Assembly (NCBI RefSeq): GCF_004766055.1
Contig: NZ_SPQR01000003.1
Location: 310,001-374,000, forward strand
Origin: Desulfosporosinus sp. Sb-LF
GTDB lineage: Bacteria; Bacillota; Desulfitobacteriia; Desulfitobacteriales; Desulfitobacteriaceae
Reading direction: 5' to 3'
DNA: 64,000 nucleotides
Shown here: positions 1-64,000 of the stretch, in pieces
Layout: every line of letters begins with the position of its first letter
Numbering within the stretch: the first letter of the stretch is position 1
Position numbers and translations under genes: made by a program
The notes under the pieces: generated by a model
Databases searched by the model: none
What the model saw: the letters and a program-made list of their open reading frames with translations, nothing else
What the model was told of the DNA's origin: nothing

Positions 1-66
1 TCCTAAGAGTCCCCCTATCAACACGATGCTGATTCCGATAAGTAACCATAATCCTCTTTTCTTCAT
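1..66 (-). CDS. N-terminus of a membrane or exported protein (partial)
   Basis: The complement strand reads ATG at 66-64 and stays open to the window edge, giving 22 residues that begin MKKRG and continue as a hydrophobic helix ending in GGLLG. A G-rich ribosome-binding stretch lies just upstream (complement of 72-77). This looks like a signal peptide or an N-terminal membrane anchor. The rest lies outside the window, so no function can be assigned. Confidence 0.5.
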   Translation of the reverse strand, partial: MKKRGLWLLIGISIVLIGGLLG

Positions 67-271
67 CTCATGCCCCCCTGGCGGAGTTCTTACCCTACTA
101 ATATGTGTTATTAGCTTGCCCTATTCCACTTGGTGTACCAAATGTATTCTAAGTTAACACCAAACATCCAGCTACTGTCAGAAATAATGATACACATTTA
201 CGCAGGATAAAAAGACCCGAGCCGATGAATGATAGACATAACCGTTTATTTCGGAATGTGAGGTTGAGTCA

Positions 272-739
272 ATGGATGACAAATTAATTTTTCGCCTTAA
301 AGAATTCTATACCTTAGAAACGTTTCAGGTAGCTTTTTACGAAACGCAGGTTTCAGCATCGACCGACGAATACTATAACAAGGCATTCGAAAAAATGGTC
401 CAAATTGAAAGAGGCCACGCGGATTTTTTCGCCCAAGTTTTAGAAAAGGCACAAATCGAGGTCCCCACCTTTGTAGGATCGATATTTAAATTAGCTGGAA
501 ATTTTGTCGGTGAAATGGTAGGCTCCACTGGCCCTGATAATACTTGCAAGCTAGGCGTAGCCCTGGAAAACAAGGCAATAGAAACGTATCGAACCTTTAT
601 TATGGAGAGTAAAAGTAAGCATTACACTGAACTTCGGACGACACTCATGGAATATCTTCTTGATGAAGAATTTCATACACTATGGCTTAGTGACTACATG
701 ACCCATCGTATACCGGCAGAGAGACAATCGAATCGTTGA
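272..739 (+). CDS. ferritin-like diiron protein
   Basis: A 155-residue, all-helical protein with the two ExxH signatures of a ferritin-like four-helix bundle: IERGH near residue 47 and EEFH near residue 132, with further helix glutamates (ETFQ near 16, ENKAIETYR near 100) that can complete a carboxylate-bridged diiron site. The size suits the rubrerythrin/COQ7-like group without a rubredoxin domain. It is probably a cytoplasmic oxidase, peroxidase or iron-handling protein; the substrate cannot be read. It stands alone, with a strong hairpin after it. Upstream at about 182-198 an AT-rich stretch loosely resembles a Fur-type box, too weak to call. Confidence 0.75.
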   Translation: MDDKLIFRLKEFYTLETFQVAFYETQVSASTDEYYNKAFEKMVQIERGHADFFAQVLEKAQIEVPTFVGSIFKLAGNFVGEMVGSTGPDNTCKLGVALENKAIETYRTFIMESKSKHYTELRTTLMEYLLDEEFHTLWLSDYMTHRIPAERQSNR

Positions 740-767
740 TCGGATTATCTCGTCACATCCAAAATCG

Positions 768-821
768 CCAAAAGAAAGAGGCTTTTCACAAGTTCAGCGA
801 ACTATGAAAAGCCTCTTTCTA
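768..821 (+). terminator. hairpin terminator, copy A of a dispersed repeat
   Basis: A stem of about 16 bp (AGAAAGAGGCTTTTCA pairing with TGAAAAGCCTCTTTCT) encloses a small inner hairpin AGTTC-AGC-GAACT. It follows the ferritin-like gene, so it probably ends that transcript. Related sequence recurs at 3894-3936 and 7993-8049. Confidence 0.65.
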
Positions 822-950
822 CATCTCATCTAAAACTAGATATTACCCATTATAAAACAAGTCCTCATAATATTTTTATTTACCATATTGTTACATATAT
901 TCCACACTATGCATAGTATACACCATCTCTTAATAAAGGAGGAAATGCAA

Positions 951-1067
951 ATGGCATTCGGTGGTGTTGATGGAGTGGCTTGCGGAGCAGGTCATGGCTT
1001 AGGAGCTGGAATCGCAGCCGTAGTGGTAATTATTCTACTTCTTATCGCAATGGGAATTGTATTCTAA
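951..1067 (+). CDS. YjcZ-like sporulation miniprotein
   Basis: A 38-residue ORF starting at ATG 951 behind AAAGGAGGAAATGCAA. It has a short Gly-rich head (MAFGGVDG) with one Cys, then a C-terminal hydrophobic helix ending IAMGIVF. This layout (glycine-rich head, one transmembrane helix, ending at or near VF/IF) is that of the YjcZ family of tiny spore-associated membrane proteins. The next gene has the same design 19 bp downstream, so the two form a pair. Expression in the mother cell or forespore is inferred from the family. Confidence 0.7.
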   Translation: MAFGGVDGVACGAGHGLGAGIAAVVVIILLLIAMGIVF

Positions 1068-1086
1068 TTTGAAAGGAGGAAATTAA

Positions 1087-1236
1087 ATGTACGGAATGGG
1101 TTATGGTGGGGCATGTTGTCCTACCCCTGTCGCTCCAGTTGCCCCAGTCGCTGCTTATGGCGTTGGTCGTGGCGTAGGTGTTGGTATCATTGCAGTAGCG
1201 ATTCTGATTCTTATTGCTTTAGGGGTTATATTCTAA
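1087..1236 (+). CDS. YjcZ-like sporulation miniprotein, second of tandem pair
   Basis: A 49-residue ORF with ATG at 1087 behind GAAAGGAGGAAATTAA. The head is MYGMGYGGACC followed by a Pro/Ala/Val repeat (PVAPVAPVAAYG), then a Gly-rich turn and a hydrophobic helix ending LIALGVIF. The helix closely matches that of the preceding gene, suggesting duplication. YjcZ-family proteins are small spore membrane or coat-associated proteins of unknown activity. The CC pair and the Pro/Ala repeat are the visible differences from its partner. A terminator follows at 1251. Confidence 0.7.
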   Translation: MYGMGYGGACCPTPVAPVAPVAAYGVGRGVGVGIIAVAILILIALGVIF

Positions 1237-1250
1237 AGAACTATTATTAA

Positions 1251-1283
1251 AAAGGCTATCATCTGAAAAGGTGGTAGCCTTTA
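1251..1283 (+). terminator. terminator of the YjcZ-like pair
   Basis: AAAGGCTATC pairs with GGTAGCCTTT (one G-U) across a loop of about 12 nt. The trailing T-run is short. It lies 15 bp after the second miniprotein gene. Confidence 0.55.
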
Positions 1284-2143
1284 AACGTCACCAACTTACA
1301 CGAGGTTCCGTTACATTTTATAAAATAAAAAGTACCTTATTGGACAAACAAACTAACATATATTATATGTGTGAAGCAAGCCTAACGTCCTGCAGCTCTT
1401 TCTTCTGTTTTTGATCTTATAGGCTCTTGTCTTAGATCAATTTCATGCTAGACGAACAGACGAAGATGTATGATAGGTTTTCAGTGATCTAATAGGACAA
1501 GCGTTAGCCCTTGGTATGACAACCAGGGGCTTCAACTATACAGGATTTTCCTCTTACTTCATTTGTTATCATAAACCATATTACCATTCCATTTAAAAAA
1601 CCCCCGCGTCCAGAGGTCTTTTGCGCAATGTCCCATGGGCCTTGGCCATTCATTATTGCCCTATGAACATCCAACGGACATGCTAAATAGACTATCTCAA
1701 GAACCCTTTCATTCTTATGTGAGCCTACTATGGGGGCTGAATGTATGATTATAGGGACTCGGCCTAGGTATTTTGCACCTAGGCGTTTTTTTATTTTACA
1801 TTGACCCTGGTATTCTCTTATTACCCCGCATCATATGACCAAACGTCTTAAACGCTTTGCTCTCTTGATAATGCTCAATTAGTAGTGTATCATCCTTACA
1901 TCTCTCTCCACCCTAATGGCTGCAGTTAGGACAGTTAGCCTTGTCTGTTGGATCTAACGTATTATAGTGACAATACTTAGGATTGTCCAAGGTAGTCACT
2001 GCCTTTGAGAGAATAAAGAAAGGATGTGGATTTCTCCACGCCTCGCTTAATATCTTTTTGCTTACAAATTTTAACGTGTATCTTTACGTTTGAAATAACA
2101 AAAACTAGATTTGTTAATACAAAAGCATGAGGAGGTAATCTAA
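1284..2143. other. long gap without a convincing gene
   Basis: No ORF with a believable ribosome-binding site or protein-like composition was found on either strand. Visible structures are a 10-bp hairpin at 1506-1531 (AGCCCTTGGT/ACCAGGGGCT) and the terminator at 1762-1792. On the complement of about 1920-1955 a short open stretch ends CPNCSH, which may be the tail of a lost zinc-ribbon protein, but it is too short to call. Confidence 0.4.
1762..1792 (+). terminator. orphan rho-independent terminator
   Basis: GCCTAGGT pairs with ACCTAGGC across a 7-nt loop, followed at once by GTTTTTTTATTTT. It is a strong terminator with no intact gene upstream, so it may mark the end of a decayed gene or of a small RNA. 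Confidence 0.7.
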
Positions 2144-2263
2144 ATGATGAGAATGAATAAAAGCAAATACAGTTTAATGGAGCCACGTTGGTTAGCCCTC
2201 CACGTTCTTGGCATTGCGGGTGCAGTTTGGCTGGGTAAGGCTTGGGGAGATGCTGACGAATAA
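2144..2263 (+). CDS. small single-helix membrane protein
   Basis: A 39-residue ORF starting at ATG 2144 behind AGGAGGTAATCTAA and ending DADE. Residues 15-32 form a hydrophobic, tryptophan-containing helix (RWLALHVLGIAGAVWLGKAW). A terminator follows 5 bp after the stop, which supports a real monocistronic gene. No family is recognised. One membrane helix with an acidic C-terminus is all that can be said. Confidence 0.6.
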   Translation: MMRMNKSKYSLMEPRWLALHVLGIAGAVWLGKAWGDADE

Positions 2264-2267
2264 GATA

Positions 2268-2302
2268 AGAACCTGCCGTCCGAAAGGGCGGCTCTTTATT
2301 TG
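2268..2302 (+). terminator. terminator after the small membrane protein
   Basis: GCCGTCC pairs with GGGCGGC across GAAA (one G-U pair), extended by flanking AAG.../...CTTT, then TTTATTTG. Confidence 0.65.
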
Positions 2303-2393
2303 TGCAATAGAAAGGCGCCCCTTTCGGAACAGCTTTGATAATATTACTATTTTTAACCATTTTCAGCCCTGAAGGTTGGACATAAAATGGACA

Positions 2394-2621
2394 TCATTTT
2401 TGTGTATTTTGACCAAATACTGAATTAAGTGCATAAAGCTTATTATCGCAAACCTTAAAGCCTTTGTATGAATCTCCCACACTGCCTTTCGGCGTACCCA
2501 ACTTGGCTGTCTATTCGTTGCCACGTTTCAGGTCTTGATCCAAATCTAAGTTCAATAATCTTTCGTTCATTCCGAGCCTAAAGCGTGGTGCGTTCAATTC
2601 TTACCAGTACTTTTTGGACAT
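2394..2621 (-). pseudogene. possible decayed ORF with two in-frame stops
   Basis: On the complement, ATG at 2621 opens 76 codons interrupted by TAA at codon 7 and TAG at codon 37. The segments between (for example LNLDLDQDLKRGNE and SYKGFKVCDNKLYALNS) have protein-like composition. No family is recognised. It lies near the ssb relic on the same strand, so both may be remains of one lost accessory segment. It could also be a chance open frame. Confidence 0.3.
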
Positions 2622-2861
2622 TTATCAATGCTGAGCATTAACCCCCCCCCTTTGCGTTTTGTGCATCCGGAGCATCAGGATATATCGGTTAATAGATTTC
2701 TCATGATTGCCCCTAGCTCGAGTAAATCTTTGATTTTTGAACATTTGGTTCGTTTTATCCTCAGCCCTGAACTTAATATCTCTGCCCATCTCGTCTTCCT
2801 CTCTACCCTGTAACACTTGTCTCCTGTCGTTCATAAGCTAACCCGAGGTGGTGAAACGACA

Positions 2862-3035
2862 GTGTTATTGAGTTGCCCTAATTGCCAGAGTATGGACCAC
2901 TTAAGTAAGTGGATTCAATACACGGCTGAAACCCTGAAAATGAACATTATTCCAGCCGCAAAAAACCCTGTTTATGTCTGCCCAAAATGCTTAAATGTAT
3001 CGATTAGCACAAACCTTGCGCGCATAGACCATTAG
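2862..3035 (+). CDS. small zinc-ribbon-like protein
   Basis: A 57-residue ORF with two CPxC knuckles (CPNC near residue 5, CPKC near residue 44) spaced as in a zinc ribbon. A longer reading from TTG 2817 exists, but GTG 2862 has a GAGGTGG site about 10 nt upstream and is preferred. Cys4 ribbons of this size usually bind zinc and contact nucleic acid or protein; which applies here cannot be read. No partner gene is adjacent, and the surroundings contain decayed genes, so expression is uncertain. Confidence 0.45.
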   Translation: MLLSCPNCQSMDHLSKWIQYTAETLKMNIIPAAKNPVYVCPKCLNVSISTNLARIDH

Positions 3036-3054
3036 CATTCAGCTTAGTAATCAC

Positions 3055-3304
3055 TCAAAATGGGATGTCATCGTCTAGGTAACTTCATGCCCGAGCGAAC
3101 TTTCCGAACTCTTCCGACTTCCACCGCGTAACCCAACGCTTTTGCCCACCTTGTCCCGTATATATTCAATCTGAATACGTACATCCAGTGCCGCCATTTC
3201 CCCTTAGCGAGATAATTTGAAACAAAGCTGGCAAGCAGTCCTTACACCACACAGTAAATGAAGTCTCCCTCTCGTTCTCTCTGAACATTTTTAAAGTTTC
3301 GATC
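3055..3304 (-). pseudogene. ssb: relic of a single-stranded DNA-binding protein gene
   Basis: The complement encodes recognisable SSB pieces in shifted frames: DRNFKNVQRERE-GDFIYCVV, an in-frame TAA where the conserved Trp is expected, LLASFVSNYLAKGK, then after a one-base shift MAALDVRIQIEYIRDKVGK, and, after further disruption, the diagnostic acidic tip DDDIPF followed by TGA at 3057-3055. SSB proteins protect single-stranded DNA and recruit partners through this tip. With at least two frameshifts, one stop and no N-terminal strand it cannot make SSB. It is probably a second, plasmid- or phage-type ssb copy left by a lost element. Confidence 0.75.
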
Positions 3305-3380
3305 GATTGCTAGCCTAAGGAATACCCTGATATTTTTGGGGAAAGATTAACTTATCTTTATTGATTGTGAGGGACGAATT

Positions 3381-3551
3381 GTGCAACTTGAGTTTCAAAG
3401 GAATCTTGGCGTAAAGGATCGGGCCATTCGCATTGTAATTGGGTTAGTTCTATTAAGTTTAGTTATGATGCGTATCGCCCAGGGTTGGATGTACCCCGCT
3501 GCTATTTACCTTGCTGGTATTATCATTTTCGAGGCTACGATAGGCTACTGA
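3381..3551 (+). CDS. DUF2892 (YgaP-like) inner-membrane protein
   Basis: A 56-residue protein starting at GTG 3381 behind TGAGGGA. It opens with the family signature, a basic NLGVKDRAIRIVIG segment, followed by two short hydrophobic helices (about 17-30 and 38-53) forming a membrane hairpin. This is the DUF2892 fold found alone or fused to rhodanese domains. The biochemical role is unknown. It is monocistronic, with no sulfurtransferase gene nearby. It was placed by the N-terminal motif and two-helix pattern; the GTG start matches the family N-terminus. Confidence 0.75.
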   Translation: MQLEFQRNLGVKDRAIRIVIGLVLLSLVMMRIAQGWMYPAAIYLAGIIIFEATIGY

Positions 3552-3647
3552 ATTGTTTATGACATAATGGGTTGGTCAACCCATGAGCGAATTGATCTAC
3601 ATTAACTTTGATCACACACTTGAACAAGGGGATTGGGGATGTGCCTA

Positions 3648-3884
3648 ATGTCTGGAAGGCTAAAGATTGAAATAGTTGATGATAAAAATTTACTTCAAGT
3701 CTATGAATCAGCACCTTGAAAACTTACCTTTATGATGTGTCCCGACGATCCTAAGGATGAAACTTTTCTCGAGATTTACACGGATGTATCTGAGTTCTGG
3801 TCGTTACTTAAGCGACTGCTTGAACTAAGCAATGGCTTTAACGGCCCTTCGGTTGAGCTGCTCGGTAAGACTAAAAATACGTAA
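3648..3884 (+). pseudogene. small ORF interrupted by an in-frame TGA
   Basis: ATG 3648, 7 nt after GGGGAT, opens a 79-codon frame ending at TAA 3884. It is continuous except for TGA at codon 24 (3717-3719). The second part (MMCPDDPKDETFLEIYTD... SEFWSLLKRLLEL) is convincingly protein-like and could also be read from ATG 3732. No family is recognised. A nonsense mutation (for example TGG to TGA) is the simplest explanation. UGA is decoded as selenocysteine elsewhere in this window, but no GGUCU-loop hairpin follows here. Confidence 0.45.
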
Positions 3885-3893
3885 TATGCATAC

Positions 3894-3936
3894 AAAAGCA
3901 ATGAAGTAAGAGGCTTCTCGAAGTTCAGCAAACGAT
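3894..3936 (+). repeat. copy B of the dispersed AGAGGCTT hairpin repeat
   Basis: It shares GTAAGAGGCTTCTCGAAGTTC with copies A (768-821) and C (7993-8049), but the right arm has decayed, so it no longer forms a full stem. It lies 10 bp after the interrupted ORF. Confidence 0.5.
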
Positions 3937-4327
3937 TTTACAATAGGGGAAAACCTATAGTATAGAAGGATTTATAGAATTCATGTAGTGCTTAAGATGT
4001 AGTATTTTTTATTATTATATGCCTCCGTGGTCTTTTTGTGGTCAAGCTATACGAGATAGAGCTTGGGTTCGGTTATGTTTGATGCACTCAGCGACCTCTC
4101 TCCATATAAATATCTAACTGCTTTCAGACTTTCTACTTGGACATAATAGAATAGAAATGGCAGATAGGGCTTCTTTGAGAAATAAAGCCCCTCACTAGGA
4201 TGGATGGAGGGAGAGAGTATGTAAATACTATCGATAATAAATGTACGGGATAATGATTTTGGTAAAAATCAACATTATTAGATTACCTTAATAAGGAGCA
4301 ATCTAACAGCATAAAGGGGGTTTTAAA
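3937..4327. other. intergenic region upstream of the membrane protein
   Basis: AT-rich DNA without a supportable ORF. A weak hairpin GGGCTT...AAGCCC lies at about 4167-4193. The leader just before 4328 contains AAGGGGG, the ribosome-binding site of the next gene. Confidence 0.4.
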
Positions 4328-4939
4328 ATGTTAAGGTTATTTATGAAATTAACAGATTCGTTACAAAAGATTGGCAAGATGAAGGACTCAATTACAATTG
4401 GACTTCTAGGAGGTTTAATGGGGGCAATCTTTATGGATATATCTAATCTGTTAATATTTAAGGCAGGAAAAACAGAAACTTTATATGGACATATTGCTGG
4501 TGGATTATTTGTAGCTCCTTTCAGAACAAAACAAAGGAAGAATTTTATTTTAGGTGAAATAACACATTTAGCAATAGGTTCAATTTGGGGAATTCCATTA
4601 ACTTATATCTTAAGAAAAACTGGAAAGGATCATCATTTACTTAAAGGTGCGCTTATTTCGGCACTTTCTCTAGGTAGTCTTATAGGTGGGCAAAAATTTG
4701 GTGTATTAAAGAAGTTCGGTCTGACAAAGACGTTTTACTCTGCTATATGGAACCATCTTGTTTATGGGTTAGTTTCAGCACAGGCCATAACCTTGTTAGC
4801 AGATCCAACAATATTTGCATCACCTAAAGAAACCAATAATGAGCCGTACAGACAAGTTAAGTCAGCGGCAAGTTATCCATATTCATTCAGGTATAGTAAT
4901 GAGTTTGATCAATCACAACCCCATCATGCAGGACATTAA
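4328..4939 (+). CDS. membrane protein of unknown function
   Basis: A 203-residue protein with about four hydrophobic segments (residues about 23-45, 55-65, 78-95, 105-125 and a weaker one at 140-160), a basic loop FRTKQRKN and a hydrophilic C-terminal tail of about 45 residues. Glycine-rich helices (GLLGGLMGAIFMD) recall small DUF1440/YqhR-like membrane proteins, but no signature is certain. ATG 4328 follows AAAGGGGG. Codon use is more AT-rich than in the housekeeping genes downstream, in keeping with accessory DNA. It is followed by a 63-bp perfect palindrome. Confidence 0.55.
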   Translation: MLRLFMKLTDSLQKIGKMKDSITIGLLGGLMGAIFMDISNLLIFKAGKTETLYGHIAGGLFVAPFRTKQRKNFILGEITHLAIGSIWGIPLTYILRKTGKDHHLLKGALISALSLGSLIGGQKFGVLKKFGLTKTFYSAIWNHLVYGLVSAQAITLLADPTIFASPKETNNEPYRQVKSAASYPYSFRYSNEFDQSQPHHAGH

Positions 4940-4987
4940 TTAGATGCCTATGGAATTTCTATGCTAAACGACAGGATAATAAAATCC

Positions 4988-5050
4988 CGGCATAAGAAGG
5001 CAACTAAGGCCCCAGCATTATGCTGGGGCCTTAGTTGCCTTCTTATGCCG
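4988..5050. repeat. perfect 30-bp inverted repeat with 3-nt loop
   Basis: Positions 4988-5017 and 5021-5050 are exact reverse complements around TTA (outer bases CGGCATAAGAAGG, centre CCCAGCA-TTA-TGCTGGG). There is no T-run on either side. It may be a bidirectional terminator, or the end structure of a lost mobile element. Confidence 0.8.
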
Positions 5051-5518
5051 ATTGTGAACCACATCAACCCCGGGTGCAGGGTCTTTTGTGGCTACTACCG
5101 GTGCAATCAGATCGGGAGCTTGATAACTTAACGACACACATACACCATCAAGGCAGCCGTCCGAAACGGCGTACAGCAGGCCCAATCGGGGTTGATTGAA
5201 TCAGTGAGGTAAATCCAGAAGTCAGTCTAAGAAATAAAAAAGGCGAAGGAATAGACGTATCAATAAGCTCTTAGTTCAAGGCTAAGGGCTATTTTATTGT
5301 CCGCTTGAGGGCTTTTTTATAAAGGATGATCCAAGCTAGCCTTTACTTGTTTCTTAAAATATTAGGGTGTATTAAACTTTAGAATAGATATTTAGACCTT
5401 TAAGACATATCATGAATTATACGTATTTCTGTCTCTATGCAAAGCTTTTCCACATACTTTTTAACTAAGTCAACATTGGTCAGTGCACCGGGGTGGTAAT
5501 TGTTGGGAGGAAGAAGAG
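5051..5518. other. intergenic region with a terminator-like hairpin
   Basis: No supportable gene. AGCTCTTAG (5266-5274) pairs with CTAAGGGCT (5282-5290) and is followed by ATTTTATT. The complement of about 5060-5200 stays open for about 50 codons, but has no start signal or recognised family. Confidence 0.4.
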
Positions 5519-6733
5519 ATGCTGGTTAAAAAAATGCTTGCTGCATTTAAAAGTAATTCAAAGGTATTAAAAATGATAAATCCGGACCCTAGCTCAACCA
5601 ATATAATAACAAGAAGAACTTTCCTAAAAACATTTATCGGGGCGGCTGCAGGTTTTCACTTTTTTGGTCTTTTCTCATTAAAAAATGATACAGAGCTAGT
5701 ACGTCATCAACCAGCTTTAGTTATTGCGGACGAAGTCCAATCTCCCCAGCCTCAGCCTATAATTAATAAGCCCTTTATTAATGCATTTAATCACATAGAA
5801 ACCCCTACCTATGATCGTTCTGGTCAAGCAGTTCATCCGAGCGTAATCGATTTCAAAACAGAGTATGGTATTGAAACTTGGGGAGAATTCCGTTATTGGA
5901 TGGTCTTTACCCCTTATCCCAACTTCAATAGTGCTTTTGAAAATCCTAGCCTTTTGGTCAGCAAGGATGGATTAACCTGGATTGACCCACCAAACATTAA
6001 AAATCCGTTAGCCCTAAAGCCGCTAGGCTCCTTAAACGGTAACTATAATTCTGACCCGGAGTTGGTTTATGACCCGGATCAAAATACATTAATCCTATAC
6101 TGGCGCGAATATAGCGGGAATGTTTTTGAAAAAATTTGGGTTAAAAAAATTAGTTCCGATTATAAGCAAAGCGACAAAATCCTCTGTTTTGAAAAAGCTT
6201 GGGACTACAAAAAAACAGGTTTAGTTCTATCCCCGACGGTTTGGAGAAAAAGTGCAAATGAGTGGTATATGTGGACTACTGACGGAAATTTGACAATGCA
6301 TTTATATGCTTCGACAGATGGTATAACATGGAGTTCAGGACAACCTTGTAGTGTTCCTTGGGATACATGGAATGGCGGGTATATTCCTTGGCATATTGCA
6401 GCTAAGCCTAATCCCATTAAACAAACAATTGATTTTTTAGTTGCTGGATGGCCTAAACAAGGAACGATTAAAGACTGTCAATTGCTCTATGCAACCGCAC
6501 CGATGTCACAACCGAAAGAAATTACAATGCCACTTCTGGGATCATTACTTGTAGCCGGTGCCAGTGATCAATGGGACAATGGTTACATTTACCGAAGCAG
6601 TTTTGTTCTGGAACCTGGAGATGCTCCTAAATTTCGCATCTGGTATTCTGCCTGCTCGAAGGAAAAAGCTTGGCATATTGGCTATACAGAAGGAACCTTG
6701 GATAATATTACGTCAAACACTCAACAAACCTAA
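5519..6733 (+). CDS. Tat-exported beta-propeller protein (glycosidase/sialidase-like fold)
   Basis: 404 residues from ATG 5519, chosen over GTG 5483 because GGGAGGAAG lies just upstream. A twin-arginine motif TRRTFLK near residue 34 precedes a hydrophobic stretch IGAAAGFHFFG, indicating folded export by Tat. The mature part has repeated blade-like units: NPSLLVSKDGLTWIDPP, DPELVYDPDQNTLILYW, SPTVWRKSANEWYMW, YASTDGITWS and FRIWYSACS. These resemble five-bladed propellers of GH43/sialidase-type proteins, where bulky W/Y and Asp residues line the sugar site. No catalytic triad can be assigned with confidence, so it may be only structural or carbohydrate-binding. Monocistronic; a terminator follows. 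Confidence 0.6.
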   Translation: MLVKKMLAAFKSNSKVLKMINPDPSSTNIITRRTFLKTFIGAAAGFHFFGLFSLKNDTELVRHQPALVIADEVQSPQPQPIINKPFINAFNHIETPTYDRSGQAVHPSVIDFKTEYGIETWGEFRYWMVFTPYPNFNSAFENPSLLVSKDGLTWIDPPNIKNPLALKPLGSLNGNYNSDPELVYDPDQNTLILYWREYSGNVFEKIWVKKISSDYKQSDKILCFEKAWDYKKTGLVLSPTVWRKSANEWYMWTTDGNLTMHLYASTDGITWSSGQPCSVPWDTWNGGYIPWHIAAKPNPIKQTIDFLVAGWPKQGTIKDCQLLYATAPMSQPKEITMPLLGSLLVAGASDQWDNGYIYRSSFVLEPGDAPKFRIWYSACSKEKAWHIGYTEGTLDNITSNTQQT

Positions 6734-6779
6734 AGAGAGCATCGTTAACATTAACCGTATACTTATTTAAGAAATAAAA

Positions 6780-6803
6780 AAGGAGAGCAGCTAAGCTCTC
6801 CTT
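6780..6803. terminator. shared terminator between convergent genes
   Basis: AAGGAGAGC (6780-6788) pairs with GCTCTCCTT (6795-6803) across AGCTAA, with an A-run on the left. It can serve both the propeller gene and the converging gene at 6829. The same stem recurs at 7375-7398. Confidence 0.7.
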
Positions 6804-6828
6804 CAGCGTGTCATCATAGACACCGAAG

Positions 6829-7113
6829 TTAATCCACGGCGTCTATGATGTGATCCAACAATTCCCTGGTCTCCACGCCTATGTAATTATATAGTTTATC
6901 AAAAGTTTCCATGCCAACATTTTTCGCACTTCCATGATACGTCGCGGTTTGAACTGCATAACGCGGTTGCATGGAAGCAAAAATATCTACCATAATAGGA
7001 TAGTTACTATACAAGTAATACACACCAACAATTTCAGCTAGAATCGCGCACACAATAATATATCCAAATATTGTTGGTTTGATTAGATCCTTCCACACAC
7101 TATAAACAACCAT
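6829..7113 (-). CDS. small membrane-anchored protein of unknown function
   Basis: 94 residues. Residues about 13-36 form one transmembrane helix (TIFGYIIVCAILAEIVGVYYLY). The remainder is soluble, with a FDKLYNYIG segment and an acidic end LLDHIIDAVD. No family is recognised. The start codon follows GGTGAGAGCG, a moderate ribosome-binding site. The inverted repeat CATAGAC/GTCTATG at about 6816-6847 overlaps the stop region and may contribute to termination. Confidence 0.45.
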   Translation of the reverse strand: MVVYSVWKDLIKPTIFGYIIVCAILAEIVGVYYLYSNYPIMVDIFASMQPRYAVQTATYHGSAKNVGMETFDKLYNYIGVETRELLDHIIDAVD

Positions 7114-7374
7114 AACGCTCTCACCTCAACGTTTAGCCTGCCCCTCCCCCCTACATCTTATACAGATACCTAGGGCACAGGAGAAGGGCCCCCACCGTTT
7201 TGAACGATGAGGGGAACGAATGTAAATAGAGGATGTATATAGAAAGTCAATAGACAATACATGCCAGCTTATGAACTCAGCACATGGATATAATAAGACC
7301 CAGAATAGTAAATAAACGTCTTGAAGAAATAAAACCGCCAACTTGCAAGAAGTTCGTTCCATTTAAAATAAAAA

Positions 7375-7398
7375 AAGGAGAGCTCAATTGCTCTCCTT
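7375..7398. terminator. bidirectional terminator hairpin
   Basis: AAGGAGAGC pairs with GCTCTCCTT across TCAATT, with an A-run before and TTTT after. It has the same stem as at 6780-6803 and probably ends the LysM transcript on the complement strand. The 311 bases between 7114 and 7425 hold nothing else supportable. Confidence 0.7.
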
Positions 7399-7425
7399 TT
7401 CTCACATCTATACGAGCCACTCAGC

Positions 7426-7572
7426 CTATTTATGAACTCTAATTTTTTGGCCAGGATAAATCAGATGCGGATTCTTAATGTGTGGATTCAAGGAAATCAG
7501 ATGATGAACGTGTGTCCTGTGATGTCTAGCTATATGATGCAGAGTTTCACCTTTGCGTACATGATGATACAT
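7426..7572 (-). CDS. histidine-rich LysM miniprotein
   Basis: 48 residues, essentially one LysM domain: VRKGETLHHIARHH at the start and NPHLIYPGQKIRVHK at the end match the family's GDTLxxIA and PGQxLxIP motifs. LysM domains bind N-acetylglucosamine glycans of peptidoglycan or cortex. Twelve of 48 residues are histidine, which is striking and suggests metal binding or a pH-dependent interaction. ATG at 7572 follows GAGGGGG and is preferred to the longer frame from 7695, which would run through a terminator. There is no signal peptide, so it is probably a spore-coat type protein rather than a secreted one. Confidence 0.75.
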   Translation of the reverse strand: MYHHVRKGETLHHIARHHRTHVHHLISLNPHIKNPHLIYPGQKIRVHK

Positions 7573-7639
7573 ACTATAAACCCCCTCTTTTTGACTACAC
7601 TCCAGATTATGCCAAAGATGATTTCTTAGTGCTTGTGCA

Positions 7640-7680
7640 AAAAATAAAAAAAGTCCCTCCGGCCATAAAACGGAAGGACT
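7640..7680 (-). terminator. terminator of the upstream small gene
   Basis: On the complement, AGTCCTTCCG pairs with CGGAGGGACT (one mismatch) and is followed by TTTTTTTATTTTTTG. It separates the gene at 7697 from the LysM gene. Confidence 0.75.
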
Positions 7681-7696
7681 AAATGATGTCGACATA

Positions 7697-7948
7697 TTAT
7701 ACTATATATTTACATATTTGTGTCAAATAGTATTTTGGCAATTTATTACTTCTTGATATCTTGAGCAAATATAAAGGGCCTAGCATTGCTACAATGATCT
7801 CAACGTTGGTATTATCATGCAGTGCAAGTTCATAAGCAGACTTTATTGAGTCAAATTCTGTTTGTCTAGTTGCTTCAGCCGAATCGAATTCCGCCTCCCA
7901 CTCTGCGACCTTAGCCTCTATGATAGGGACATAGTTTGAACTCAACAC
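7697..7948 (-). CDS. small helical protein of unknown function
   Basis: 83 residues starting at GTG 7948 with GGAG six bases upstream. Residues 8-45 are strongly charged and helical (AKVAEWEAEFDSAEATRQTE...), as in a coiled coil. The C-terminal part is more hydrophobic (VEIIVAMLGPLYLLKI). No family is recognised. A good terminator directly after the stop supports a real gene. Confidence 0.45.
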   Translation of the reverse strand: MLSSNYVPIIEAKVAEWEAEFDSAEATRQTEFDSIKSAYELALHDNTNVEIIVAMLGPLYLLKISRSNKLPKYYLTQICKYIV

Positions 7949-7992
7949 CCCTGCTCCATTGTCCAGTATAAAACATGTCTATATGCACACCA

Positions 7993-8049
7993 CAAAAACA
8001 ATGAAGAAAGAGGCTTTCCAAAAGTTCAGTAAACTCATGAAAAGCCTCT
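7993..8049. repeat. copy C of the dispersed hairpin repeat
   Basis: AGAGGCTTTCC...AAGTTCAGTAAACT...TGAAAAGCCTCT forms a near-complete stem like copy A at 768-821. It lies between the small helical gene and groEL, where it could act as a terminator. Confidence 0.6.
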
Positions 8050-8181
8050 AACCAGAAGCCATACCTTTATCAGGTATGGATATCCTTTATTCCATTGCGT
8101 TACCTTTTCGTTATCTTTGGGGATAGTATAGGGTTCAAGCAAGGCCTAAACCCTTGGTATACGCGGGTTTTTTGACATCTA

Positions 8182-9837
<1,656 letters not shown>

Positions 9838-9851
9838 TTAAATTTAATGAA

Positions 9852-10136
9852 CTAGCCAATAATTGCTAAAATATCTGCTTCTTTCAGGATTAAGTATTCT
9901 TCACCATCGTACTTTACTTCGGTACCTGCATATTTGGAATAAATTACACGATCACTTACTTTAACATCAAGGGCTAGGCGAGTACCCTTTTCCATTTTAC
10001 CAGGACCTACAGCAACAACTTCGCCTTCTTGTGGCTTTTCCTTAGCGGTATCCGGCATTATAATTCCGCTCTTAGTTTTTTCTTCCATTGGGAGTGCTTT
10101 AATGATCACCCGGTCTGCGAGAGGTTTAATGTTCAT
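9852..10136 (-). CDS. groES: co-chaperonin GroES
   Basis: 94 residues, normal length. It begins [13 protein letters not shown], with the mobile-loop region [21 protein letters not shown] and the conserved end [12 protein letters not shown]. The heptameric lid binds GroEL through the mobile loop and closes the folding chamber in the ATP state. It is first in the groES-groEL operon, with an AAGGAGGGAC ribosome-binding site before ATG 10136 and a CIRCE operator about 40 bp upstream. Confidence 0.98.
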
Positions 10137-10173
10137 GAAGAAAGTCCCTCCTTAATGTTTTGTTAAATATCTG

Positions 10174-10200
10174 TTAGCACTCGCCTCAATTGAGTGCTAA
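10174..10200 (-). promoter_or_regulatory. CIRCE operator (HrcA binding site)
   Basis: A perfect TTAGCACTC-N9-GAGTGCTAA inverted repeat. In Firmicutes, HrcA represses groESL from this element, and GroEL activity feeds back on HrcA. It lies in the groES leader. Confidence 0.97.
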
Positions 10201-10413
10201 CAATATATCTATAATAATATGCAAGGGGCTGCGGGAAAGCAACCCCCCATATACTCCAAAAACAAGCAAATAACTATAACTTCCTCTAGAAATCGAGTCT
10301 TTGCTTACTATTTTAGGCCCGTTAGATATTTAATACTCACAAGGCCCCCTCCCAGACGCATTCGTACTTCGTCTAACACTATAGTTACCAGATTGTTGCC
10401 CTTCTATGCATAC

Positions 10414-11241
10414 CTATTCTTTTAAAATTAACTTTAATTGTCTCTCAGATATTTCTTCGCACATAGATCCTAACGCTTTCTGAACCGTAACATTCTGCAA
10501 ATTAAGCAGATATATTTTGGTTTTGCCAATTTTTAGTTTTGGATCTGAATGCTCTCTCTCAATGAGCATAATTTCTTTTATCGTGTACCGGATAAATTCT
10601 TTTACCTGTGGAATAGATCGTCCCAGTGATTCCGTCAAGGCGGCCCTGGCCTTTGTTGACGCAACGTAGGGTAGGCGAATCTGAAGATTTCCTAAAACTC
10701 GAATCCCTTGTTCCAGATCTTGCTCTGGATGATACTCCGCTTCGTGCTTTTCATTGAGGACCCACTGTAAAAGATCATCTCCTTCACAATAAGGGTGCAG
10801 CGACTGATGAACACTTCCTGCTATTCCTATCACCTTTACATCCTTACCCCAAGCTCGAACTTTTCTTAAGAGTGAAAGAAAATCTCCATCCCCCGTAAGC
10901 AACAAAAATAGGTCAAACGTTGCCGCCCGTGTGAGCAAAATTTCCTGAGCTTCAAGCATCAACTCCAAATCAGCGGCATTATGGCGAAGTCCGGTACTAG
11001 AGTAATTGTTCTTTCCAAAGACATGACGTGTAAAGACATTCGTTTTCTCAAACGTCGTTTGTGTTCTCCAAAACTCCTCTCGGTCGAAGTTGGCGTAAAG
11101 ATAGATGGCCAATAAATCTGCCTGTATATTCGTGCAATAGAACCGAATAAATTCTACTAACTCCTCTGGCGTTAATTCATACCCTCGTTCCAGTAACCCT
11201 GTCCAAATGTTTTCGTAATCTACAAATGCGATGGCTTTCAA
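10414..11241 (-). CDS. NYN-domain (LabA/DUF88-type) putative ribonuclease
   Basis: 275 residues from TTG 11241, preferred over GTG 11262 because GAGGTGA sits five bases before it. The N-terminal 160 residues are a PIN-like NYN domain with its acidic metal-binding pattern: FVDYEN near residue 8, NAADLEL near 90 and LLTGDGDF near 115. The C-terminal 100 residues include a winged-helix-like segment (ARAALTESLGRSIPQVKEFI). NYN proteins are metal-dependent RNases or RNA-processing factors; the substrate is unknown. It is monocistronic, between groES and the moa operon. Confidence 0.8.
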   Translation of the reverse strand: MKAIAFVDYENIWTGLLERGYELTPEELVEFIRFYCTNIQADLLAIYLYANFDREEFWRTQTTFEKTNVFTRHVFGKNNYSSTGLRHNAADLELMLEAQEILLTRAATFDLFLLLTGDGDFLSLLRKVRAWGKDVKVIGIAGSVHQSLHPYCEGDDLLQWVLNEKHEAEYHPEQDLEQGIRVLGNLQIRLPYVASTKARAALTESLGRSIPQVKEFIRYTIKEIMLIEREHSDPKLKIGKTKIYLLNLQNVTVQKALGSMCEEISERQLKLILKE

Positions 11242-11410
11242 TTTGTTCACCTCACAAGCCACTTCTCTTTAATACCATCCTACGCAGAACTAAGACAAAC
11301 GTGACAAGCTACCTCTAAAAAGGAGTATAAAAGGTTCGAGTTCTAGCCTGTTTTCAGATACGTCTTACAGTAATGAAGAATTGGAAGATCCTATGAAAAT
11401 GTAATATTCC

Positions 11411-11482
11411 TTGGGATTAAATGGAAATCCCAAAACAAAGAGAGGGCTGTAACAAACTGGCAATAATTTTTGTTACAACCCC
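11411..11482 (-). terminator. terminator region of the moa operon
   Basis: Two hairpins lie between moaB and the NYN gene: 11444-11482 (GGGCTGTAACAAA pairing with TTTGTTACAACCC, one G-U) and 11411-11433 (TTGGGATT/AATCCCAA). On the complement the larger one follows moaB. Confidence 0.6.
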
Positions 11483-11592
11483 TTATATCTCATTAACTTT
11501 ATAGACGACATTTGACTGACTTAACCTCACTTGAGAGTAAATTAACATCCCTGCAGAACCTTTTTTTGTACTTAAACGTTATATAGTAGTCG

Positions 11593-12096
11593 CTAATTAT
11601 GTTTTAACGGAGTTGCACATTCACTGGCTTCCCCCTTGAGAATTTGGATTCCATGGGGAATTGCTGCAGCAATTGCGGCGAAGCATTCACGTACCGCTTT
11701 AGGACTACCTGGCATATTAATAATAAGCGTTCGTTTCCGAAGGACTGCTATCGCCCTGCTTAGCATAGCCTTAGGTGTCACTTTTAGGCTTTCCATCCGC
11801 ATCACTTCAGCAATACCCGGCACCATCCGATCTGCCACTGCTAACGTGGCCTCTGGCGTGACATCGCGCATTGAAAATCCTGTTCCACCCGTTGTCAAGA
11901 TCAAATCTAAGCAAAGTTCATCAGCCCATTGGCGCATCGTTTCTTCAAGCTTAGTTTGGTCGTCTGGGAGCACAACATATTCAATAACCTCCCCGCCGAT
12001 GCCCTCAACAAGCTTAGCAAGAGTTGGGCCGGATAGATCCTCCCGTTCTCCACGCGAACCCTTGTCACTTGCTGTAATCACTCCCACTCGAAGCAT
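11593..12096 (-). CDS. moaB: molybdopterin adenylyltransferase / MoaB-MogA family
   Basis: 167 residues. MogA/MoaB proteins adenylate molybdopterin before metal insertion. Family marks are GVITASDKGSRGEREDLSGP at the start, the signature LTTGGTGFSMRDVTPEAT in the middle and NMPGSPKAVRECF near the C-terminus. It is the last gene of a Moco operon; its ATG overlaps the MOSC gene's TAA by one base, implying translational coupling. MogA and MoaB cannot be separated by eye; the length and Firmicute context favour a functional adenylyltransferase. Confidence 0.93.
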   Translation of the reverse strand: MLRVGVITASDKGSRGEREDLSGPTLAKLVEGIGGEVIEYVVLPDDQTKLEETMRQWADELCLDLILTTGGTGFSMRDVTPEATLAVADRMVPGIAEVMRMESLKVTPKAMLSRAIAVLRKRTLIINMPGSPKAVRECFAAIAAAIPHGIQILKGEASECATPLKHN

Positions 12097-12530
12097 TAAT
12101 CCATCACCTCGATGCTATCTCCAACGCGAACAGGTCCACCTTCCAACAACCGAATAAAGATTCCCTCTTTCGGCATTACACAGTCCCCAGCCTGGTAAAA
12201 GATCGCGCATTTCGTATGGCACTCCTTGCCAATTTGTGTGACCTCCCCAACACTTGTTTCCCCAATCTTAAGCTTTGTTCCAATAGGAAGAGTGAATAAT
12301 TCGATTCCTTCAGTCGTCAAGTTCTCCGCAAAATCTCCCGGTCCTACATTTAATCCTTTATCCTGCATAGTTTTGATACTCTCCATCGCTAGTAAGCTAA
12401 CCATGCGATGCCAATCCCCTCCATGGGCATCTCCTTCAAGGCCAAAGTTAACTTTTAGAATCCCTTCACCTACATTTTTCTTGCGCATACCTTTTCGTTC
12501 ACTTGTGCAAACAGCAATTATTTTACCCAT
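12096..12530 (-). CDS. MOSC-domain protein
   Basis: 144 residues from ATG 12530, preferred over the ATG six codons upstream because only the inner one has a plausible ribosome-binding sequence (GAAGG). MOSC is a beta-rich domain related to the C-terminus of Moco sulfurase and carries sulfur or binds Moco. It shows GLEGDAHGGDWHR near residue 36, GPGDFAENLTTEG near 65 and the conserved cysteine run GKECHTKCAIF near 102, a likely sulfur-carrier site. Stand-alone MOSC proteins in moa operons are inferred to help tailor or sulfurate the cofactor. Confidence 0.88.
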   Translation of the reverse strand: MGKIIAVCTSERKGMRKKNVGEGILKVNFGLEGDAHGGDWHRMVSLLAMESIKTMQDKGLNVGPGDFAENLTTEGIELFTLPIGTKLKIGETSVGEVTQIGKECHTKCAIFYQAGDCVMPKEGIFIRLLEGGPVRVGDSIEVMD

Positions 12531-12668
12531 GTTAATACCTTCTTTCATTCAAAACTATTCTACTTTCCTACTAGTTCTTTTAACATAAAACCTTATCGCG
12601 ACTTATGCAGTTAATCATAGATAAGAAATTACAAAGTTATACTAAACTATTTAGTTGAACTTGATCGA

Positions 12669-13136
12669 TCATCGAATAAAATGGCCACTTTTACCCCCCG
12701 ATTTTTCCACGAGATAGATTTCTCCGATTGTCATTGTTTTATCGATCGCTTTACACATATCATAGATTGTTAAAGCTGCAACACTTACAGCCGTTAGGGC
12801 TTCCATCTCCACGCCAGTCTTTCCATGAACCTTCACACGGGCTTCAATCTCTACCTCACCCGGTTCAATAAGCTTGAACTTAAGTTTCGCCCCCGTAATC
12901 GCCAACGGGTGACACATAGGAATTAACTGAGACGTTTGCTTTGCTGCCATGATCCCCGCAACTTGGGCCACTGCCAATACGTCTCCTTTAGCGATTTGGC
13001 CTGATCGAATACGCTCCAATGTATCCGGCTTCATCAGCACTTTTCCATGAGCAACCGCGATACGGGCTGTTTCAGCCTTGTCACTGACGTCCACCATACG
13101 AGCGCGTCCTTCTTCATCAAAATGCGTTAAATCCAT
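12669..13136 (-). CDS. moaC: cyclic pyranopterin monophosphate synthase MoaC
   Basis: 155 residues, standard length. With MoaA it converts GTP to cPMP; MoaC closes the pyranopterin ring from 3',8-cyclo-GTP. Conserved segments are [18 protein letters not shown] at the start, the MCHPLAITG motif near residue 75, [25 protein letters not shown] near 105-130 and the Lys-rich KSGGKSGHF at the C-terminus. It begins 3 bp after moaA, so the two are co-translated. Confidence 0.96.
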
Positions 13137-13139
13137 GCT

Positions 13140-14111
13140 TCACCCTCCGATTTGTGACATTACGCGTTCACCTTGCCATGCTTCGTCATTCATATGATGC
13201 TCCGCTGGTTTATGCCATATTGCCTTTGCAAAGCGATCGAGGATCATTGCATCCGTGCTTCCATTTCGCAAACTTGTTCGCAAATCCACTTCATGTTTGC
13301 TATGTAAACAAGGTCTAAGCTTTCCGTCTGCTGTTAATCGCACACGGTTGCACGTACCACAAAAATGGCGGCTCATGGCACTAATAAAACCGATACTTCC
13401 TTTAAAACCATTTGGACGGAAATATTCCGCAGGCCCTCCACCAGTAATGTCTTGTGTTGGATGGTATTCCTGGATTTCTAAAAGTTCTTTCATTTCCTGG
13501 ATGGAGACAAAATCGTTTCGATGCTCTGAACTAATTCCAATCGGCATAAGTTCGATGAAACGAATATGAAGCGGATATTGTTTAGCTAACGTCAAGAAGT
13601 TCGGTAACTCGTCCGTATTAAACCCACGAACAACTACCACATTAATTTTAACAGGATTGAGACCCGCTTCAAGCGAACGAAAAATCCCTTGGATTACACT
13701 GGATACATCACCCCCACGGGCATTATCACGAAAACGTTCCGGATCCATCGTATCTAAACTGATATTGACGCGGTGTACTCCAGCAGCTTTCAGATCGAAG
13801 GCCATTTCCGGAAGTAGCATACCGTTGGTTGTCAGCATGAGATCCTCAACCCCTGGAAGTTGAGCTCCCTCACGTAAAAAGTCTAAAATTCCTTTCCGAA
13901 CTAATGGTTCTCCCCCCGTTATACGAAAACGGCGAAATCCTAATTGTATACTTATCTTCATGAGCCGCAGTATTTCTTCAAACGAAAGAATGGAGTCATG
14001 TGGCATCCACTGTATTCCTTCCACTGGCATACAGTATTTACAGCGTAAATTACAACGATCCGTCACTGAGATTCGTAGATAGTCAATTTGTCTAAGAAAT
14101 TGATCCTGCAT
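13140..14111 (-). CDS. moaA: GTP 3',8-cyclase MoaA (radical SAM)
   Basis: 323 residues. MoaA uses a radical-SAM [4Fe-4S] cluster, CNLRCKYC (Cys20, 24, 27), and a second C-terminal cluster in CGTCNRVRLTADGKLRPC to rearrange GTP into 3',8-cyclo-GTP, the first Moco step. GGEPLVRKG is the SAM-binding motif. The C-terminal GG tail (SQIGG) needed for activity is present. First gene of moaA-moaC-MOSC-moaB, preceded by a probable Moco riboswitch with its own terminator. Confidence 0.97.
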   Translation of the reverse strand: MQDQFLRQIDYLRISVTDRCNLRCKYCMPVEGIQWMPHDSILSFEEILRLMKISIQLGFRRFRITGGEPLVRKGILDFLREGAQLPGVEDLMLTTNGMLLPEMAFDLKAAGVHRVNISLDTMDPERFRDNARGGDVSSVIQGIFRSLEAGLNPVKINVVVVRGFNTDELPNFLTLAKQYPLHIRFIELMPIGISSEHRNDFVSIQEMKELLEIQEYHPTQDITGGGPAEYFRPNGFKGSIGFISAMSRHFCGTCNRVRLTADGKLRPCLHSKHEVDLRTSLRNGSTDAMILDRFAKAIWHKPAEHHMNDEAWQGERVMSQIGG

Positions 14112-14149
14112 TGCGACGCCTCATTTCAAGATTAAATTTTTGCAAATAA

Positions 14150-14320
14150 AAAAACCCGCGGTCTGTAAACAACCGGGGAATTTTATTCCACCTGCCGACA
14201 GACTCCTTTCCAACAGGAGATATTACAGTTTCCCATAATACCCGAGTGCCTTTAAGACACCAGTCTGGTCACCATAGCTTATGCGTTAGGGGATCCAGTT
14301 TCGGAGCGATGACGATTCAA
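14150..14320 (-). ncRNA. probable molybdenum-cofactor (Moco) riboswitch with terminator
   Basis: The moaA leader on the complement strand is highly structured. In order it reads ATCGCTCCG, GGATCCCCTAACGCATAAGC, TGGTGACCAGACTGGTG, GGCACTCGGGTATTATGGG, a CTCC-TGTTGGAAA-GGAG hairpin and GTCGGCAGG. A GC-rich terminator then follows (CCCCGGT...ACCGCGGG followed by TTTTTTT, complement of about 14152-14178), ending about 40 bases before moaA. The order and conserved purine-rich loops fit the Moco RNA motif as remembered, and the position upstream of moaA fits its known distribution. Repression of moa genes by cofactor or tungsten cofactor is inferred. Exact helices need a covariance model. Confidence 0.72.
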
Positions 14321-14464
14321 TTTAATCTGTTAATGATTAATTCGTTATAAAGAGCGGAATTCCTTTTTCTATTCAAATACATTTTATCTTTTTATTAAAA
14401 AACAATTCAGGTTCCTCTGAAAATATTGTAAACTAGAAGAAAGAAATGTTTATGGGAGGTTTAT

Positions 14465-15250
14465 ATGCCAAACGAAACGGTTACCCTTTCCATTCTTAAA
14501 GCAAACGGGCCACTACTCGAAAATATGGAAGACGCAGTAGTTCGAGAAGTTCCCTTAACCATTCACTACAACCGTGAAGAGATTGCGACGCTTTTATGCT
14601 CCCCTTCCCAAACTGAAGAACTCACCCTCGGATTTTTACTGAATGAAGGATTTATCCGTGTACCTGAAGACGTCTATGAGCTGCGCCACGATCCTTTAGA
14701 CCACTTGGTTTGGGTGGAAGGAAAACCATGTCTGTTGCAAAAAGAACTCATGAGCAAACGATTTGTTTCCGCCTGTTGTGGCAAAAGTAGAGCCTCCTTT
14801 TGCTTTGCAAATGATGTCCTGATGGTTAAACCGCTTACATCGAACCTACGCATACCACTCCAGGTAGCCTATGATTATGCTAAGTTTTTGCAGTCCTATC
14901 TTCCGCTCTTTCAAGAAACCGGCGGAATACACAGTGGCGGAGTGGGCTCTCAGGGCAATGTACTCCTAACAAGCTATGATATCGGCAGACATAATGTCTT
15001 TGATAAACTTAGTGGCAAGGCCTTTCAATCAAACTTAAATCTTGAAAACCATGTAATTTTCTTCAGTGGCCGAGTCTCTTCCGAAATACTACTCAAAGTT
15101 GCCAAAATGAAGGTGCCCATTCTCATTGCCCGTGGTGCACCTACGGACATGGCCCTCTCTCAAGCTACCGCTCTAAATATCACCGTTGTGGGGTTTGCCA
15201 GAGAGCAACGCCTTAATATTTATACCTGCCCTGAGCGAATTCTTCGCTGA
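14465..15250 (+). CDS. fdhD: formate dehydrogenase accessory sulfurtransferase FdhD
   Basis: 261 residues. FdhD passes sulfur from a cysteine desulfurase to the molybdenum or tungsten of formate dehydrogenase and binds the cofactor. Conserved parts are EVPLTIHYNREEIATLLCSP, LTLGFLLNEGFI, GGIHSGGV, the DIGRHNVFDKLSG motif and SGRVSSEILLKVAKM. At the active-cysteine loop the sequence is SACCGKS (Cys104-Cys105), a CC pair instead of the CxxC described for E. coli. ATG follows TGGGAGGTTT. It is transcribed divergently from moaA and lies 3 kb from the formate dehydrogenase it probably serves. Confidence 0.95.
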   Translation: MPNETVTLSILKANGPLLENMEDAVVREVPLTIHYNREEIATLLCSPSQTEELTLGFLLNEGFIRVPEDVYELRHDPLDHLVWVEGKPCLLQKELMSKRFVSACCGKSRASFCFANDVLMVKPLTSNLRIPLQVAYDYAKFLQSYLPLFQETGGIHSGGVGSQGNVLLTSYDIGRHNVFDKLSGKAFQSNLNLENHVIFFSGRVSSEILLKVAKMKVPILIARGAPTDMALSQATALNITVVGFAREQRLNIYTCPERILR

Positions 15251-15326
15251 TAATTTCGCTTTTCACGGTTTGAAGTCGAATCTCGCTTAGGTACCTAAAC
15301 GAGTCCAGTTAATAAGCACATTGAGT

Positions 15327-15935
15327 TTAATAGTCATTTGATGTAAGTGTCCTTTTTCGTTTAAGGATAGCAGTCCATTCTTCAGGTGTATTCACGTTAC
15401 AGAAGACGTCGCTCAAATTTGAAAAGGCTTCTAGTTCCGTTTCTCCCACATATTTCACTGAACAAGCTTGATAAAAATCAATAATCTTGAGGCAACCTGC
15501 CTCGAGATTATTTTTGATTGCGGGAAGGCAACGTCGATGATAAAAGGCGTGTAGTGGGTGGAGGCCGAATTGAAGCCGTGGAACAACAACATCATACTCC
15601 GGAATCCATTTTGCCAAAAAGCGGATGGGATCTACTTCTAAAAATGGCATATCACAGGCCACGAAAAAAACCTTATCATAGGTCGCCGCTTTTAAACCCT
15701 GATAAAGACCTTCTAAAGGGCCTCGGCCAAGAATCTCATCTAAAATGACCGGTACTTCATAGCCTGCATACAGTTCAGGCTTATTGCTGCTAATCAAAAC
15801 TTCTGCAAATACTCCTTGTAAGACAGTTAAACTCCGCTCCACTAAAGGCTTGCCCTCCAGTTCAAGGAAGGCCTTATCTTTATTCATTCGTGAGCTTTTC
15901 CCACCGGCTAATAAAATCCCGGTAGCGTTCAACAT
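15327..15935 (-). CDS. mobA: molybdenum cofactor guanylyltransferase MobA
   Basis: 202 residues from ATG 15935, chosen because AGGAG lies nine bases upstream and the protein then starts at the family N-terminus; the frame extends 45 codons further without a counterpart in MobA. It transfers GMP from GTP to molybdopterin, making the bis-MGD cofactor of the DMSO-reductase family, the class to which all molybdoenzymes in this window belong. The nucleotide-binding loop GILLAGGKSSRMNKDKAFL and the ACDMPFL metal site are intact. Confidence 0.92.
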   Translation of the reverse strand: MLNATGILLAGGKSSRMNKDKAFLELEGKPLVERSLTVLQGVFAEVLISSNKPELYAGYEVPVILDEILGRGPLEGLYQGLKAATYDKVFFVACDMPFLEVDPIRFLAKWIPEYDVVVPRLQFGLHPLHAFYHRRCLPAIKNNLEAGCLKIIDFYQACSVKYVGETELEAFSNLSDVFCNVNTPEEWTAILKRKRTLTSNDY

Positions 15936-16227
15936 TGGAAGTTGCTCCTTGGGTTTCTGTAGTGACTTAGTAATTTTTGAAGACCTCCTCGTATTCAGCA
16001 GACGAGAAGCGTGTCCGAATCCGTTCTTAATAATAGTTACGGGACTCTGATCGCATCGGTCACTTTTCATTTTTCATATACCTTAATGTACCACATCAAA
16101 CTTTTACTGTCACATTAGTAATCTTGAATAGCTCATGATACGATCGACCTGCTCTCTCCTCCTCAGGCATTTGCGTCTCTCGTATGGAAGACACCTCAGG
16201 CAGGAAAAGTGGGAATGATCTATTTAA

Positions 16228-16256
16228 TTTACACTTCTATCGTTTAGTTATATAAT
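16228..16256 (+). promoter_or_regulatory. sigma-A promoter of the thiamine operon
   Basis: TTTACA at 16228-16233 and a perfect TATAAT at 16251-16256, 17 bp apart, about 50 bp before the TPP riboswitch. Confidence 0.75.
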
Positions 16257-16308
16257 GATATTAATACTTAACTGGACAAGTATTAATGCCCACTCAACTA
16301 AATACGTC

Positions 16309-16398
16309 GTTTGCTAGGGGTGCCCTTCGGGGCTGAGATGAGGAAACTCGATCCCTTTGAACCTGATCTGGGTAATACCAGCGGAGGAAAGCTAATCG
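16309..16398 (+). ncRNA. TPP riboswitch (THI element)
   Basis: It contains the family core in order: GGGGTGCCCTTCGGGGCTGA, GATGAGG, then the conserved CTTTGAACCTGATCTGGGT and AATACCAGCGGAGGAAAGC. Binding of thiamine pyrophosphate would favour the terminator at 16422-16456 and shut down the thi genes downstream. Confidence 0.97.
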
Positions 16399-16421
16399 TT
16401 TTACTTATATTTAGGAATATA

Positions 16422-16457
16422 AATGAGAACTGCTTACCGCAGTTCTCATTTTTTTTA
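16422..16457 (+). terminator. riboswitch-controlled terminator
   Basis: AATGAGAACTGC (16422-16433) pairs exactly with GCAGTTCTCATT (16439-16450), followed by TTTTTT. It is the expression platform of the TPP riboswitch. Confidence 0.93.
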
Positions 16458-16523
16458 TAGTTTAAGCCCTCCCTGGTACCATGGCAGTAAGACGGGAACC
16501 ACAGTAAACACGTACGTGATCAA

Positions 16524-16897
16524 GTGAAAGGAAGGCTGTTCCATGCAAATTGTTCCACCCATTCGCCTGCTCAAGCACAGGTTGCTGTAAAGGATGGCAC
16601 AGATTACATCGGAGTAGGACCTTCATTTGCCACCCATACCAAAATCGATGTGTGTGATCCAGTAGGACTGGACTATTTAGACTACGTCGTCAAGAATTTG
16701 GAGATCCCGTTCGTCGCAATTGGCGGCATCAAGGAGCACAATCTGGCCGAAGTTGTTAAGGCGGGAGCTCGGACCATTGCCTTGTCACCGAGATTGTGGG
16801 CAATCTAGACATTCCGGGTAAGATAAAGAGTTTACAACGTATTATGGAGACACAGACCTATTCGCAATATGAAGCATATAGAAAGAGTGTGATTTGA
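16524..16897 (+). pseudogene. thiE: thiE remnant: N-terminally deleted and frameshifted
   Basis: The frame from 16524 encodes the C-terminal half of thiamine-phosphate synthase: NCSTHSPAQAQVAVKDG, DYIGVGPSFATHTK, IPFVAIGGIKEHN and VVKAGARTIAL. The first roughly 90 residues, with the start of the barrel and the diphosphate-binding residues, are missing. At about 16784 one base is lost. In the restored frame the end continues TEIVGNLDIPGKIKSLQRIM and stops at TGA 16895-16897, overlapping the thiC ATG. Both defects should abolish coupling of HMP-PP with the thiazole. The relic remains under TPP riboswitch control, so a functional thiE is probably elsewhere. Confidence 0.85.
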
Positions 16898-18174
16898 TGA
16901 GTACACAGATGGAACAAGCCAAAAACGGGGTCATCACAGCGGCAATGCAAACAGTCGCCGCGAAAGAAGGGCTGACGGCTGAGGAAATTAGACTTCGAGT
17001 AGCGGCGGGCAGTATTGTCATCCCAGCTAACCACAATCACACCTCTTTAAGTCCGGAGGGTGTTGGCTTGGGACTGAAGACAAAGATTAATGTCAATTTG
17101 GGTATCTCCCCAGATTGTGCCAACCTCGACAGTGAACTGGCCAAAGTACGCATGGCTCTGGACATGAAAGCTGAAGCGATTATGGATCTCAGCAACTACG
17201 GTAAAACCGTTGAATTTCGCCACCGGCTCATCGAAATGTCCCCAGCTATGATCGGTTCGGTTCCTATGTATGATGCCCTTGGTTACTTGGACAAAAAATT
17301 GGAAGACATTACACCCCAAGAGTTCTTAGCTGTGGTAGCACAGCACGCCCGAGACGGTGTAGATTTTGTAACAATCCACGCCGGCATCAACCAAGAAACC
17401 GCCCAGCACTTCCGACAGACCTCCCGCGTCACCAACATTGTCTCCCGGGGTGGTTCCCTACTGTATGCCTGGATGGAATTAACCGGGAAGGAAAACCCTT
17501 TTTATGAGTATTTTGATGATCTTCTAGATATATGCGCAGAATACGACGTTACCTTGAGCCTAGGGGATGCTTGCCGTCCTGGTAGTATCGGGGATGCTAC
17601 AGACGGAGCTCAAATTTCCGAATTGATTGTCCTTGGAGAACTAACTCAGAAGGCTTGGAAACGCAATGTTCAAGTCATGATTGAAGGACCTGGCCACGTT
17701 CCCTTGAACGAAGTTGTAGCAAATGTCCAGATAGCGAAAAAGCTATGCCACGGTGCACCCTTTTATATCTTGGGACCGTTGGTCACGGATGTTGCGCCAG
17801 GTTACGATCACATCACCAGTGCTATAGGTGGAGCTTTAGCCGCCTCCGCAGGAGCGGATTTCCTCTGCTATGTGACACCAGCTGAGCACCTTCGTCTACC
17901 TACTTTGGACGACGTGCGTGAAGGGATCGTAGCGGCCAAGATTGCAGCTCATGCCGGAGATATCGCCAAAGGAGTACCCGGCGCTGCAGCATGGGATCGA
18001 GAGATGAGCGAGGCTAGGCAGGCTTTGGATTGGACAAAAATGTTTGACCTAGCCTTGGACCGGGAAAAACCGGAGCGTTATCGTAAAGAGTCCGCCCCCG
18101 AGCACCAAGACAGCTGCACCATGTGCGGAGAAATGTGTTCGATGCGCCTCATGAACCGCATTATGGACAAATAA
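16897..18174 (+). CDS. thiC: phosphomethylpyrimidine synthase ThiC
   Basis: 425 residues. This radical-SAM enzyme converts aminoimidazole ribotide to HMP-P in thiamine synthesis. Family segments include [62 protein letters not shown] and the C-terminal cluster motif [10 protein letters not shown] (CX2CX4C). The length suits the short anaerobic-type ThiC. ATG 16897 overlaps the stop of the thiE relic (TGATGA), so it was translationally coupled to it. Expression is controlled by the TPP riboswitch upstream. Confidence 0.96.
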
Positions 18175-18196
18175 GTTTATTGAACTGCGATAATAC

Positions 18197-18238
18197 AAAA
18201 AAAATGGACCTTCATTAAAGAGAAGGCCCATTTTTTTG
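18197..18238. terminator. bidirectional terminator between thiC and fdhA
   Basis: AAAAAATGGaCCTTC pairs with GAAGGcCCATTTTTTT (one mismatch); the A-run and T-run serve both convergent genes. Confidence 0.85.
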
Positions 18239-18240
18239 TA

Positions 18241-20922
18241 TTAACTAATTTTTGAAATCTTTACCCCACAGACTTTGTACTCATAAGTCTTAGTGACTTT
18301 GTCATACGCCCCATTAGTCAAGACGTTGGTGGGGGATTTCATATAGTGCAGAGTCATGAAGACCATTCCAAGGGGTACTCGTTCCGTCAGCTTTATTTTT
18401 GTTTCCAGTTCTCCCCGACGGGATGCCACCTTGACGACTTCACCGTCTTCTAGTCCGAGCCGTTTGGCATCAGAAGGATTAATCTCTGCTAACTCTTCAG
18501 GTGAGTAATCCTCTAACCCCTTCGAATTTTGCGTGAAAACATTATAATGGGAAAGTTTACGCCCCGTATTGAGTAAGAACGGATACTCCTCATCAGGTTG
18601 TTCCCCAGGTAACTGATGGTCTACTGACACAAACAGTCCTTTACCCCTGTTGAATTTTCCTTCATGTAAGAACTTGGTTCCTGGATGTTCAGCATGCGGC
18701 ACCGGCCATTGCAATCCTTGCGTACCCAAACGAGCATGGGTAATCCCTGCAAATTGGGGAGTCAGCTTCGCCACTTCCTGCATAACTTCTTCCGAAGACT
18801 GATATGGGAAGGAGTAACCCATACGGTTAGCCAATTCACAAATGATGTCCCCATCAGCCTTTGCGTTTCCAATAGGCTCGATCGCTTTATTAACCATTTG
18901 CACTCGACGTTCCGTGTTCGAGAATGTACCCGTTTTTTCTGCAAAACTAGCCCCTGGCAACACTACATCCGCCAGTTTAGCGGTCTCAGACATAAAGATT
19001 TCTTGAACTACGAGGAAGTCGAGGGCCTGCAGACCTTTACGCACATGGTTGGCATCAGCATCTGTCATCACTGGATCTTCTCCCAAAACGTACAGTGCCC
19101 GTAGATTTTTGCTGACTGCTGCGTCAAACATATCAGGAATCATAAACCCGGGATTAGGATCTAAAGGAACTCCCCAAGCGGCTTCAAATTTCGCCTTTAC
19201 TTCTGGGTTTGAGACTTGTTGGTATCCTGGATATACATTTGGCAGTGCTCCCATATCACAGGCACCCTGGACATTGTTTTGTCCGCGTAAGGGGTTAACG
19301 CCTGAGCTTTCTTTACCAATATTTCCTGTGAGCATAGCTAGGTTCGCTAAACTCATGACATTATCCGTACCACAGGTGTGTTCCGTAATCCCTAGCGTAT
19401 AGAAAATCTGTGCTCGTTCCGCCGTCGCATAGATTCTAGCCGCCTCCACAAGTTGTTCCACGGGAACCCCAGTTACTTTACTAACTACCTCAGGAGGGAA
19501 TTTTTGAATCGTTGCTCGGAATTGTTCGAATCCTTCCGTGCGTTCCTCAATGAACGAGCGGTCTTCCCATCCGTTCGCAAGAATAATGTTCATAATCCCG
19601 TTGATCAGGGCAATGTCTGTCCCAGGACGAAGTCTTAACCAAATATCCGAATGCTCAGCAAGATCAATACACCGAGGATCAGCTACAATCAGCTTTGCGC
19701 CATTAGCTAACGCTTGCTTCATTTTGGTTCCAATCACCGGGTGAGCTTCTGTTGCGTTTGAACCAATTACAAACATAACCTTAGTATTTGGGATTTCATT
19801 AATTGAGTTAGTCATCGCTCCCGAGCCAAATGAAGTGGCCAGACCGGCCACAGTGGGAGCGTGTCAGGTCCTTGCGCAGTGGTCGATATTATTCGTACCA
19901 ACCACTGCGCGCATGAATTTTTGCATCAGATAATTTTCTTCGTTCGTACAATGGGCAGAGCTTAATGCCGCAATAGCATTAGGGCCACTCTCTTCTTTAA
20001 TCTCACGGAACTTGGTGGCGATTAAATCTAAGGCCTCATCCCATTCTGCAGGGACTAACACTCCATCTTTCCGAATCAAAGGGGTCGTCAAGCGATTAGA
20101 ACTATAAATCATATCCATCCCGAACCGACCTTTGACACATAAGGCTTTTCCGTTGACTGGTGCATCGGGATTCGATGTCACTCCAATAACTTTTCCGTCT
20201 TTAACATTTAGGTCGAAGTTACAGCCTACCCCACAAAATGGGCAAGTGGTTTGGACTTTCGACACTTCCCAGGGGCGTCCCTTACCGGCCATTTGCTTTT
20301 CAGTCAGGGCTCCTACTGGACAGACTGAGACACATGAACCACAGAAATCACAATCAGATTCGTGATAGGGGAGATTGAATGCCGGACCCACTTGGGTATC
20401 GAAGCCACGGAAGGAAAAGTCCAGAATGCTTTTCCCCTGAATTTCAGTACACGCTTTAATACATTTTCCACACAAGATACATTTATTAGGATCCCTTAAA
20501 ATGAAAGGATTCCCGCTATCAATGGGAAGATTACGTTTCTCCCCTTGATAAACCTCACCTGTTACACCATATTCATAGGCATACTCAGCTAAAGAACAGT
20601 CTCCCATCTTCTGGCAGGTCATACAATCTAACGGATGATTCGCTACCAATAACTCTAAGACCGTTTTGCGTGCATTGCGAACTTTTGTAGTTTGTGTTTC
20701 TACCTTCATCCCTTGTGTTGTTTGAGTGACGCAAGACGGGGGAAGATTTCGCATGCCTTCGATTTGAACTACACACAAACGGCAAGCGCCAGCAGAAGTA
20801 AGCTCCGGGGCATGACACAAAGTTGGAATTGGAATATTGTTCATTCGACAGGCTTCAAGGACAGTCGTTCCCTTGGGAACGCTAACTTCACGTCCATCAA
20901 TTTTTATTGTAAGCCACTCCAA
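18241..20922 (-). CDS. fdhA: NAD(P)-linked formate dehydrogenase, catalytic subunit (selenoprotein)
   Basis: One 893-residue gene read through an in-frame UGA (19866-19864) as selenocysteine 353, in the context NIDHCART-U-HAPTVAGL. It oxidises formate or reduces CO2 at a bis-MGD Mo/W site whose metal ligand is the Sec. Domains in order: [2Fe-2S] (Cys36, 47, 50, 64), His-Cys cluster (His96, Cys100, 103, 109), two [4Fe-4S] (Cys148-158 and 191-201), the molybdoenzyme cluster (CPFCGVGC near 227), then the catalytic and MGD-binding domains. No Tat signal, so cytoplasmic. Downstream of NuoE- and NuoF-like genes, it forms an electron-bifurcating type complex (inferred). Naive gene calling would split it into two proteins, with a false start at 19851. 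Confidence 0.95.
19817..19866 (-). promoter_or_regulatory. bacterial SECIS element of fdhA
   Basis: Twelve bases after UGA the complement forms GTGGCC-GGTCT-GGCCAC (19851-19835), a perfect 6-bp stem with the GGUCU loop recognised by SelB in E. coli fdhF. The GGU is the seventh codon after UGA, as I recall it for E. coli fdhF. An outer GCTCCC/GGGAGC pair (19860-19855 with 19822-19817) can extend the stem. Confidence 0.93.
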
Positions 20923-20978
20923 AAGTTTTCACTCCTCTCAGTTTGTCCATCCCATATGGGATTAGGTTCACGACCTTA

Positions 20979-22772
20979 TTAGGCTCGGCTAACAGCACCA
21001 AATTTGCATTTTTCAATACATGTTCCACATTTGATGCATTCCTCTTCTTTAATCTTATACGATGTCTTCTTATCTCCCGAAATACAATTAGCTGGACAGT
21101 TTTTAGCACAGAGTCCACATTTCTTACACTTTTCCTCATCAATTGTATAGCTCAGTAAAGCTGAGCATACATGTGCTGGACATTTATGCTCTAGAATGTG
21201 CGCCTCAAACTCATGTCTAAAATATTTAAGAGTTGCCAGTACCGGATTTGGTGCGTTTTGACCCAATCCACAAAGGGATGTTTCCTTGATGGTTAGAGCA
21301 AGATTCTCTAATATGTCGAGATCTTCCGGTTTTCCTTCCCCCTTGGCGATTTTATCCAGAATATCGTACATCCGTTTATTTCCTTCTCGGCATGGGGTAC
21401 ATTTTCCACAAGACTCTTTCTGGGAAAAATTAACAAAGAAACGTGCGATATCCACCATACAGGTGGTCTCGTCCATGATCACAAGACCGCCCGAACCAAC
21501 CATGGCCCCGGCATTCGTTAAAGTATCATAATCCACTGCAAGGTCAAGCATGTTCTCAGGCAAACACCCACCTGAAGGTCCTCCAATTTGCACTGCCTTA
21601 AAGGCCTTACCGCTCTGAATTCCATCCCCAATATCAAAGATGATCTCCCGCAGCGTCGTTCCCATAGGAACTTCCACCAGGCCCGTATTATTGACTTTCC
21701 CAGTCAGGGCAAAGATTTTCGTACCTTTACTTTTCTCAGTTCCGAACTGGGCATACCATTCCGCCCCGTTACGCAAAATATGAGGAATATTCGACCAGGT
21801 TTCCACGTTATTAATATTGGTTGGTTTGCCCCATAGTCCACTAACAGCGGGAAAGGGTGGTCTTACACGCGGCATTCCACGTTTTCCTTCAATTGATGCC
21901 ATCAAAGCGGTTTCTTCCCCACAAACGAAGGCTCCTGCCCCGGCAAAAACTTTTAAGTGAAAGTTAAAGCCCGAGTTCAAAATATTATCTCCAAGGAAGC
22001 CTGCTTCCTCCGCTTGCTTAATTGCTATTCCAAGGTGCTTAATTGCCAATGGATATTCTGCACGACAATAAACATATCCTTCGTCTGCCCCGATTGCATA
22101 GGCACCGATGAGCATTCCCTCGATCACGGAATGCGGATCCCCCTCAAGCACGCTGCGGTCCATAAACGCCCCAGGATCTCCTTCGTCAGCATTACATATA
22201 ATATACTTCTTATCGTTTGGTGTTTGACGGCAAAAACCCCACTTCAACCCCGTTGGAAAACCGGCACCACCGCGCCCGCGGAGTCCCGCTTTCTTAACTT
22301 CTTCAATCACATCATCGGGGGACATCTCCGCGAGAGCCTTTTGTAAACCTTTGTACCCTTCTCGTGTGGTATAGTCTTCAATCTTCTGGGGATCAATAAC
22401 TCCGCAATTTTGAAGAACAATTCGGTGTTGCTTCGCAAAAAAACGGATATCGGATAAAGTACTTACTGGTTTTTGAGTTTCTTGATCTAAAAGTAGAAGG
22501 CGTTCAACTCGTTCGCCTTTCATAATATCCTGAGCTACGATTTCCGCAACATCTTCCCCTGTTACACGGGTATATAATATATGCTGTGGCTCAATAACGA
22601 GCGTCGGTCCTTTTTCACAAAACCCTTGACACCCTGTACCAACGATGCTTACGGTTTCTTCAAGTCCTTGCCGCTTGATCTCCTCTTTCAAGATATCGAT
22701 GATCGGAAGTGCTCCCGAAGATGCACAACCCGTCCCTGCACAAACTAGAATCCGTTGGTTCTCAGCCATCAC
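20979..22772 (-). CDS. NuoF-like NAD(P)H/FMN diaphorase subunit of formate dehydrogenase
   Basis: 597 residues. Order: thioredoxin-like [2Fe-2S] domain (1-90, CAGTGCASSG and GCQGFC), NADH/FMN domain (GRGGAGFPTGLKWGF near 170 and CNADEGDPGAFMDR), SLBB, the NuoF cluster (SCGKCTPCREG near 463), then a C-terminal 2x[4Fe-4S] ferredoxin (CKKCGLCAKNCPANC, CIKCGTCIEKC). This is the HydB/NfnB-like architecture of bifurcating hydrogenases and formate dehydrogenases, where FMN splits electrons between NAD(P) and ferredoxin. It is encoded between the NuoE-like gene and fdhA. Whether it truly bifurcates cannot be read from sequence. Confidence 0.92.
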   Translation of the reverse strand: MMAENQRILVCAGTGCASSGALPIIDILKEEIKRQGLEETVSIVGTGCQGFCEKGPTLVIEPQHILYTRVTGEDVAEIVAQDIMKGERVERLLLLDQETQKPVSTLSDIRFFAKQHRIVLQNCGVIDPQKIEDYTTREGYKGLQKALAEMSPDDVIEEVKKAGLRGRGGAGFPTGLKWGFCRQTPNDKKYIICNADEGDPGAFMDRSVLEGDPHSVIEGMLIGAYAIGADEGYVYCRAEYPLAIKHLGIAIKQAEEAGFLGDNILNSGFNFHLKVFAGAGAFVCGEETALMASIEGKRGMPRVRPPFPAVSGLWGKPTNINNVETWSNIPHILRNGAEWYAQFGTEKSKGTKIFALTGKVNNTGLVEVPMGTTLREIIFDIGDGIQSGKAFKAVQIGGPSGGCLPENMLDLAVDYDTLTNAGAMVGSGGLVIMDETTCMVDIARFFVNFSQKESCGKCTPCREGNKRMYDILDKIAKGEGKPEDLDILENLALTIKETSLCGLGQNAPNPVLATLKYFRHEFEAHILEHKCPAHVCSALLSYTIDEEKCKKCGLCAKNCPANCISGDKKTSYKIKEEECIKCGTCIEKCKFGAVSRA

Positions 22773-22781
22773 TTTATCCCC

Positions 22782-23264
22782 CTACTCGTATTTGGCCAAT
22801 ATCCCGGCAATGCTCTCCGGTAATAATCGTCCATGAACCTCATTATTAATAGATATCACCGGTGCCAGACCACACGCTCCTATGCAAGCCACGATTTCCA
22901 AGGTATATCGCCCATCTTCCGTCGTCGCACCATCTTTAATCTTCAACTCTTTTTCTATGGTTTCCAATACCTTGGCTCCGCCACGAACATGGCAAGCGGT
23001 TCCCAAACATACATTAATCAGATTTCGTCCCACTGGAGTGAGCCGGAACTGGGCGTAAAATGTAACCACGCCATAGATCCTAGCTAACGGGATACGTGTC
23101 GTTTTACTAATGCGTTTAAGAACATGAGCGGGTAAATACCCATATACTTCTTGGGCTCCTTGCAAGATAGGGATGAGAGGGCCGTTCTCATGTCGATACT
23201 TGATAATAATTTCATCCAACATAATTTGCTTTGGGTCTACTAATTCCTCACACGCTGTGCTCAA
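22782..23264 (-). CDS. NuoE-like [2Fe-2S] subunit of formate dehydrogenase
   Basis: 160 residues of the 24-kDa (NuoE/HydC) family. The N-terminal helical part has GPLIPILQGAQEVYGYLP; the thioredoxin-like C-terminal part holds the four cluster ligands in CLGTACHVRGG (C-x4-C) and CIGACGLAP (C-x3-C). It passes electrons to or from the FMN subunit encoded 9 bp downstream. The operon order, NuoE-NuoF-FdhA, is that of soluble NAD(P)-dependent formate dehydrogenases in acetogens and relatives. Confidence 0.93.
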   Translation of the reverse strand: MSTACEELVDPKQIMLDEIIIKYRHENGPLIPILQGAQEVYGYLPAHVLKRISKTTRIPLARIYGVVTFYAQFRLTPVGRNLINVCLGTACHVRGGAKVLETIEKELKIKDGATTEDGRYTLEIVACIGACGLAPVISINNEVHGRLLPESIAGILAKYE

Positions 23265-23293
23265 ATAAATCCCCCCTACTAATTCCTGTCGTT

Positions 23294-23875
23294 CTAAAAA
23301 TTGTATACTTCATTTTCTGTGATCAACATGGTCATTTTGGCATCATGCTTGTCAATGGGTACCTGTGCAATAATTTGACATTCAAAGGCAATTGCAATTC
23401 TGGGTGCTTTGGGATCCATGAGCATGAAAAAGCGATCATAGTAGCCGCCCCCATACCCTAGACGATTCCCCAGCAGATCAAATCCCGCGCCAGGCACGAT
23501 GACTAAATCTATTTCTGAGGGGCCCACTTGACCAAGCTGCAATTTAGGCTCCCGAATCCCCCAAAGCCCTGGTTCAATATCTACCGCTAGATTGCTTACC
23601 TCGATTGGAAGCAAGATCCCATGGGGTGCACAACGGGGTAATATAAGCTTCTTTCCACACGCAAGCGTTTCCTCCGCCAAGGCCGTCGTCTCTACTTCAT
23701 CTCGAAAGTTAAGAAATAACATCACTGTTTGCGCCTGATGAAACTCCGGTAAATTCTGAAGTTTTTGTTGAATTATCCGGCTTTTGCCTTTTCTTTCCAA
23801 CTCTCCTAATTTGGCCCGCTGAGAGAGACACGCTTTGCGCACCTCGGCCTTTATAGACTGTTTATCTTCACTCAT
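23294..23875 (-). CDS. 5-formyltetrahydrofolate cyclo-ligase (MTHFS family)
   Basis: 193 residues. The enzyme uses ATP to turn 5-formyl-THF into 5,10-methenyl-THF, returning a storage folate to the one-carbon pool. Family features are the basic ATP-binding N-terminus, FLNFRDEVETTAL, the LVIVPGAGFDLLGNRLGYGGGYYDRF signature near residues 122-150 and the final DAKMTMLITE. It lies 29 bp upstream of the formate dehydrogenase subunits on the same strand and is probably co-transcribed, a sensible pairing of C1-folate and formate metabolism. Confidence 0.92.
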   Translation of the reverse strand: MSEDKQSIKAEVRKACLSQRAKLGELERKGKSRIIQQKLQNLPEFHQAQTVMLFLNFRDEVETTALAEETLACGKKLILPRCAPHGILLPIEVSNLAVDIEPGLWGIREPKLQLGQVGPSEIDLVIVPGAGFDLLGNRLGYGGGYYDRFFMLMDPKAPRIAIAFECQIIAQVPIDKHDAKMTMLITENEVYNF

Positions 23876-24047
23876 GTCAGTACTACCCCTTTGTAAAGAT
23901 CGCTTATTAAGAACATTCGATTAGCAACGTAAATTTCCTGCTTATAATTTAAATTTTCTATAAACTCATATAATTCGCGAAATCATCCAATAATTCTTGC
24001 GGATAAGATAATTATAGACAAACCACTTAGCATTTCAACTCACAGAT

Positions 24048-24221
24048 TTATCCACACTTTAAATCTAGTCATTACGCCATGTTCCTAACTTATCCACATT
24101 ATCCACATGACCTGTGGACAATATTATCCCAAAACGAATAAGTCGGTTGAAAAGCGCTAAACCGCTTCAATGAGTTATCTACAGACTTATCCACATTATC
24201 CACAACTCCATCTTATCCACA
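24048..24221. promoter_or_regulatory. cluster of eight DnaA boxes
   Basis: TTATCCACA occurs at 24048, 24090, 24099, 24187, 24196 and 24213; near-matches are TTATCTACA at 24175 and TTGTCCACA on the complement of 24113-24121. Two pairs are head-to-tail without any gap. Such density in 174 bp is far above chance and marks a DnaA-binding locus. dnaA is not in this window, so this may be a titration or regulatory cluster like those of B. subtilis, or a remote part of the origin. Confidence 0.85.
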
Positions 24222-24259
24222 GAACAAACCCTTCTTTATCCGGCAAAATGGTTCAAGAT

Positions 24260-24306
24260 GCAATGAAACGAAGCCTGGAAATCCAATTCCTCGCTTCGTT
24301 TCGTTG
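24260..24306 (-). terminator. terminator of the tsa operon
   Basis: GCAATGAAACGAAGC (24260-24274) pairs with GCTTCGTTTCGTTGC (24292-24306) with one G-U. It lies about 80 bp after tsaD on the complement strand. Confidence 0.6.
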
Positions 24307-24388
24307 CAGAATGTCTGTTTTATATTAATTCGGACATGTTTACTATTTAGTTTATTAATTACTTTAATTTACGTTTCGTTTCTAGGCA

Positions 24389-25417
24389 TTACGTTAGATT
24401 CAGACCAGGAACCGCGTTAAGTGTCCAAGGAGCGAAATCCCCGGCTAAATAATGGTAATACCCCGCTATAGCGATCATAGCCCCGTTATCCGTGCAAAAA
24501 ATCGGGGGCGGGTAAACTAAACGGATGCTTCGCTGAGATAACTCATAATCTAACGTTTCACGCAATAAACGGTTCGCTGCAACTCCCCCTGCAAGCAGTA
24601 GAGTTTTGACCCCAGTCTGCTGGATAGCCATCAATGTTTTTCTCACTAGTACGTCTACCACTGATTGTTGAAACGATGCAGCAAGATCTGGAACACTGAG
24701 GGTTTCTCCTCGCATACGTGCCGTATTCAAGGTGTTTAAAACAGCAGATTTCATGCCACTGAAGCTAAAATCTAAACTGGTCGGCTCTAACATGGCTCGC
24801 GGAAACTTAAACGCTTGCTCATCCCCTTCCAGAGCAACCTTTTGAATTTGGGGCCCTCCAGGATAGCCTAAACCTAAGGTGCGGGCCACTTTATCGAGTG
24901 CCTCACCAGCGGCATCATCTCGGGTGTGTCCTAAAACTTGGTACTGACCGTGAGCTTTAAATAGAATTAAATGAGTATGTCCTCCCGAAACCAACAGAGC
25001 CAAGAATGGAAATTCTAAATCCTGATGATGCAAGAAATTGGCATAAATATGTCCTTCCAAGTGATTGATGCCAATCAGTGGGATTCCCGCTGCATACGCC
25101 ATAGCCTTCGCTCCAGAAACCCCCACTAAAAGAGATCCGACAAGTCCAGGACCATAGGTTACCGCAATGGCCGATAAATCAGTAAAACCGACCTTTGCTT
25201 CGTCCAAGGCTTGTTGCACGACCGGTTGAAGATGAAGACTATGTTCTCGAGAAGCGATCTCTGGTACAACTCCGCCATATTTCTGATGTGTCGCAATTTG
25301 GGACGAAATGACATGACTAAGCAAATCCGTTCCGTTCACTAAAACAGCAGCTGAAGTCTCATCACAGCTTGTTTCAATTCCTAAAATTACGACCTTATCT
25401 TTCGGATCTCCTGTCAA
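24389..25417 (-). CDS. tsaD: tRNA N6-adenosine threonylcarbamoyltransferase TsaD
   Basis: 342 residues. With TsaB and TsaE it transfers the threonylcarbamoyl group to A37 of ANN-reading tRNAs (t6A). ASKHA-fold signatures are GIETSCDETSAAVL at the N-terminus, the metal-binding histidines in INHLEGHIYA, LLVSGGHTHL, the phosphate loop in FSFSGMKSAVLN, and LLAGGVAANRLLR. The start overlaps the rimI stop by four bases (ATGA), so the genes are translationally coupled. Nothing is unusual. Confidence 0.96.
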   Translation of the reverse strand: MTGDPKDKVVILGIETSCDETSAAVLVNGTDLLSHVISSQIATHQKYGGVVPEIASREHSLHLQPVVQQALDEAKVGFTDLSAIAVTYGPGLVGSLLVGVSGAKAMAYAAGIPLIGINHLEGHIYANFLHHQDLEFPFLALLVSGGHTHLILFKAHGQYQVLGHTRDDAAGEALDKVARTLGLGYPGGPQIQKVALEGDEQAFKFPRAMLEPTSLDFSFSGMKSAVLNTLNTARMRGETLSVPDLAASFQQSVVDVLVRKTLMAIQQTGVKTLLLAGGVAANRLLRETLDYELSQRSIRLVYPPPIFCTDNGAMIAIAGYYHYLAGDFAPWTLNAVPGLNLT

Positions 25418-25887
25418 GTTGCCTTCACTTCCATTTCCGTTCCTAATTCAGCCCACATAATCATCGCATCCTCCTGGGTATCCGCGTAGTATCCCTTGCG
25501 AACCCCAGCTGCAATAAAGCCCAACCGCTTGTATAAAGACTGGGCTATATCGTTGGATACACGAACTTCTAGGGTCATTCGTTCCATACCCTGTTCCGCC
25601 ATCATTTCCATGACAGAACGCATGATAAACTCCCCCCAATGTTGACCACGATGGCTCGGAGCAATGGCAATATTCGTGATATGCCCTTCATCAAGAATAA
25701 ACCAAAGTCCCATGTACCCGATCACAAGACCGTCAAACTCTAAACAGAAATAACGCGCATACTCGTTCTCTTTAAGCTCAGTCTTAAAAGCTTGCAAAGA
25801 CCATGGGGTAGAGAAAGAAGCATACTCGATTTCCAAGATGGCCTGGAGATCGTTTATCTGCATAGGACGCACAATCCCTTTATTCAT
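25414..25887 (-). CDS. rimI: ribosomal protein S18-alanine N-acetyltransferase RimI
   Basis: 157 residues from ATG 25887, chosen because GGAGGAGAGAGGGG precedes it; the frame extends upstream only inside tsaB. The GNAT fold is seen in IVRPMQINDLQAILEIEY, the acetyl-CoA loop IAPSHRGQHWGEFIMRSVM and LEVRVSNDIAQSLYKRLGF, which is characteristic of RimI. It acetylates the N-terminus of S18 and related substrates. It overlaps tsaB by 8 bp and tsaD by 4 bp, the usual Firmicute order tsaB-rimI-tsaD. Confidence 0.93.
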   Translation of the reverse strand: MNKGIVRPMQINDLQAILEIEYASFSTPWSLQAFKTELKENEYARYFCLEFDGLVIGYMGLWFILDEGHITNIAIAPSHRGQHWGEFIMRSVMEMMAEQGMERMTLEVRVSNDIAQSLYKRLGFIAAGVRKGYYADTQEDAMIMWAELGTEMEVKAT

Positions 25888-26605
25888 GCCCCTCTCTCCT
25901 CCGGGCTTCCTCTTTCTTAGCCCAATTAACCTCTGCCTCAGAATAGCGAATGTAGTAGGGTTCAACCCGTTCCCCTACGCTCGTTTCTTGCCAACGCAGC
26001 CATACCGCTTTTACTGCATAAGCACCTCGTGGTAAACATGCATACTCGGGTAAAATTACAGCTCGGTCGCCCAAGATTTCCTCGATTCGCTCCTTAGCTT
26101 TTACCACTGCATCGCCGACGAAGCATATGGGACGTTCTAGTCCCTTCAAGTGTTCTAACCATTGGTCCGTAGGTAGAGCCTGAGGAGGGGTTAAACATTC
26201 TGCCTTTTCTTCCCCACTCGTCCAACGATAACGTGCCGTGTACCACTCATTCTTGCGCGCATCTAGAATAGGAACAATGTCTTCCTCTCTCCCCGAACCT
26301 GCCCAGGCCAGGGCATCAAGAGACACCACGCCAATGAGTGGAAGATTCAACACTTGAGCTAATCCTTGTGCGGTCGCGATTCCGATCCGAATTCCAGTAA
26401 ACGAACCTGGCCCTCGCACCACCCCAATCATGTCTAACTCCTGAAGAGTCCAAGCTGAGGCTGTGAGTAGTTGTTCAAGCATCGGAATAAGACGCTCCGA
26501 GTGCGTCTTTGTGGTGTGTAAAAATCCCTCAGCAGTAAGCCGTCCATCTTCAGCCAAGGCCACCGCAGTTACTTTAGTCGTCGTATCTATTGTCAAATAT
26601 TTCAT
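25880..26605 (-). CDS. tsaB: tRNA threonylcarbamoyladenosine biosynthesis protein TsaB
   Basis: 241 residues. TsaB is an ASKHA-fold pseudo-enzyme that dimerises with TsaD and scaffolds the t6A complex. Features are YLTIDTTTKVTAVALAEDG, HSERLIPMLEQLL and VVRGPGSFTGIRIGIATAQGLAQ. ATG 26605 has GGAGGATCCG upstream. tsaE lies 270 bp upstream on the same strand. Confidence 0.95.
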   Translation of the reverse strand: MKYLTIDTTTKVTAVALAEDGRLTAEGFLHTTKTHSERLIPMLEQLLTASAWTLQELDMIGVVRGPGSFTGIRIGIATAQGLAQVLNLPLIGVVSLDALAWAGSGREEDIVPILDARKNEWYTARYRWTSGEEKAECLTPPQALPTDQWLEHLKGLERPICFVGDAVVKAKERIEEILGDRAVILPEYACLPRGAYAVKAVWLRWQETSVGERVEPYYIRYSEAEVNWAKKEEARRREGHE

Positions 26606-26875
26606 CGGATCCTCCGAACCCTTCCATTTTCACTTCGAATCGCATTTACTTATTAACTTCTCCACTTAATAGCTAAACTACTTGTTTATCAGTTTACTCG
26701 TCACTTGTACGCTTCCATGTGAACCACTCTCAATAAATTGGAGAGCATTATTATGATTCTAGGAAACGAACCAGGGTTCATCAAGCCTGAGCTCTAAAGG
26801 ACGGCGCAAACCGACTAGTTTGCGAGCATTGTCCTGCCCCCTTAGCGGTGCTTTTCGTGCCGGTCGTCCAATGAG

Positions 26876-27352
26876 TTAAATCATGTCTTTTAACCGCTGT
26901 TCCCAGTCATTGTCTTGAGCACGTAAGATAATCTCTCGTGGCATTTCTCCGCTGCCCAAGATCTCTATGTCCAAACGATCCTCCGGCAAATAATCCTTTG
27001 CAATTTCAGGCCATTCAATTAAGCAAATCGCATCCTCTACGAACGCATCTTCTACCCCGATCACTTCGACTTCTTCGGGATGTTGAAGTCGGTAAAGATC
27101 CATATGAATCAAACGAACCTTTGTCCCTGTTCCTTGAACTTGTCCTATGTACTCATGAAGAAACGTGAATGTTGGGCTGGTCATGGGGCCTGTGACCCCC
27201 AACATCTCGCCAACCCCTTGCGCGAAGGCCGTTTTTCCTGCACCCAGATCTCCAGATAGTGCTACGACATCTCCACCCCGTAAATGCCTTCCCAGTTCTT
27301 TTCCCCACGCTCGAGTTTGCTCAGCCGATAAACTCTCAACTCTATAGTCCAT
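26876..27352 (-). CDS. tsaE: tRNA threonylcarbamoyladenosine ATPase TsaE
   Basis: 158 residues of the P-loop family that drives multiple turnover of the TsaBD complex. The Walker A motif GDLGAGKTAFAQG (near 39) is intact, followed by SPTFTFLHEY, the HMDLYRL strand and LIEWPEI. The separation of 270 bp from tsaB, with no gene between, suggests either a long untranslated spacer or a second promoter. Confidence 0.94.
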   Translation of the reverse strand: MDYRVESLSAEQTRAWGKELGRHLRGGDVVALSGDLGAGKTAFAQGVGEMLGVTGPMTSPTFTFLHEYIGQVQGTGTKVRLIHMDLYRLQHPEEVEVIGVEDAFVEDAICLIEWPEIAKDYLPEDRLDIEILGSGEMPREIILRAQDNDWEQRLKDMI

Positions 27353-27844
27353 ACTTATCTGGTTAAGAAAACTTGGACAATCCTAACCTTTTCCTTCCTT
27401 AAGAGTTTTGGCACCTTCTCCAAGTTTGCAAAAGATCTTTGAGTATCTTATGGATGACTTCCTCGAATGCAATCACTGATCGATACTTCTCTAGTTCCTA
27501 CCCTTCTTTGATTAAAACCCTTCATTTGTTGATAGAGATGGGTATTGTTGTCAAACTTAGTCTATCCTGTTCGAATATAGAATTAAACCTTATTGTATTA
27601 ATGTTACCCTATGCACTTTCCATGAGGGGAGGCAAGGTAATTCTTCCGAAACTATTCGTACCCCAAACTCCTAAAATAATCAGAGTAATCTCAACAGCAT
27701 TAATCCACCCAACCTGCTCTCCCCTGAAAACTACCCAAAAAAACCGACACGACCGTAATAAGGTTTAAAATCGGGGCTGTTTGAGAAACGGGCAAGGTTG
27801 CATACACACAATACACTCGTTGCTTGGAGTGGCTCTAGGTATGT
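27353..27844. other. intergenic region upstream of tsaE
   Basis: About 490 bp without a supportable gene. A plus-strand open frame of 109 codons (27439-27768) has no ribosome-binding site and unremarkable composition. No hairpin of note was found apart from short repeats. Confidence 0.4.
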
Positions 27845-29053
27845 CTAGCACTCATGGATGCTTTCACCTAATTTAGGCTCCGGGCTTACAATTTTGCCGT
27901 CAATAATCACATAGAGCGGACGAGAGGTGATTATAAAGGGATGTTCACTCCAAATGACCAGATCTGCATCTTTCCCAACCTCAAGAGACCCTATTCGATC
28001 AGAAACACCCAGGATTTCAGCGGAATTAATCGTAATAGCCCGCAAAGCATCCTCAATGTCCATCCCTGCTTTGCACGCTAAGGCCGCACACAGCGGGAGC
28101 TGTTCAATCGGCGTGACAGAATGATCGGTCATGATCGCCACTTTTACCCCAGCTTTGGCTAGAATACCGGGAGTTTTGAAGGATTTATCTTTAAGCTCAA
28201 CCTTTGAACGATTAGTGAGCAAAGGCCCGACTACCGCTGGATATCCTAACTCTGCAAGTTCCTCGGCAATCTTGTGTCCTTCCGTACAATGTTCTATTAC
28301 TAGGTCAACCTCGAATTCTCGGGCAATACGAATCGCGGTCATAATATCATCCGCACGATGGGCATGGGCCCGCATAGGAATTTCGCGGTTAATCACCCTA
28401 ACAAGAGTCTCTAAACCCAAATCCCGTTCTGGAACTTTATCGGGGTCTGTTTTTCCTTCCTCTAATTTATCTCGATACACCTGCGCATCCACTAAGGCCT
28501 GACGTAGAAGTGCTGCCGTTCCCATCCGAGTCATAGGCATTTTCTTTTGCTCGCCGTAAACCATTTTGGGATTTTCCCCAAACGCCACTTTTAAACCAGC
28601 AGGATCACGGACAATCATCTTATCGACGATCTTCCCAGCCGTCTTCATAACGACCCCCGTTCCTCCAATCACATTGGCACTCCCCGGAACCGTAAACACG
28701 GCCGTCACTCCACCCAAACGAGCATCACGAAAACCCTCATCTTCTGGGTTAATTCCATCGATCGCTCGCATATCCGGTGTCACAGGATCTGTCATTTCGT
28801 TAAAGTCTTCCCCTTCCCACCGGTAAATTTCTTCGCCAATACCGACATGACAATGGGCATCGATCAACCCTGGCATCACGAGACAACCCATAGCATCGAT
28901 CACGACTGTATCCGCCGGAATGTCCATGTTTAATGTCTCTCCGAGCGCCGCTATTTTTGTTCCTTCGATAAGGATAAACCCGGGAAATTCACGTCCGGTC
29001 ATCGTTTTAATCTGACCGTTCTTTATCAAGAGTTTCGTTCCTACATTCATCAT
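27845..29053 (-). CDS. amidohydrolase (imidazolonepropionase/prolidase-like)
   Basis: 402 residues. The metal-dependent hydrolase fold is clear: a small beta-domain (LLIKNGQIKTMTGREF), the first metal motif PGLIDAHCHVG (HxH) near 62, further ligands in HAHRADD near 232 and EHCTEGH near 258, and the catalytic Asp in MTDHSVTP near 317. The C-terminus ends with DLVIWSEHPF. The substrate class is uncertain; the sequence is like Firmicute proteins annotated simply as amidohydrolase. ATG 29053 follows GGAGGAGAAACA; the preceding transporter gene ends inside it, a 47-bp overlap that implies co-translation. Confidence 0.88.
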   Translation of the reverse strand: MMNVGTKLLIKNGQIKTMTGREFPGFILIEGTKIAALGETLNMDIPADTVVIDAMGCLVMPGLIDAHCHVGIGEEIYRWEGEDFNEMTDPVTPDMRAIDGINPEDEGFRDARLGGVTAVFTVPGSANVIGGTGVVMKTAGKIVDKMIVRDPAGLKVAFGENPKMVYGEQKKMPMTRMGTAALLRQALVDAQVYRDKLEEGKTDPDKVPERDLGLETLVRVINREIPMRAHAHRADDIMTAIRIAREFEVDLVIEHCTEGHKIAEELAELGYPAVVGPLLTNRSKVELKDKSFKTPGILAKAGVKVAIMTDHSVTPIEQLPLCAALACKAGMDIEDALRAITINSAEILGVSDRIGSLEVGKDADLVIWSEHPFIITSRPLYVIIDGKIVSPEPKLGESIHEC

Positions 29054-29972
29054 TGTTTCTCCTCCAGTTTAATAATAAAATTCCAACCAAAACTAAGCCT
29101 CCGCCAATCCATTGATCCCGTGTGGGAAACTCATTAAGGAAAAGAGCTGCCATAATAAACGTCATCGGCAACTCAAACGTACTGAGAATAGCCGCTTGAT
29201 CCGCTCCCAGCCGCTCAATACCCACTAAAACCATGTAAAACGGTATAATCGAAGCAAATGTCGCCAACAAGAGGCCTATTTGCCAAGTTTGTGCGTTTTG
29301 CCAGGGAATACTCATTATATCTCCCTTTAAGATCAACAACAGCGCTATAGCACAAACCCACTGTGAATAACACATTGCGACCAAAGGGGATACCTTAGCT
29401 AAGACCCATTCCCCAACAAGGTTAAAAGTGGCATAGGCCATTGCTGCGCCTAAACCTAGGATGATTCCAACCCAAGCGACTCCACTCACTCCCGAGAGAA
29501 CTCCGCTTGCTAGTGTGGTTCCGGCCAAGGTAAGGAATAAGGCGACCATTTCTTGCCGACTAGTCTTTTTATGCCAAATCATGACTCCAGCCGCTAAAAC
29601 CAACGCCGGATAGAGATAAAGAAGTAGAATAGCCACAGAAACCGGAAGAAATTTGAGGGAGTATGCGTACAAGAGGCTCGTTCCCAAGGTCCCGACCACG
29701 CCTTGAAAGGCTAAAATCCCCAACGTCCGAAGCGAAATCCTAAATATCTCCCGCTTAAAGATCACAGCATAGAGCAGAAGAAGGATCGAGGCCATCCACG
29801 ATTGTAGGGCAATCACCTGCATTGGACCGATTCCAAGTTGGTAAGCCCCCTTGACCAGGATGGACATTAAGGCGTAGCCCGTTCCTGCCGCAAGGACAGC
29901 GCCAACTCCCTGCAAACGCATTTTTTGAACGTTCAACGTTTGATAACCCTCTCTTCCATTCTTTTTCCGCAT
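29007..29972 (-). CDS. EamA/DMT-family transporter
   Basis: 321 residues, with ten predicted transmembrane helices in two EamA repeats (about 18-150 and 165-300), the inverted-repeat design of drug/metabolite exporters. GYALMSILVKGAYQLG and FNLVGEWVLAKVSP are typical segments, and ERLGADQAAILSTFELPMTF is the family's characteristic helix near the end of repeat 2. The substrate is unknown. It overlaps the amidohydrolase gene by 47 bp, so it may export or import that enzyme's substrate or product (inference). Confidence 0.9.
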   Translation of the reverse strand: MRKKNGREGYQTLNVQKMRLQGVGAVLAAGTGYALMSILVKGAYQLGIGPMQVIALQSWMASILLLLYAVIFKREIFRISLRTLGILAFQGVVGTLGTSLLYAYSLKFLPVSVAILLLYLYPALVLAAGVMIWHKKTSRQEMVALFLTLAGTTLASGVLSGVSGVAWVGIILGLGAAMAYATFNLVGEWVLAKVSPLVAMCYSQWVCAIALLLILKGDIMSIPWQNAQTWQIGLLLATFASIIPFYMVLVGIERLGADQAAILSTFELPMTFIMAALFLNEFPTRDQWIGGGLVLVGILLLNWRRNNDECRNETLDKERSD

Positions 29973-30190
29973 TAAAATATCATTCTACACCGCTATCGCT
30001 GTAAGCGCTAATAAAACCATTTAACATTATATCAGACTCTTTCTATTATCACAGCCTTAGGAATAATAATGAGTTTGAGTTTTCATACACTGCACATATA
30101 CTGCCGGAGATAAGTTACTCTGCGGTAATCTTAAACGCCAGACACTGAAGAGGACTTTCAGCCCTAATACACAGATCACAAAAATTAAGG

Positions 30191-30234
30191 AAAGGGGTAA
30201 CCTTCTTCCTCAAGGGAAAGGAGGTTACCCCTTT
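30191..30234 (-). terminator. terminator of tex
   Basis: AAAGGGGTAACCT pairs with AGGTTACCCCTTT over 13 bp, followed by T-rich sequence on the plus strand; it is about 100 bp after tex on the complement. No gene was seen in the rest of 29973-30335. Confidence 0.7.
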
Positions 30235-30335
30235 ATTTCAGTCAATTTCTCATCCTTTCAAATAACCAACCACGATTTCCGCGTGATTATTTCATTCATA
30301 GCATTTGAAACCATGGTGTTGTCCCCAAAGCCAGA

Positions 30336-32504
30336 TTATGCAGTCGTAACGTTGCTCGCTAGATCCCGCATTGATAAGCTAACTCGATCTCTCGCCTTAT
30401 CAAGTCCAATCACGCGCACCTTGACAATATCCCCTACGGCGACTGCTTCCATCGGATGTTTGATAAATTTATCGCACAGCTGAGAAATATGAACAAGCCC
30501 ATCCTGCTTCACTCCGATGTCAACAAATGCACCGAAGTCCACGACATTGCGCACGGTTCCCTCTAAGACCATTCCTTCGCTAAGATCTTCCATGTGCGTG
30601 ACATCCCGCCGGAGTAACGGCCTCGGCAAATCTTCTCGGGGATCCCTACCCGGTCTTTGCAGAGCATCCAGAATATCGCGAACTGTCGGAACCCCAGCGC
30701 TGAACTCTTCCGCCAGCTCGTTAGCTTCTAAAATCGCCAGTTTTTTGCGCACGTCCGTAAGGTGATCACGTAAATCCTCAGAGGTGTGTCCGATCTTTTT
30801 TAGGATGTCTTCAGCGAGCTGATAGGATTCGGGATGAACAGGCGTATTTTCCAGAGGATTAATTCCATCTGGCAGGCGAATGAACCCAGCACACTGGATA
30901 TACGTTTGAGCTCCCAGTCGTGGAATTTTCTTCAGCTGATCACGATGGCTGAACTTCCCATGTTCATCCCGCCAAGCCACGATATTCTTAGCAACCGCCG
31001 GCTTTAACCCTGCCACATATTGGAGTAAAGAAGCAGAGGCAGTATTTAAATCAACACCTACGACATTAACACAGGATTCCACGACCCCATTCAAGGATTC
31101 CTCTAACCGTTTGGGCTGGACATCATGCTGATATTGACCAACGCCGACGGCCTTCGGTTCGATTTTCACCAGTTCTGCCAGGGGATCTTGAAGTCGCCTG
31201 GCAATAGAAACTGCACTCCGTAAGGAAAGATCAAAGTCTGGAAATTCATCCCCTGCTATTTTTGAAGCAGAATACACAGACGCCCCAGCTTCACTGACGA
31301 GAATAAATTCAGCGGCAATCCCATCTTCGCGAATCATTTCTGCTACAACTTCTTCCGTTTCCCTGGAGGCTGTGCCATTCCCAATCGCAATAATATTGGC
31401 ATTAAACTCGGCTATCGCCTTACGCATACTATGCTTGGCTTCTTCTCGTTTGTTTTGAGGTGGATGCGGATAAATTACCCCAACCTTTAGGAGCTTTCCC
31501 GTCTCATCCACCACAGCCCACTTACACCCTGTTCGGAATCCCGGATCAAGCCCCAAAACCATTTTTCCCCTAACAGGTGGCTGAAGTAAAAGCTGGCGAA
31601 GATTAGCTGCAAACACTTTGATCGCCTGTTCTTCCGCTTGCGCGGAGAGTTCGGCACGCACCTCCCGTTCAATTGAAGGCTCGATCAATCGTTTATAGGC
31701 ATCAAGAGCTGCCTTTTGAACGTAAGCAGCACACGGTCCTGTTTTGACATAACGAACTTCAATCAGTCTATGTAGGGTTTCTAGCGGAGCTTCGATCTTA
31801 ACAGATAGAAACTCTTCCTTCTCCCCGCGATTCAGGGCTAAAATTCGATGCGGGGGAATCTTGCGGACAGGCTCCCGATAATCATAATACATCTCAAAGG
31901 GGGAGCGTTCCTTAGCTTTCTTCGCCACTGCAGAAGCCACCACATCCGCAAGACGTAGGGTTTCTTCCCGGATTCGTTTACGAAGGGACGCATCATCTGC
32001 AAGGGTTTCCGCGATAATATCCATCGCGCCAGTCAACGCTTCCTCGGTTGAATTCACCTCTAACTCGGTGTTTAGATACTTTTCTGCCTCTGCTTGAGGG
32101 TCCGCTCTGATATACTGAACTAATAACCATGTTGCTAATGGTTCAAGACCCTTTTCTTTAGCAATCGTCGCCCGCGTCCGACGTTTCTGCTTATAAGGCC
32201 GATATAGGTCTTCAACATCCTGAAGCACGGTTGCCGCCGTAATTTGCGCCTCCAGTTCTTCCGACAGCTTTCCCTGTTCGTTAATCAGGCGTAAGACTTC
32301 CGTTTTCCGTTGATCCAAACGTCTCAAATAGTCTAAACGTTCTACGATATCGCGCAAAACATTCTCATCGAGTTCCCCAGTTGCTTCCTTACGGTAACGC
32401 GCTATAAATGGGATGGTATTTCCCCCATCCAGTAAGTTAACAGCCTCTTTGACTTGAGTTATCTTTATTCCTAGTTCATTGGCAATAACTTGATTAAATT
32501 CCAA
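30336..32504 (-). CDS. tex: Tex family RNA-binding transcription accessory protein
   Basis: 722 residues, full length. Tex is a cytoplasmic nucleic-acid-binding protein related to eukaryotic Spt6. In order: helical N-terminal domain (IPFIARYRKEATGELDE), YqgF-like RNase H domain (VLGLDPGFRTGCKWAVVDETG near 318), two helix-hairpin-helix motifs (GVDLNTASASLLQYVAGL and KIPRLGAQTYIQCAGFIR) and a C-terminal S1 domain (GMVLEGTVRNVVDFGAFVDIGVKQDGLVH). The last two bind single-stranded nucleic acid. Monocistronic. Confidence 0.96.
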   Translation of the reverse strand: MEFNQVIANELGIKITQVKEAVNLLDGGNTIPFIARYRKEATGELDENVLRDIVERLDYLRRLDQRKTEVLRLINEQGKLSEELEAQITAATVLQDVEDLYRPYKQKRRTRATIAKEKGLEPLATWLLVQYIRADPQAEAEKYLNTELEVNSTEEALTGAMDIIAETLADDASLRKRIREETLRLADVVASAVAKKAKERSPFEMYYDYREPVRKIPPHRILALNRGEKEEFLSVKIEAPLETLHRLIEVRYVKTGPCAAYVQKAALDAYKRLIEPSIEREVRAELSAQAEEQAIKVFAANLRQLLLQPPVRGKMVLGLDPGFRTGCKWAVVDETGKLLKVGVIYPHPPQNKREEAKHSMRKAIAEFNANIIAIGNGTASRETEEVVAEMIREDGIAAEFILVSEAGASVYSASKIAGDEFPDFDLSLRSAVSIARRLQDPLAELVKIEPKAVGVGQYQHDVQPKRLEESLNGVVESCVNVVGVDLNTASASLLQYVAGLKPAVAKNIVAWRDEHGKFSHRDQLKKIPRLGAQTYIQCAGFIRLPDGINPLENTPVHPESYQLAEDILKKIGHTSEDLRDHLTDVRKKLAILEANELAEEFSAGVPTVRDILDALQRPGRDPREDLPRPLLRRDVTHMEDLSEGMVLEGTVRNVVDFGAFVDIGVKQDGLVHISQLCDKFIKHPMEAVAVGDIVKVRVIGLDKARDRVSLSMRDLASNVTTA

Positions 32505-32659
32505 AGGTTGATACCTCCTAAAAATCCTATTGCAAAATCGCTATTGCGGGTCTCAAACCACTTGAATAACACATTGGAAACTATTATACCATCCTTATCT
32601 CTCCGAAGAAAATCGGCTCCTGTATTATATTACCATATTTCGAATTCCTCAGGATACAA

Positions 32660-32694
32660 AAGCTGTGGATTGCATCTTGCAGCCCCACAGCTTA
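32660..32694 (-). terminator. terminator of the DUF2225 gene
   Basis: AAGCTGTGG pairs with CCACAGCTT across a 15-nt loop just after the stop codon on the complement strand. Confidence 0.6.
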
Positions 32695-32696
32695 GT

Positions 32697-33392
32697 TTAG
32701 CCCCGACTATGACTGTTTTCTTCTTTTGCCACGCTCCATTGTTCTCGCGCTCTGTTGACAATATTTTGATTGTCTTTGGCATCCTTATGTTGAATGATTT
32801 TGGAAAAATATAAAACAGCCTTTTGATATTGCCCTAGGCGACGGCTTAACTCCCCAATCATAAACAACACGTTCAATTCAGACATCGATGTGCCGGCAAA
32901 ATCCGAATGAACATAAGATGCTTCATATGCGTTGAGTGCCAGACCCATGAATCGCTTTTCTTGTTCAGCATTGTTTTCAATCCGGTAGAGCCATGCTAAG
33001 CGTAAACAAAGCCCTGCAAGAATGGCATTTTTCTCTTTTTTAATGGATGCAGCTAAAACAGCCAATTTATAAGATTCCAAAGCTTGTTGAATATCCCTTA
33101 CCTGACCGAAGTTCCGCTTGATCCATTGCTTGGTGATTTGTGCATGGATGACTTCCTTGGAGCCTCTGGGAAATTGATCTGAAAACTCTTCGGAAAAGGC
33201 GAAACCACATTCTGGACAGACATTGACATAATAAAAATGAGGGTTATAATTCCCTACACGGTAGTAGGGGCAAAAGTCGGTATCGATTTGATGCGGTATT
33301 GAAAACCTCGATCGCACCCTCAGCGTAGTAAACGGCTTTCCGCAAAATATACACGTGAGTTTCTTCTCGTAAAAAGGTTCTAATGATTGCAT
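32697..33392 (-). CDS. DUF2225 protein
   Basis: 231 residues. The N-terminal third carries two Cys pairs, CIFCGKPF near residue 14 and NVCPECGFAFSEEF near 57, with the aromatic DFCPYYRVGNYNPHFYYV between, which is the DUF2225 signature and probably a zinc site. The rest is helical with TPR-like repeats (SYKLAVLAASIKKEKNAILAG and LGQYQKAVLYFSKII). Biochemical function is unknown. Monocistronic. Confidence 0.88.
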   Translation of the reverse strand: MQSLEPFYEKKLTCIFCGKPFTTLRVRSRFSIPHQIDTDFCPYYRVGNYNPHFYYVNVCPECGFAFSEEFSDQFPRGSKEVIHAQITKQWIKRNFGQVRDIQQALESYKLAVLAASIKKEKNAILAGLCLRLAWLYRIENNAEQEKRFMGLALNAYEASYVHSDFAGTSMSELNVLFMIGELSRRLGQYQKAVLYFSKIIQHKDAKDNQNIVNRAREQWSVAKEENSHSRG

Positions 33393-33638
33393 AAGAATCC
33401 CCCTCGCGCTAAATACATAAAGCTCAGACTTAAATTCTGCCGCTTTCCGTTCTTAGATGAAGTTATTACATTAAATCGGAGCGTCTAAAAGCCTGTGCCT
33501 CAGTAAGAGACACTGATTTGTGCTTTATGTAAGTTATGCCTTTGAGTAGTTTTATTATATCAGAACCCTCAGATTATTTCAGGCAAAGATAAAGATACCA
33601 TTTATAGGATTGCTGTAACCCCCTCGTTTCAAGGAAAC

Positions 33639-34982
33639 TCACCCTTTTGTAGAGCCTAACTGTTTAAGGTCCCTAAGCAACCAAATGGCTGTAAGACCAG
33701 ACGATGCAAAATCGGAAACTGGCCCCGCTAACCATACACCCGTTAGTCCCCAAAACTTCGGCAAAATTAAAAGCGTGGGAACCAAAAAAATAAGCTGACG
33801 AGACAAGCTCAAAAACAACGATTTCCGGGGCTTACCCGTTGCTTGAAAATAGTTCACAACAACCACTTGGAAACCAATAACGGGTAGCATCACTAAGAAA
33901 ACTCTTAATCCAAAAGACCCGATCTGGATGAGTTCTGGGTCCTGACTAAAAAGGCTCATTATGGCGGTAGGAAATAATTCCACCATCAGAAAACCTATAA
34001 CCATCACACCCGTTGCACCCATCACGGATAGCTGCAACGTCCGTTTAACTCGATCATAATTCCTGGCACCATAATTATAACCAAGAATGGGCTGAGCCCC
34101 TTGTCCAATCCCGAAAATGGGCATAAATATGAGCATAGTGATACTGTTTATAACTCCCATAGCTGCAATCGAGAGGTCTCCACCGTAATTGACCAGTGTT
34201 TGATTGAAAAGCACGGCCACGACACTGCCTACCAGCTGCATGGAGAACGGTGAAATTCCAATTGCCAGAATATCTTTGACAAAAACCCATCGAAGTTTAA
34301 GATTTCGCAATCGAATTTTAAGTAACGCCCGATTTCCGAGGAAATAAGATAACACCCAAATGGCTGTAATGAACTGGGATATAACCGTAGCAAGAGCGGA
34401 ACCTGCTACGCCCAGGTGTAAACCAAAGATAAAAATCGGATTTAAGATCGTGTTTAAAACAGCACCCAAAATCATAGTGTACATGGCAACTTTTGGATTT
34501 CCCTCTGCACGAATAAAATTGTTCATGCCAAAACCGATTGTCTGGAAGACAGCGCCCCACAGCAGAACGTTAAGATATTGTTTCGCGTAGGGAAGAACTT
34601 CTGAACTCGCCCCAAAGACAACTAAAAGTGGATCCATAAATAGGAAGCCTAATACCATAATCATCAACGAAATCCCCAGCAGCAGGATAAACGCATTCCC
34701 GACAATCTGTTCCGCTTCCTCCCTTTTCTGCTGACCCAAACGTATCGAGATCACAGAGGTTGCACCAAGTCCGATCAACATTCCAAACGCCATAATGGCT
34801 AATGAGATAGGAAAGCTAATCGCAATTCCAGAAAGCGCCAAGGAGCCCACCCCTCGGCCCACAAAAATGCGATCGACGATATTATAAAGTCCATTAACCA
34901 GCATTCCGATAATTGCTGGAATGGAAAACTTAAGTAGAAGTTTTCCAACTTTTTCTTCTCCAAGTTGTTGGGAACGGTTCAT
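33639..34982 (-). CDS. MATE family efflux transporter
   Basis: 447 residues with about twelve transmembrane helices in two six-helix halves. Family signs are KLLLKFSIPAIIGMLVNGLYNIVDRIFVG at the N-terminus, GMLIGLGATSVISIRLGQ, FGIGQGAQPILGYNYGARNYDRVKR at the start of the second half, and NYFQATGKPRKSLFLSLSRQL. Such proteins export cationic drugs or metabolites using sodium or proton gradients. Substrate unknown; no adjacent regulator. Confidence 0.93.
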   Translation of the reverse strand: MNRSQQLGEEKVGKLLLKFSIPAIIGMLVNGLYNIVDRIFVGRGVGSLALSGIAISFPISLAIMAFGMLIGLGATSVISIRLGQQKREEAEQIVGNAFILLLGISLMIMVLGFLFMDPLLVVFGASSEVLPYAKQYLNVLLWGAVFQTIGFGMNNFIRAEGNPKVAMYTMILGAVLNTILNPIFIFGLHLGVAGSALATVISQFITAIWVLSYFLGNRALLKIRLRNLKLRWVFVKDILAIGISPFSMQLVGSVVAVLFNQTLVNYGGDLSIAAMGVINSITMLIFMPIFGIGQGAQPILGYNYGARNYDRVKRTLQLSVMGATGVMVIGFLMVELFPTAIMSLFSQDPELIQIGSFGLRVFLVMLPVIGFQVVVVNYFQATGKPRKSLFLSLSRQLIFLVPTLLILPKFWGLTGVWLAGPVSDFASSGLTAIWLLRDLKQLGSTKG

Positions 34983-35129
34983 TCTATCTCTCCTCCACCT
35001 AGTGTGCCAAATCTATCGAGCATATTTTTTTAGTATCTGCGTCTTAAACCAATTTCATTAGTAAATCAACCTTAAATTATTTCTTTAGCGCGATATGTAA
35101 TAGCGGGGATAACATAACCTCAAAAACAA

Positions 35130-35171
35130 GAGCCTTTCACACATAATGAACGGGATTATGTGTGAAGGCTC
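35130..35171 (-). terminator. terminator of the aminotransferase gene
   Basis: GAGCCTT(T)CACACATAAT pairs with ATTATGTGTGAAGGCTC with one bulged T, about 90 bp beyond the aminotransferase stop. Confidence 0.65.
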
Positions 35172-35259
35172 TCGGGATTTTGGTATTTAGGGACGTATAT
35201 CTTAGGTCCACTCCCTCGAACATGGCAGTAATCTTCTCGCTAAATCGTGCCCTTTAGAA

Positions 35260-36420
35260 CTAGCGTATTAAAAACTGCTGAATTCGCCGCACTGCTTCCT
35301 GCATTACGCCCTCATCTTGAACCAAAGCCACCCGTACATATCCTTCGCCATGGTCTCCAAAGGCAACCCCTGGAACCACGATCACGCCCGCTTCGCGAGC
35401 CAAATCCGTTGCAAAAGCTACTGAGTCTTGGTTTGTTGGAACTGGCGCCCAGATGAACATAGAACCCTGAGGTATCGACATTTTCCAACCAGCTGAAGCA
35501 CAACCCTCGATCCAGAGATCCCTTCGCCTCTGATAAGCGCTGCGATTTTCATCGATCGTGTCCTGCGCAAAGCTAAGCGCAAAGGCACCAGCCGTCAAAA
35601 CTGGGCCGAATGCTCCATAATCAATATTTGATTTAAGTTGAGAGAGATTCCCTATAACATCGGCATTCCCTACTACAAACCCTAACCGAGCCCCTGCTAG
35701 ATTGTACGTTTTAGAGACGGAATGGAATTCAATGCCCACTTCTTTTGCCCCCCGTGCTTGTAAAAAGCTCACAGGTCTATATCCATCGAACGCTAATTCG
35801 GAGTACGCTGCATCATGGCAGATGAGCACATCATACGCTTTGGCAAACTCTACAACCTCTTCAAAAAATGAGAGCGGGGCCACAGCTGCAGTGGGGTTAT
35901 TCGGATAATTTAAGAACATGAGTTTCGCCTTACGGGCTGTATCCGGATCAATCTTCCGCAGATCCGGTAAGAAACCATTCTTCTCTAACAGAGGCACCGC
36001 AACTTTCACTCCCCCCGCTAGCAATAGACCCGCCGAATAAATTGGATATCCCGGATCGGGGATTAAGGCCAAATCACCAGGATCAATATAGGCTAGGAAA
36101 ATATGAGCCAGCCCATCCTGGGATCCCATTAAGGGTAAGACCTCTGTTTCAGGATCCAACGATACCCCAAAACGTTCTTGATACCACCCTGCACATACCT
36201 TCCGAAAGTTCCCCGGTCCGCGAGTCAATGTATAGCCATATTGGGTCCCATCCAATACTGCTTGGCTGAGAACCCTGCGGATTTCTTCAGCTGGGGCTCG
36301 ATCAGGACTTCCAATACTAAGATTTATTAAATGCGTTCCTGCTTTCTCCAAGTCCCTCTTCAAATTGTCCATCTCTGTAAAAACTGATGCTCCTAAACCT
36401 GCCAAACGTTTTGAGGGCAT
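35260..36420 (-). CDS. PLP-dependent class I/II aminotransferase (DapL-like)
   Basis: 386 residues from ATG 36420, preferred because GGAGGCGGGCGG lies before it. Fold type I features are INLSIGSPDRAPAEEI, YGYTLTRGPGNFRKV, DPGYPIYSAG, the Asn-Pro pair in NYPNNPTAAV, CHDAAYSELAFDGY, and the PLP lysine in HSVSKTYNLAGARLG. The pattern is closest to LL-diaminopimelate aminotransferases and their relatives, which take amino groups from glutamate. The exact substrate is not decided by sequence alone; other members act on alanine, aspartate or methionine-pathway keto acids. Confidence 0.88.
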   Translation of the reverse strand: MPSKRLAGLGASVFTEMDNLKRDLEKAGTHLINLSIGSPDRAPAEEIRRVLSQAVLDGTQYGYTLTRGPGNFRKVCAGWYQERFGVSLDPETEVLPLMGSQDGLAHIFLAYIDPGDLALIPDPGYPIYSAGLLLAGGVKVAVPLLEKNGFLPDLRKIDPDTARKAKLMFLNYPNNPTAAVAPLSFFEEVVEFAKAYDVLICHDAAYSELAFDGYRPVSFLQARGAKEVGIEFHSVSKTYNLAGARLGFVVGNADVIGNLSQLKSNIDYGAFGPVLTAGAFALSFAQDTIDENRSAYQRRRDLWIEGCASAGWKMSIPQGSMFIWAPVPTNQDSVAFATDLAREAGVIVVPGVAFGDHGEGYVRVALVQDEGVMQEAVRRIQQFLIR

Positions 36421-36929
36421 GATCCGCCCGCCTCCATTCTCCAATTTCTTGCTGTTTACTTAATAACTTAATTAAGCTATTTGTACTACCTGAACGTTAA
36501 TATTTCGGTTAGTGTGTCATTTAGATGTTTCTTTCCTGGTGCGTTATTTCAAGAGTATCCACTGTCACGCTTTCTTGGTCGATTGCAGATCGGCATTTTT
36601 TGGGAGTCCTGGTTCCGCACCCCTTGATCGTTAGGATGCTACTAGCACCTTACCTCTATGAGATGACAGCCTTCCACCCTTTTCTGTATAATAACATGGA
36701 CAAAATCCTTGTCAATCGCCTATCTTTCGCATAACAGAGTTCAATCTTACCTCCTGTAAACTTAATGTTTAAGTATCCTTGTTCCTTTTGACAAGAAGAG
36801 CACAAGGTTCATGCCTTTGCAACGCCCCATTTGGGAACTAACTGGGGTTAAATCAAAATATGTACATATAAATACGAGAATGGTATTATATAGAATAAAC
36901 GTAGCTGAAAAGAAATGAGGCAGACTAAA
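36421..36929. other. intergenic region between divergent genes
   Basis: About 500 bp between the aminotransferase and the DUF3307 gene. No supportable ORF; it holds the promoters of both. TATTATATAG at about 36883-36892 is a candidate -10 for the plus-strand operon. Confidence 0.4.
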
Positions 36930-37277
36930 ATGAGTCCCTTTGATTTCTTATTAGTAGCCCATCTCCTTGGAGATTTCCCCCTGCAAACTAGTTGGATGGC
37001 GATGAACAAAGCGAACAAGTGGCTACCTCTTTTAACCCATTCTATTTTGTATACCGGAACAATAGGAATAATTTCATTCGTGGGTTTTGGTGGTTTCGCC
37101 GCATGGCAGCTTTTTATTATTTTTCTTGGTCATGTTCTCCTTGACCGCCGTACGTCCGTGGCCTGGTGGGTACAGCATATCATGCATACTGATCTCTCTA
37201 AAAACCAATGGCTAGGAATAATGGTCGATCAAGTTTTCCATGTGACCATCTTAGCTTTAATTTTGCAGGTAAAGTAA
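36930..37277 (+). CDS. DUF3307 membrane protein
   Basis: 115 residues from ATG 36930, preferred over ATG 36915 because GAGG lies 9 nt before it. It opens with the DUF3307 signature (FDFLLVAHLLGDFPLQTSWMA), has a conserved HLLGDF...Q core and three to four transmembrane helices, with HSILYTGTIG and GHVLLDRRTS in the middle. Members are small membrane proteins of unknown role, sometimes beside phage-defence or regulatory genes. It is 19 bp upstream of the HD-GYP gene and likely co-transcribed. Confidence 0.8.
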   Translation: MSPFDFLLVAHLLGDFPLQTSWMAMNKANKWLPLLTHSILYTGTIGIISFVGFGGFAAWQLFIIFLGHVLLDRRTSVAWWVQHIMHTDLSKNQWLGIMVDQVFHVTILALILQVK

Positions 37278-37296
37278 AGGAGAGTGAAACTACACC

Positions 37297-38433
37297 ATGC
37301 ACGAACTCCAGAACATAACGCCTAAGCTAAAAGAGGAACTTGCTCCTGAGCAGATGTTACGCATCATTTTTCATTACGTTTCCTTAATAGCATCGGAAAA
37401 GGATCTCGACCGACTTCTGCTACATATGGCGGATATGGGACGGGATCTAATTTTGGCGGATCGTTGTTCCTTATGGCTCTTTGACAAGGATAACCACCAG
37501 CTCTGGACCAGAGTTGCCCATGGGGTCAAAGCTTTAACCATGCCAGCTGATACAGGATTAGCTGGCTATGCCATGATGAAAAACGAAGCCATTTTCATTG
37601 AAGATGCCTATCGGGATCCACGATTTAATCCGGAAATAGATCTGAAAACTGGCTACCACACACAGTCAGTTCTGGTGATTCCGATCCTCAATCAAAATGG
37701 CGAGATCATGGGGGTGTATCAGGCGATTAATAAATTAACCCCAGATGGTGTCTTCAAACTTCAAGATATGAATCTTTTATCCCTTGCCGCTTCTTATAGT
37801 GGCAAAGCCTTAGAGTCTGCCTTACTTGATCAAGAGATTGAGCAAACTCAGAAGGAAATCATCTTTACAATGGGTGAGATTGGGGAAAGTCGTTCTAAAG
37901 AAACAGGCAACCATGTGAAACGAGTAGCAGAATACTCGAAAGTCCTCGCTCTTAATTATGGATTAAGTCCAAAAGAATCAGAGCTTATCAAAGTAGCCTC
38001 CCCTATGCATGATATTGGCAAAGTAGCCATTCCCGATGACATCTTAAAGAAACCTGGAAAGCTTTCCGATGAGGAATTCAGTATGATGCAGGCACACTCC
38101 GAAATTGGTTATGGACTCCTCAAAGAATCCAATCGCCAAATTCTTCGCTCTGCAGCAATTATTGCTCACCAACACCATGAAAAATGGAATGGTACAGGGT
38201 ATCCCCAAGGCCTAAAAGGGGAAGCGATTCATATCTACGGACGAATAACCGCCATAGCCGACGTGTTTGACGCCTTAGTCAGTGATCGTTGTTATAAAAA
38301 AGCCTGGGAACTCGATCGAGTGATTAACCTCTTTAAAGAGGAACGGGGTATCCAATTCGATCCTAAACTTGTCGAGGTTTTCCTGGACTGTTTGGATGAA
38401 ATTCTGGCTTTGAAAGAGGAATATGCGGATTGA
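37297..38433 (+). CDS. GAF-HD-GYP cyclic-di-GMP phosphodiesterase-like protein
   Basis: 378 residues. Residues about 35-180 form a GAF sensor (DRCSLWLFDKDNHQLWTRV, MGVYQAINKLTPDG). A helical linker follows, then an HD-GYP domain from about 195 with the metal-binding HD in MHDIGKVAIPD, further His in AHSEIGYGLL and HQHHEKWNGTGYPQGLKG (the GYP motif) and DVFDALVSDRCYKKAW. Such proteins hydrolyse c-di-GMP to pGpG or GMP. No membrane segment, so cytoplasmic. The ligand of the GAF domain is unknown. Confidence 0.9.
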   Translation: MHELQNITPKLKEELAPEQMLRIIFHYVSLIASEKDLDRLLLHMADMGRDLILADRCSLWLFDKDNHQLWTRVAHGVKALTMPADTGLAGYAMMKNEAIFIEDAYRDPRFNPEIDLKTGYHTQSVLVIPILNQNGEIMGVYQAINKLTPDGVFKLQDMNLLSLAASYSGKALESALLDQEIEQTQKEIIFTMGEIGESRSKETGNHVKRVAEYSKVLALNYGLSPKESELIKVASPMHDIGKVAIPDDILKKPGKLSDEEFSMMQAHSEIGYGLLKESNRQILRSAAIIAHQHHEKWNGTGYPQGLKGEAIHIYGRITAIADVFDALVSDRCYKKAWELDRVINLFKEERGIQFDPKLVEVFLDCLDEILALKEEYAD

Positions 38434-38448
38434 GGGTTGTTGAGAAAT

Positions 38449-38484
38449 AAAGGTCCTGTCAGGGTTATCCCTGACAGGACCTTT
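38449..38484. terminator. bidirectional terminator
   Basis: AAAGGTCCTGTCAGGG (38449-38464) pairs perfectly with CCCTGACAGGACCTTT (38469-38484) across TTAT. It serves the convergent HD-GYP and cyclase genes. Confidence 0.9.
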
Positions 38485-38485
38485 A

Positions 38486-40276
38486 TTAAGTGTCTTCAAG
38501 CTCACCCTCTACTTGGTAAATTTCAACCAATTGTTCTTTTCCCTTAACTTTAATGGCGTCTAGCGCAGTTACCTTGAAAGATCCTTTTATTCGCTCATAC
38601 GTTTCTTTACTGATTAAAATCTGCCCTGGCTTAGCATTAGATTCCAACCTAGCGGCTAGATTCACGGTATCCCCAATGGCAGTATAATCCAAGCGTTCAT
38701 GGGAACCGATATTTCCCACGACTGCTGGTCCGGAATTGAGACCAATACCGAAACTTACCGAACGACCGTAACGTGCCAGGAGATCCTCGACCAGTTTGCC
38801 AGACTCCCTCTGCATTTGTAAGGCGGCACGAACCGCTCTTACAGGGTGGTCGTTTTGCTCAATCGGTGCACCAAAAATGGACATAACTCCATCTCCAATA
38901 AACTTGTCGATCGTTCCTTCATAGGCAAACACTGCACGAGAGCAAAGGTCCAAATATTCATTAAGAATATTAATAATATCCTCTGGTTCCATCTTTTCCG
39001 AAAGGGGGGTAAACCCGCGGATATCGACAAACATCAGCGTGATATCTTTACGGACACCGCCCACTTTAATTTCTTCCTTCGAGGACAAGATTTCTTGAAC
39101 CACGGCTTTAGATACATAACGACCGAAGATCCCTGTCACTCGGCCACGTTCCTTTCGTTCTTTAAGGTATTGAGATACGACTGAAAAAATATATAAGGCA
39201 ATAATAGTGAGAACAGGATATATGTAAGGAAGTAAACTATTCGACACCTTAAAAACGACGGCTTCGGCCACGGTATAAATCACCAGAAAAGCCACCATAA
39301 TCAAGATCGACCATTTAGCACGCACGCGCTCCATGATGAGATAGGCTAATAACCCAAGAACAAGAATGATTAATAAGCCCACAGGTTGAGAAGCCCTTTG
39401 ATAAAACTTCCCATCGAGCAGACTCTGGATAATATTAGCGTGAATCGCGACCCCATACATTTTTAACACCTTACTCGCAGGTGTATAGTACATATCGTCT
39501 AATCCGAGGGCATAGGGTCCAATCAGTACCACAGAACCGGTGAAATGTGCTGGGTTTATTTCCCCATTAAGCACTTTTTCAATCGAAATAGTCTCAATAC
39601 TTTTATCCAATGGTTTTGTGGCATAGGAAAAGCAAACCTCATTTTGTGATCCAGTTGAGAGGAGAGTGTTACCCCTCAGCCAACGGTTATCTTCAGTCCA
39701 AACCAACTTACGATTCTCTGGCAATAGTAAATTTGCCAATTGCACACTAATTGCTGGGACTCGGTTTTCTTTGTCCGAAATCCCCAGCATGACTTTACGG
39801 ACAACCCGATCGTCATCTGGAATAACGTTGATATGCCCTATCCGTTTAGGATCTATCGGAATCACAGGTTTTCCCATGCGTTCGATAACCGCTTGATCGT
39901 TTACTTTTCTCGTCTGAAAATCAAAGTAAACTGGGAGGTAAAAATTTGGATATTTGGCAACCACGTCTGCCAAGGCCTTATCTTCGGCCGGATTCTGACT
40001 CTTATCACTGTAATAGATATCAGGCCAAACTGCTAGAGCCCCATTGGCCAAGAGTTTGTCCGATAATTCCGCGACAATGTTGCGTGGCCAAGGCCACTTG
40101 CCGATTTTAGCAAGGCTTTCATCATCAATCGCCAAGATCTTTATCCTTGAATCGACCACTCTGGGTTCGTTCGTAACACGATCCGTCATGCTTCGTTCCG
40201 CATTATAGAGAACTTCGTTATAGTACATAGAAGCGATTACCAGGATAATAACGATCACGGCATAAATCCTTTTCAA
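38486..40276 (-). CDS. CHASE2-domain class III adenylate/guanylate cyclase
   Basis: 596 residues. An N-terminal membrane helix is followed by an extracytoplasmic CHASE2 sensor (SRIKILAIDDESLAKIGKWPWPR at about 45 to GPYALGLDDMYYTPASK near 255). Three transmembrane helices follow at about 300-370, then a class III cyclase domain: metal Asp in LMFVDIRGFTPLSEKM, second Asp in KFIGDGVMSIFGAP, and TAIGDTVNLAARLES. It probably makes cAMP in response to an external cue. The Lys/Asp specificity residues were not assigned, so cGMP is not excluded. Tail-to-tail with the HD-GYP gene. Confidence 0.9.
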   Translation of the reverse strand: MKRIYAVIVIILVIASMYYNEVLYNAERSMTDRVTNEPRVVDSRIKILAIDDESLAKIGKWPWPRNIVAELSDKLLANGALAVWPDIYYSDKSQNPAEDKALADVVAKYPNFYLPVYFDFQTRKVNDQAVIERMGKPVIPIDPKRIGHINVIPDDDRVVRKVMLGISDKENRVPAISVQLANLLLPENRKLVWTEDNRWLRGNTLLSTGSQNEVCFSYATKPLDKSIETISIEKVLNGEINPAHFTGSVVLIGPYALGLDDMYYTPASKVLKMYGVAIHANIIQSLLDGKFYQRASQPVGLLIILVLGLLAYLIMERVRAKWSILIMVAFLVIYTVAEAVVFKVSNSLLPYIYPVLTIIALYIFSVVSQYLKERKERGRVTGIFGRYVSKAVVQEILSSKEEIKVGGVRKDITLMFVDIRGFTPLSEKMEPEDIINILNEYLDLCSRAVFAYEGTIDKFIGDGVMSIFGAPIEQNDHPVRAVRAALQMQRESGKLVEDLLARYGRSVSFGIGLNSGPAVVGNIGSHERLDYTAIGDTVNLAARLESNAKPGQILISKETYERIKGSFKVTALDAIKVKGKEQLVEIYQVEGELEDT

Positions 40277-40330
40277 TACTCAACACACCCCTATCCTCCA
40301 CAGTGGCTAACCCTTCTTTCGTGTCAAATC

Positions 40331-42544
40331 CTAAGGTTGCCATTCCAGTAGTCGAATGGAGTTATTAAGCTGATCTACTATTAAAAGGTTGCCCTCCTTA
40401 TTAAGCTTGACAGCAAAAGGGTCATCAAACTGGACTTGTTCCGGGAACCCGTTTTGCTTGCCATGCACACCATTACCCGCTAACGTCTTGACCTCTCCTG
40501 CTTTGCTGATTTGTCTTAGACGATGGTTGTAAGTATCAGCCACATACACGGTTCCATCAGAGGAAACGGCGATACCACTCGGAAAGTTAAATTTGGCGGT
40601 CACCCCAGGACCATCCTGGAAACCTCCTTTGAAATAAGTAGTGTCTACTATCGGAGTTGTCCCAGATCCGGCAAGGGTCGTTACTTCACCCTGCGAGGAA
40701 ACCATCCGAATCCTTTGGTTCCCTGTATCTGCCACATACAAGTAGCCATTTGGTCCTAAAGCGAGACCAGAAGGTTCGTTAAATTGTGCCTTTTCCCCAA
40801 GTCCGTCCGCATACCCACCAAAGAGCCAATTCTGTCTTGTTACATATCCACCGCCTGCTAAAACACTCCAAGTTCCATTTTTATCAACTCGCAAGATTCG
40901 ATGATTCAGGGTCTCCGTGACATAGATTTCTCCCTCGTTCCCCACGACAAGATCGGATGGGGAATTTAACCCCTTTACCAACGTTTTAACAAGACCAGAC
41001 TTATCAATCATTCGAATTGCACCATTAGCAGAATCGGCCACAAAAATTGTTCCGTCCTGATCCACGACTAGACCCTTTGGTTGATTAAACATCGCCTGCG
41101 ATGCTGGGCCGTCGAGAAAACCTCCTACAGGCATACCATAATCATCTTTACCAGTGGCAACACCCGCTACGGTTAAGACACTCCCACCTGATATAGCACG
41201 AATTCTGTGATTTTGGGTATCAGAAACATACACCGTTCCATCGTTTCCTCGCGCAATTCCTGAAGGCATCGCAAATTCAGCCACCTGGTTTTGACCGTCA
41301 ATATAGCCGAGGTTGCCCGAACCAGCAAAGGTCTGCACCAGCGGCTTGTTAGCGATAGATTGTCCATAGTTCAAAATGTAGCTAACGGAGGTAATCGTTT
41401 TATCTGAGATAACACTTGACCCGCCTAGGGCTGTAACAGTCGTGCCATTATCAATTCCCTTTTGGTTGCGATTCCAGTATCTCATAAGCAGATCGATCGT
41501 TTCCTGCGGCATGGAGTCATTAACCAAAACAAGAGGAGCCTGTTCTTGGGCAGCTAGTACCGCGCCTGTAAGTGCATCCGGGAAATTTTCTCCAGATGCT
41601 AAATAAATATGCGAAATAGGAAGCCCTCGTCCATCGTTTTGCCATGATGAGTCAAAATTAGTTTCAAGGTCATTGATTTTCTCCATAGTGCCATAGCGGT
41701 TATCCCCACTCGTACGGTTTACGCCGTCCAGGGCAATCCGTTTAACTTGAGATTGAAGCTGGTTCAGACTCTCCTCCGATATAACGGCCGTTCCACCAAT
41801 CACGTGAAATGATTGCTTTAAAGCATCGGTATTGTCAGGTATTGAATTGAAATAGTTAATGATAGAATCCGGTATAGGGCCCTTGGAAGGCAATAAAATC
41901 AAAGGTATTCCGCCAATAGTCGCCGGAATAGTCTGACCGTTCGTCTTAAGATAATTGGACTTTTCGACGCTGATGTACCCTGTTGTCGCTGCGAGCACTG
42001 AAGCTGATAAGGCATCCGGGAAATTGTCGCCCTGAACAAGATAAAATTCAGACCCGCTATGCTTAAGTTCCTTGGCAATAGCCAAAGCTGTCTCATAGCG
42101 ATCATTCCCGGCGATTCTATGGATGTTTTCTGTATTAAAGCCTAAGTTTGCCAAAGCGGTGACAAAACTATCGGGAACAGCGACCGAACCCCCTAGAATG
42201 TAAATATTGCCTTTTTTATTGAGATGCTCGTTTATGTATGTTAAAGCTTCCAGGCTTAATTCTGGCGTACTATCTAATAAGAGAAGAGGACCTTTTTTTT
42301 GATGAGCTAAAGGTACACCAGCTAAAGCATCTGGAAAATTATTGCCGGTGGTGAGAACAACATTGTCAACCATTCCAGGGAACTTTGAAGCGATTTGCAC
42401 CATAGTTTGAAAGCGGCTGTTGCCGGATAACCGTTCGATATGATCAGATGGTTGGCTCGCTGTGACTAGACTGGGTTGTACGCCCCAAGAAACAAAGATA
42501 CTGACCAACAGACTCAAAGCCTTAATATAAGAGCGCCTCTTCAC
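40331..42544 (-). CDS. secreted cell-wall protein: three CWB2 repeats plus six-bladed NHL propeller
   Basis: 737 residues from GTG 42544, with GGAGGG seven bases before it; the longer frame adds 22 codons without a ribosome-binding site. A signal peptide (KRRSYIKALSLLVSIF) is followed by three cell-wall-binding-2 modules (about 30-360), each with the RLSGNSRFQT/RIAGNDRYET and NFPDALAG/NFPDALSA signatures; these bind anionic wall polymers. Residues about 400-735 hold six NHL repeats (for example GTVYVSDTQNHRIR and GYLYVADTGNQRIR) forming a propeller. The protein is displayed on the surface. The ligand of the propeller is unknown. Confidence 0.88.
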   Translation of the reverse strand: MKRRSYIKALSLLVSIFVSWGVQPSLVTASQPSDHIERLSGNSRFQTMVQIASKFPGMVDNVVLTTGNNFPDALAGVPLAHQKKGPLLLLDSTPELSLEALTYINEHLNKKGNIYILGGSVAVPDSFVTALANLGFNTENIHRIAGNDRYETALAIAKELKHSGSEFYLVQGDNFPDALSASVLAATTGYISVEKSNYLKTNGQTIPATIGGIPLILLPSKGPIPDSIINYFNSIPDNTDALKQSFHVIGGTAVISEESLNQLQSQVKRIALDGVNRTSGDNRYGTMEKINDLETNFDSSWQNDGRGLPISHIYLASGENFPDALTGAVLAAQEQAPLVLVNDSMPQETIDLLMRYWNRNQKGIDNGTTVTALGGSSVISDKTITSVSYILNYGQSIANKPLVQTFAGSGNLGYIDGQNQVAEFAMPSGIARGNDGTVYVSDTQNHRIRAISGGSVLTVAGVATGKDDYGMPVGGFLDGPASQAMFNQPKGLVVDQDGTIFVADSANGAIRMIDKSGLVKTLVKGLNSPSDLVVGNEGEIYVTETLNHRILRVDKNGTWSVLAGGGYVTRQNWLFGGYADGLGEKAQFNEPSGLALGPNGYLYVADTGNQRIRMVSSQGEVTTLAGSGTTPIVDTTYFKGGFQDGPGVTAKFNFPSGIAVSSDGTVYVADTYNHRLRQISKAGEVKTLAGNGVHGKQNGFPEQVQFDDPFAVKLNKEGNLLIVDQLNNSIRLLEWQP

Positions 42545-42847
42545 TAGAATATCCCTCCAAATATATGTTTTAACTAGGATATTCTCTATAAAACTGTAAA
42601 TTCCTTTCAAACAATTTCATAAAAGTTAAACTTTTGCAAAAATAAAGAACTAAACCGAATTTTAATAAAATTGTTATTTTATGAGTTTGAATCCATTAAA
42701 AACCCTATTCCTTATTATCCTACAGACAAGGCTTGATATAAAAATACTTCATTAGAATTCATAAAAATATATGTATAATTCCATAGACAGACCCCTATAA
42801 ATAACCAAACACCAAAACGTTACATTTAGTCAGTCGTATATAAAAAA

Positions 42848-43643
42848 ATGAAGTCATATCACAAAATCATGATTGCTGCTAAAACGTCTCTAAAATTCGT
42901 GCAGAAGACCTTGAATGAAGTGCGTCACACGATGGTGTCGCGACCTTACTATAGTTCTAAGTACAAACTATACTATCATTCCAGCACTATTGAGTGGAGC
43001 TATACAGAGAGCAAAAAACGAAGCGGTGAAGTGGTTACTGGTGAACGTAGGATGTACCTTCTTCTCTTCTATAATGACCAAAAGGCTACTGATGACAAAA
43101 TCGAATTCAATGACTTGCTTGACACTCTGGAAATGGAGCTAATGTCTAAAAAAAGAAATCCACATCATGAAAGGCTTTATTCCAAATACTATGAAATCAA
43201 GGAAACTCCCGTTCGTGGAATTACCTTGATCCACAAGCAGGAGGCAATCGAAACGGTGAAGAAAAATTTCGGTTACTTTACCTTGGTTTCGAATGCCGTT
43301 AAGAATCCATTAGATGCACTGGAATCTACCGTTCGAAAGATGTGATTGAGAAAGCTTTTGGCAATCTAAAGGAACGTTTGAACATGCGACGCACATCGGT
43401 ATCTTCGTCTGAAAATCTTGAAGGTAAGCTTTTCGTGCAATTCATTGCCTTGATCTACCTTTCATATATCAAGAAAGTGATGTCTGAAAAAGATTTGCAA
43501 AAAAAATACACGACCTAGAGCTGTTGGATGATCTGGATGTCATAGAACGTTATGAGCAATCTGGGAAAAGACATCGACTAGGCGAAATGACAAAGAAGCA
43601 AACCGAACTTTATACTGCCCTTGGCGTGAACCCACCTTCATAG
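42848..43643 (+). pseudogene. decayed IS transposase (IS1634/IS4-like), C-terminal part
   Basis: An open frame to 43345 encodes the C-terminal half of a DDE transposase. A frameshift at about 43335 leads to YRSKDVIEKAFGNLKERLNM, the conserved Y-(2)R-(3)E-(6)K-type region, then GKLFVQFIALIYLSYI. A second frameshift at about 43510 leads to LELLDDLDVIERYEQSGK and the end at TAG 43643. The N-terminal half is missing and no terminal repeats are visible. The element can no longer move by itself. It marks an old insertion between the CWB2 gene and the MORN relic. Confidence 0.8.
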
Positions 43644-43671
43644 GTATAAAAACTCGGGAATTCAGGTTATA

Positions 43672-43724
43672 TATTTACGTCCTCAAAGGCCACCCTGTAG
43701 GGGTGACCTTTGAGGACGTAAATA
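43672..43724. repeat. 23-bp inverted repeat beyond the IS relic
   Basis: TATTTACGTCCTCAAAGGCC-ACC (43672-43694) pairs with 43702-43724 with one G-U mismatch, around CTGTAGG. It may be a bidirectional terminator or an IS-associated hairpin. Confidence 0.65.
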
Positions 43725-43750
43725 CATAAACCCACCCAACCATTGCAGGT

Positions 43751-44276
43751 TCAATCATCAATCTTGTTCCCAAATTCATCATAGTAAGGTTCCTTTTGAA
43801 AATCTTCCATTGGCAAATGTGCCAATAAAATAACTGCCATCAGAAAACGTGTAAGTTCCTTTACCGTTAAGTTTTCCATTTTTCCAACTACCATTGTAAG
43901 ATGCTCCGGAGGACCATATGTAAAGACCAGTTCCATTTTCTAGGTTGTTGGTCCAATTGCCAACGTAAGTATCATATGTATCTTCATCTCCTAGGAACCA
44001 AATAGCAGTTCCTTGACCATTTCTTTTATCACCTTTCCAATTTCCTTTATATACATCTCCATTAGAATAAGTTAGTGTTCCATACTCGGTTCTAGTTCCT
44101 TTAACCCAATTCCCTTCATAATTATCGCCATTAGGCCAATTGTAAGTTCCTGAGCCATGCATGCTACCACTCTTCCAATATCCATCATAACCTCTTCCAT
44201 CTTCATCGCCTACCCAACTACCTACCCACCATGAAGTTTCCTTTTCTTTGCGAGTGCAATAGTGGGTGAATACCAA
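43751..44276 (-). pseudogene. MORN-repeat protein gene with 3' frameshift and truncated start
   Basis: The frame 44276-43779 encodes about six MORN repeats of the type YxGxWKxGKxxGxGTY (for example YEGNWVKGTRTEYGTLTY, YKGNWKGDKRNGQG and YNGSWKNGKLNGKGTY). MORN repeats form beta-hairpin sheets that bind lipids or proteins. Near 43794 a one-base insertion shifts the end; in the other frame it would finish YYDEFGNKIDD at 43751. The first codon would be TTG 44276 without a ribosome-binding site, and no signal peptide or earlier domain is visible, so the 5' end is probably also lost. It adjoins the IS relic. Confidence 0.65.
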
Positions 44277-44336
44277 AGTAACTACATATCATGCTGGAAT
44301 CCGTAACCGCTAATTAAAACTAAAAAAGTGTCGTGG

Positions 44337-46433
44337 TCAAGAATCTCTAATAATGTGATATTTTGCCGCTTTCCTGACAACAGTAGAGGCATCAATTTTT
44401 AATTCCTTAGCCATCTGCCTAGTAGTACGATAGTTGGCATAGGCTCTTTCCAACAACTGCTTCTCCACACTTTCTACAGCATCCTTTAATGGCACTATCC
44501 CCGAAACAATAATATATGAGGAGCTTATCCCTACTTTATCCCGCAGGTAGGAAGGTAGATCCTCGCCGATGATGTTATCATCTATGGTAGTAACAACCAT
44601 TCTCTCAATAAGGTTTTCCAATTCTCTGATATTGCCGGGCCAGTCATACTGCATAAGAATATCAACCACTCCCTGTGTCATCTTTTTATTCTTTTTATAT
44701 TTGTAGTTAAATACCTCTACAAAATGTGCCACCAGTGGGGGTATATCATCTTTGCGATCGCGTAGGGGCGGGACATGCACCGGCACTACATTTAACCGAT
44801 AATATAGATCCTCGCGAAACTGCTTTTGCTGCAACATTTCTAACAGATCCCTGTTTGTAGCGGCGACAATGCGCACATCCACATTAATAAAACTTGATCC
44901 CCCGACCCGGATAATTTCTTTGTTTTGCAAAAACCTCAGCATCTTGACCTGTAAATTCAGTGGCATTTCACCAATTTCATCTAGAAATAAAGTCCCTCCG
45001 GAAGCCAGTTCAATATATCCTGATTTGCCCTCTTTTTTGGCTCCGGTAAAGGCCCCGCCATCATAGCCAAATAATTCGGATTCCAGTAAATTCTCAGGAA
45101 TAGCACCGCAGTTCACCTTAATAAACGGCTTATCTCGGCGTGGGCTATTGCTGTGAATTGTCTCGGCTATCAGTTCCTTACCGGTACCTGATTCACCGGT
45201 GATTAAAACAGTAGAATCAACTGAGGCCAACCTTACCACCATTTCCAACAGGTGCCTCATCTTGGCCGAGCTAACGACCAGGTTTTCGGAATTATCATAG
45301 CGCAGCTTCAAAGTGCGAAGCTGGGTTTCATAGTGCTGGCTTAGCCCCTGTGCTTTTTTCAGCTTGTGTTTTAACAGATTTAGTTCTGTGACATCCCTGA
45401 CATTACAGACTACCCTGATTATTTCACCACTTGCGTCGATGACTGGATTTCCCGTAGTCAGCGTAAGCTTACCGGTTTTGCTTGTCTGCATAATCGTGAT
45501 AGATTTCTTCTTCTCCAAGACATGGCAGGTTACAGGTTCAGAAATAATACCGTCTCTTCTAATGTCCTCTACACTTAGCCCCAGGTATTCATGGGCATTG
45601 ATGCCCGTCAACTGTTCAAAGGCCTTATTGTAGCGCAGGATTTTTCCTTTACCGTCAGTTATAAATAACCCGTCAAACGATGATTCCACTATAGCATCCA
45701 GTTCCTCATTTAATTCCTTCACATAGCTCAGTTCCTTGGACATCTTATCCAACTCGGAGATATCCTGGAGCACCGCAACGGCACCGATAATCTTACCGTC
45801 TTTTTTAATCGGAGAACGGTTAGATATAAAGTAGTGGTTTTTAAGTTTTACTTTCTTTAAAGTTTCAACTTTTCCGGTCTTAATTACATCCATTATGTCA
45901 CTGGTAGGAAGTACATCCAGTATATTTTTCCCGGCAACAACTTCTGCCTCAATACCCAGCAACTTGACGGCTGACAAATTCCAGACCTTAATGATGCCTT
46001 TTTCATCCACCGAAATAATTGCATTATGAGTCGAATTGATAATCGTATCAAGTTCCAGGGAAATGTTGTTGTAAGAATTAAAGAAAGCTTTGGCAATATC
46101 GCCGCGGGTAACGATCCCCACTACCCGCCCGTTTTCATCCACAACAGGCAGCCGGGGCACCGTAGCATTGACTACGTCTCCAAACTCATCCTCAGGATGG
46201 CCCGTGAGAATCTTCCGGGTCATTAAGGCTTCCACCTTCGTATTCATATCCATGCCCCTGCTTATCGCACGGTAAATATGACTCTTGGTAAAAAGGCCTA
46301 CCAATTTACCGTTTTCGTCTAATACCGGGACACCGTCTATCTTATTCGCTATAAAAATATTGACTACCTCGCAAATCCTATGATTGGGACTTATGGTTAA
46401 GAGATCAGGGGTCATTATTTCCCGAACCTTCAT
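44337..46433 (-). CDS. sigma-54-dependent activator with CBS and PAS sensor domains
   Basis: 698 residues. Two CBS domains (1-120; MTPDLLTISPNHRICEVV, MTRKILTGHPEDEFGDVV) suggest adenine-nucleotide sensing. Two PAS domains (about 125-235 and 245-360) may bind a further ligand. The AAA+ domain (about 385-620) has Walker A GESGTGKELIA and the sigma-54 contact loop GAFTGA, so it can remodel sigma-54 polymerase. The C-terminal helix-turn-helix is TRQMAKELKIDASTVVRKA. It lies directly downstream of the acyl-CoA mutase operon on the same strand. That operon has a sigma-54 promoter and dyad enhancer-like sites, so it is the likely target (inference). Confidence 0.92.
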   Translation of the reverse strand: MKVREIMTPDLLTISPNHRICEVVNIFIANKIDGVPVLDENGKLVGLFTKSHIYRAISRGMDMNTKVEALMTRKILTGHPEDEFGDVVNATVPRLPVVDENGRVVGIVTRGDIAKAFFNSYNNISLELDTIINSTHNAIISVDEKGIIKVWNLSAVKLLGIEAEVVAGKNILDVLPTSDIMDVIKTGKVETLKKVKLKNHYFISNRSPIKKDGKIIGAVAVLQDISELDKMSKELSYVKELNEELDAIVESSFDGLFITDGKGKILRYNKAFEQLTGINAHEYLGLSVEDIRRDGIISEPVTCHVLEKKKSITIMQTSKTGKLTLTTGNPVIDASGEIIRVVCNVRDVTELNLLKHKLKKAQGLSQHYETQLRTLKLRYDNSENLVVSSAKMRHLLEMVVRLASVDSTVLITGESGTGKELIAETIHSNSPRRDKPFIKVNCGAIPENLLESELFGYDGGAFTGAKKEGKSGYIELASGGTLFLDEIGEMPLNLQVKMLRFLQNKEIIRVGGSSFINVDVRIVAATNRDLLEMLQQKQFREDLYYRLNVVPVHVPPLRDRKDDIPPLVAHFVEVFNYKYKKNKKMTQGVVDILMQYDWPGNIRELENLIERMVVTTIDDNIIGEDLPSYLRDKVGISSSYIIVSGIVPLKDAVESVEKQLLERAYANYRTTRQMAKELKIDASTVVRKAAKYHIIRDS

Positions 46434-46780
46434 TTAGTTTCACATCCTAACTGATTGTATGTTAGTTATGAATTCAACATTTCTGTACCTCAGAATTATT
46501 AATTAATGTCCATTGTCATTCAAATATCGTTTGATATCTGAATAGATTCCATATTGCTTGAATTTATCCTCTTTTCAGATAAATATTTCGACTGCTGCCT
46601 CATAACTTAAGAGTCAATAGCTCTCCTCGGATTGTGCTCCGTTAAAGCTTTTGACTCTTGCAATTAAGCTGATCGGCACTTATCAATGCTATTATTAATC
46701 ATGGATTCTCGGTCAACTTGCGATAGTTAACTCTATAGAAAAACCCCCGGCATACATATAGGGATGCCAGAGGTTTATTT
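46434..46780. other. intergenic region between the activator and the mutase operon
   Basis: About 350 bp without a gene. It contains the mutase-operon terminator (46742-46775) and presumably the activator's own promoter. No sigma-54 motif was recognised here. Confidence 0.45.
46742..46775 (-). terminator. terminator of the acyl-CoA mutase operon
   Basis: On the complement, AACCTCTGGCAT pairs with ATGCCGGGGGTT (two G-U pairs) and is followed by TTTT. It lies 6 bp after the last gene of the operon. Confidence 0.8.
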
Positions 46781-46978
46781 TTAATCTTTAATTTTTATAG
46801 TAACCTTAATACTCTTGCAGCAGTCGTCATTATGCACGGCAATACAATCGGGCTTATCAAATACCTTGTATTTACCCACCGTTTCAATGATTAAATCCTC
46901 CGCTTTCAGGCCGTCTTCTTTAGGTATAAAATACATGCGGCCAAGCGGAATGATAACATTTTCTTTTAATATTCTCAT
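46781..46978 (-). CDS. 65-residue protein of unknown function in the mutase operon
   Basis: A small protein beginning MRILKENVIIPLGRMYFIP, with a CIAVHNDDCCKS segment (three cysteines and one histidine within about ten residues) and a basic beta-like end VTIKIKD. No family is recognised. The start overlaps the stop of the preceding B12-domain gene (ATGA), so the two are translationally coupled and probably act together. The Cys/His cluster could bind a metal or corrinoid, but this is speculation. It is the last gene before the operon terminator. Confidence 0.6.
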   Translation of the reverse strand: MRILKENVIIPLGRMYFIPKEDGLKAEDLIIETVGKYKVFDKPDCIAVHNDDCCKSIKVTIKIKD

Positions 46979-47400
46979 ACTATTTCTCCTCCCTCACCGG
47001 CAGTTAGCACCTGATTAATCCAGGCAATTATGCTTCCGGTGGAGGTGCCAGGCCCGAATATCTCAGTTACCGCCCCTTGAGCTTTAAGCTCCTGCCGATG
47101 CCGCTCGGGTATCAAGCCCCCTCCGAAAACCGGGACATGCCCAACATTTTGGGCAACCAGCAACTCATGCAAGCGCGGGTATAAATCCAGGTGGGAACCG
47201 TTATGCACAAATAACCCCACCAGATCAACTGCTTCCCGCAGTGCTGTTGCAGCTATTTCCTCAAGTGAACAATACAAACCGGTATAAATAACGTCCATGC
47301 CGCCCTGTTCTCTTAAACCGCGAGCTAGAATACGGATTTCCTTATCCTGATTATCCATCCCGGCCTTGGCCAGTAGAATCTTTATGGCTCTCTTATTCAT
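46975..47400 (-). CDS. B12-binding-domain paralogue lacking the cobalt-ligand histidine
   Basis: 141 residues, alignable end to end with the mutase small subunit encoded at 48479. Shared features are IKILLAKAGMD, VIYTGLYCSLEEIAATAL, EAVDLVGLFVHNGSH and PVFGGGLIPE. The family's DxHxxG motif, whose His replaces dimethylbenzimidazole as lower cobalt ligand, reads D16-N-Q18-D-K-E21 here, so both His and Gly are lost. It probably cannot hold adenosylcobalamin in the base-off/His-on way; a regulatory, structural or chaperone role is inferred. It follows meaB in the operon after a 110-bp gap. Confidence 0.85.
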   Translation of the reverse strand: MNKRAIKILLAKAGMDNQDKEIRILARGLREQGGMDVIYTGLYCSLEEIAATALREAVDLVGLFVHNGSHLDLYPRLHELLVAQNVGHVPVFGGGLIPERHRQELKAQGAVTEIFGPGTSTGSIIAWINQVLTAGEGGEIV

Positions 47401-47510
47401 GCTCTAACATCCTTCAAGCCAGTGTTAAATGAGCACCGCCCCTTCTGATATAACAAGGCATTCCACAGCAAAGTTAACTCAGAAAGGACAGGTGCTCTGC
47501 AGCTGTACCT

Positions 47511-48482
47511 TTAGACCTTGTTTTTATACCTGACGGCTACTTCCGCTGCCAGAGTATATGGATCTATTTCTTTTTTCAATAACTGATCAACCATTTTTTC
47601 CATTTCTCCGCCCGCATCCAGGTCATTTAATACCGGCTGGAGGATTGCTCCCCACAGAGCTTCATTAAATTCTGCAGCAGTCTTACGGCGCAAACGCTCA
47701 GACAAAAGATTATTATCCATCAGGAAGCGGTAATGATCTTCTATCTTATCGCATACAACTGACACACTCTCGGCAAACTTTTTAGGTTCCTGTACACTTT
47801 CCACCAGTAATACAGGTATCTCCCAACCACCTTCAGTAACAGACATATGAACCATATTCGAGACTTCTTTATACAGGCTCGCGGCACCGTCACGGTCTGC
47901 CTTATTAATGATAAAGATGTCTGCTATCTCCATTAAACCGGCTTTAAGAGCCTGTATTTCATCCCCCATACCGGGCACCAGGACAACGATTACAGTATGA
48001 GCATGATTAATGATTTCTACCTCTTGCTGCCCCACCCCTACAGTTTCGACGATTATGGTGTCTTTGCCCATAGCATCCATGACATGGATGGCTTCTCCCA
48101 CAGCCTTGGATATACCGCCCATAGAACCCCTGGTAGCCAAACTGCGCAAGAATACCCCTTTATCCTCAGCATGCCGCAACATACGGATTCTATCTCCCAA
48201 AAGCGCTCCCCCGGTAAAGGGGCTGGTGGGGTCTACTGCCAGAACACCGACCGTCTTGTTTCTCTGACGCCAGGAATAAACCAGTTCATCTGTCAAGGTA
48301 CTTTTACCGGCTCCCGGGGCACCGGTAATGCCTATGACATGGGCATTACCGGTTTTAGTAAAAATTTGCTGCATAGCAACATGGGTACCGGGTATCTGAT
48401 CTTCCAGGTTTCTGATGAGGCGGGAGGCTGAACGCACATTTCCTGCCAATACTTTTTGACCTAATTCTTTCATCGCACTCAC
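47511..48482 (-). CDS. meaB: MeaB/ArgK-type G-protein chaperone of B12 mutase
   Basis: 323 residues. MeaB-type GTPases load and protect adenosylcobalamin in acyl-CoA mutases and gate release of damaged cofactor. P-loop GITGAPGAGKSTLTDEL near residue 52, switch region DPTSPFTGGALLGDRIRM, VETVGVGQQEVE, and the base motif NKAD are all intact; the helical N-terminus and dimerisation C-terminus have normal length. The GTG start overlaps the stop of the mutase small-subunit gene (GTGA), so the two are coupled. Confidence 0.95.
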   Translation of the reverse strand: MSAMKELGQKVLAGNVRSASRLIRNLEDQIPGTHVAMQQIFTKTGNAHVIGITGAPGAGKSTLTDELVYSWRQRNKTVGVLAVDPTSPFTGGALLGDRIRMLRHAEDKGVFLRSLATRGSMGGISKAVGEAIHVMDAMGKDTIIVETVGVGQQEVEIINHAHTVIVVLVPGMGDEIQALKAGLMEIADIFIINKADRDGAASLYKEVSNMVHMSVTEGGWEIPVLLVESVQEPKKFAESVSVVCDKIEDHYRFLMDNNLLSERLRRKTAAEFNEALWGAILQPVLNDLDAGGEMEKMVDQLLKKEIDPYTLAAEVAVRYKNKV

Positions 48483-48883
48483 GCCCTTGGAGTTACATTT
48501 GTATTAATCCATTCCACCAGTGAATCAAGTTTGGCTCCCGGTGTAAATAATGCTTTTAGTCCAGCGTCATAAAGAGGCTGCATATCCTGCTCCGGAATAA
48601 TCCCTCCACCGATAACGCAGATATCATCGGCACCTTCCGCCTTCAAAAGATTAACGACTTGCGGGAACAGGTACCTGTGTGCACCTGATAAACAGCTTAA
48701 GCCTACAAGATCAACATCTTCCTGAATAGCAGCAGCAGCTATTTGCTCCGGAGTCTGGTGACAACCGGTATAAATTACCTCAAAGCCGGCATCCCTGAAA
48801 CACCTGGCTAACACCTTAGCCCCGCGATCATGGCCATCCAGTCCGGGTTTAGACAACAGTATACGAATTTTCCTCTCTGCCAT
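48479..48883 (-). CDS. acyl-CoA mutase small (B12-binding) subunit
   Basis: 134 residues from ATG 48883, chosen because the AAGGAGGT site overlaps the earlier ATG codons. It is a Rossmann-like cobalamin domain with the complete DGHDRG motif (His18 the cobalt lower ligand), VIYTGCHQTPEQIAAAA, LVGLSCLSGAH and VIGGGIIPEQD. Such separate small subunits occur in isobutyryl-CoA mutase (IcmB type), 2-hydroxyisobutyryl-CoA mutase and archaeal methylmalonyl-CoA mutase. It pairs with the large subunit encoded 80 bp upstream. Confidence 0.95.
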   Translation of the reverse strand: MAERKIRILLSKPGLDGHDRGAKVLARCFRDAGFEVIYTGCHQTPEQIAAAAIQEDVDLVGLSCLSGAHRYLFPQVVNLLKAEGADDICVIGGGIIPEQDMQPLYDAGLKALFTPGAKLDSLVEWINTNVTPRA

Positions 48884-48963
48884 CACATTTACCTCCTTCA
48901 ATTTTAGCGAAAAACCATTTCCATTTAAAAAAATACCGGCTACCTAAGAATTCCAACTCAATC

Positions 48964-50646
48964 TTAGTAAATGCCAGGGTCGCGGTACTCCCCAAAAACT
49001 CCCCTGTAAACATCGCAGATTTCCTGAACAGTGGCATAGTTCTTAACCGCCTCAATACAATAAGGCATAACATTTTCGCCTTTCTTACAAGCAGCCTCGA
49101 TGTCTTTAAGTGTTTCGGCAACTTTACGGCCATCGCGCTTTCTCTTAACTTCAGCCAGACGATTGAGCTGTTCTTCTTCAACGGAGTCATCTATTTCTAC
49201 GATTGGAATGTCAACCTTTTCATCTTCCTGAACATACTTGTTCACACCGATCATGACTTTTTCCTGAGCATCAATTTGCTTTTGGAATTTATAAGAAGCA
49301 TCGGAAATTTCCAGCTGCGGGAAGCCCTTCTCGATAGCAGCAACCATACCACCCATATCGTCGATTTTATGGATATATTCCCAAGCTTTTTCTTCCATTT
49401 CATTGGTCAGCGCTTCCACGAAATATGAACCAGCCAGCGGGTCAATAGTGCTGGCCACACCGGTTTCTTCAGCAATAATTTGCTGAGTCCGCAGGGCAAT
49501 TTGTACTGCATGGTCTGAAGGCAGACACAAAACCTCGTCTAGTGAGTTGGTGTGCAGTGACTGGGTGCCGCCGAGAACGCCGGCCAGAGCTTGAAGAGCA
49601 GTCCGCACCACGTTATTATAGGGCTGCTGGGCGGTAAGCGAGCAGCCGGCAGTCTGAGTATGGAATCTCATCCATAAGGAACGCGGGTCCTTGGCACCAT
49701 AACGCTCACGCATTGCCTTAGCCCAGATCCGGCGAGCAGCTCTTAATTTAGCAATTTCCTCAAAGAAATCGCTATGCGAGTTAAAGAAGAAGGATAATCT
49801 GGGAGCAAATTCATCAACCTGTAAACCTTTACGTCTGATCACGTCTTCTACATATTCCATACCGTCTCTTAACGTGAAGGCCAGTTCCTGTACAGCGGTT
49901 GACCCGGCTTCTCTGATGTGATAACCGCTGATACTGACGGTATTCCACTTGGGTACATATTTGGTCCCAAACTCTATGGTATCGCTAATTAATTTTACTG
50001 ATGGCTCGGGCGGGCACATAAAGGTTTTCTGGGCAATAAACTCTTTTAACATATCATTCTGAATGGTACCGCCGATTTTGTTCAGAGGGATTCCCTGTTC
50101 CTGGGCACAGGCAATATACATGGCCCATAATATAGTTGCAGGTGGGTTAATCGTCATAGAGGTGGTTATCTTATCCAGAGGAATCCCACTGATCAGGTCT
50201 CTGAAATCTGCGATGGAATCAATAGCCACCCCTACTTTTCCACACTCACCCCTGGCTTTGGGGGAATCAGTATCATAACCCATCAGGGTCGGGAAATCAA
50301 AGGCAGTACTCAGGCCGGTCTGGCCGGTAGCCAACAGGTATTTCCAGCGTTTATTGGTTTCAACAGCTGTACCCATACCGGAGAACATTCTGAAGGTCCA
50401 GTATTTTCCACGGTAACCGGATGGCTGGCAGCCTCTCAAATAGGGATATTGTCCCGGATAAGCTATATCCCGCTCAAAATCCATATCTTTAATGTCCTCG
50501 GGGCCGTATATTCTCTTGATTCCTAAATCGGAAACCGTGGTCCAGCTTTCTTTTTGGTCAGGGTGTTTAGCCACAATTTTTTTAACTTCGTCTTCCCATT
50601 TTTGTCTTAATGCGCTTGACTTGTTTACTAAATCTTCATTAATCAA
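48964..50646 (-). CDS. acyl-CoA mutase large subunit (methylmalonyl-CoA mutase family, isobutyryl-CoA-mutase-type pocket)
   Basis: 560 residues starting at TTG 50646 behind AGGAGGGAATAACTTT. The substrate-binding TIM barrel of the B12-dependent acyl-CoA mutases is complete, with SISGYHIREAG, RLSFFFNSHSDFFEEIAKLRAARRIW, FHTQTAGCSLTAQQPYNNVVRT and GGTQSLHTNSLDE. Two pocket residues decide substrate. The position of Tyr89 in P. shermanii methylmalonyl-CoA mutase is Phe88 here (TFRMFSGMG). The position of Arg207, which holds the free carboxylate, is Gln206 (KEFIAQKTF). Phe plus Gln is the pair reported for isobutyryl-CoA mutase. Interconversion of isobutyryl- and n-butyryl-CoA is therefore more likely than methylmalonyl/succinyl-CoA (inference). 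Confidence 0.9.
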   Translation of the reverse strand: MINEDLVNKSSALRQKWEDEVKKIVAKHPDQKESWTTVSDLGIKRIYGPEDIKDMDFERDIAYPGQYPYLRGCQPSGYRGKYWTFRMFSGMGTAVETNKRWKYLLATGQTGLSTAFDFPTLMGYDTDSPKARGECGKVGVAIDSIADFRDLISGIPLDKITTSMTINPPATILWAMYIACAQEQGIPLNKIGGTIQNDMLKEFIAQKTFMCPPEPSVKLISDTIEFGTKYVPKWNTVSISGYHIREAGSTAVQELAFTLRDGMEYVEDVIRRKGLQVDEFAPRLSFFFNSHSDFFEEIAKLRAARRIWAKAMRERYGAKDPRSLWMRFHTQTAGCSLTAQQPYNNVVRTALQALAGVLGGTQSLHTNSLDEVLCLPSDHAVQIALRTQQIIAEETGVASTIDPLAGSYFVEALTNEMEEKAWEYIHKIDDMGGMVAAIEKGFPQLEISDASYKFQKQIDAQEKVMIGVNKYVQEDEKVDIPIVEIDDSVEEEQLNRLAEVKRKRDGRKVAETLKDIEAACKKGENVMPYCIEAVKNYATVQEICDVYRGVFGEYRDPGIY

Positions 50647-50720
50647 AAGTTATTCCCTCCTAAATAGTTTATAGTTTTATACGTCAATTAAGACGTTGAA
50701 GCAGTGACGTTGATAGGGCA

Positions 50721-51272
50721 CTAGTACTCGATCCCTGCTCTATCTTTAATACCTGCATTATAGTGATGTTTTACCTCGGTAACTTCACTTACCAAATCAG
50801 CCATTTCTCTCAGCTTATCGGAAGCATACCGGCCGCTTAACAATAAATCCAATTCTGCCGGCTTATTTTTAACCATCTCTAGCACTTCTTCCTCCGGAAT
50901 GAGCTTAAAGTCTAATGCCACATTAATCTCATCCAGGATGACCATGTTATATTCACCACTGGCGATGATCTCTTTGGCTTTTTCCAAACCTTGCTGGGCC
51001 ATCTCCACATCTACAGGCGCAGGATTGTTCCGCATGACAAAACTATCCAGTCCAAATTGATAGACTTGCAAGTCCGGGAGGTACTTTTCCGCGGCAATCA
51101 CCTCTCCATATTTACGTCCCTTCATAAATTGAATAATGCATACCTTGTAGCCCTGTCCAATAGCCCGTAAGGCCTGGCCAAAGGATGACGTTGTTTTGCC
51201 CTTGCCGTTACCCGTAATTACCATCACCAAACCACGCTTGGCTATGCTCGCTGTGGACTGCATCACACTCAA
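50721..51272 (-). CDS. cobO: cob(I)alamin adenosyltransferase, CobA/CobO/BtuR family
   Basis: 183 residues if started at TTG 51272, which has GAGGTG six bases upstream; GTG 51281 and ATG 51263 are alternatives. The enzyme adds adenosyl from ATP to cobalamin, supplying the mutase cofactor. The P-loop ITGNGKGKTTSSFGQALRAIG, IIQFMKGRKYGE, LDEINVALDF and the C-terminal REMADLVSEVTEVKHHYNAGI are family hallmarks. First gene of the operon and closest to the sigma-54 promoter; its place beside the mutase makes cofactor supply inducible together with the enzyme. Confidence 0.93.
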   Translation of the reverse strand: MSVMQSTASIAKRGLVMVITGNGKGKTTSSFGQALRAIGQGYKVCIIQFMKGRKYGEVIAAEKYLPDLQVYQFGLDSFVMRNNPAPVDVEMAQQGLEKAKEIIASGEYNMVILDEINVALDFKLIPEEEVLEMVKNKPAELDLLLSGRYASDKLREMADLVSEVTEVKHHYNAGIKDRAGIEY

Positions 51273-51411
51273 TGTATTCACCTCTTTTCTTTACTCTTCC
51301 CCGTCAAGTCAAAGGGCAGCCGAAGGTAGGGGGGGTTCCACTTATCAGACTTTGTGTTGAAATCAATTTGAATCAAATTAATTTCGCATCTCTTACTCCT
51401 TTATATAGCAT

Positions 51412-51428
51412 AGCAAGAATGATGCCAA
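51412..51428 (-). promoter_or_regulatory. sigma-54 (-24/-12) promoter of the mutase operon
   Basis: The complement reads TTGGCATCATTCTTGCT: GG and GC separated by exactly ten bases, close to the TTGGCACG-N4-TTGCA consensus. It lies about 140 bp before the adenosyltransferase gene, in the right orientation, and beside a sigma-54 activator gene. Confidence 0.8.
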
Positions 51429-51501
51429 TATCAAATAATTCAGAATTATGCCTAAATACCCGTATCAGAATAACTTAGAAAAGAAAACTAAGTCTAATAT
51501 C

Positions 51502-51517
51502 GTTGCATTACTGCAAC
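51502..51517. promoter_or_regulatory. dyad enhancer site 1 (GTTGCA-N4-TGCAAC)
   Basis: GTTGCATTACTGCAAC is a perfect 6-4-6 dyad about 80 bp upstream of the sigma-54 promoter, the usual place for an activator site. GTTGCAAC at 51538-51545 is a further partial match. Confidence 0.7.
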
Positions 51518-51696
51518 ACAATAACCTTCTATTGCCTGTTGCAACTTTGTTATAGTAAGGCAGTTCAGCTTGCATCTGTCGTAATTTTCAGATTATTTTG
51601 ATGAAAGAGGTCAAACCACCAATATTTTTATCTCCCCACCCTGTTTCATATAGCACAGACTTGTTTTAATCTCCATGTTGCATATTTGAAGATACT

Positions 51697-51712
51697 GTTG
51701 CTATATTGCAAC
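51697..51712. promoter_or_regulatory. dyad enhancer site 2 (GTTGCT-N4-TGCAAC)
   Basis: GTTGCTATATTGCAAC has the same 6-4-6 geometry as site 1 with one change. A half-site GTTGCA lies 20 bp away at 51677. Together they suggest multiple activator dimers. Confidence 0.6.
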
Positions 51713-51729
51713 AAATTATTGACTTTCCG

Positions 51730-51945
51730 TCCTTAATTTGATTAACCCCGCCTTTGCCACAACCCCTTTTTGGTAAGCATGGCGATGCTCCATCATTTCA
51801 GTGACAGTATCAGCAATTTCTAAGAACTCTGGAGCACTGCAGAAATCCGACCTTTTGGTTATGTCCCAGCGCTCTCATACTTAGCCCTAAGGCCGCAGTA
51901 GTCCTGCCCTTACCATTTCCGGTATTAATCAGAATGAGTCCTGAA
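51730..51945 (-). pseudogene. internally deleted cob(I)alamin adenosyltransferase relic
   Basis: The complement encodes [26 protein letters not shown] (in two joined parts, [12 protein letters not shown] and [14 protein letters not shown]), the P-loop end of a CobO/BtuR enzyme. It then jumps, in another frame, to [30 protein letters not shown], its C-terminal end. The central roughly 100 residues are gone and there is no start codon. It is a different sequence from the intact copy at 50721, so the locus once carried two adenosyltransferase genes. Confidence 0.75.
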
Positions 51946-52202
51946 TCCCTCCCTTACCCCCTTTCTATTAAATTGATTACTTTTACTTGGCCCTCTTTTC
52001 GGTTGTCAATTCCAACTAATTGAAATATTCTTTTTACTACCTTCTTAATGAAAATATTCTCTTACATTTAATTTTAGACTTTATTCTTTTTATGACCCAT
52101 TAGTATAACGAAGACCTAATTTCAATCATGTCAAACGCTAAATTTGACTAGAAAGAGCGAATCATGTGAAGATTATGATAGTCATTTTTTTAATAGATTG
52201 GT

Positions 52203-52631
52203 ATGATAAGCTCAGAGAATAAGCTTCTCCAAAAAGTATGGCAAGTAAAGCTAAAAGCAAAGGATTGTGATTATTATGGTTCGACACAAGGTATTATCCC
52301 TATTTTCCTTAATACTTTACACCGTATCGCCGCTATAGATCCGAAATTGAAAGAAGTAGCTTACACCACCTACGGCCTTTCCCCTTGGGGTATGATGACC
52401 CGTGTTTATCTTCCCTCAGCCACTCCCTCCATATTTGTCGGTATGCGACTGGGGCTTAGCTATTGTTGGCGCTCCTTAGTCGCAGCAAAACTACTGGGAG
52501 CTTCTAAGGGGATCGGCTATTTGATTCAAGAAGGTCGTGAAATGGCTCAGACCGATTTGATGCTAGTGGGCGTCTTCTTGATCGGCTTGATTGGACTCAT
52601 AGCCATGAAGAAAAAGATTCTAAACTCCTAG
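52203..52631 (+). pseudogene. truncated ABC-transporter permease (SsuC/TauC/NrtB type)
   Basis: 142 codons. From about residue 30 the sequence matches the second half of a binding-protein-dependent permease: IFLNTLHRIAAIDPKLKEVAYTTYG, the EAA-loop-like ASKGIGYLIQEGREMA region, and LVGVFLIGLIGL. The first 100 or so residues (two to three helices) are absent; the preceding 30 codons do not resemble a permease. No ATPase or binding protein gene is adjacent. It is probably the remains of an aliphatic sulfonate, taurine or nitrate importer. Confidence 0.65.
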
Positions 52632-53216
52632 GTATCCTTTACAGAAGTCTCGATCTCTTATAACGTCCAGTCCGTCAGCCCCGCTTCTTAAAGCAGAACT
52701 GATTCTGCACGATCATACCAAAGAGGGAGTAAGAACCTACATTTAAGTAGGTTCTTACTCCCTCTTTGGTGGAAAAAACGGTATTTCTTCTCGGCTATTT
52801 AAACAAACTATTGGCTTCTACAGGTCTAACTATTATTCATTTGTGTTTCCCTTTTCCACACCTTGAACTTCAGAACGCCTTTAGTATAGCCCTCCGTCCT
52901 TTAACACGCTACTAAGTTTGGAGTTCGAGACAATTTCCATCACTTTCTGTCTATAATATCCTCGACAGGTGGACCAATAAATTCAGCGGCTGCTAGGTTA
53001 CAATAACAAATGAAGTCTTGACGTTTCCATAATCTATGTCACTACTGCAAGATCCTCTGACTTTGTTGCTACATGAGATGACCCTGATAAGTTGCTTCTA
53101 AAAATAAAGGCTTCAGAAATTCCTCTTATGTTTCCGACCCTGTAAAAAGTTGTTATACTCAAGTATATAACATGTTTGTCAATTCTAAAATGTATTATAC
53201 AAGACGAGGTGGAATA
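52632..53216. other. intergenic region upstream of the PucR-type regulator
   Basis: Apart from the inverted repeat at 52717-52770 no structure or ORF was recognised. TGTAAA/TATATA with 17-bp spacing at about 53141-53169 is a possible promoter for the regulator gene. Confidence 0.4.
52717..52770. terminator. perfect 24-bp hairpin, probable bidirectional terminator
   Basis: 52717-52740 and 52747-52770 are exact reverse complements (ACCAAAGAGGGAG... / ...CTCCCTCTTTGGT) around ATTTAA. Only a short A/T-run flanks it. It follows the permease relic. Confidence 0.7.
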
Positions 53217-54791
53217 ATGGATAACCCAAATCTACCCCAAGCAATCACTGTCGACCGACTTCAGGAGGCATTATCTTTGCAAGCCCTCGGCGGCACGAAC
53301 GCCTTAGCCCAGAGCTTTTCTCAGTTGTGCATTCGATCGATCCATTTTACAGGAATTAAAACCGTCTCCCTACCCTTTGTTGGGGAAGCCGTAACTTTAG
53401 AGCCCAGCGATGGGTCTATTTCTCTGACTCTAAACATTTCAAATGAAACGTTTACTTTGCTTTTCTCACAAAAGGCCCCCTCTTCCTGGCCAATATTTTG
53501 TGAGAGGGCAACGGATTGGTTAGATCGTGAACTGGGTCGTATCCTTATGGCAAGTGAACGATATTCACAGATGATCGCTGAGCACTTAACAAATGGAAAT
53601 GGGTTTTCATTTCTAAACAACTTACAAGAGATTTTCGAGTGTGATATCTTCCTTATAAATAAGCAACTCGAAGTTCTAGGATGGGCCGGGGGAAAATCAC
53701 TTCCCTTAGATCCCATCTCTTTCAAATCCCCAAAATCGCACGCATCACCTAATCTACCCTCACCCTTCGCTCCACTCTATTCAGGGCAATGGACTGAGAA
53801 AGGCTACCAAACTATTCCCCTAACTTGGTGTCCGCTTTCAGGGTCGAAAGGAGTCTTGGGCTTCCTTGGGTTAGCAGCAAATAAAATGAATATGGGAAGT
53901 ATCGAACAATTCTTCCTTCAGAAAACCGCCACTTTAATCTTACTCGAACTTGTTAAAACGCAGAGCATCCAGGACAGCGAACGCCAACACCATAGGGATT
54001 TTCTCTTTGATTTACTTTATAATAATTTTGATTCCCTTGAAGTGATCATTTCACGAGGAAAATTGTGGGGATGGGATTTTGCTAAACCTCACTTTGTCGT
54101 GGTTGGGGAAATACCTAGCTATGATCCAGATTCAGCCGAACGCGAACTTTTTGAAGAATTATTTACCGAAATGACCACGATTTTGCATAACCGCCACCCT
54201 AAGACAATTTGTCTTGAACGTAATGGTCAAGTCGTTTTCCTCTTCCCGCTGGAGGACATGCTTCCTCAATCAGAGTGGCACGACAAAGCATCCCAGCTTC
54301 TTGAGCCAATTATGGAGCAAGCCAAGCATTTCCCCGAAAAACAATCGTTTCACTACGGTCTTGGTAACTTGTATAACTCTGCACGCTACATACACCGGAG
54401 CTTTCAAGAAGCGAGGACAGCACTCGAATTAGGTCAACTATTTAATAGCCCCGATCGTTTAGTCTCTTTTCAGGACCTTGGCATCATGCGTTTATTACAC
54501 CGCTTAGATCGTCAGGAACTAGAAGACTATCGCTCTGAAGTTCTCGCACCTCTCCTGAAATTTGATAAGGAAAGCAATCTCGCTCTTGAAGAAACATTAT
54601 TAGCTTATTTCTCCTGCAACACAGACCTAAACGCTGCGGGCGAAAAACTTTACCTTCATCCGAACACCCTCCGCTACCGTCTCAAAAAAGCCTCAGAGAT
54701 CTTAGATCGTGATTTATCTTCCCTGGAAAACCAAGTTAATCTTTTTCTTGCACTTAAGATCGGTCGGATAAAAACGTTATGGTCAGACTAA
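53217..54791 (+). CDS. PucR/CdaR-family transcriptional regulator
   Basis: 524 residues from ATG 53217, chosen because GAGGTGG lies four bases before it. The C-terminal 60 residues are the family's helix-turn-helix (ETLLAYFSCNTDLNAAGEKLYLHPNTLRYRLKKASEIL). The middle (about 270-430) is a CdaR GGDEF-like region (HRDFLFDLLYN, HFVVVGEIP, FHYGLGNLYNSARYIHRSFQEARTALELG). The N-terminal 200 residues are a sensory part without a clear family match. Such proteins respond to small metabolites. Its position directly upstream of the TorD-molybdoenzyme operon on the same strand suggests it controls that operon (inference). Confidence 0.88.
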   Translation: MDNPNLPQAITVDRLQEALSLQALGGTNALAQSFSQLCIRSIHFTGIKTVSLPFVGEAVTLEPSDGSISLTLNISNETFTLLFSQKAPSSWPIFCERATDWLDRELGRILMASERYSQMIAEHLTNGNGFSFLNNLQEIFECDIFLINKQLEVLGWAGGKSLPLDPISFKSPKSHASPNLPSPFAPLYSGQWTEKGYQTIPLTWCPLSGSKGVLGFLGLAANKMNMGSIEQFFLQKTATLILLELVKTQSIQDSERQHHRDFLFDLLYNNFDSLEVIISRGKLWGWDFAKPHFVVVGEIPSYDPDSAERELFEELFTEMTTILHNRHPKTICLERNGQVVFLFPLEDMLPQSEWHDKASQLLEPIMEQAKHFPEKQSFHYGLGNLYNSARYIHRSFQEARTALELGQLFNSPDRLVSFQDLGIMRLLHRLDRQELEDYRSEVLAPLLKFDKESNLALEETLLAYFSCNTDLNAAGEKLYLHPNTLRYRLKKASEILDRDLSSLENQVNLFLALKIGRIKTLWSD

Positions 54792-54796
54792 GTTTA

Positions 54797-54832
54797 CCCC
54801 TTCTCTCTTAGCGGAGAAGGGCTTTTGTTTTT
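54797..54832 (+). terminator. terminator after the PucR-type gene
   Basis: CCCCTTCTC pairs with GAGAAGGG (54812-54820), followed by CTTTTGTTTTTTTT. Confidence 0.85.
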
Positions 54833-54954
54833 TTTTACAACGAATGCCCTTTTAATTCATCGTCTGCTCTAAAGGAACAAAACATCGAAGGCCGAACTAT
54901 AGCGTATAAAGTGAATAAAGACACAAGAAATTTTACCTGAAAGGAGGAATTCTG

Positions 54955-55602
54955 TTGACACCATTTTACGAAGACTGCCCCCCACAGGTATTGCAAATTC
55001 ATGCCGGCCTCTTACTCTCTCTGAGCCTACTCTTCGCAAAAGGAGGAGAAAATCTCTCTCAAACTTTGAGCCCACTCGTTAAATCTTGTACGGCCTTTAT
55101 CGCCCACTTTAATCTTGACAAGCTACTTCTGGCCGAAGAAACCCTAGCCCACTACTCGAATACGGATAAAGACGAGTACATTCTTATGGGCTACGAGTTC
55201 AATCGCCTCTTCGTCGGTCCAACTTCGCCGAAGGCCCCCCCCTATGAATCCGTTTATTTATCCCCCGACCATTTAGTTATGGGAGAGCAAACGTTAGCAG
55301 TCCGCAAAATCTACACGCAAGAAAACTTGCAAGCTTTTAGGCAAGGGCGTGAACCCGATGATTTTATTGCGACAGAACTTGAATTCGCGGCTTACCTCCT
55401 GAGTCGAATAGTCGACGCGCAGAGTGCAAAAGACGGCGTTCAAGGTCAACACTACACAACCCTACTCCACATGTTTTGGTCTCAACATCTTGGCCGTTGG
55501 TTAGGACCCTTTGCCCAAGCCATTTCCGAGTCAACTAAGCACCCTGTCTTCTCTGCATTAAGTGAAGTAATCGCTACTATCACAGCTCAAAACAACCATT
55601 AA
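54955..55602 (+). CDS. TorD-family molybdoenzyme maturation chaperone
   Basis: 215 residues starting at TTG 54955 behind AAAGGAGGAATTCTG. It is an all-helical TorD/DmsD-type protein with the characteristic MGYEFNRLFVGPTSPKAPPYESVYL segment near residues 74-100 and AAYLLSRIVDAQ later. These chaperones bind the Tat signal and apo-form of a molybdoenzyme until cofactor is inserted. It lies 18 bp upstream of the Tat-dependent molybdoenzyme, its probable client. Confidence 0.92.
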   Translation: MTPFYEDCPPQVLQIHAGLLLSLSLLFAKGGENLSQTLSPLVKSCTAFIAHFNLDKLLLAEETLAHYSNTDKDEYILMGYEFNRLFVGPTSPKAPPYESVYLSPDHLVMGEQTLAVRKIYTQENLQAFRQGREPDDFIATELEFAAYLLSRIVDAQSAKDGVQGQHYTTLLHMFWSQHLGRWLGPFAQAISESTKHPVFSALSEVIATITAQNNH

Positions 55603-55620
55603 ACACGAAGGAGGCCCATT

Positions 55621-57822
55621 ATGAAACTATCGCGACGCAAATTTCTTGGAGGAGCAGCTGCCGCCGTCTCTAGCCTAACCCTCTTTAATTTTAATTTGTT
55701 GACCAGTTCTCCCTCTGCCACTGCTGCGGGTCAAACCTCTGAGACTATGAAAACGTTTCGAAATGTCTGTCCCCGTAACTGCTACGACACGTGTGGACAG
55801 ATTACCTACGTTCAGGACGGAATCCTTAAAAAGGTTGAAGGGGACCCTAAACATGGCTACACCAACGGTAAACTTTGCCTAAAAGGGTACACTTATCCCC
55901 GCCGCGTCTATAGCCCAGACCGCATCAAATATCCCATGAAGCAATCCCCTCGTGGTTCTGGTAACTGGACCCGCATCGGTTGGGATGAAGCCATGGATAC
56001 AATTGCCAAGAAAATTCTAGATTTGAAAAAACGCTACGGATCGACACTCCCAATTTGCTTAGATAAATACTCTGGCAACTTTGGTATTGTTCACTATGGC
56101 ATAGAAGGAACAATGTCCAGCCTCGGCTATACAACTCGTGCCGTTGGCACACCCTGCTGGCCCGCTGGCATTGATGCTCAAACCTATGATTTTGGAACGC
56201 TTTACAGTAACGACCCCGAAGACATGGTTAATGCCAAGTATATTATTCTTTGGGGACAAAATGCCGCCTGGACAGCGATTCACAGCTTCCCCTTCATCAA
56301 CAAAGCCCGGGAACGCGGGGCTAAACTAGTGGTCATCGATCCAATCTTAACGTCAACCGCTTCCAAAGCTGATCTCTACATCCAAGTTAACCCCAGTACG
56401 GATGGGGCTCTCGCTTTGGGCATGGCGCGATATATCATAGATAACAACTGGGTTGATTGGGACTATGCCCGTGCCAACAGTGTCGGGTTTGATGAATGGG
56501 TCGACTATATCAAAAAATCCATTACTTTAGACTGGGCCTCTGAAAAAACCGGTGTGCCTAAAGATATCATCATGGAAATTGCCCGCGAATACGCGACAGC
56601 AAAACCAGCTAGTATGTGGGTTGGTTACGGCATGCAACGTCACACGAACGGCGGTCAGAACGTACGTATCATCGATGCTCTCGGTGTCCTGACTGGCAAT
56701 GTCGGAAAATCTGGTGGGGGAGTTAACTACGGTCACTTGGAAACGTGGGGCTTTAACTATAATGCAATGGTGAACTCTGCTCCCAAGGGCTCTAAAGGAT
56801 TTATTGGCCCAGATGGCAAAGAAGGGGACCGTTCCATCAACATGAATAACTTTGCCCACGATGTCTCCGCCCAAAGTAACCCCCCAGTAAAAATGCTCTG
56901 GCTTGCTTGCCGGAATCCTGGCTCCCAAGACCCCGACACTCATGCCATTGAAAAAATGTTTGCTTCCATGGAATTTGTCGTTACCGTAGACTCGTTTTTC
57001 AACAAAACCGTCGAGATGTCTGATATCGTCTTGCCGGCAACCACCCATTTTGAAGATTGGGATGTCATGGCAAGCTATTGGCACTATTGGGTCGGTATCA
57101 ACCAACGCGCCATTAACCCCTTGTATGAATCGAAAAGTGATGTTGAAATTGCCATAGAACTTTCCAAGAAAATGAATGCCTTAGAACCCGGTTCTTGTAC
57201 CTTCCCAACTTCAGGAACACCGGAGGAATGGTTAGCCAAAGAATTCAACCCCGGAATACACCAAATGCTTGGCATTAAAGATTATAAGGAACTCGTCGAT
57301 GGGCCTCGCAAGGCAAACATGCCTTCTGCTTCATGGTCCGATGGAAAATTCCGCACCCCTTCAAAGAAGATTGAGATTCACAGTGAACTTGCCAAAAAGA
57401 ATGGACTCCCTGCGCTCCCCATATGGGTTGAAGAAATGAAGACCCCCGAGAAATATCCGATCCGATTTATGACGCCCCATCCGCAGCATGCTTTGCACTC
57501 CCAGTTTCAAAACCTAGACTGGATGATGACCACAAACCCCGAACCCAAAGTAGAGATTCACCCAGTTCTAGCCGCCAAATACGGCATCTTGGAAGGAAAC
57601 ATGGTTAAAGTCTACAATGACCTTGGTTCAATTACGGTTAAAGCTCACCTAACCCGGACAACCTCCCCAAATGTGGTCGTCTCGTATGAATCTTGGTATA
57701 AAAACTCTAACTACAATGTTAATTACACCTTAAAAGCAACTCCCAGCGATATGGGAAAGCAGGCGACCGGTAACGACGGGTTGGCCTTTCACGATAATTT
57801 CGTAATGATTGAAAAAGCATAA
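55621..57822 (+). CDS. Tat-exported molybdopterin oxidoreductase, catalytic subunit (DMSO reductase superfamily)
   Basis: 733 residues. The twin-arginine signal is LSRRKFLGG (residues 3-11). The [4Fe-4S] ligands are Cys50, 54, 58 (CPRNCYDTC) and Cys86 (KLCLKG). The molybdenum ligand is probably Cys179 in TRAVGTPCWPAGIDAQ, because this Cys is kept in the paralogue at 59619 while the nearby Asp is not. bis-MGD-binding segments include WGQNAAWTAIHSFPF, VGYGMQRHTNGGQN and MLWLACRNPGSQDPD. With the next two genes it forms a DmsABC-like complex facing outward. The substrate (DMSO, thiosulfate, polysulfide, arsenate, acetylene and others) cannot be decided. Confidence 0.93.
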   Translation: MKLSRRKFLGGAAAAVSSLTLFNFNLLTSSPSATAAGQTSETMKTFRNVCPRNCYDTCGQITYVQDGILKKVEGDPKHGYTNGKLCLKGYTYPRRVYSPDRIKYPMKQSPRGSGNWTRIGWDEAMDTIAKKILDLKKRYGSTLPICLDKYSGNFGIVHYGIEGTMSSLGYTTRAVGTPCWPAGIDAQTYDFGTLYSNDPEDMVNAKYIILWGQNAAWTAIHSFPFINKARERGAKLVVIDPILTSTASKADLYIQVNPSTDGALALGMARYIIDNNWVDWDYARANSVGFDEWVDYIKKSITLDWASEKTGVPKDIIMEIAREYATAKPASMWVGYGMQRHTNGGQNVRIIDALGVLTGNVGKSGGGVNYGHLETWGFNYNAMVNSAPKGSKGFIGPDGKEGDRSINMNNFAHDVSAQSNPPVKMLWLACRNPGSQDPDTHAIEKMFASMEFVVTVDSFFNKTVEMSDIVLPATTHFEDWDVMASYWHYWVGINQRAINPLYESKSDVEIAIELSKKMNALEPGSCTFPTSGTPEEWLAKEFNPGIHQMLGIKDYKELVDGPRKANMPSASWSDGKFRTPSKKIEIHSELAKKNGLPALPIWVEEMKTPEKYPIRFMTPHPQHALHSQFQNLDWMMTTNPEPKVEIHPVLAAKYGILEGNMVKVYNDLGSITVKAHLTRTTSPNVVVSYESWYKNSNYNVNYTLKATPSDMGKQATGNDGLAFHDNFVMIEKA

Positions 57823-57834
57823 GGAGGAATCCCT

Positions 57835-58401
57835 TTGAGTAAACAGCTTGGCTTTTTACACAACTCAGAGAAATGTGTGGGCTGTCGGGGGTGTGAAATG
57901 GCCTGCAAAAATGAGTATCAAACTGACGCAACCCCCCAGTGGCGTAAGGTCTTCCAACTCAATGAAGACGCCTTCTCGCTTCCTACCCGAATGTTTTTCT
58001 CGATGGCCTGTAACCACTGCGCTCATCCAGAATGTCTCCGTGTCTGCCCGGTAGAGGCCTACACTAAACGCGACGATGGCATTGTAATCCATGATCCTAA
58101 TCGATGCATCGGCTGTCGACTATGTACCATGGCCTGCCCGTATGATCGTCCCCAATTTAACCCCGCAAAAAAGAAAGTCGAGAAATGCAATCTATGTTAC
58201 CAGCGAATTGACAAAGGAGAAAAACCAGCTTGTGTCGCCGCCTGCATTCCAGGAGCTCTAGAACTTGTGGAAATCAATGATAGCCTTGACCAGAAAACTG
58301 GTGTACTCAAAACCTTACCTGGGCTACCCAGCCCGAAAATTACAACGCCATCGATTCGTTTCATCGGACCGAAACAAGGCAAACAAATTAGGAGGGATTA
58401 A
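57835..58401 (+). CDS. four-cluster iron-sulfur subunit (DmsB/NrfC type)
   Basis: 188 residues from TTG 57835 with AAGGAGG before it. Four CxxCxxC-type cluster motifs are present: CVGCRGCEMACKNE, CNHCAHPECLRVCPVEAY, CIGCRLCTMACPYD and CNLCYQRIDKGEKPACVAAC. This subunit carries electrons between the membrane anchor and the catalytic subunit. It has no signal peptide and would be carried out with the catalytic subunit by Tat hitchhiking, as in DmsAB. It is 12 bp after the catalytic gene and 3 bp before the anchor gene. Confidence 0.95.
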   Translation: MSKQLGFLHNSEKCVGCRGCEMACKNEYQTDATPQWRKVFQLNEDAFSLPTRMFFSMACNHCAHPECLRVCPVEAYTKRDDGIVIHDPNRCIGCRLCTMACPYDRPQFNPAKKKVEKCNLCYQRIDKGEKPACVAACIPGALELVEINDSLDQKTGVLKTLPGLPSPKITTPSIRFIGPKQGKQIRRD

Positions 58402-58404
58402 CCT

Positions 58405-59310
58405 ATGGGAGACTGGGAATGGCCCTTAATTCTATTTACCGTTCTTGGACAAATCGCGGTCGGGATCATCCTTATGCTCTGGTGGCTCGACCGTAGCCGT
58501 GATCATCTTAATACGAAATTGTTCAAACAAGGTGTCAATGTTTCTGGGATCCTATTGGCACTTGCTCTGTTGGCTTCACTTTTTCATTTGGGGCATCCAG
58601 AAGCAGCCTACCGCGCCCTAGCCCACCTTGGCTCCTCATGGTTAAGTCGCGAAATTCTCTTGTTCCTCCTCACGTTCCTTGCCTGGATCTATCTTTTCTG
58701 GCAGTCGAGACAACAAGCAATTAGCCGAATTCTCGAATCAGGCGCCACACCCATCACGACTTCTGAAATTGCAGCTGGAGTACAACAAACTGATAACCGG
58801 TCTCTCGGATTAGGGATCACTTCTGTCCTAGGTCTATTGGGCATTGCCAGCAGTGCCATGATTTACGTTCTCCCCCGTGTTCCTGCTTGGAATAACGTAG
58901 GCCCCGTTCTTTTCTTCCTACTTACTACAGGATTACTTGGTGCTCTCTGCACCTTGGTATTAGGAACGAAATTGCTTCAACCTGTTCAAAAGAACCTTCT
59001 GCTGAAGTGGTCACTCGGATGCACAATTCTTAGCTTACTTCTCTATGTTGTTTACGGGTCTTTGCTCAGCGGAAGCGCTGAAGGATCCCTAACCTTGAGT
59101 TTTCTATTGAACAGCCCTCTTTTTTGGGCCCGTGCCCTTCTAGGCTGGCTAGCTCCGCTTCTTCTTCTAGTTAGCCTTCTTAGAAACTCTCAAGTTGAAA
59201 AACCTAATCTTATATTAATCGTTACTCTGTTAGTTTGCCTGGGAGAAGTCTTAGGTCGAGCGCTTTTCTACCTAAGCGCCGTCGGCATCCATATTAATGC
59301 CTTGTTCTAA
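58405..59310 (+). CDS. DmsC-like membrane anchor subunit
   Basis: 301 residues with eight hydrophobic helices. The opening MGDWEWPLILFTVLGQIAVGIIL and LLASLFHLGHPEAAYRALAHLGSSWLSREILLF match the DmsC family, including the His in FHLGHP and the SWLSRE motif linked to quinol binding. The end, LGEVLGRALFYLSAVGIHI, is also typical. It anchors the complex and exchanges electrons with menaquinol. No haem is expected in this family. Confidence 0.93.
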   Translation: MGDWEWPLILFTVLGQIAVGIILMLWWLDRSRDHLNTKLFKQGVNVSGILLALALLASLFHLGHPEAAYRALAHLGSSWLSREILLFLLTFLAWIYLFWQSRQQAISRILESGATPITTSEIAAGVQQTDNRSLGLGITSVLGLLGIASSAMIYVLPRVPAWNNVGPVLFFLLTTGLLGALCTLVLGTKLLQPVQKNLLLKWSLGCTILSLLLYVVYGSLLSGSAEGSLTLSFLLNSPLFWARALLGWLAPLLLLVSLLRNSQVEKPNLILIVTLLVCLGEVLGRALFYLSAVGIHINALF

Positions 59311-59335
59311 GCTATTATCTTGCAACCTTTTTACG

Positions 59336-59374
59336 GCCCTGGAAGTTTGCCATATCCGCGCAGACATCCAGGGC
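59336..59374 (+). terminator. terminator of the first molybdoenzyme operon
   Basis: GCCCTGG (59336-59342) pairs with CCAGGGC (59368-59374), followed by TCATATTTTTATA. The remaining bases to 59618 contain no gene. Confidence 0.65.
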
Positions 59375-59618
59375 TCATATTTTTATATTAAACGTAGCAA
59401 CGTCAGCAAGTTCAGAGCAAGGTAGAATACCTTTTCTAGCTAAAGATTATACTACAGAAAAAATACATCCACGATTTCACTGTAAAGCAACAATTGCCGA
59501 AAAACAGCACATTAGCAGATATACGTAAGCAAAATCATTCAATAATACTTAAAGGTTTTTCAGTAAACTCTAACGAATAAGTATTTTAGCGATATTGAGC
59601 AGACGAGGAGGGTATCCT

Positions 59619-61658
59619 TTGAAATTACATCACAATATCTGTCCTCGTAACTGCTATGATACCTGTAGCATTGTGAGCACTACCAGCAATGGTGTCCTCA
59701 TCTCCGTAGAAGGAAATCCCCATCATGAATACACCTCGGGCAAACTCTGTTCGAAAGCTCTCGATGATGTTAAAAAGGTTTACAGTCCTCAGCGCGTTCG
59801 TTACCCTATGCGTCAGCGAGGCCGTTATAGCGGTTTTTGGGAACGTATTACGTGGGATGAAGCATTAGGGCTAATCTCAGAAAAAATCCTTAGTCTCAAG
59901 GAGCAGTATGGAACGTCTTTACCGCTCGCTCTGAATAAGTACTCTGGAAATTTCGGTATTTTACACAATGCTATGGAAGGTCTCTTCACTGGCATCGGAG
60001 CCACCACAAGAGCTGTCGGGTCCCCATGTTGGTCGGCGGGAGTCGAAGCCCAGACTTTAGACTTTGGAACGTACTTTTGTTCGGACCCGCTGGATATGGC
60101 TCAGGCTAAGTTAATTTGGCTCTGGGGAGTAAACCCTGTCTGGACAGCCGTTCACCAAATGCCGATTATTTTTGATGCTATTGATCACGGTGCAAAGGTC
60201 GTTTGCTTCGATACACATTTTAGTGCCACAGCCGCACGATCTCATCAGTTTATACAGGTACGCCCTGGAACCGATGGGCTTCTGGCTTTAGGATTTGCCA
60301 AGGTCCTATTAGAAGAAAATCTTATGGACCCCAATCTTAGTGATTATACGGCAGGGTGTGAAGAATTCATCCACTACCTAGAAACGAAAATTTCCCTTAG
60401 CCATTGTTCAGAGGTTACCGGAGTTCCTATGTCAACCATTCGTGAACTTGCCCTGGAATACGGTCAAACCAACCCAGCTTGTATATGGGCAGGCTTTGGC
60501 TTACAGCGTTATACGAACGGTGGGCAAACCCTACGCGCTATTGATGCATTAGGGGCCTTCGCGGGACACCTTGGTAAACAAGGAGGTGGGGTTCAATACG
60601 CTCAATTTGAAACCTGGCGTTTTTCTGGGGAGATTAGTGGGGATAAGCCCTCTTCAGACAAGATCAATTCGATGGATCGCAACTTGAATATTAATCGTTT
60701 TTCAGATGAAGCACTCAGTTGCACCGATCCCCCTGTTAAAATGCTCTGGATTTCTGGAAGAAACCCTTTATCCCAGGATGGTAATCTACAGCGCTGGAAA
60801 AAACTTATCAACCAACTAGATCTAATCGTCGTAAGCGACCTTTTTCATTCCAAGTCCTCCGAAGCAGCTGATATTTTCCTTCCCGTAACGACACATTATG
60901 AACACTGGGATGTGAATGCCGGGTACTGGCACTATTGGGTGGGGGTCAACGAGCCCGCTATTTCTCCTGTAGGGGAATCCCGCTCAGACTTACAAATTGC
61001 TTGGGATGTTTCTTCTCAGTTAAATCATCTTACCCCTGGAAGTTGTACGTTCCCCACTTCGGGTAATGAAAAAGAAACCCTCCTACGCGAACTCGGTCCT
61101 CAAATGTTAGAAATACTAGGCTTAGAAAACCCTGAAGATATCTTAAAAGGTCCAGTGCGGGCAAAGTTCTCCCGTACTGCATGGGAAAATAGAACCTTCG
61201 CTACTCCTACTGGGCGCTATGAATTCTTCTCAACTCAAGCAGCTAACGCCCAACTTCCTCCACTCCCAATCTTCGTGCCGCCTCTTTCTCCTTCAATTAA
61301 TACTCCGTTACGCCTTTTGACTCCACATCACCACTCAACTATTAACTCTCAGGCTTATGCTTTAGATACTCGTAAGACTGATTTCATCTTGTATCTTGCA
61401 CCCGAGCTCGCCCAACTTTATGATCTAGTAGCGGGTGACCGAGCTCAGATTCGGAATGAGTTTGGTCAGTTAAACGTAATCGTTCACCCTGAATTTGGCT
61501 TCTCGACAGATATTGTGGTTATTTTCCAGGAACAAGTTGACGCGAATTTTCCCCTTAATCGCTTACTCGGCACGCCGTCAACCGATATGGGACAGATCAC
61601 TCTGGGGGCCCCAGGGTTTGCATTAAATGAAACCTTCGTGAATTTGAGAAAACTATAG
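59619..61658 (+). CDS. leaderless molybdopterin oxidoreductase, paralogue of the exported enzyme
   Basis: 679 residues from TTG 59619, which follows GAGGAGGG; the upstream TTG 59595 has no such site. It aligns along its length with the enzyme at 55621: CPRNCYDTC near residue 8, KLCSKA near 44, TTRAVGSPCWSAGVEAQ with the presumed metal-ligand Cys, GFGLQRYTNGGQT and MLWISGRNPLSQDGN. It has no twin-arginine signal, so it should work in the cytoplasm. It is followed by its own iron-sulfur subunit but by no membrane anchor. Substrate unknown. Confidence 0.92.
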   Translation: MKLHHNICPRNCYDTCSIVSTTSNGVLISVEGNPHHEYTSGKLCSKALDDVKKVYSPQRVRYPMRQRGRYSGFWERITWDEALGLISEKILSLKEQYGTSLPLALNKYSGNFGILHNAMEGLFTGIGATTRAVGSPCWSAGVEAQTLDFGTYFCSDPLDMAQAKLIWLWGVNPVWTAVHQMPIIFDAIDHGAKVVCFDTHFSATAARSHQFIQVRPGTDGLLALGFAKVLLEENLMDPNLSDYTAGCEEFIHYLETKISLSHCSEVTGVPMSTIRELALEYGQTNPACIWAGFGLQRYTNGGQTLRAIDALGAFAGHLGKQGGGVQYAQFETWRFSGEISGDKPSSDKINSMDRNLNINRFSDEALSCTDPPVKMLWISGRNPLSQDGNLQRWKKLINQLDLIVVSDLFHSKSSEAADIFLPVTTHYEHWDVNAGYWHYWVGVNEPAISPVGESRSDLQIAWDVSSQLNHLTPGSCTFPTSGNEKETLLRELGPQMLEILGLENPEDILKGPVRAKFSRTAWENRTFATPTGRYEFFSTQAANAQLPPLPIFVPPLSPSINTPLRLLTPHHHSTINSQAYALDTRKTDFILYLAPELAQLYDLVAGDRAQIRNEFGQLNVIVHPEFGFSTDIVVIFQEQVDANFPLNRLLGTPSTDMGQITLGAPGFALNETFVNLRKL

Positions 61659-61680
61659 ACATAACGGAGTGTGCCGTCTT

Positions 61681-62229
61681 ATGGTCAAACAATTGGGGTT
61701 CTTGCTTAATGTTAATCGTTGTCTCGGCTGTGGAGCTTGTGCCAAAGCATGCCAAAATAAAAATCAATTGCCTCCCCTCCTTCGATGGCGTCAGGTCCGT
61801 ATGGTAGAGAAGCTCTCAATAGACCATATTCAGAAATTTTACCTATCGACCGCCTGTAATCATTGTGGCAATCCAGAATGCTTAAGGGTCTGCCCAGCCG
61901 GAGCCTATGCTAAACGCCGCGATGGTATCGTCTTACATTTTTCCGAGAAATGTACTGGCTGTAAGTCTTGCGTTGCCTCTTGCCCCTTTGGAGCTCCCCA
62001 AATCAATCCTCAAACCAATAAAGCTACTAAATGCCAACTCTGCTATGAGCGATTAGATCAAGGAATGTCTCCATCCTGTGTTCAAGCCTGCCTAACTGGT
62101 GCGCTTGAGCTCAAGGAAGTACGCGATATTCCAGTGAACCAACTCTTACGGCTCACTGCCCCCGTTCCAAGCCTTCGGTTGACGCGTCCCTCTGTTTTCT
62201 ATAAACCGCCCAGGGAAACAAAGGTATAA
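61681..62229 (+). CDS. four-cluster iron-sulfur subunit of the cytoplasmic molybdoenzyme
   Basis: 182 residues from ATG 61681, with GGAG ten bases upstream; an in-frame GTG at 61669 is less likely. Four cluster motifs: CLGCGACAKACQNK, CNHCGNPECLRVCPAGAY, CTGCKSCVASCPFG and CQLCYERLDQGMSPSCVQAC. It is clearly a paralogue of the subunit at 57835 (VKQLGFLLN versus SKQLGFLHN at the N-terminus). Without a DmsC partner in this operon, the electron donor is open; it may be a soluble carrier, or the anchor may be shared. Confidence 0.94.
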   Translation: MVKQLGFLLNVNRCLGCGACAKACQNKNQLPPLLRWRQVRMVEKLSIDHIQKFYLSTACNHCGNPECLRVCPAGAYAKRRDGIVLHFSEKCTGCKSCVASCPFGAPQINPQTNKATKCQLCYERLDQGMSPSCVQACLTGALELKEVRDIPVNQLLRLTAPVPSLRLTRPSVFYKPPRETKV

Positions 62230-62301
62230 AGAAAGACTTGGCTTGAACCAAACCTCAGCTACCATTGCGCCAGCAGAAAAGGACGCTCACGAACGAGGGA
62301 T

Positions 62302-62343
62302 AATAGAGATATCTTTGTAATTTCCTACAAAGATGTCTCTATT
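62302..62343 (+). terminator. terminator of the second molybdoenzyme operon
   Basis: AATAGAGATATCTTTGTA (62302-62319) pairs with TACAAAGATGTCTCTATT (62326-62343; one G-U), followed by ATTTTGTG. The rest of 62230-62553 is AT-rich promoter DNA. Confidence 0.8.
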
Positions 62344-62553
62344 ATTTTGTGAAATATTACAATGATTTTTATTGTAGCCCCTTTTGTCTGTGATGCTGCA
62401 AATGCCCTCTTAGCTGTTATAATACTGTTTCCAAAATACATTTCCATATATATCCTTATTTAACATAACTATCATTCGATATTCTTAAGAACCAAGGCAT
62501 TATTTTTTTGATTTATAAGCAAACTAACGACGTAAATTGAGGAGGTGATTTAG

Positions 62554-63081
62554 ATGGCTTCAGAAGCAAATAATGAAAATAAACCAAGGGAACAACCTAT
62601 ACATAGAAGTACGAAAAGAATTATCTTGATAACAACTCTTGTAATAGTCGCTTTAAGTGTCCTAATGTTTTTAACTATGCATTTTACATCTCAACCAAAT
62701 TTCTGTGCAAGTTGTCATCAAATTCGTCAGCCAGTGGCTAGTTGGAGCGTAGGAGCTCACAAAAGTGTAACCTGTCTCGATTGCCATGCAAATCCGGGTA
62801 CCGTTGGATACGTATCACGAAAATTCAAAGGATTAGGAGAAGTTTATCTCCAGCTTACCAATCAAGTTCCTACTACTCTTGTGGCCAAGTACAACATACA
62901 AACCTGTATCGTATGTCATACAGGACAGAATGGATATTATCCAAATGCTAAAAATATTAAACTTACATCTGGGCCATTGGCTCCTAAATCTTCTCATGAA
63001 GAAATTCTTCAAAACAACGTTTCCTGTCTCGTCTGTCATCGATACGTTGCCCACGGTGAACCTCAAGGGTCAACACCATAA
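62554..63081 (+). CDS. NapC/NrfH-type tetrahaem cytochrome c
   Basis: 175 residues. One N-terminal membrane anchor (about 22-44) is followed by four CxxCH haem sites at residues 51 (CASCH), 74 (CLDCH), 118 (CIVCH) and 158 (CLVCH). This is the NapC/NirT/NrfH family, which oxidises menaquinol and passes electrons to an extracytoplasmic reductase. ATG follows GAGGAGGTGATTT. The gene directly downstream is a multihaem lipoprotein, the likely electron acceptor. Confidence 0.94.
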   Translation: MASEANNENKPREQPIHRSTKRIILITTLVIVALSVLMFLTMHFTSQPNFCASCHQIRQPVASWSVGAHKSVTCLDCHANPGTVGYVSRKFKGLGEVYLQLTNQVPTTLVAKYNIQTCIVCHTGQNGYYPNAKNIKLTSGPLAPKSSHEEILQNNVSCLVCHRYVAHGEPQGSTP

Positions 63082-63120
63082 AATAACTACTTTCAAAATA
63101 ATTCAAAGGGAGGAACCATT

Positions 63121-64000
63121 ATGATCCGAAAAAAACATCTTATGACATCCATAATTTCACTAGCATTTTTAGCGGTCTTAACAGTGGGTTGCAATACAGC
63201 TCAAACTCCCACAACTCCCACCCCACCAGCGGCTCAACCTACCGGAGTAACCAAGATCGCTTATGTTGGAGATGACACGTGTAAACAGTGTCACCCTACA
63301 AAATTGGACAATGTCCCTCATACCCAACATTACCAAGCCTTTAAACCCATTTCTGATTTTCCGCTAGACAAGCCCTTGGGTTCTATCACCGTTTTCGATT
63401 CAGTCAACACCGAAAAGCCAACGTCTACAACGATCGATTTATCGAAGGCCAAAATCTACGGAGTTCAGATGAACGACTATATTATTGCAGAAGTACCCGC
63501 TGCAGCTGGATTCAAAGAAAAGCTCTATCGTATTGCCGCCCTTAAAAAGACAAATGATAAATGGCAGGTTCAACCTGCAAAACAAGCCGACGTAGATAAG
63601 GATGGCAAGCCCGACTGGACTGCGGAAAGCTTCAGTTCTTGTGCGAAATGCCATGCACCTGGAATCAATAATGCTTCGCCTAATTATGGTTTATCCTGCG
63701 AATCGTGTCATGGTCCGGGTGGAACCCATGCCAGCGCCACCGATAAAAAGGGAACTATGAGCCTTGAAACCGCTAGCACTTCCTGTTTGGGTTGTCATAA
63801 GAGCGATCCTATAAAAGATGCCCAAGGGAATTTCACGACAGACAACCATCATGGTACTCGTGACTATTTCGCAAGTAAACATGCTCAGAGTTCCCAAGTT
63901 AATGGATGTTTGACTTGTCATAACCCACATAAAGCTAATGCCAGTGGTGCCCTACTCCGAGCAGATAAACCAGCAGATATTTGTGTTACATGTCATGCTG
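63121..64000 (+). CDS. multihaem c-type cytochrome lipoprotein (3' end outside window)
   Basis: An open frame from ATG 63121 (AGGGAGGAACC upstream) to the window edge, at least 293 residues. The signal peptide ends in a lipobox, VLTVGC (lipid-modified Cys24), so the protein is tethered outside the membrane. Six CxxCH haem sites are visible: CKQCH, CAKCH, CESCH, CLGCH, CLTCH and CVTCH. The last ones, with HNPHKANASG and similar His-rich linkers, resemble DmsE/OmcA-type and nitrite-reductase-like cytochromes. Reading continues past 64000, so haem number and function are incomplete. Confidence 0.9.
   Translation, partial: MIRKKHLMTSIISLAFLAVLTVGCNTAQTPTTPTPPAAQPTGVTKIAYVGDDTCKQCHPTKLDNVPHTQHYQAFKPISDFPLDKPLGSITVFDSVNTEKPTSTTIDLSKAKIYGVQMNDYIIAEVPAAAGFKEKLYRIAALKKTNDKWQVQPAKQADVDKDGKPDWTAESFSSCAKCHAPGINNASPNYGLSCESCHGPGGTHASATDKKGTMSLETASTSCLGCHKSDPIKDAQGNFTTDNHHGTRDYFASKHAQSSQVNGCLTCHNPHKANASGALLRADKPADICVTCHA

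Follow-up and report, generated by a model that had tools for sequence, protein, structure and literature searches.

A conserved dyad and sigma-54 promoter pair accompanies an adjacent CBS-PAS-PAS activator gene at a probable isobutyryl-CoA mutase operon

In the 64,000-nucleotide stretch of Desulfosporosinus sp. Sb-LF analysed here (the window; contig NZ_SPQR01000003.1, positions 310,001 to 374,000), a probable isobutyryl-CoA mutase operon is very likely switched on by an adjacent sigma-54 activator that would act through conserved dyads. The parts of this arrangement are present, they are conserved and co-occur across related loci, and in one relative the activator and the promoter region were lost together.

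Results

A -24/-12 promoter and dyads precede cobO

A sequence-only reading had proposed a sigma-54 promoter, two dyads and two half-sites upstream of the operon, and each was present at its proposed position (Table 1). The promoter carries the GG-N10-GC element of sigma-54-dependent promoters with 0 mismatches and is conserved. The consensus TGGCAY-N5-TTGCW had one perfect match on either strand of the window, the promoter at 51428-51412. At up to two mismatches it gave 61 matches against a shuffle mean of 57, so that near-perfect sigma-54 matches alone are informative. The dyads stand 89 and 284 nt from the promoter, within looping distance for a sigma-54 system; most activator sites lie 100-250 bp from the promoter according to the available text of Nie et al. 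2019 (PMC6615313). The window genome, whose genus is Desulfosporosinus judged by protein identity (92-98% to L003 over five proteins), gave one rpoN hit.

Allowing up to two mismatches, the window has five dyad matches where 2.3 would be expected; five was reached in 12 of 100 shuffles. The two best are those at 51502 and 51697. The perfect form GTTGCA-N4-TGCAAC has a single occurrence in the 4.27 Mb genome, the 51502 dyad. GTTGC-N6-GCAAC occurs four times, twice in the mutase-operon upstream region; its backwards control occurs six times, and the bare count is therefore background, with clustering alone informative. A combined pattern (dyad core, 63-93 nt, TGGC-N7-TTGC) was found once in the genome, at the mutase operon, and its backwards control not at all. 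Because the combined pattern was found solely there, a regulon of a single operon is likely in this genome, although weaker sites would escape the pattern.

Control by a cobalamin riboswitch was also considered. A scan of the whole window gave no Rfam match at gathering thresholds at the operon, and the leader fold was no better than shuffles (z 0.10). Elsewhere in the window, a TPP riboswitch (16306-16406, plus strand) and a molybdenum/tungsten cofactor riboswitch (14185-14318, minus strand) reached Rfam gathering score.

Table 1. Features of the mutase locus (window coordinates) and of the sister loci
Feature	Position	Strand	Evidence or remark
sigma-54 (-24/-12) promoter TTGGCATCATTCTTGCT	51412..51428	-	sole 0-mismatch site in window; 12/12
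proximal enhancer dyad (candidate) GTTGCATTACTGCAAC	51502..51517		89 nt upstream of promoter, start to start
distal enhancer dyad (candidate) GTTGCTATATTGCAAC, extended form TGTTGC-N6-GCAACA	51697..51712		aligned in four Desulfosporosinus loci
degenerate third dyad (9/12)	51677..51692	-	20 bp from distal dyad; includes half-site GTTGCA 51677-51682
possible weak enhancer half-site GTTGCAAC	51538..51545		present too in L086/L143
cobO/btuR-type ATP:corrinoid adenosyltransferase, first gene of operon	50721..51281	-	Pfam PF02572, 208 bits; NCBIfam NF004637
mutA, acyl-CoA mutase large subunit, isobutyryl-CoA-mutase type (F88, A115, Q206)	48964..50646	-	Pfam PF01642; alignments to 4r3u, 1req
mutB, B12-binding small subunit, DGHDRG intact	48479..48901	-	domain and NCBIfam matches, motif reading
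meaB-type GTPase chaperone	47511..48482	-	Pfam PF03308; NCBIfam TIGR00750 above cut-off
second B12-binding-domain protein, cobalamin His motif lost (DNQDKE)	46975..47400	-	domain match, motif reading
65-aa open frame, operon end	46781..46978	-	sequence reading; 65-aa frame likewise at L141:10174-10371
terminator hairpin between operon and activator gene	46741..46776	-	fold -18.5 kcal/mol, z -3.1, then U run
activator CBS-CBS-PAS-PAS-AAA+-HTH_50, GAFTGA intact	44337..46433	-	domain matches: CBS, PAS, Sigma54_activat, AAA-lid, HTH_50
sister activators by thl-hbd-crt-bcd-ctfAB-type genes	L015:9992-19390; L009, L011-L014, L016-L019, L202, L204, L205, L207, L211, L213, L215		most with dyads and sigma-54 site

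The operon probably encodes an isobutyryl-CoA mutase

Judged by its residues, the operon probably encodes an adenosylcobalamin-dependent isobutyryl-CoA mutase, and the gene cluster would serve to convert isobutyrate to butyrate. Alignment to 1req and 4r3u placed the letters F, A and Q in the mutases of all 30 orthologous loci compared (described below). F88 and Q206 replace, in all 30, the Tyr and Arg of methylmalonyl-CoA mutase (numbered Tyr89 and Arg207), and we take this Phe/Gln pair to be the mark of an isobutyryl-CoA mutase. F and A stand, again in 30 of 30, where the 2-hydroxyisobutyryl-CoA mutase 4r3u has Ile and Asp. Two further assignments were rejected: the fused mutase IcmF (338 bits against an NCBIfam NF045497 cut-off of 1500, with B12 domain, GTPase and mutase in separate genes) and methylmalonyl-CoA mutase (638 bits against an NF006944 cut-off of 876 for this one chain of a split enzyme, with F/Q in place of Tyr/Arg). 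The window genome also has a butyryl-CoA-dehydrogenase-type gene 79% identical to the corresponding gene of Syntrophomonas wolfei subsp. methylbutyratica.

For cobO, a start at TTG 51272 appears likelier than at GTG 51281, because the GTG falls inside the likely Shine-Dalgarno sequence. Upstream of the promoter (about 51837-51941, minus strand) lies a remnant of a second cobO-type gene, 49% identical over 35 residues, as if the 5' end of the operon had once been duplicated or rebuilt. The second B12-domain protein varies between loci: its His motif is changed in the window, L141, L143 and several others and intact (DSHDRG) in L145, L149, L158-L160 and L167, and the protein was not detected in the L142 and L144 stretches. 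From these motifs it may be a decaying or repurposed B12 subunit.

The activator with CBS, PAS and AAA+ domains and an intact GAFTGA that the sequence-only reading had put just after the operon is encoded at 46433-44337, and has the Sigma54_activat domain, GAFTGA and HTH of an enhancer-binding protein. Because a hairpin and U run divide it from the operon, the activator gene is probably a separate transcript; a consensus terminator scan did not list this hairpin. A structure model of activator residues 1-385 had a mean pLDDT of 84.6 and a pTM of 0.43. In a structure search its PAS parts matched several sensors, and its CBS pair resembled MJ0100 with methylthioadenosine and SAM (rank 33, rmsd 1.7, 34% identity), a likeness between a model and a structure that we treat as a lead only on the sensor ligand. 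CBS2 keeps TRGD in 10 of the 11 mutase-type activators (CRGD in L156), and CBS1 reads TKSH. A plasmid search with the activator matched 546 records, all below 60% identity and none close.

The dyad-promoter pair tracks the activator gene across loci

Three sets of genomes supplied orthologous loci, at 77% identity or more over the mutase large subunit: 5 of 60 genomes of relatives and 11 of 398 genomes in a phylum sample, both counts including the window's genome, and 21 of 63 from the class that includes Syntrophomonas. In total 30 loci, window included, were compared. Eleven have an adjacent activator gene (in L159 it runs into the contig edge), 16 do not (including L155 and L169, second mutase copies without cobO that were scanned before mutA), and three were set aside (L141, L157 and L167). 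Two of the latter lie at contig edges; L157 has a 10/12 dyad and an 11/12 promoter, and L167 has neither dyad nor promoter.

The expectation that the dyads and the -24/-12 element would be conserved in orthologous loci was borne out. A dyad together with a sigma-54 site (at least 10/12, within 500 nt of cobO) was present at all 11 loci with an adjacent activator, where the sigma-54 sites scored 10-12/12, window included; among the 16 loci without one, L148 alone has both, as a weak pair. The promoters of L156 and L158 (10/12) were singly not significant (shuffle p 0.06 and 0.08). With a limit of 70-125 nt between dyad and promoter, chosen after the first locus scan had been viewed, the pair occurred in 10 of 11 loci with the activator versus 1 of 16 without (shuffle expectation 0.01 for each set); the actual distances in those 10 were 79-123 nt, and in L149 dyads are present 243 nt from the promoter.

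The dyad also emerged from an enumeration of palindromes made without prior choice of motif. GTTGC-N6-GCAAC ranked first in the 11 loci (8/11), the best of any palindrome in 100 shuffles reaching 3. With Desulfosporosinus removed, TGTTG-N8-CAACA came first (5/7) and GTTGC-N6-GCAAC second (4/7; shuffle best 3). Pairs of dyads 19-21 bp apart recur in related promoters. In the four Desulfosporosinus loci the operon comes first and is followed downstream by the activator gene; in the other seven the activator gene stands upstream of cobO. Despite these two gene orders the dyads stay before cobO.

Genome-wide, the combined pattern gave 14 matches against one for the control in the 60 relatives' genomes, four of them the mutase-operon promoter (in three genomes), and 21 against one in the 63 Syntrophomonas-class genomes, 10 of them beside family activators by coordinates; many of the matches outside those loci may be chance. 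At 25 paralogous mutase loci no 11/12 site was found in up to 1500 nt before mutA, a result to be read with the fact that in 17 of the 25 the stretch starts within cobO and perhaps leaves the operon promoter out of view. One other mutase paralogue (56%; L265:13154-17405, genome G003) has its own PrpR_N-type sigma-54 activator with an 11/12 sigma-54 site between them, and acyl-CoA mutases may have come under sigma-54 control on more than one occasion. At L265:7590-7708, dense GTTGC/GCAAC half-sites are followed by a 12/12 sigma-54 site before an open frame at 7735.

Kinship of the loci and a joint loss

Presence or absence of the activator is explained on the mutase tree by three changes in the version with 27 rows, or by four in the 28-row version that includes L141. 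Two well-supported independent contrasts exist; the dyad-promoter pair was concordant in 1.8 of 2 over random pairings. Because the loci are related in this way, the Fisher value for activator versus dyad-promoter pair, 1.4e-5, exaggerates the strength of the association. Gene order, the loss in L141 and the specificity for the activator family are less exposed to this objection.

In L141, itself a Desulfosporosinus, activator and promoter region were lost together and the operon was kept. The operon DNA is 93% identical; homology ends about 86 nt before cobO and resumes beyond the dyads, and the activator is reduced to a remnant of 25 codons. A search of the L141 genome (91% complete) gave, at E 1e-130 or better, no activator match above 46% identity. 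A 12/12 sigma-54-like site is present there in non-homologous sequence, with no dyad. A second such loss may have occurred in L166, whose branch is weakly supported. With respect to specificity, a dyad of at least 11/12 was found near 17 of 21 family activators versus none of 55 other sigma-54 activators (flanks examined, one search; the partial loci L020, L025, L032 and L037 were excluded from both sets).

Sister activators probably use the same dyads beside fatty-acid genes

Full-length sister activators (54-66% identity) lie directly upstream of fatty-acid genes in Syntrophomonas-type genomes, including S. wolfei subsp. methylbutyratica. Their neighbours encode thiolase, 3-hydroxybutyryl-CoA dehydrogenase, crotonase, acyl-CoA dehydrogenase and CoA-transferase, not all at each locus. 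Downstream of most sister genes are the same dyads, often two of them 19-21 bp apart, with one about 91-117 nt before a sigma-54 site. Among 22 sister activators chosen for nearby fatty-acid genes, the 70-125 nt dyad-promoter pair was found in 12 of the regions behind them (shuffle expectation 0.00), and GTTGC-N6-GCAAC was the commonest 5+5 palindrome (14/22; shuffle best 4).

The recognition segment TTRQMA-x2-L-x-(V/I)-(D/N)-AST-(V/I)-VRKAAKY is largely common to mutase-type and butyrate-type activators. In L214, L216 and L219 it differs and dyads are absent; L201 (72% identical to the activator) and L203 (65%) keep the recognition helix, and no 10/12 dyad was found in the 900 nt downstream of their activator genes. 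For PAS2, the activators of Desulfosporosinus had a median identity of 80% to the remaining mutase-type ones; the median was 69% within the set of 22 sisters and 58% from mutase-type activators to sisters. The AAA domain gave 78, 72 and 71% in the same three comparisons. The divergence of PAS2 fits substrate-specific sensing by this domain.

At L015, terminator-like hairpins and a small zinc-ribbon gene intervene between the sigma-54 site and thiolase, and for this reason the butyrate operon may be under less direct control than the mutase operon. The zinc-ribbon gene (about 60 aa, FRCxxCxKLLGKYR...EIKCPRCG; region L015:12550-13375) was seen in four of six loci inspected, namely L015, L012, L016 and L018, and Rfam gave no match in L015, L012, L018, L014 or L009. 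The thl-bcd-ctfAB genes of the window genome are accompanied by a CBS-PAS-PAS activator of their own (36%) and by a 12/12 sigma-54 site, and no 10/12 dyad was found in that region.

Discussion

From these parts we infer how the operon would be controlled. The genes cobO-mutA-mutB-meaB and that of the second B12 protein would supply an isobutyryl-CoA mutase together with dedicated proteins for adenosylating the cofactor and for loading it. Sigma-54 RNA polymerase would wait at 51428-51412 and the CBS-PAS-PAS activator would bind the dyads at 51502 and 51697, plus weaker copies. Once its N-terminal domains register a signal the activator would oligomerise, and DNA looping would let GAFTGA contact sigma-54 and transcription start. 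Our guess at the signal is that PAS2 senses an acyl-CoA or carboxylate, with an adenine nucleotide bound by the CBS pair. In the Syntrophomonas-type sisters, which have the same DNA-reading helix, the same dyads probably control butyrate beta-oxidation operons. The sequence-only reading had called the system a complete inducible circuit; the parts of a circuit are indeed there, but that description goes beyond the evidence as to inducer and induction.

The dyads might instead be bound by another regulator, either a repressor or a second activator, with the adjacent CBS-PAS activator acting elsewhere. The weak pair of L148, which has no adjacent activator, and a PucR-type regulator gene at 53172-54791 of the window would fit this, but we consider it very improbable. 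Across loci the dyads track the activator gene, L141 has lost both, and the dyads are found again next to sister activators having the same recognition helix. The L141 stretch, which has no dyads, carries a pucR gene (79% identical), and none was found in the 14 kb stretches of L142-L144, which do have dyads. It seems no more plausible that a housekeeping sigma promoter drives the operon and that the -24/-12 match is a relic or chance. A sigma-70-like 9/12 match (TTGATA-N16-TATGCT with extended TG, 51434-51407) does overlap the sigma-54 site, and 15 of the 16 loci without an adjacent activator have no dyad-promoter pair, so the operon is expressible otherwise elsewhere. However, sigma-70-like matches of such quality are at background (22 in 10 kb, 20 expected), and the sigma-54 consensus keeps a similar spacing to the dyads in distant genomes.

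A different question is whether the mutase takes another acyl-CoA, for example pivalyl-CoA, isovaleryl-CoA or 2-hydroxyisobutyryl-CoA, in which case the regulon would serve a different pathway. The closest solved relative is a 2-hydroxyisobutyryl-CoA mutase (574 bits), four inspected paralogues of the 59% type have the same F and Q letters, and IcmF also accepts pivalyl-CoA and isovaleryl-CoA according to the available text of PMC10481361. Against this, the Ile and Asp of the 2-hydroxyisobutyryl enzyme are missing in all 30 loci, sister activators adjoin butyrate oxidation operons, and the same gene set forms the isobutyryl-CoA mutase cluster Slip_0757-0760 of the isobutyrate-degrading syntroph Syntrophothermus lipocalidus, as given in the accessible part of PMC5017805. 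We therefore regard another substrate as unlikely and retain isobutyryl-CoA mutase as the probable product of the operon.

Our wider proposal is held tentatively. CBS-PAS-PAS activators reading TGTTGCA-N4-TGCAACA may be the main switch of anaerobic butyrate and isobutyrate oxidation in syntrophs and some sulfate reducers, with one branch at isobutyryl-CoA mutase and sisters at thl-hbd-crt-bcd-ctfAB; the CBS pair would report either cellular energy or an adenosyl ligand, and PAS2, which is divergent, would report the substrate. Syntrophic oxidation of butyrate and isobutyrate is a bottleneck step toward methane. The activator family, its DNA site and the promoter together are open to testing in one genome after another. 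Two sets of sensor domains reading the same sites beside two kinds of operon offer a route to the inducer.

In the open literature we found no description of the mutase regulon and no transcriptional switch for syntrophic butyrate or isobutyrate oxidation, most subscription papers lying outside this coverage. Similar genes are reported in Syntrophomonas BUT1 (PMC6687939, available text), and term searches of main texts, as available, gave no "sigma" in PMC5017805, no "sigma-54" in PMC6687939, no "CBS" in either, and no "mutase" in the 2025 survey PMC12316311. In the genome inferred to be S. lipocalidus (G158) the operon, unlike that of the window, has no activator gene beside it and no dyad or sigma-54 site of 10/12 in front of it. 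Swol_0456 of Syntrophomonas wolfei was seen solely in butyrate-grown cells, and no target or binding site is given for it in the accessible part of that report (PMC4324140).

The type of circuit is already known. The sequence-only reading knew of no description of sigma-54 control of an acyl-CoA mutase with a CBS-containing activator; a CBS-PAS sigma-54 activator is in itself no new architecture, as the PrdR model and the available text of Nie et al. 2019 (PMC6615313) both cover CBS. That text reconstructs 39 activator groups in Clostridiales, places CBS domains among clostridial activators, and describes a TGT-spacer-ACA class of sites, the inverted-repeat class to which PrdR sites belong; its Table 1 lists neither Syntrophomonas nor any mutase or cobO target. 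CrbR and other Clostridium butyrate-gene activators are described there for butyrate synthesis. Judged by sequence, the closest named activator family is PrdR, the proline reductase activator of Clostridioides (NF041552). It is the best NCBIfam match of the activator at 545 bits, below the model's cut-off of 795 for equivalogs, and the model spans the CBS stretch (2-118 with 7-126 of 577) as well as PAS-AAA-HTH. The activator shares the PrdR plan of CBS pair, PAS, AAA and HTH, with one extra PAS, and unlike PrdR its probable target is a B12 mutase operon.
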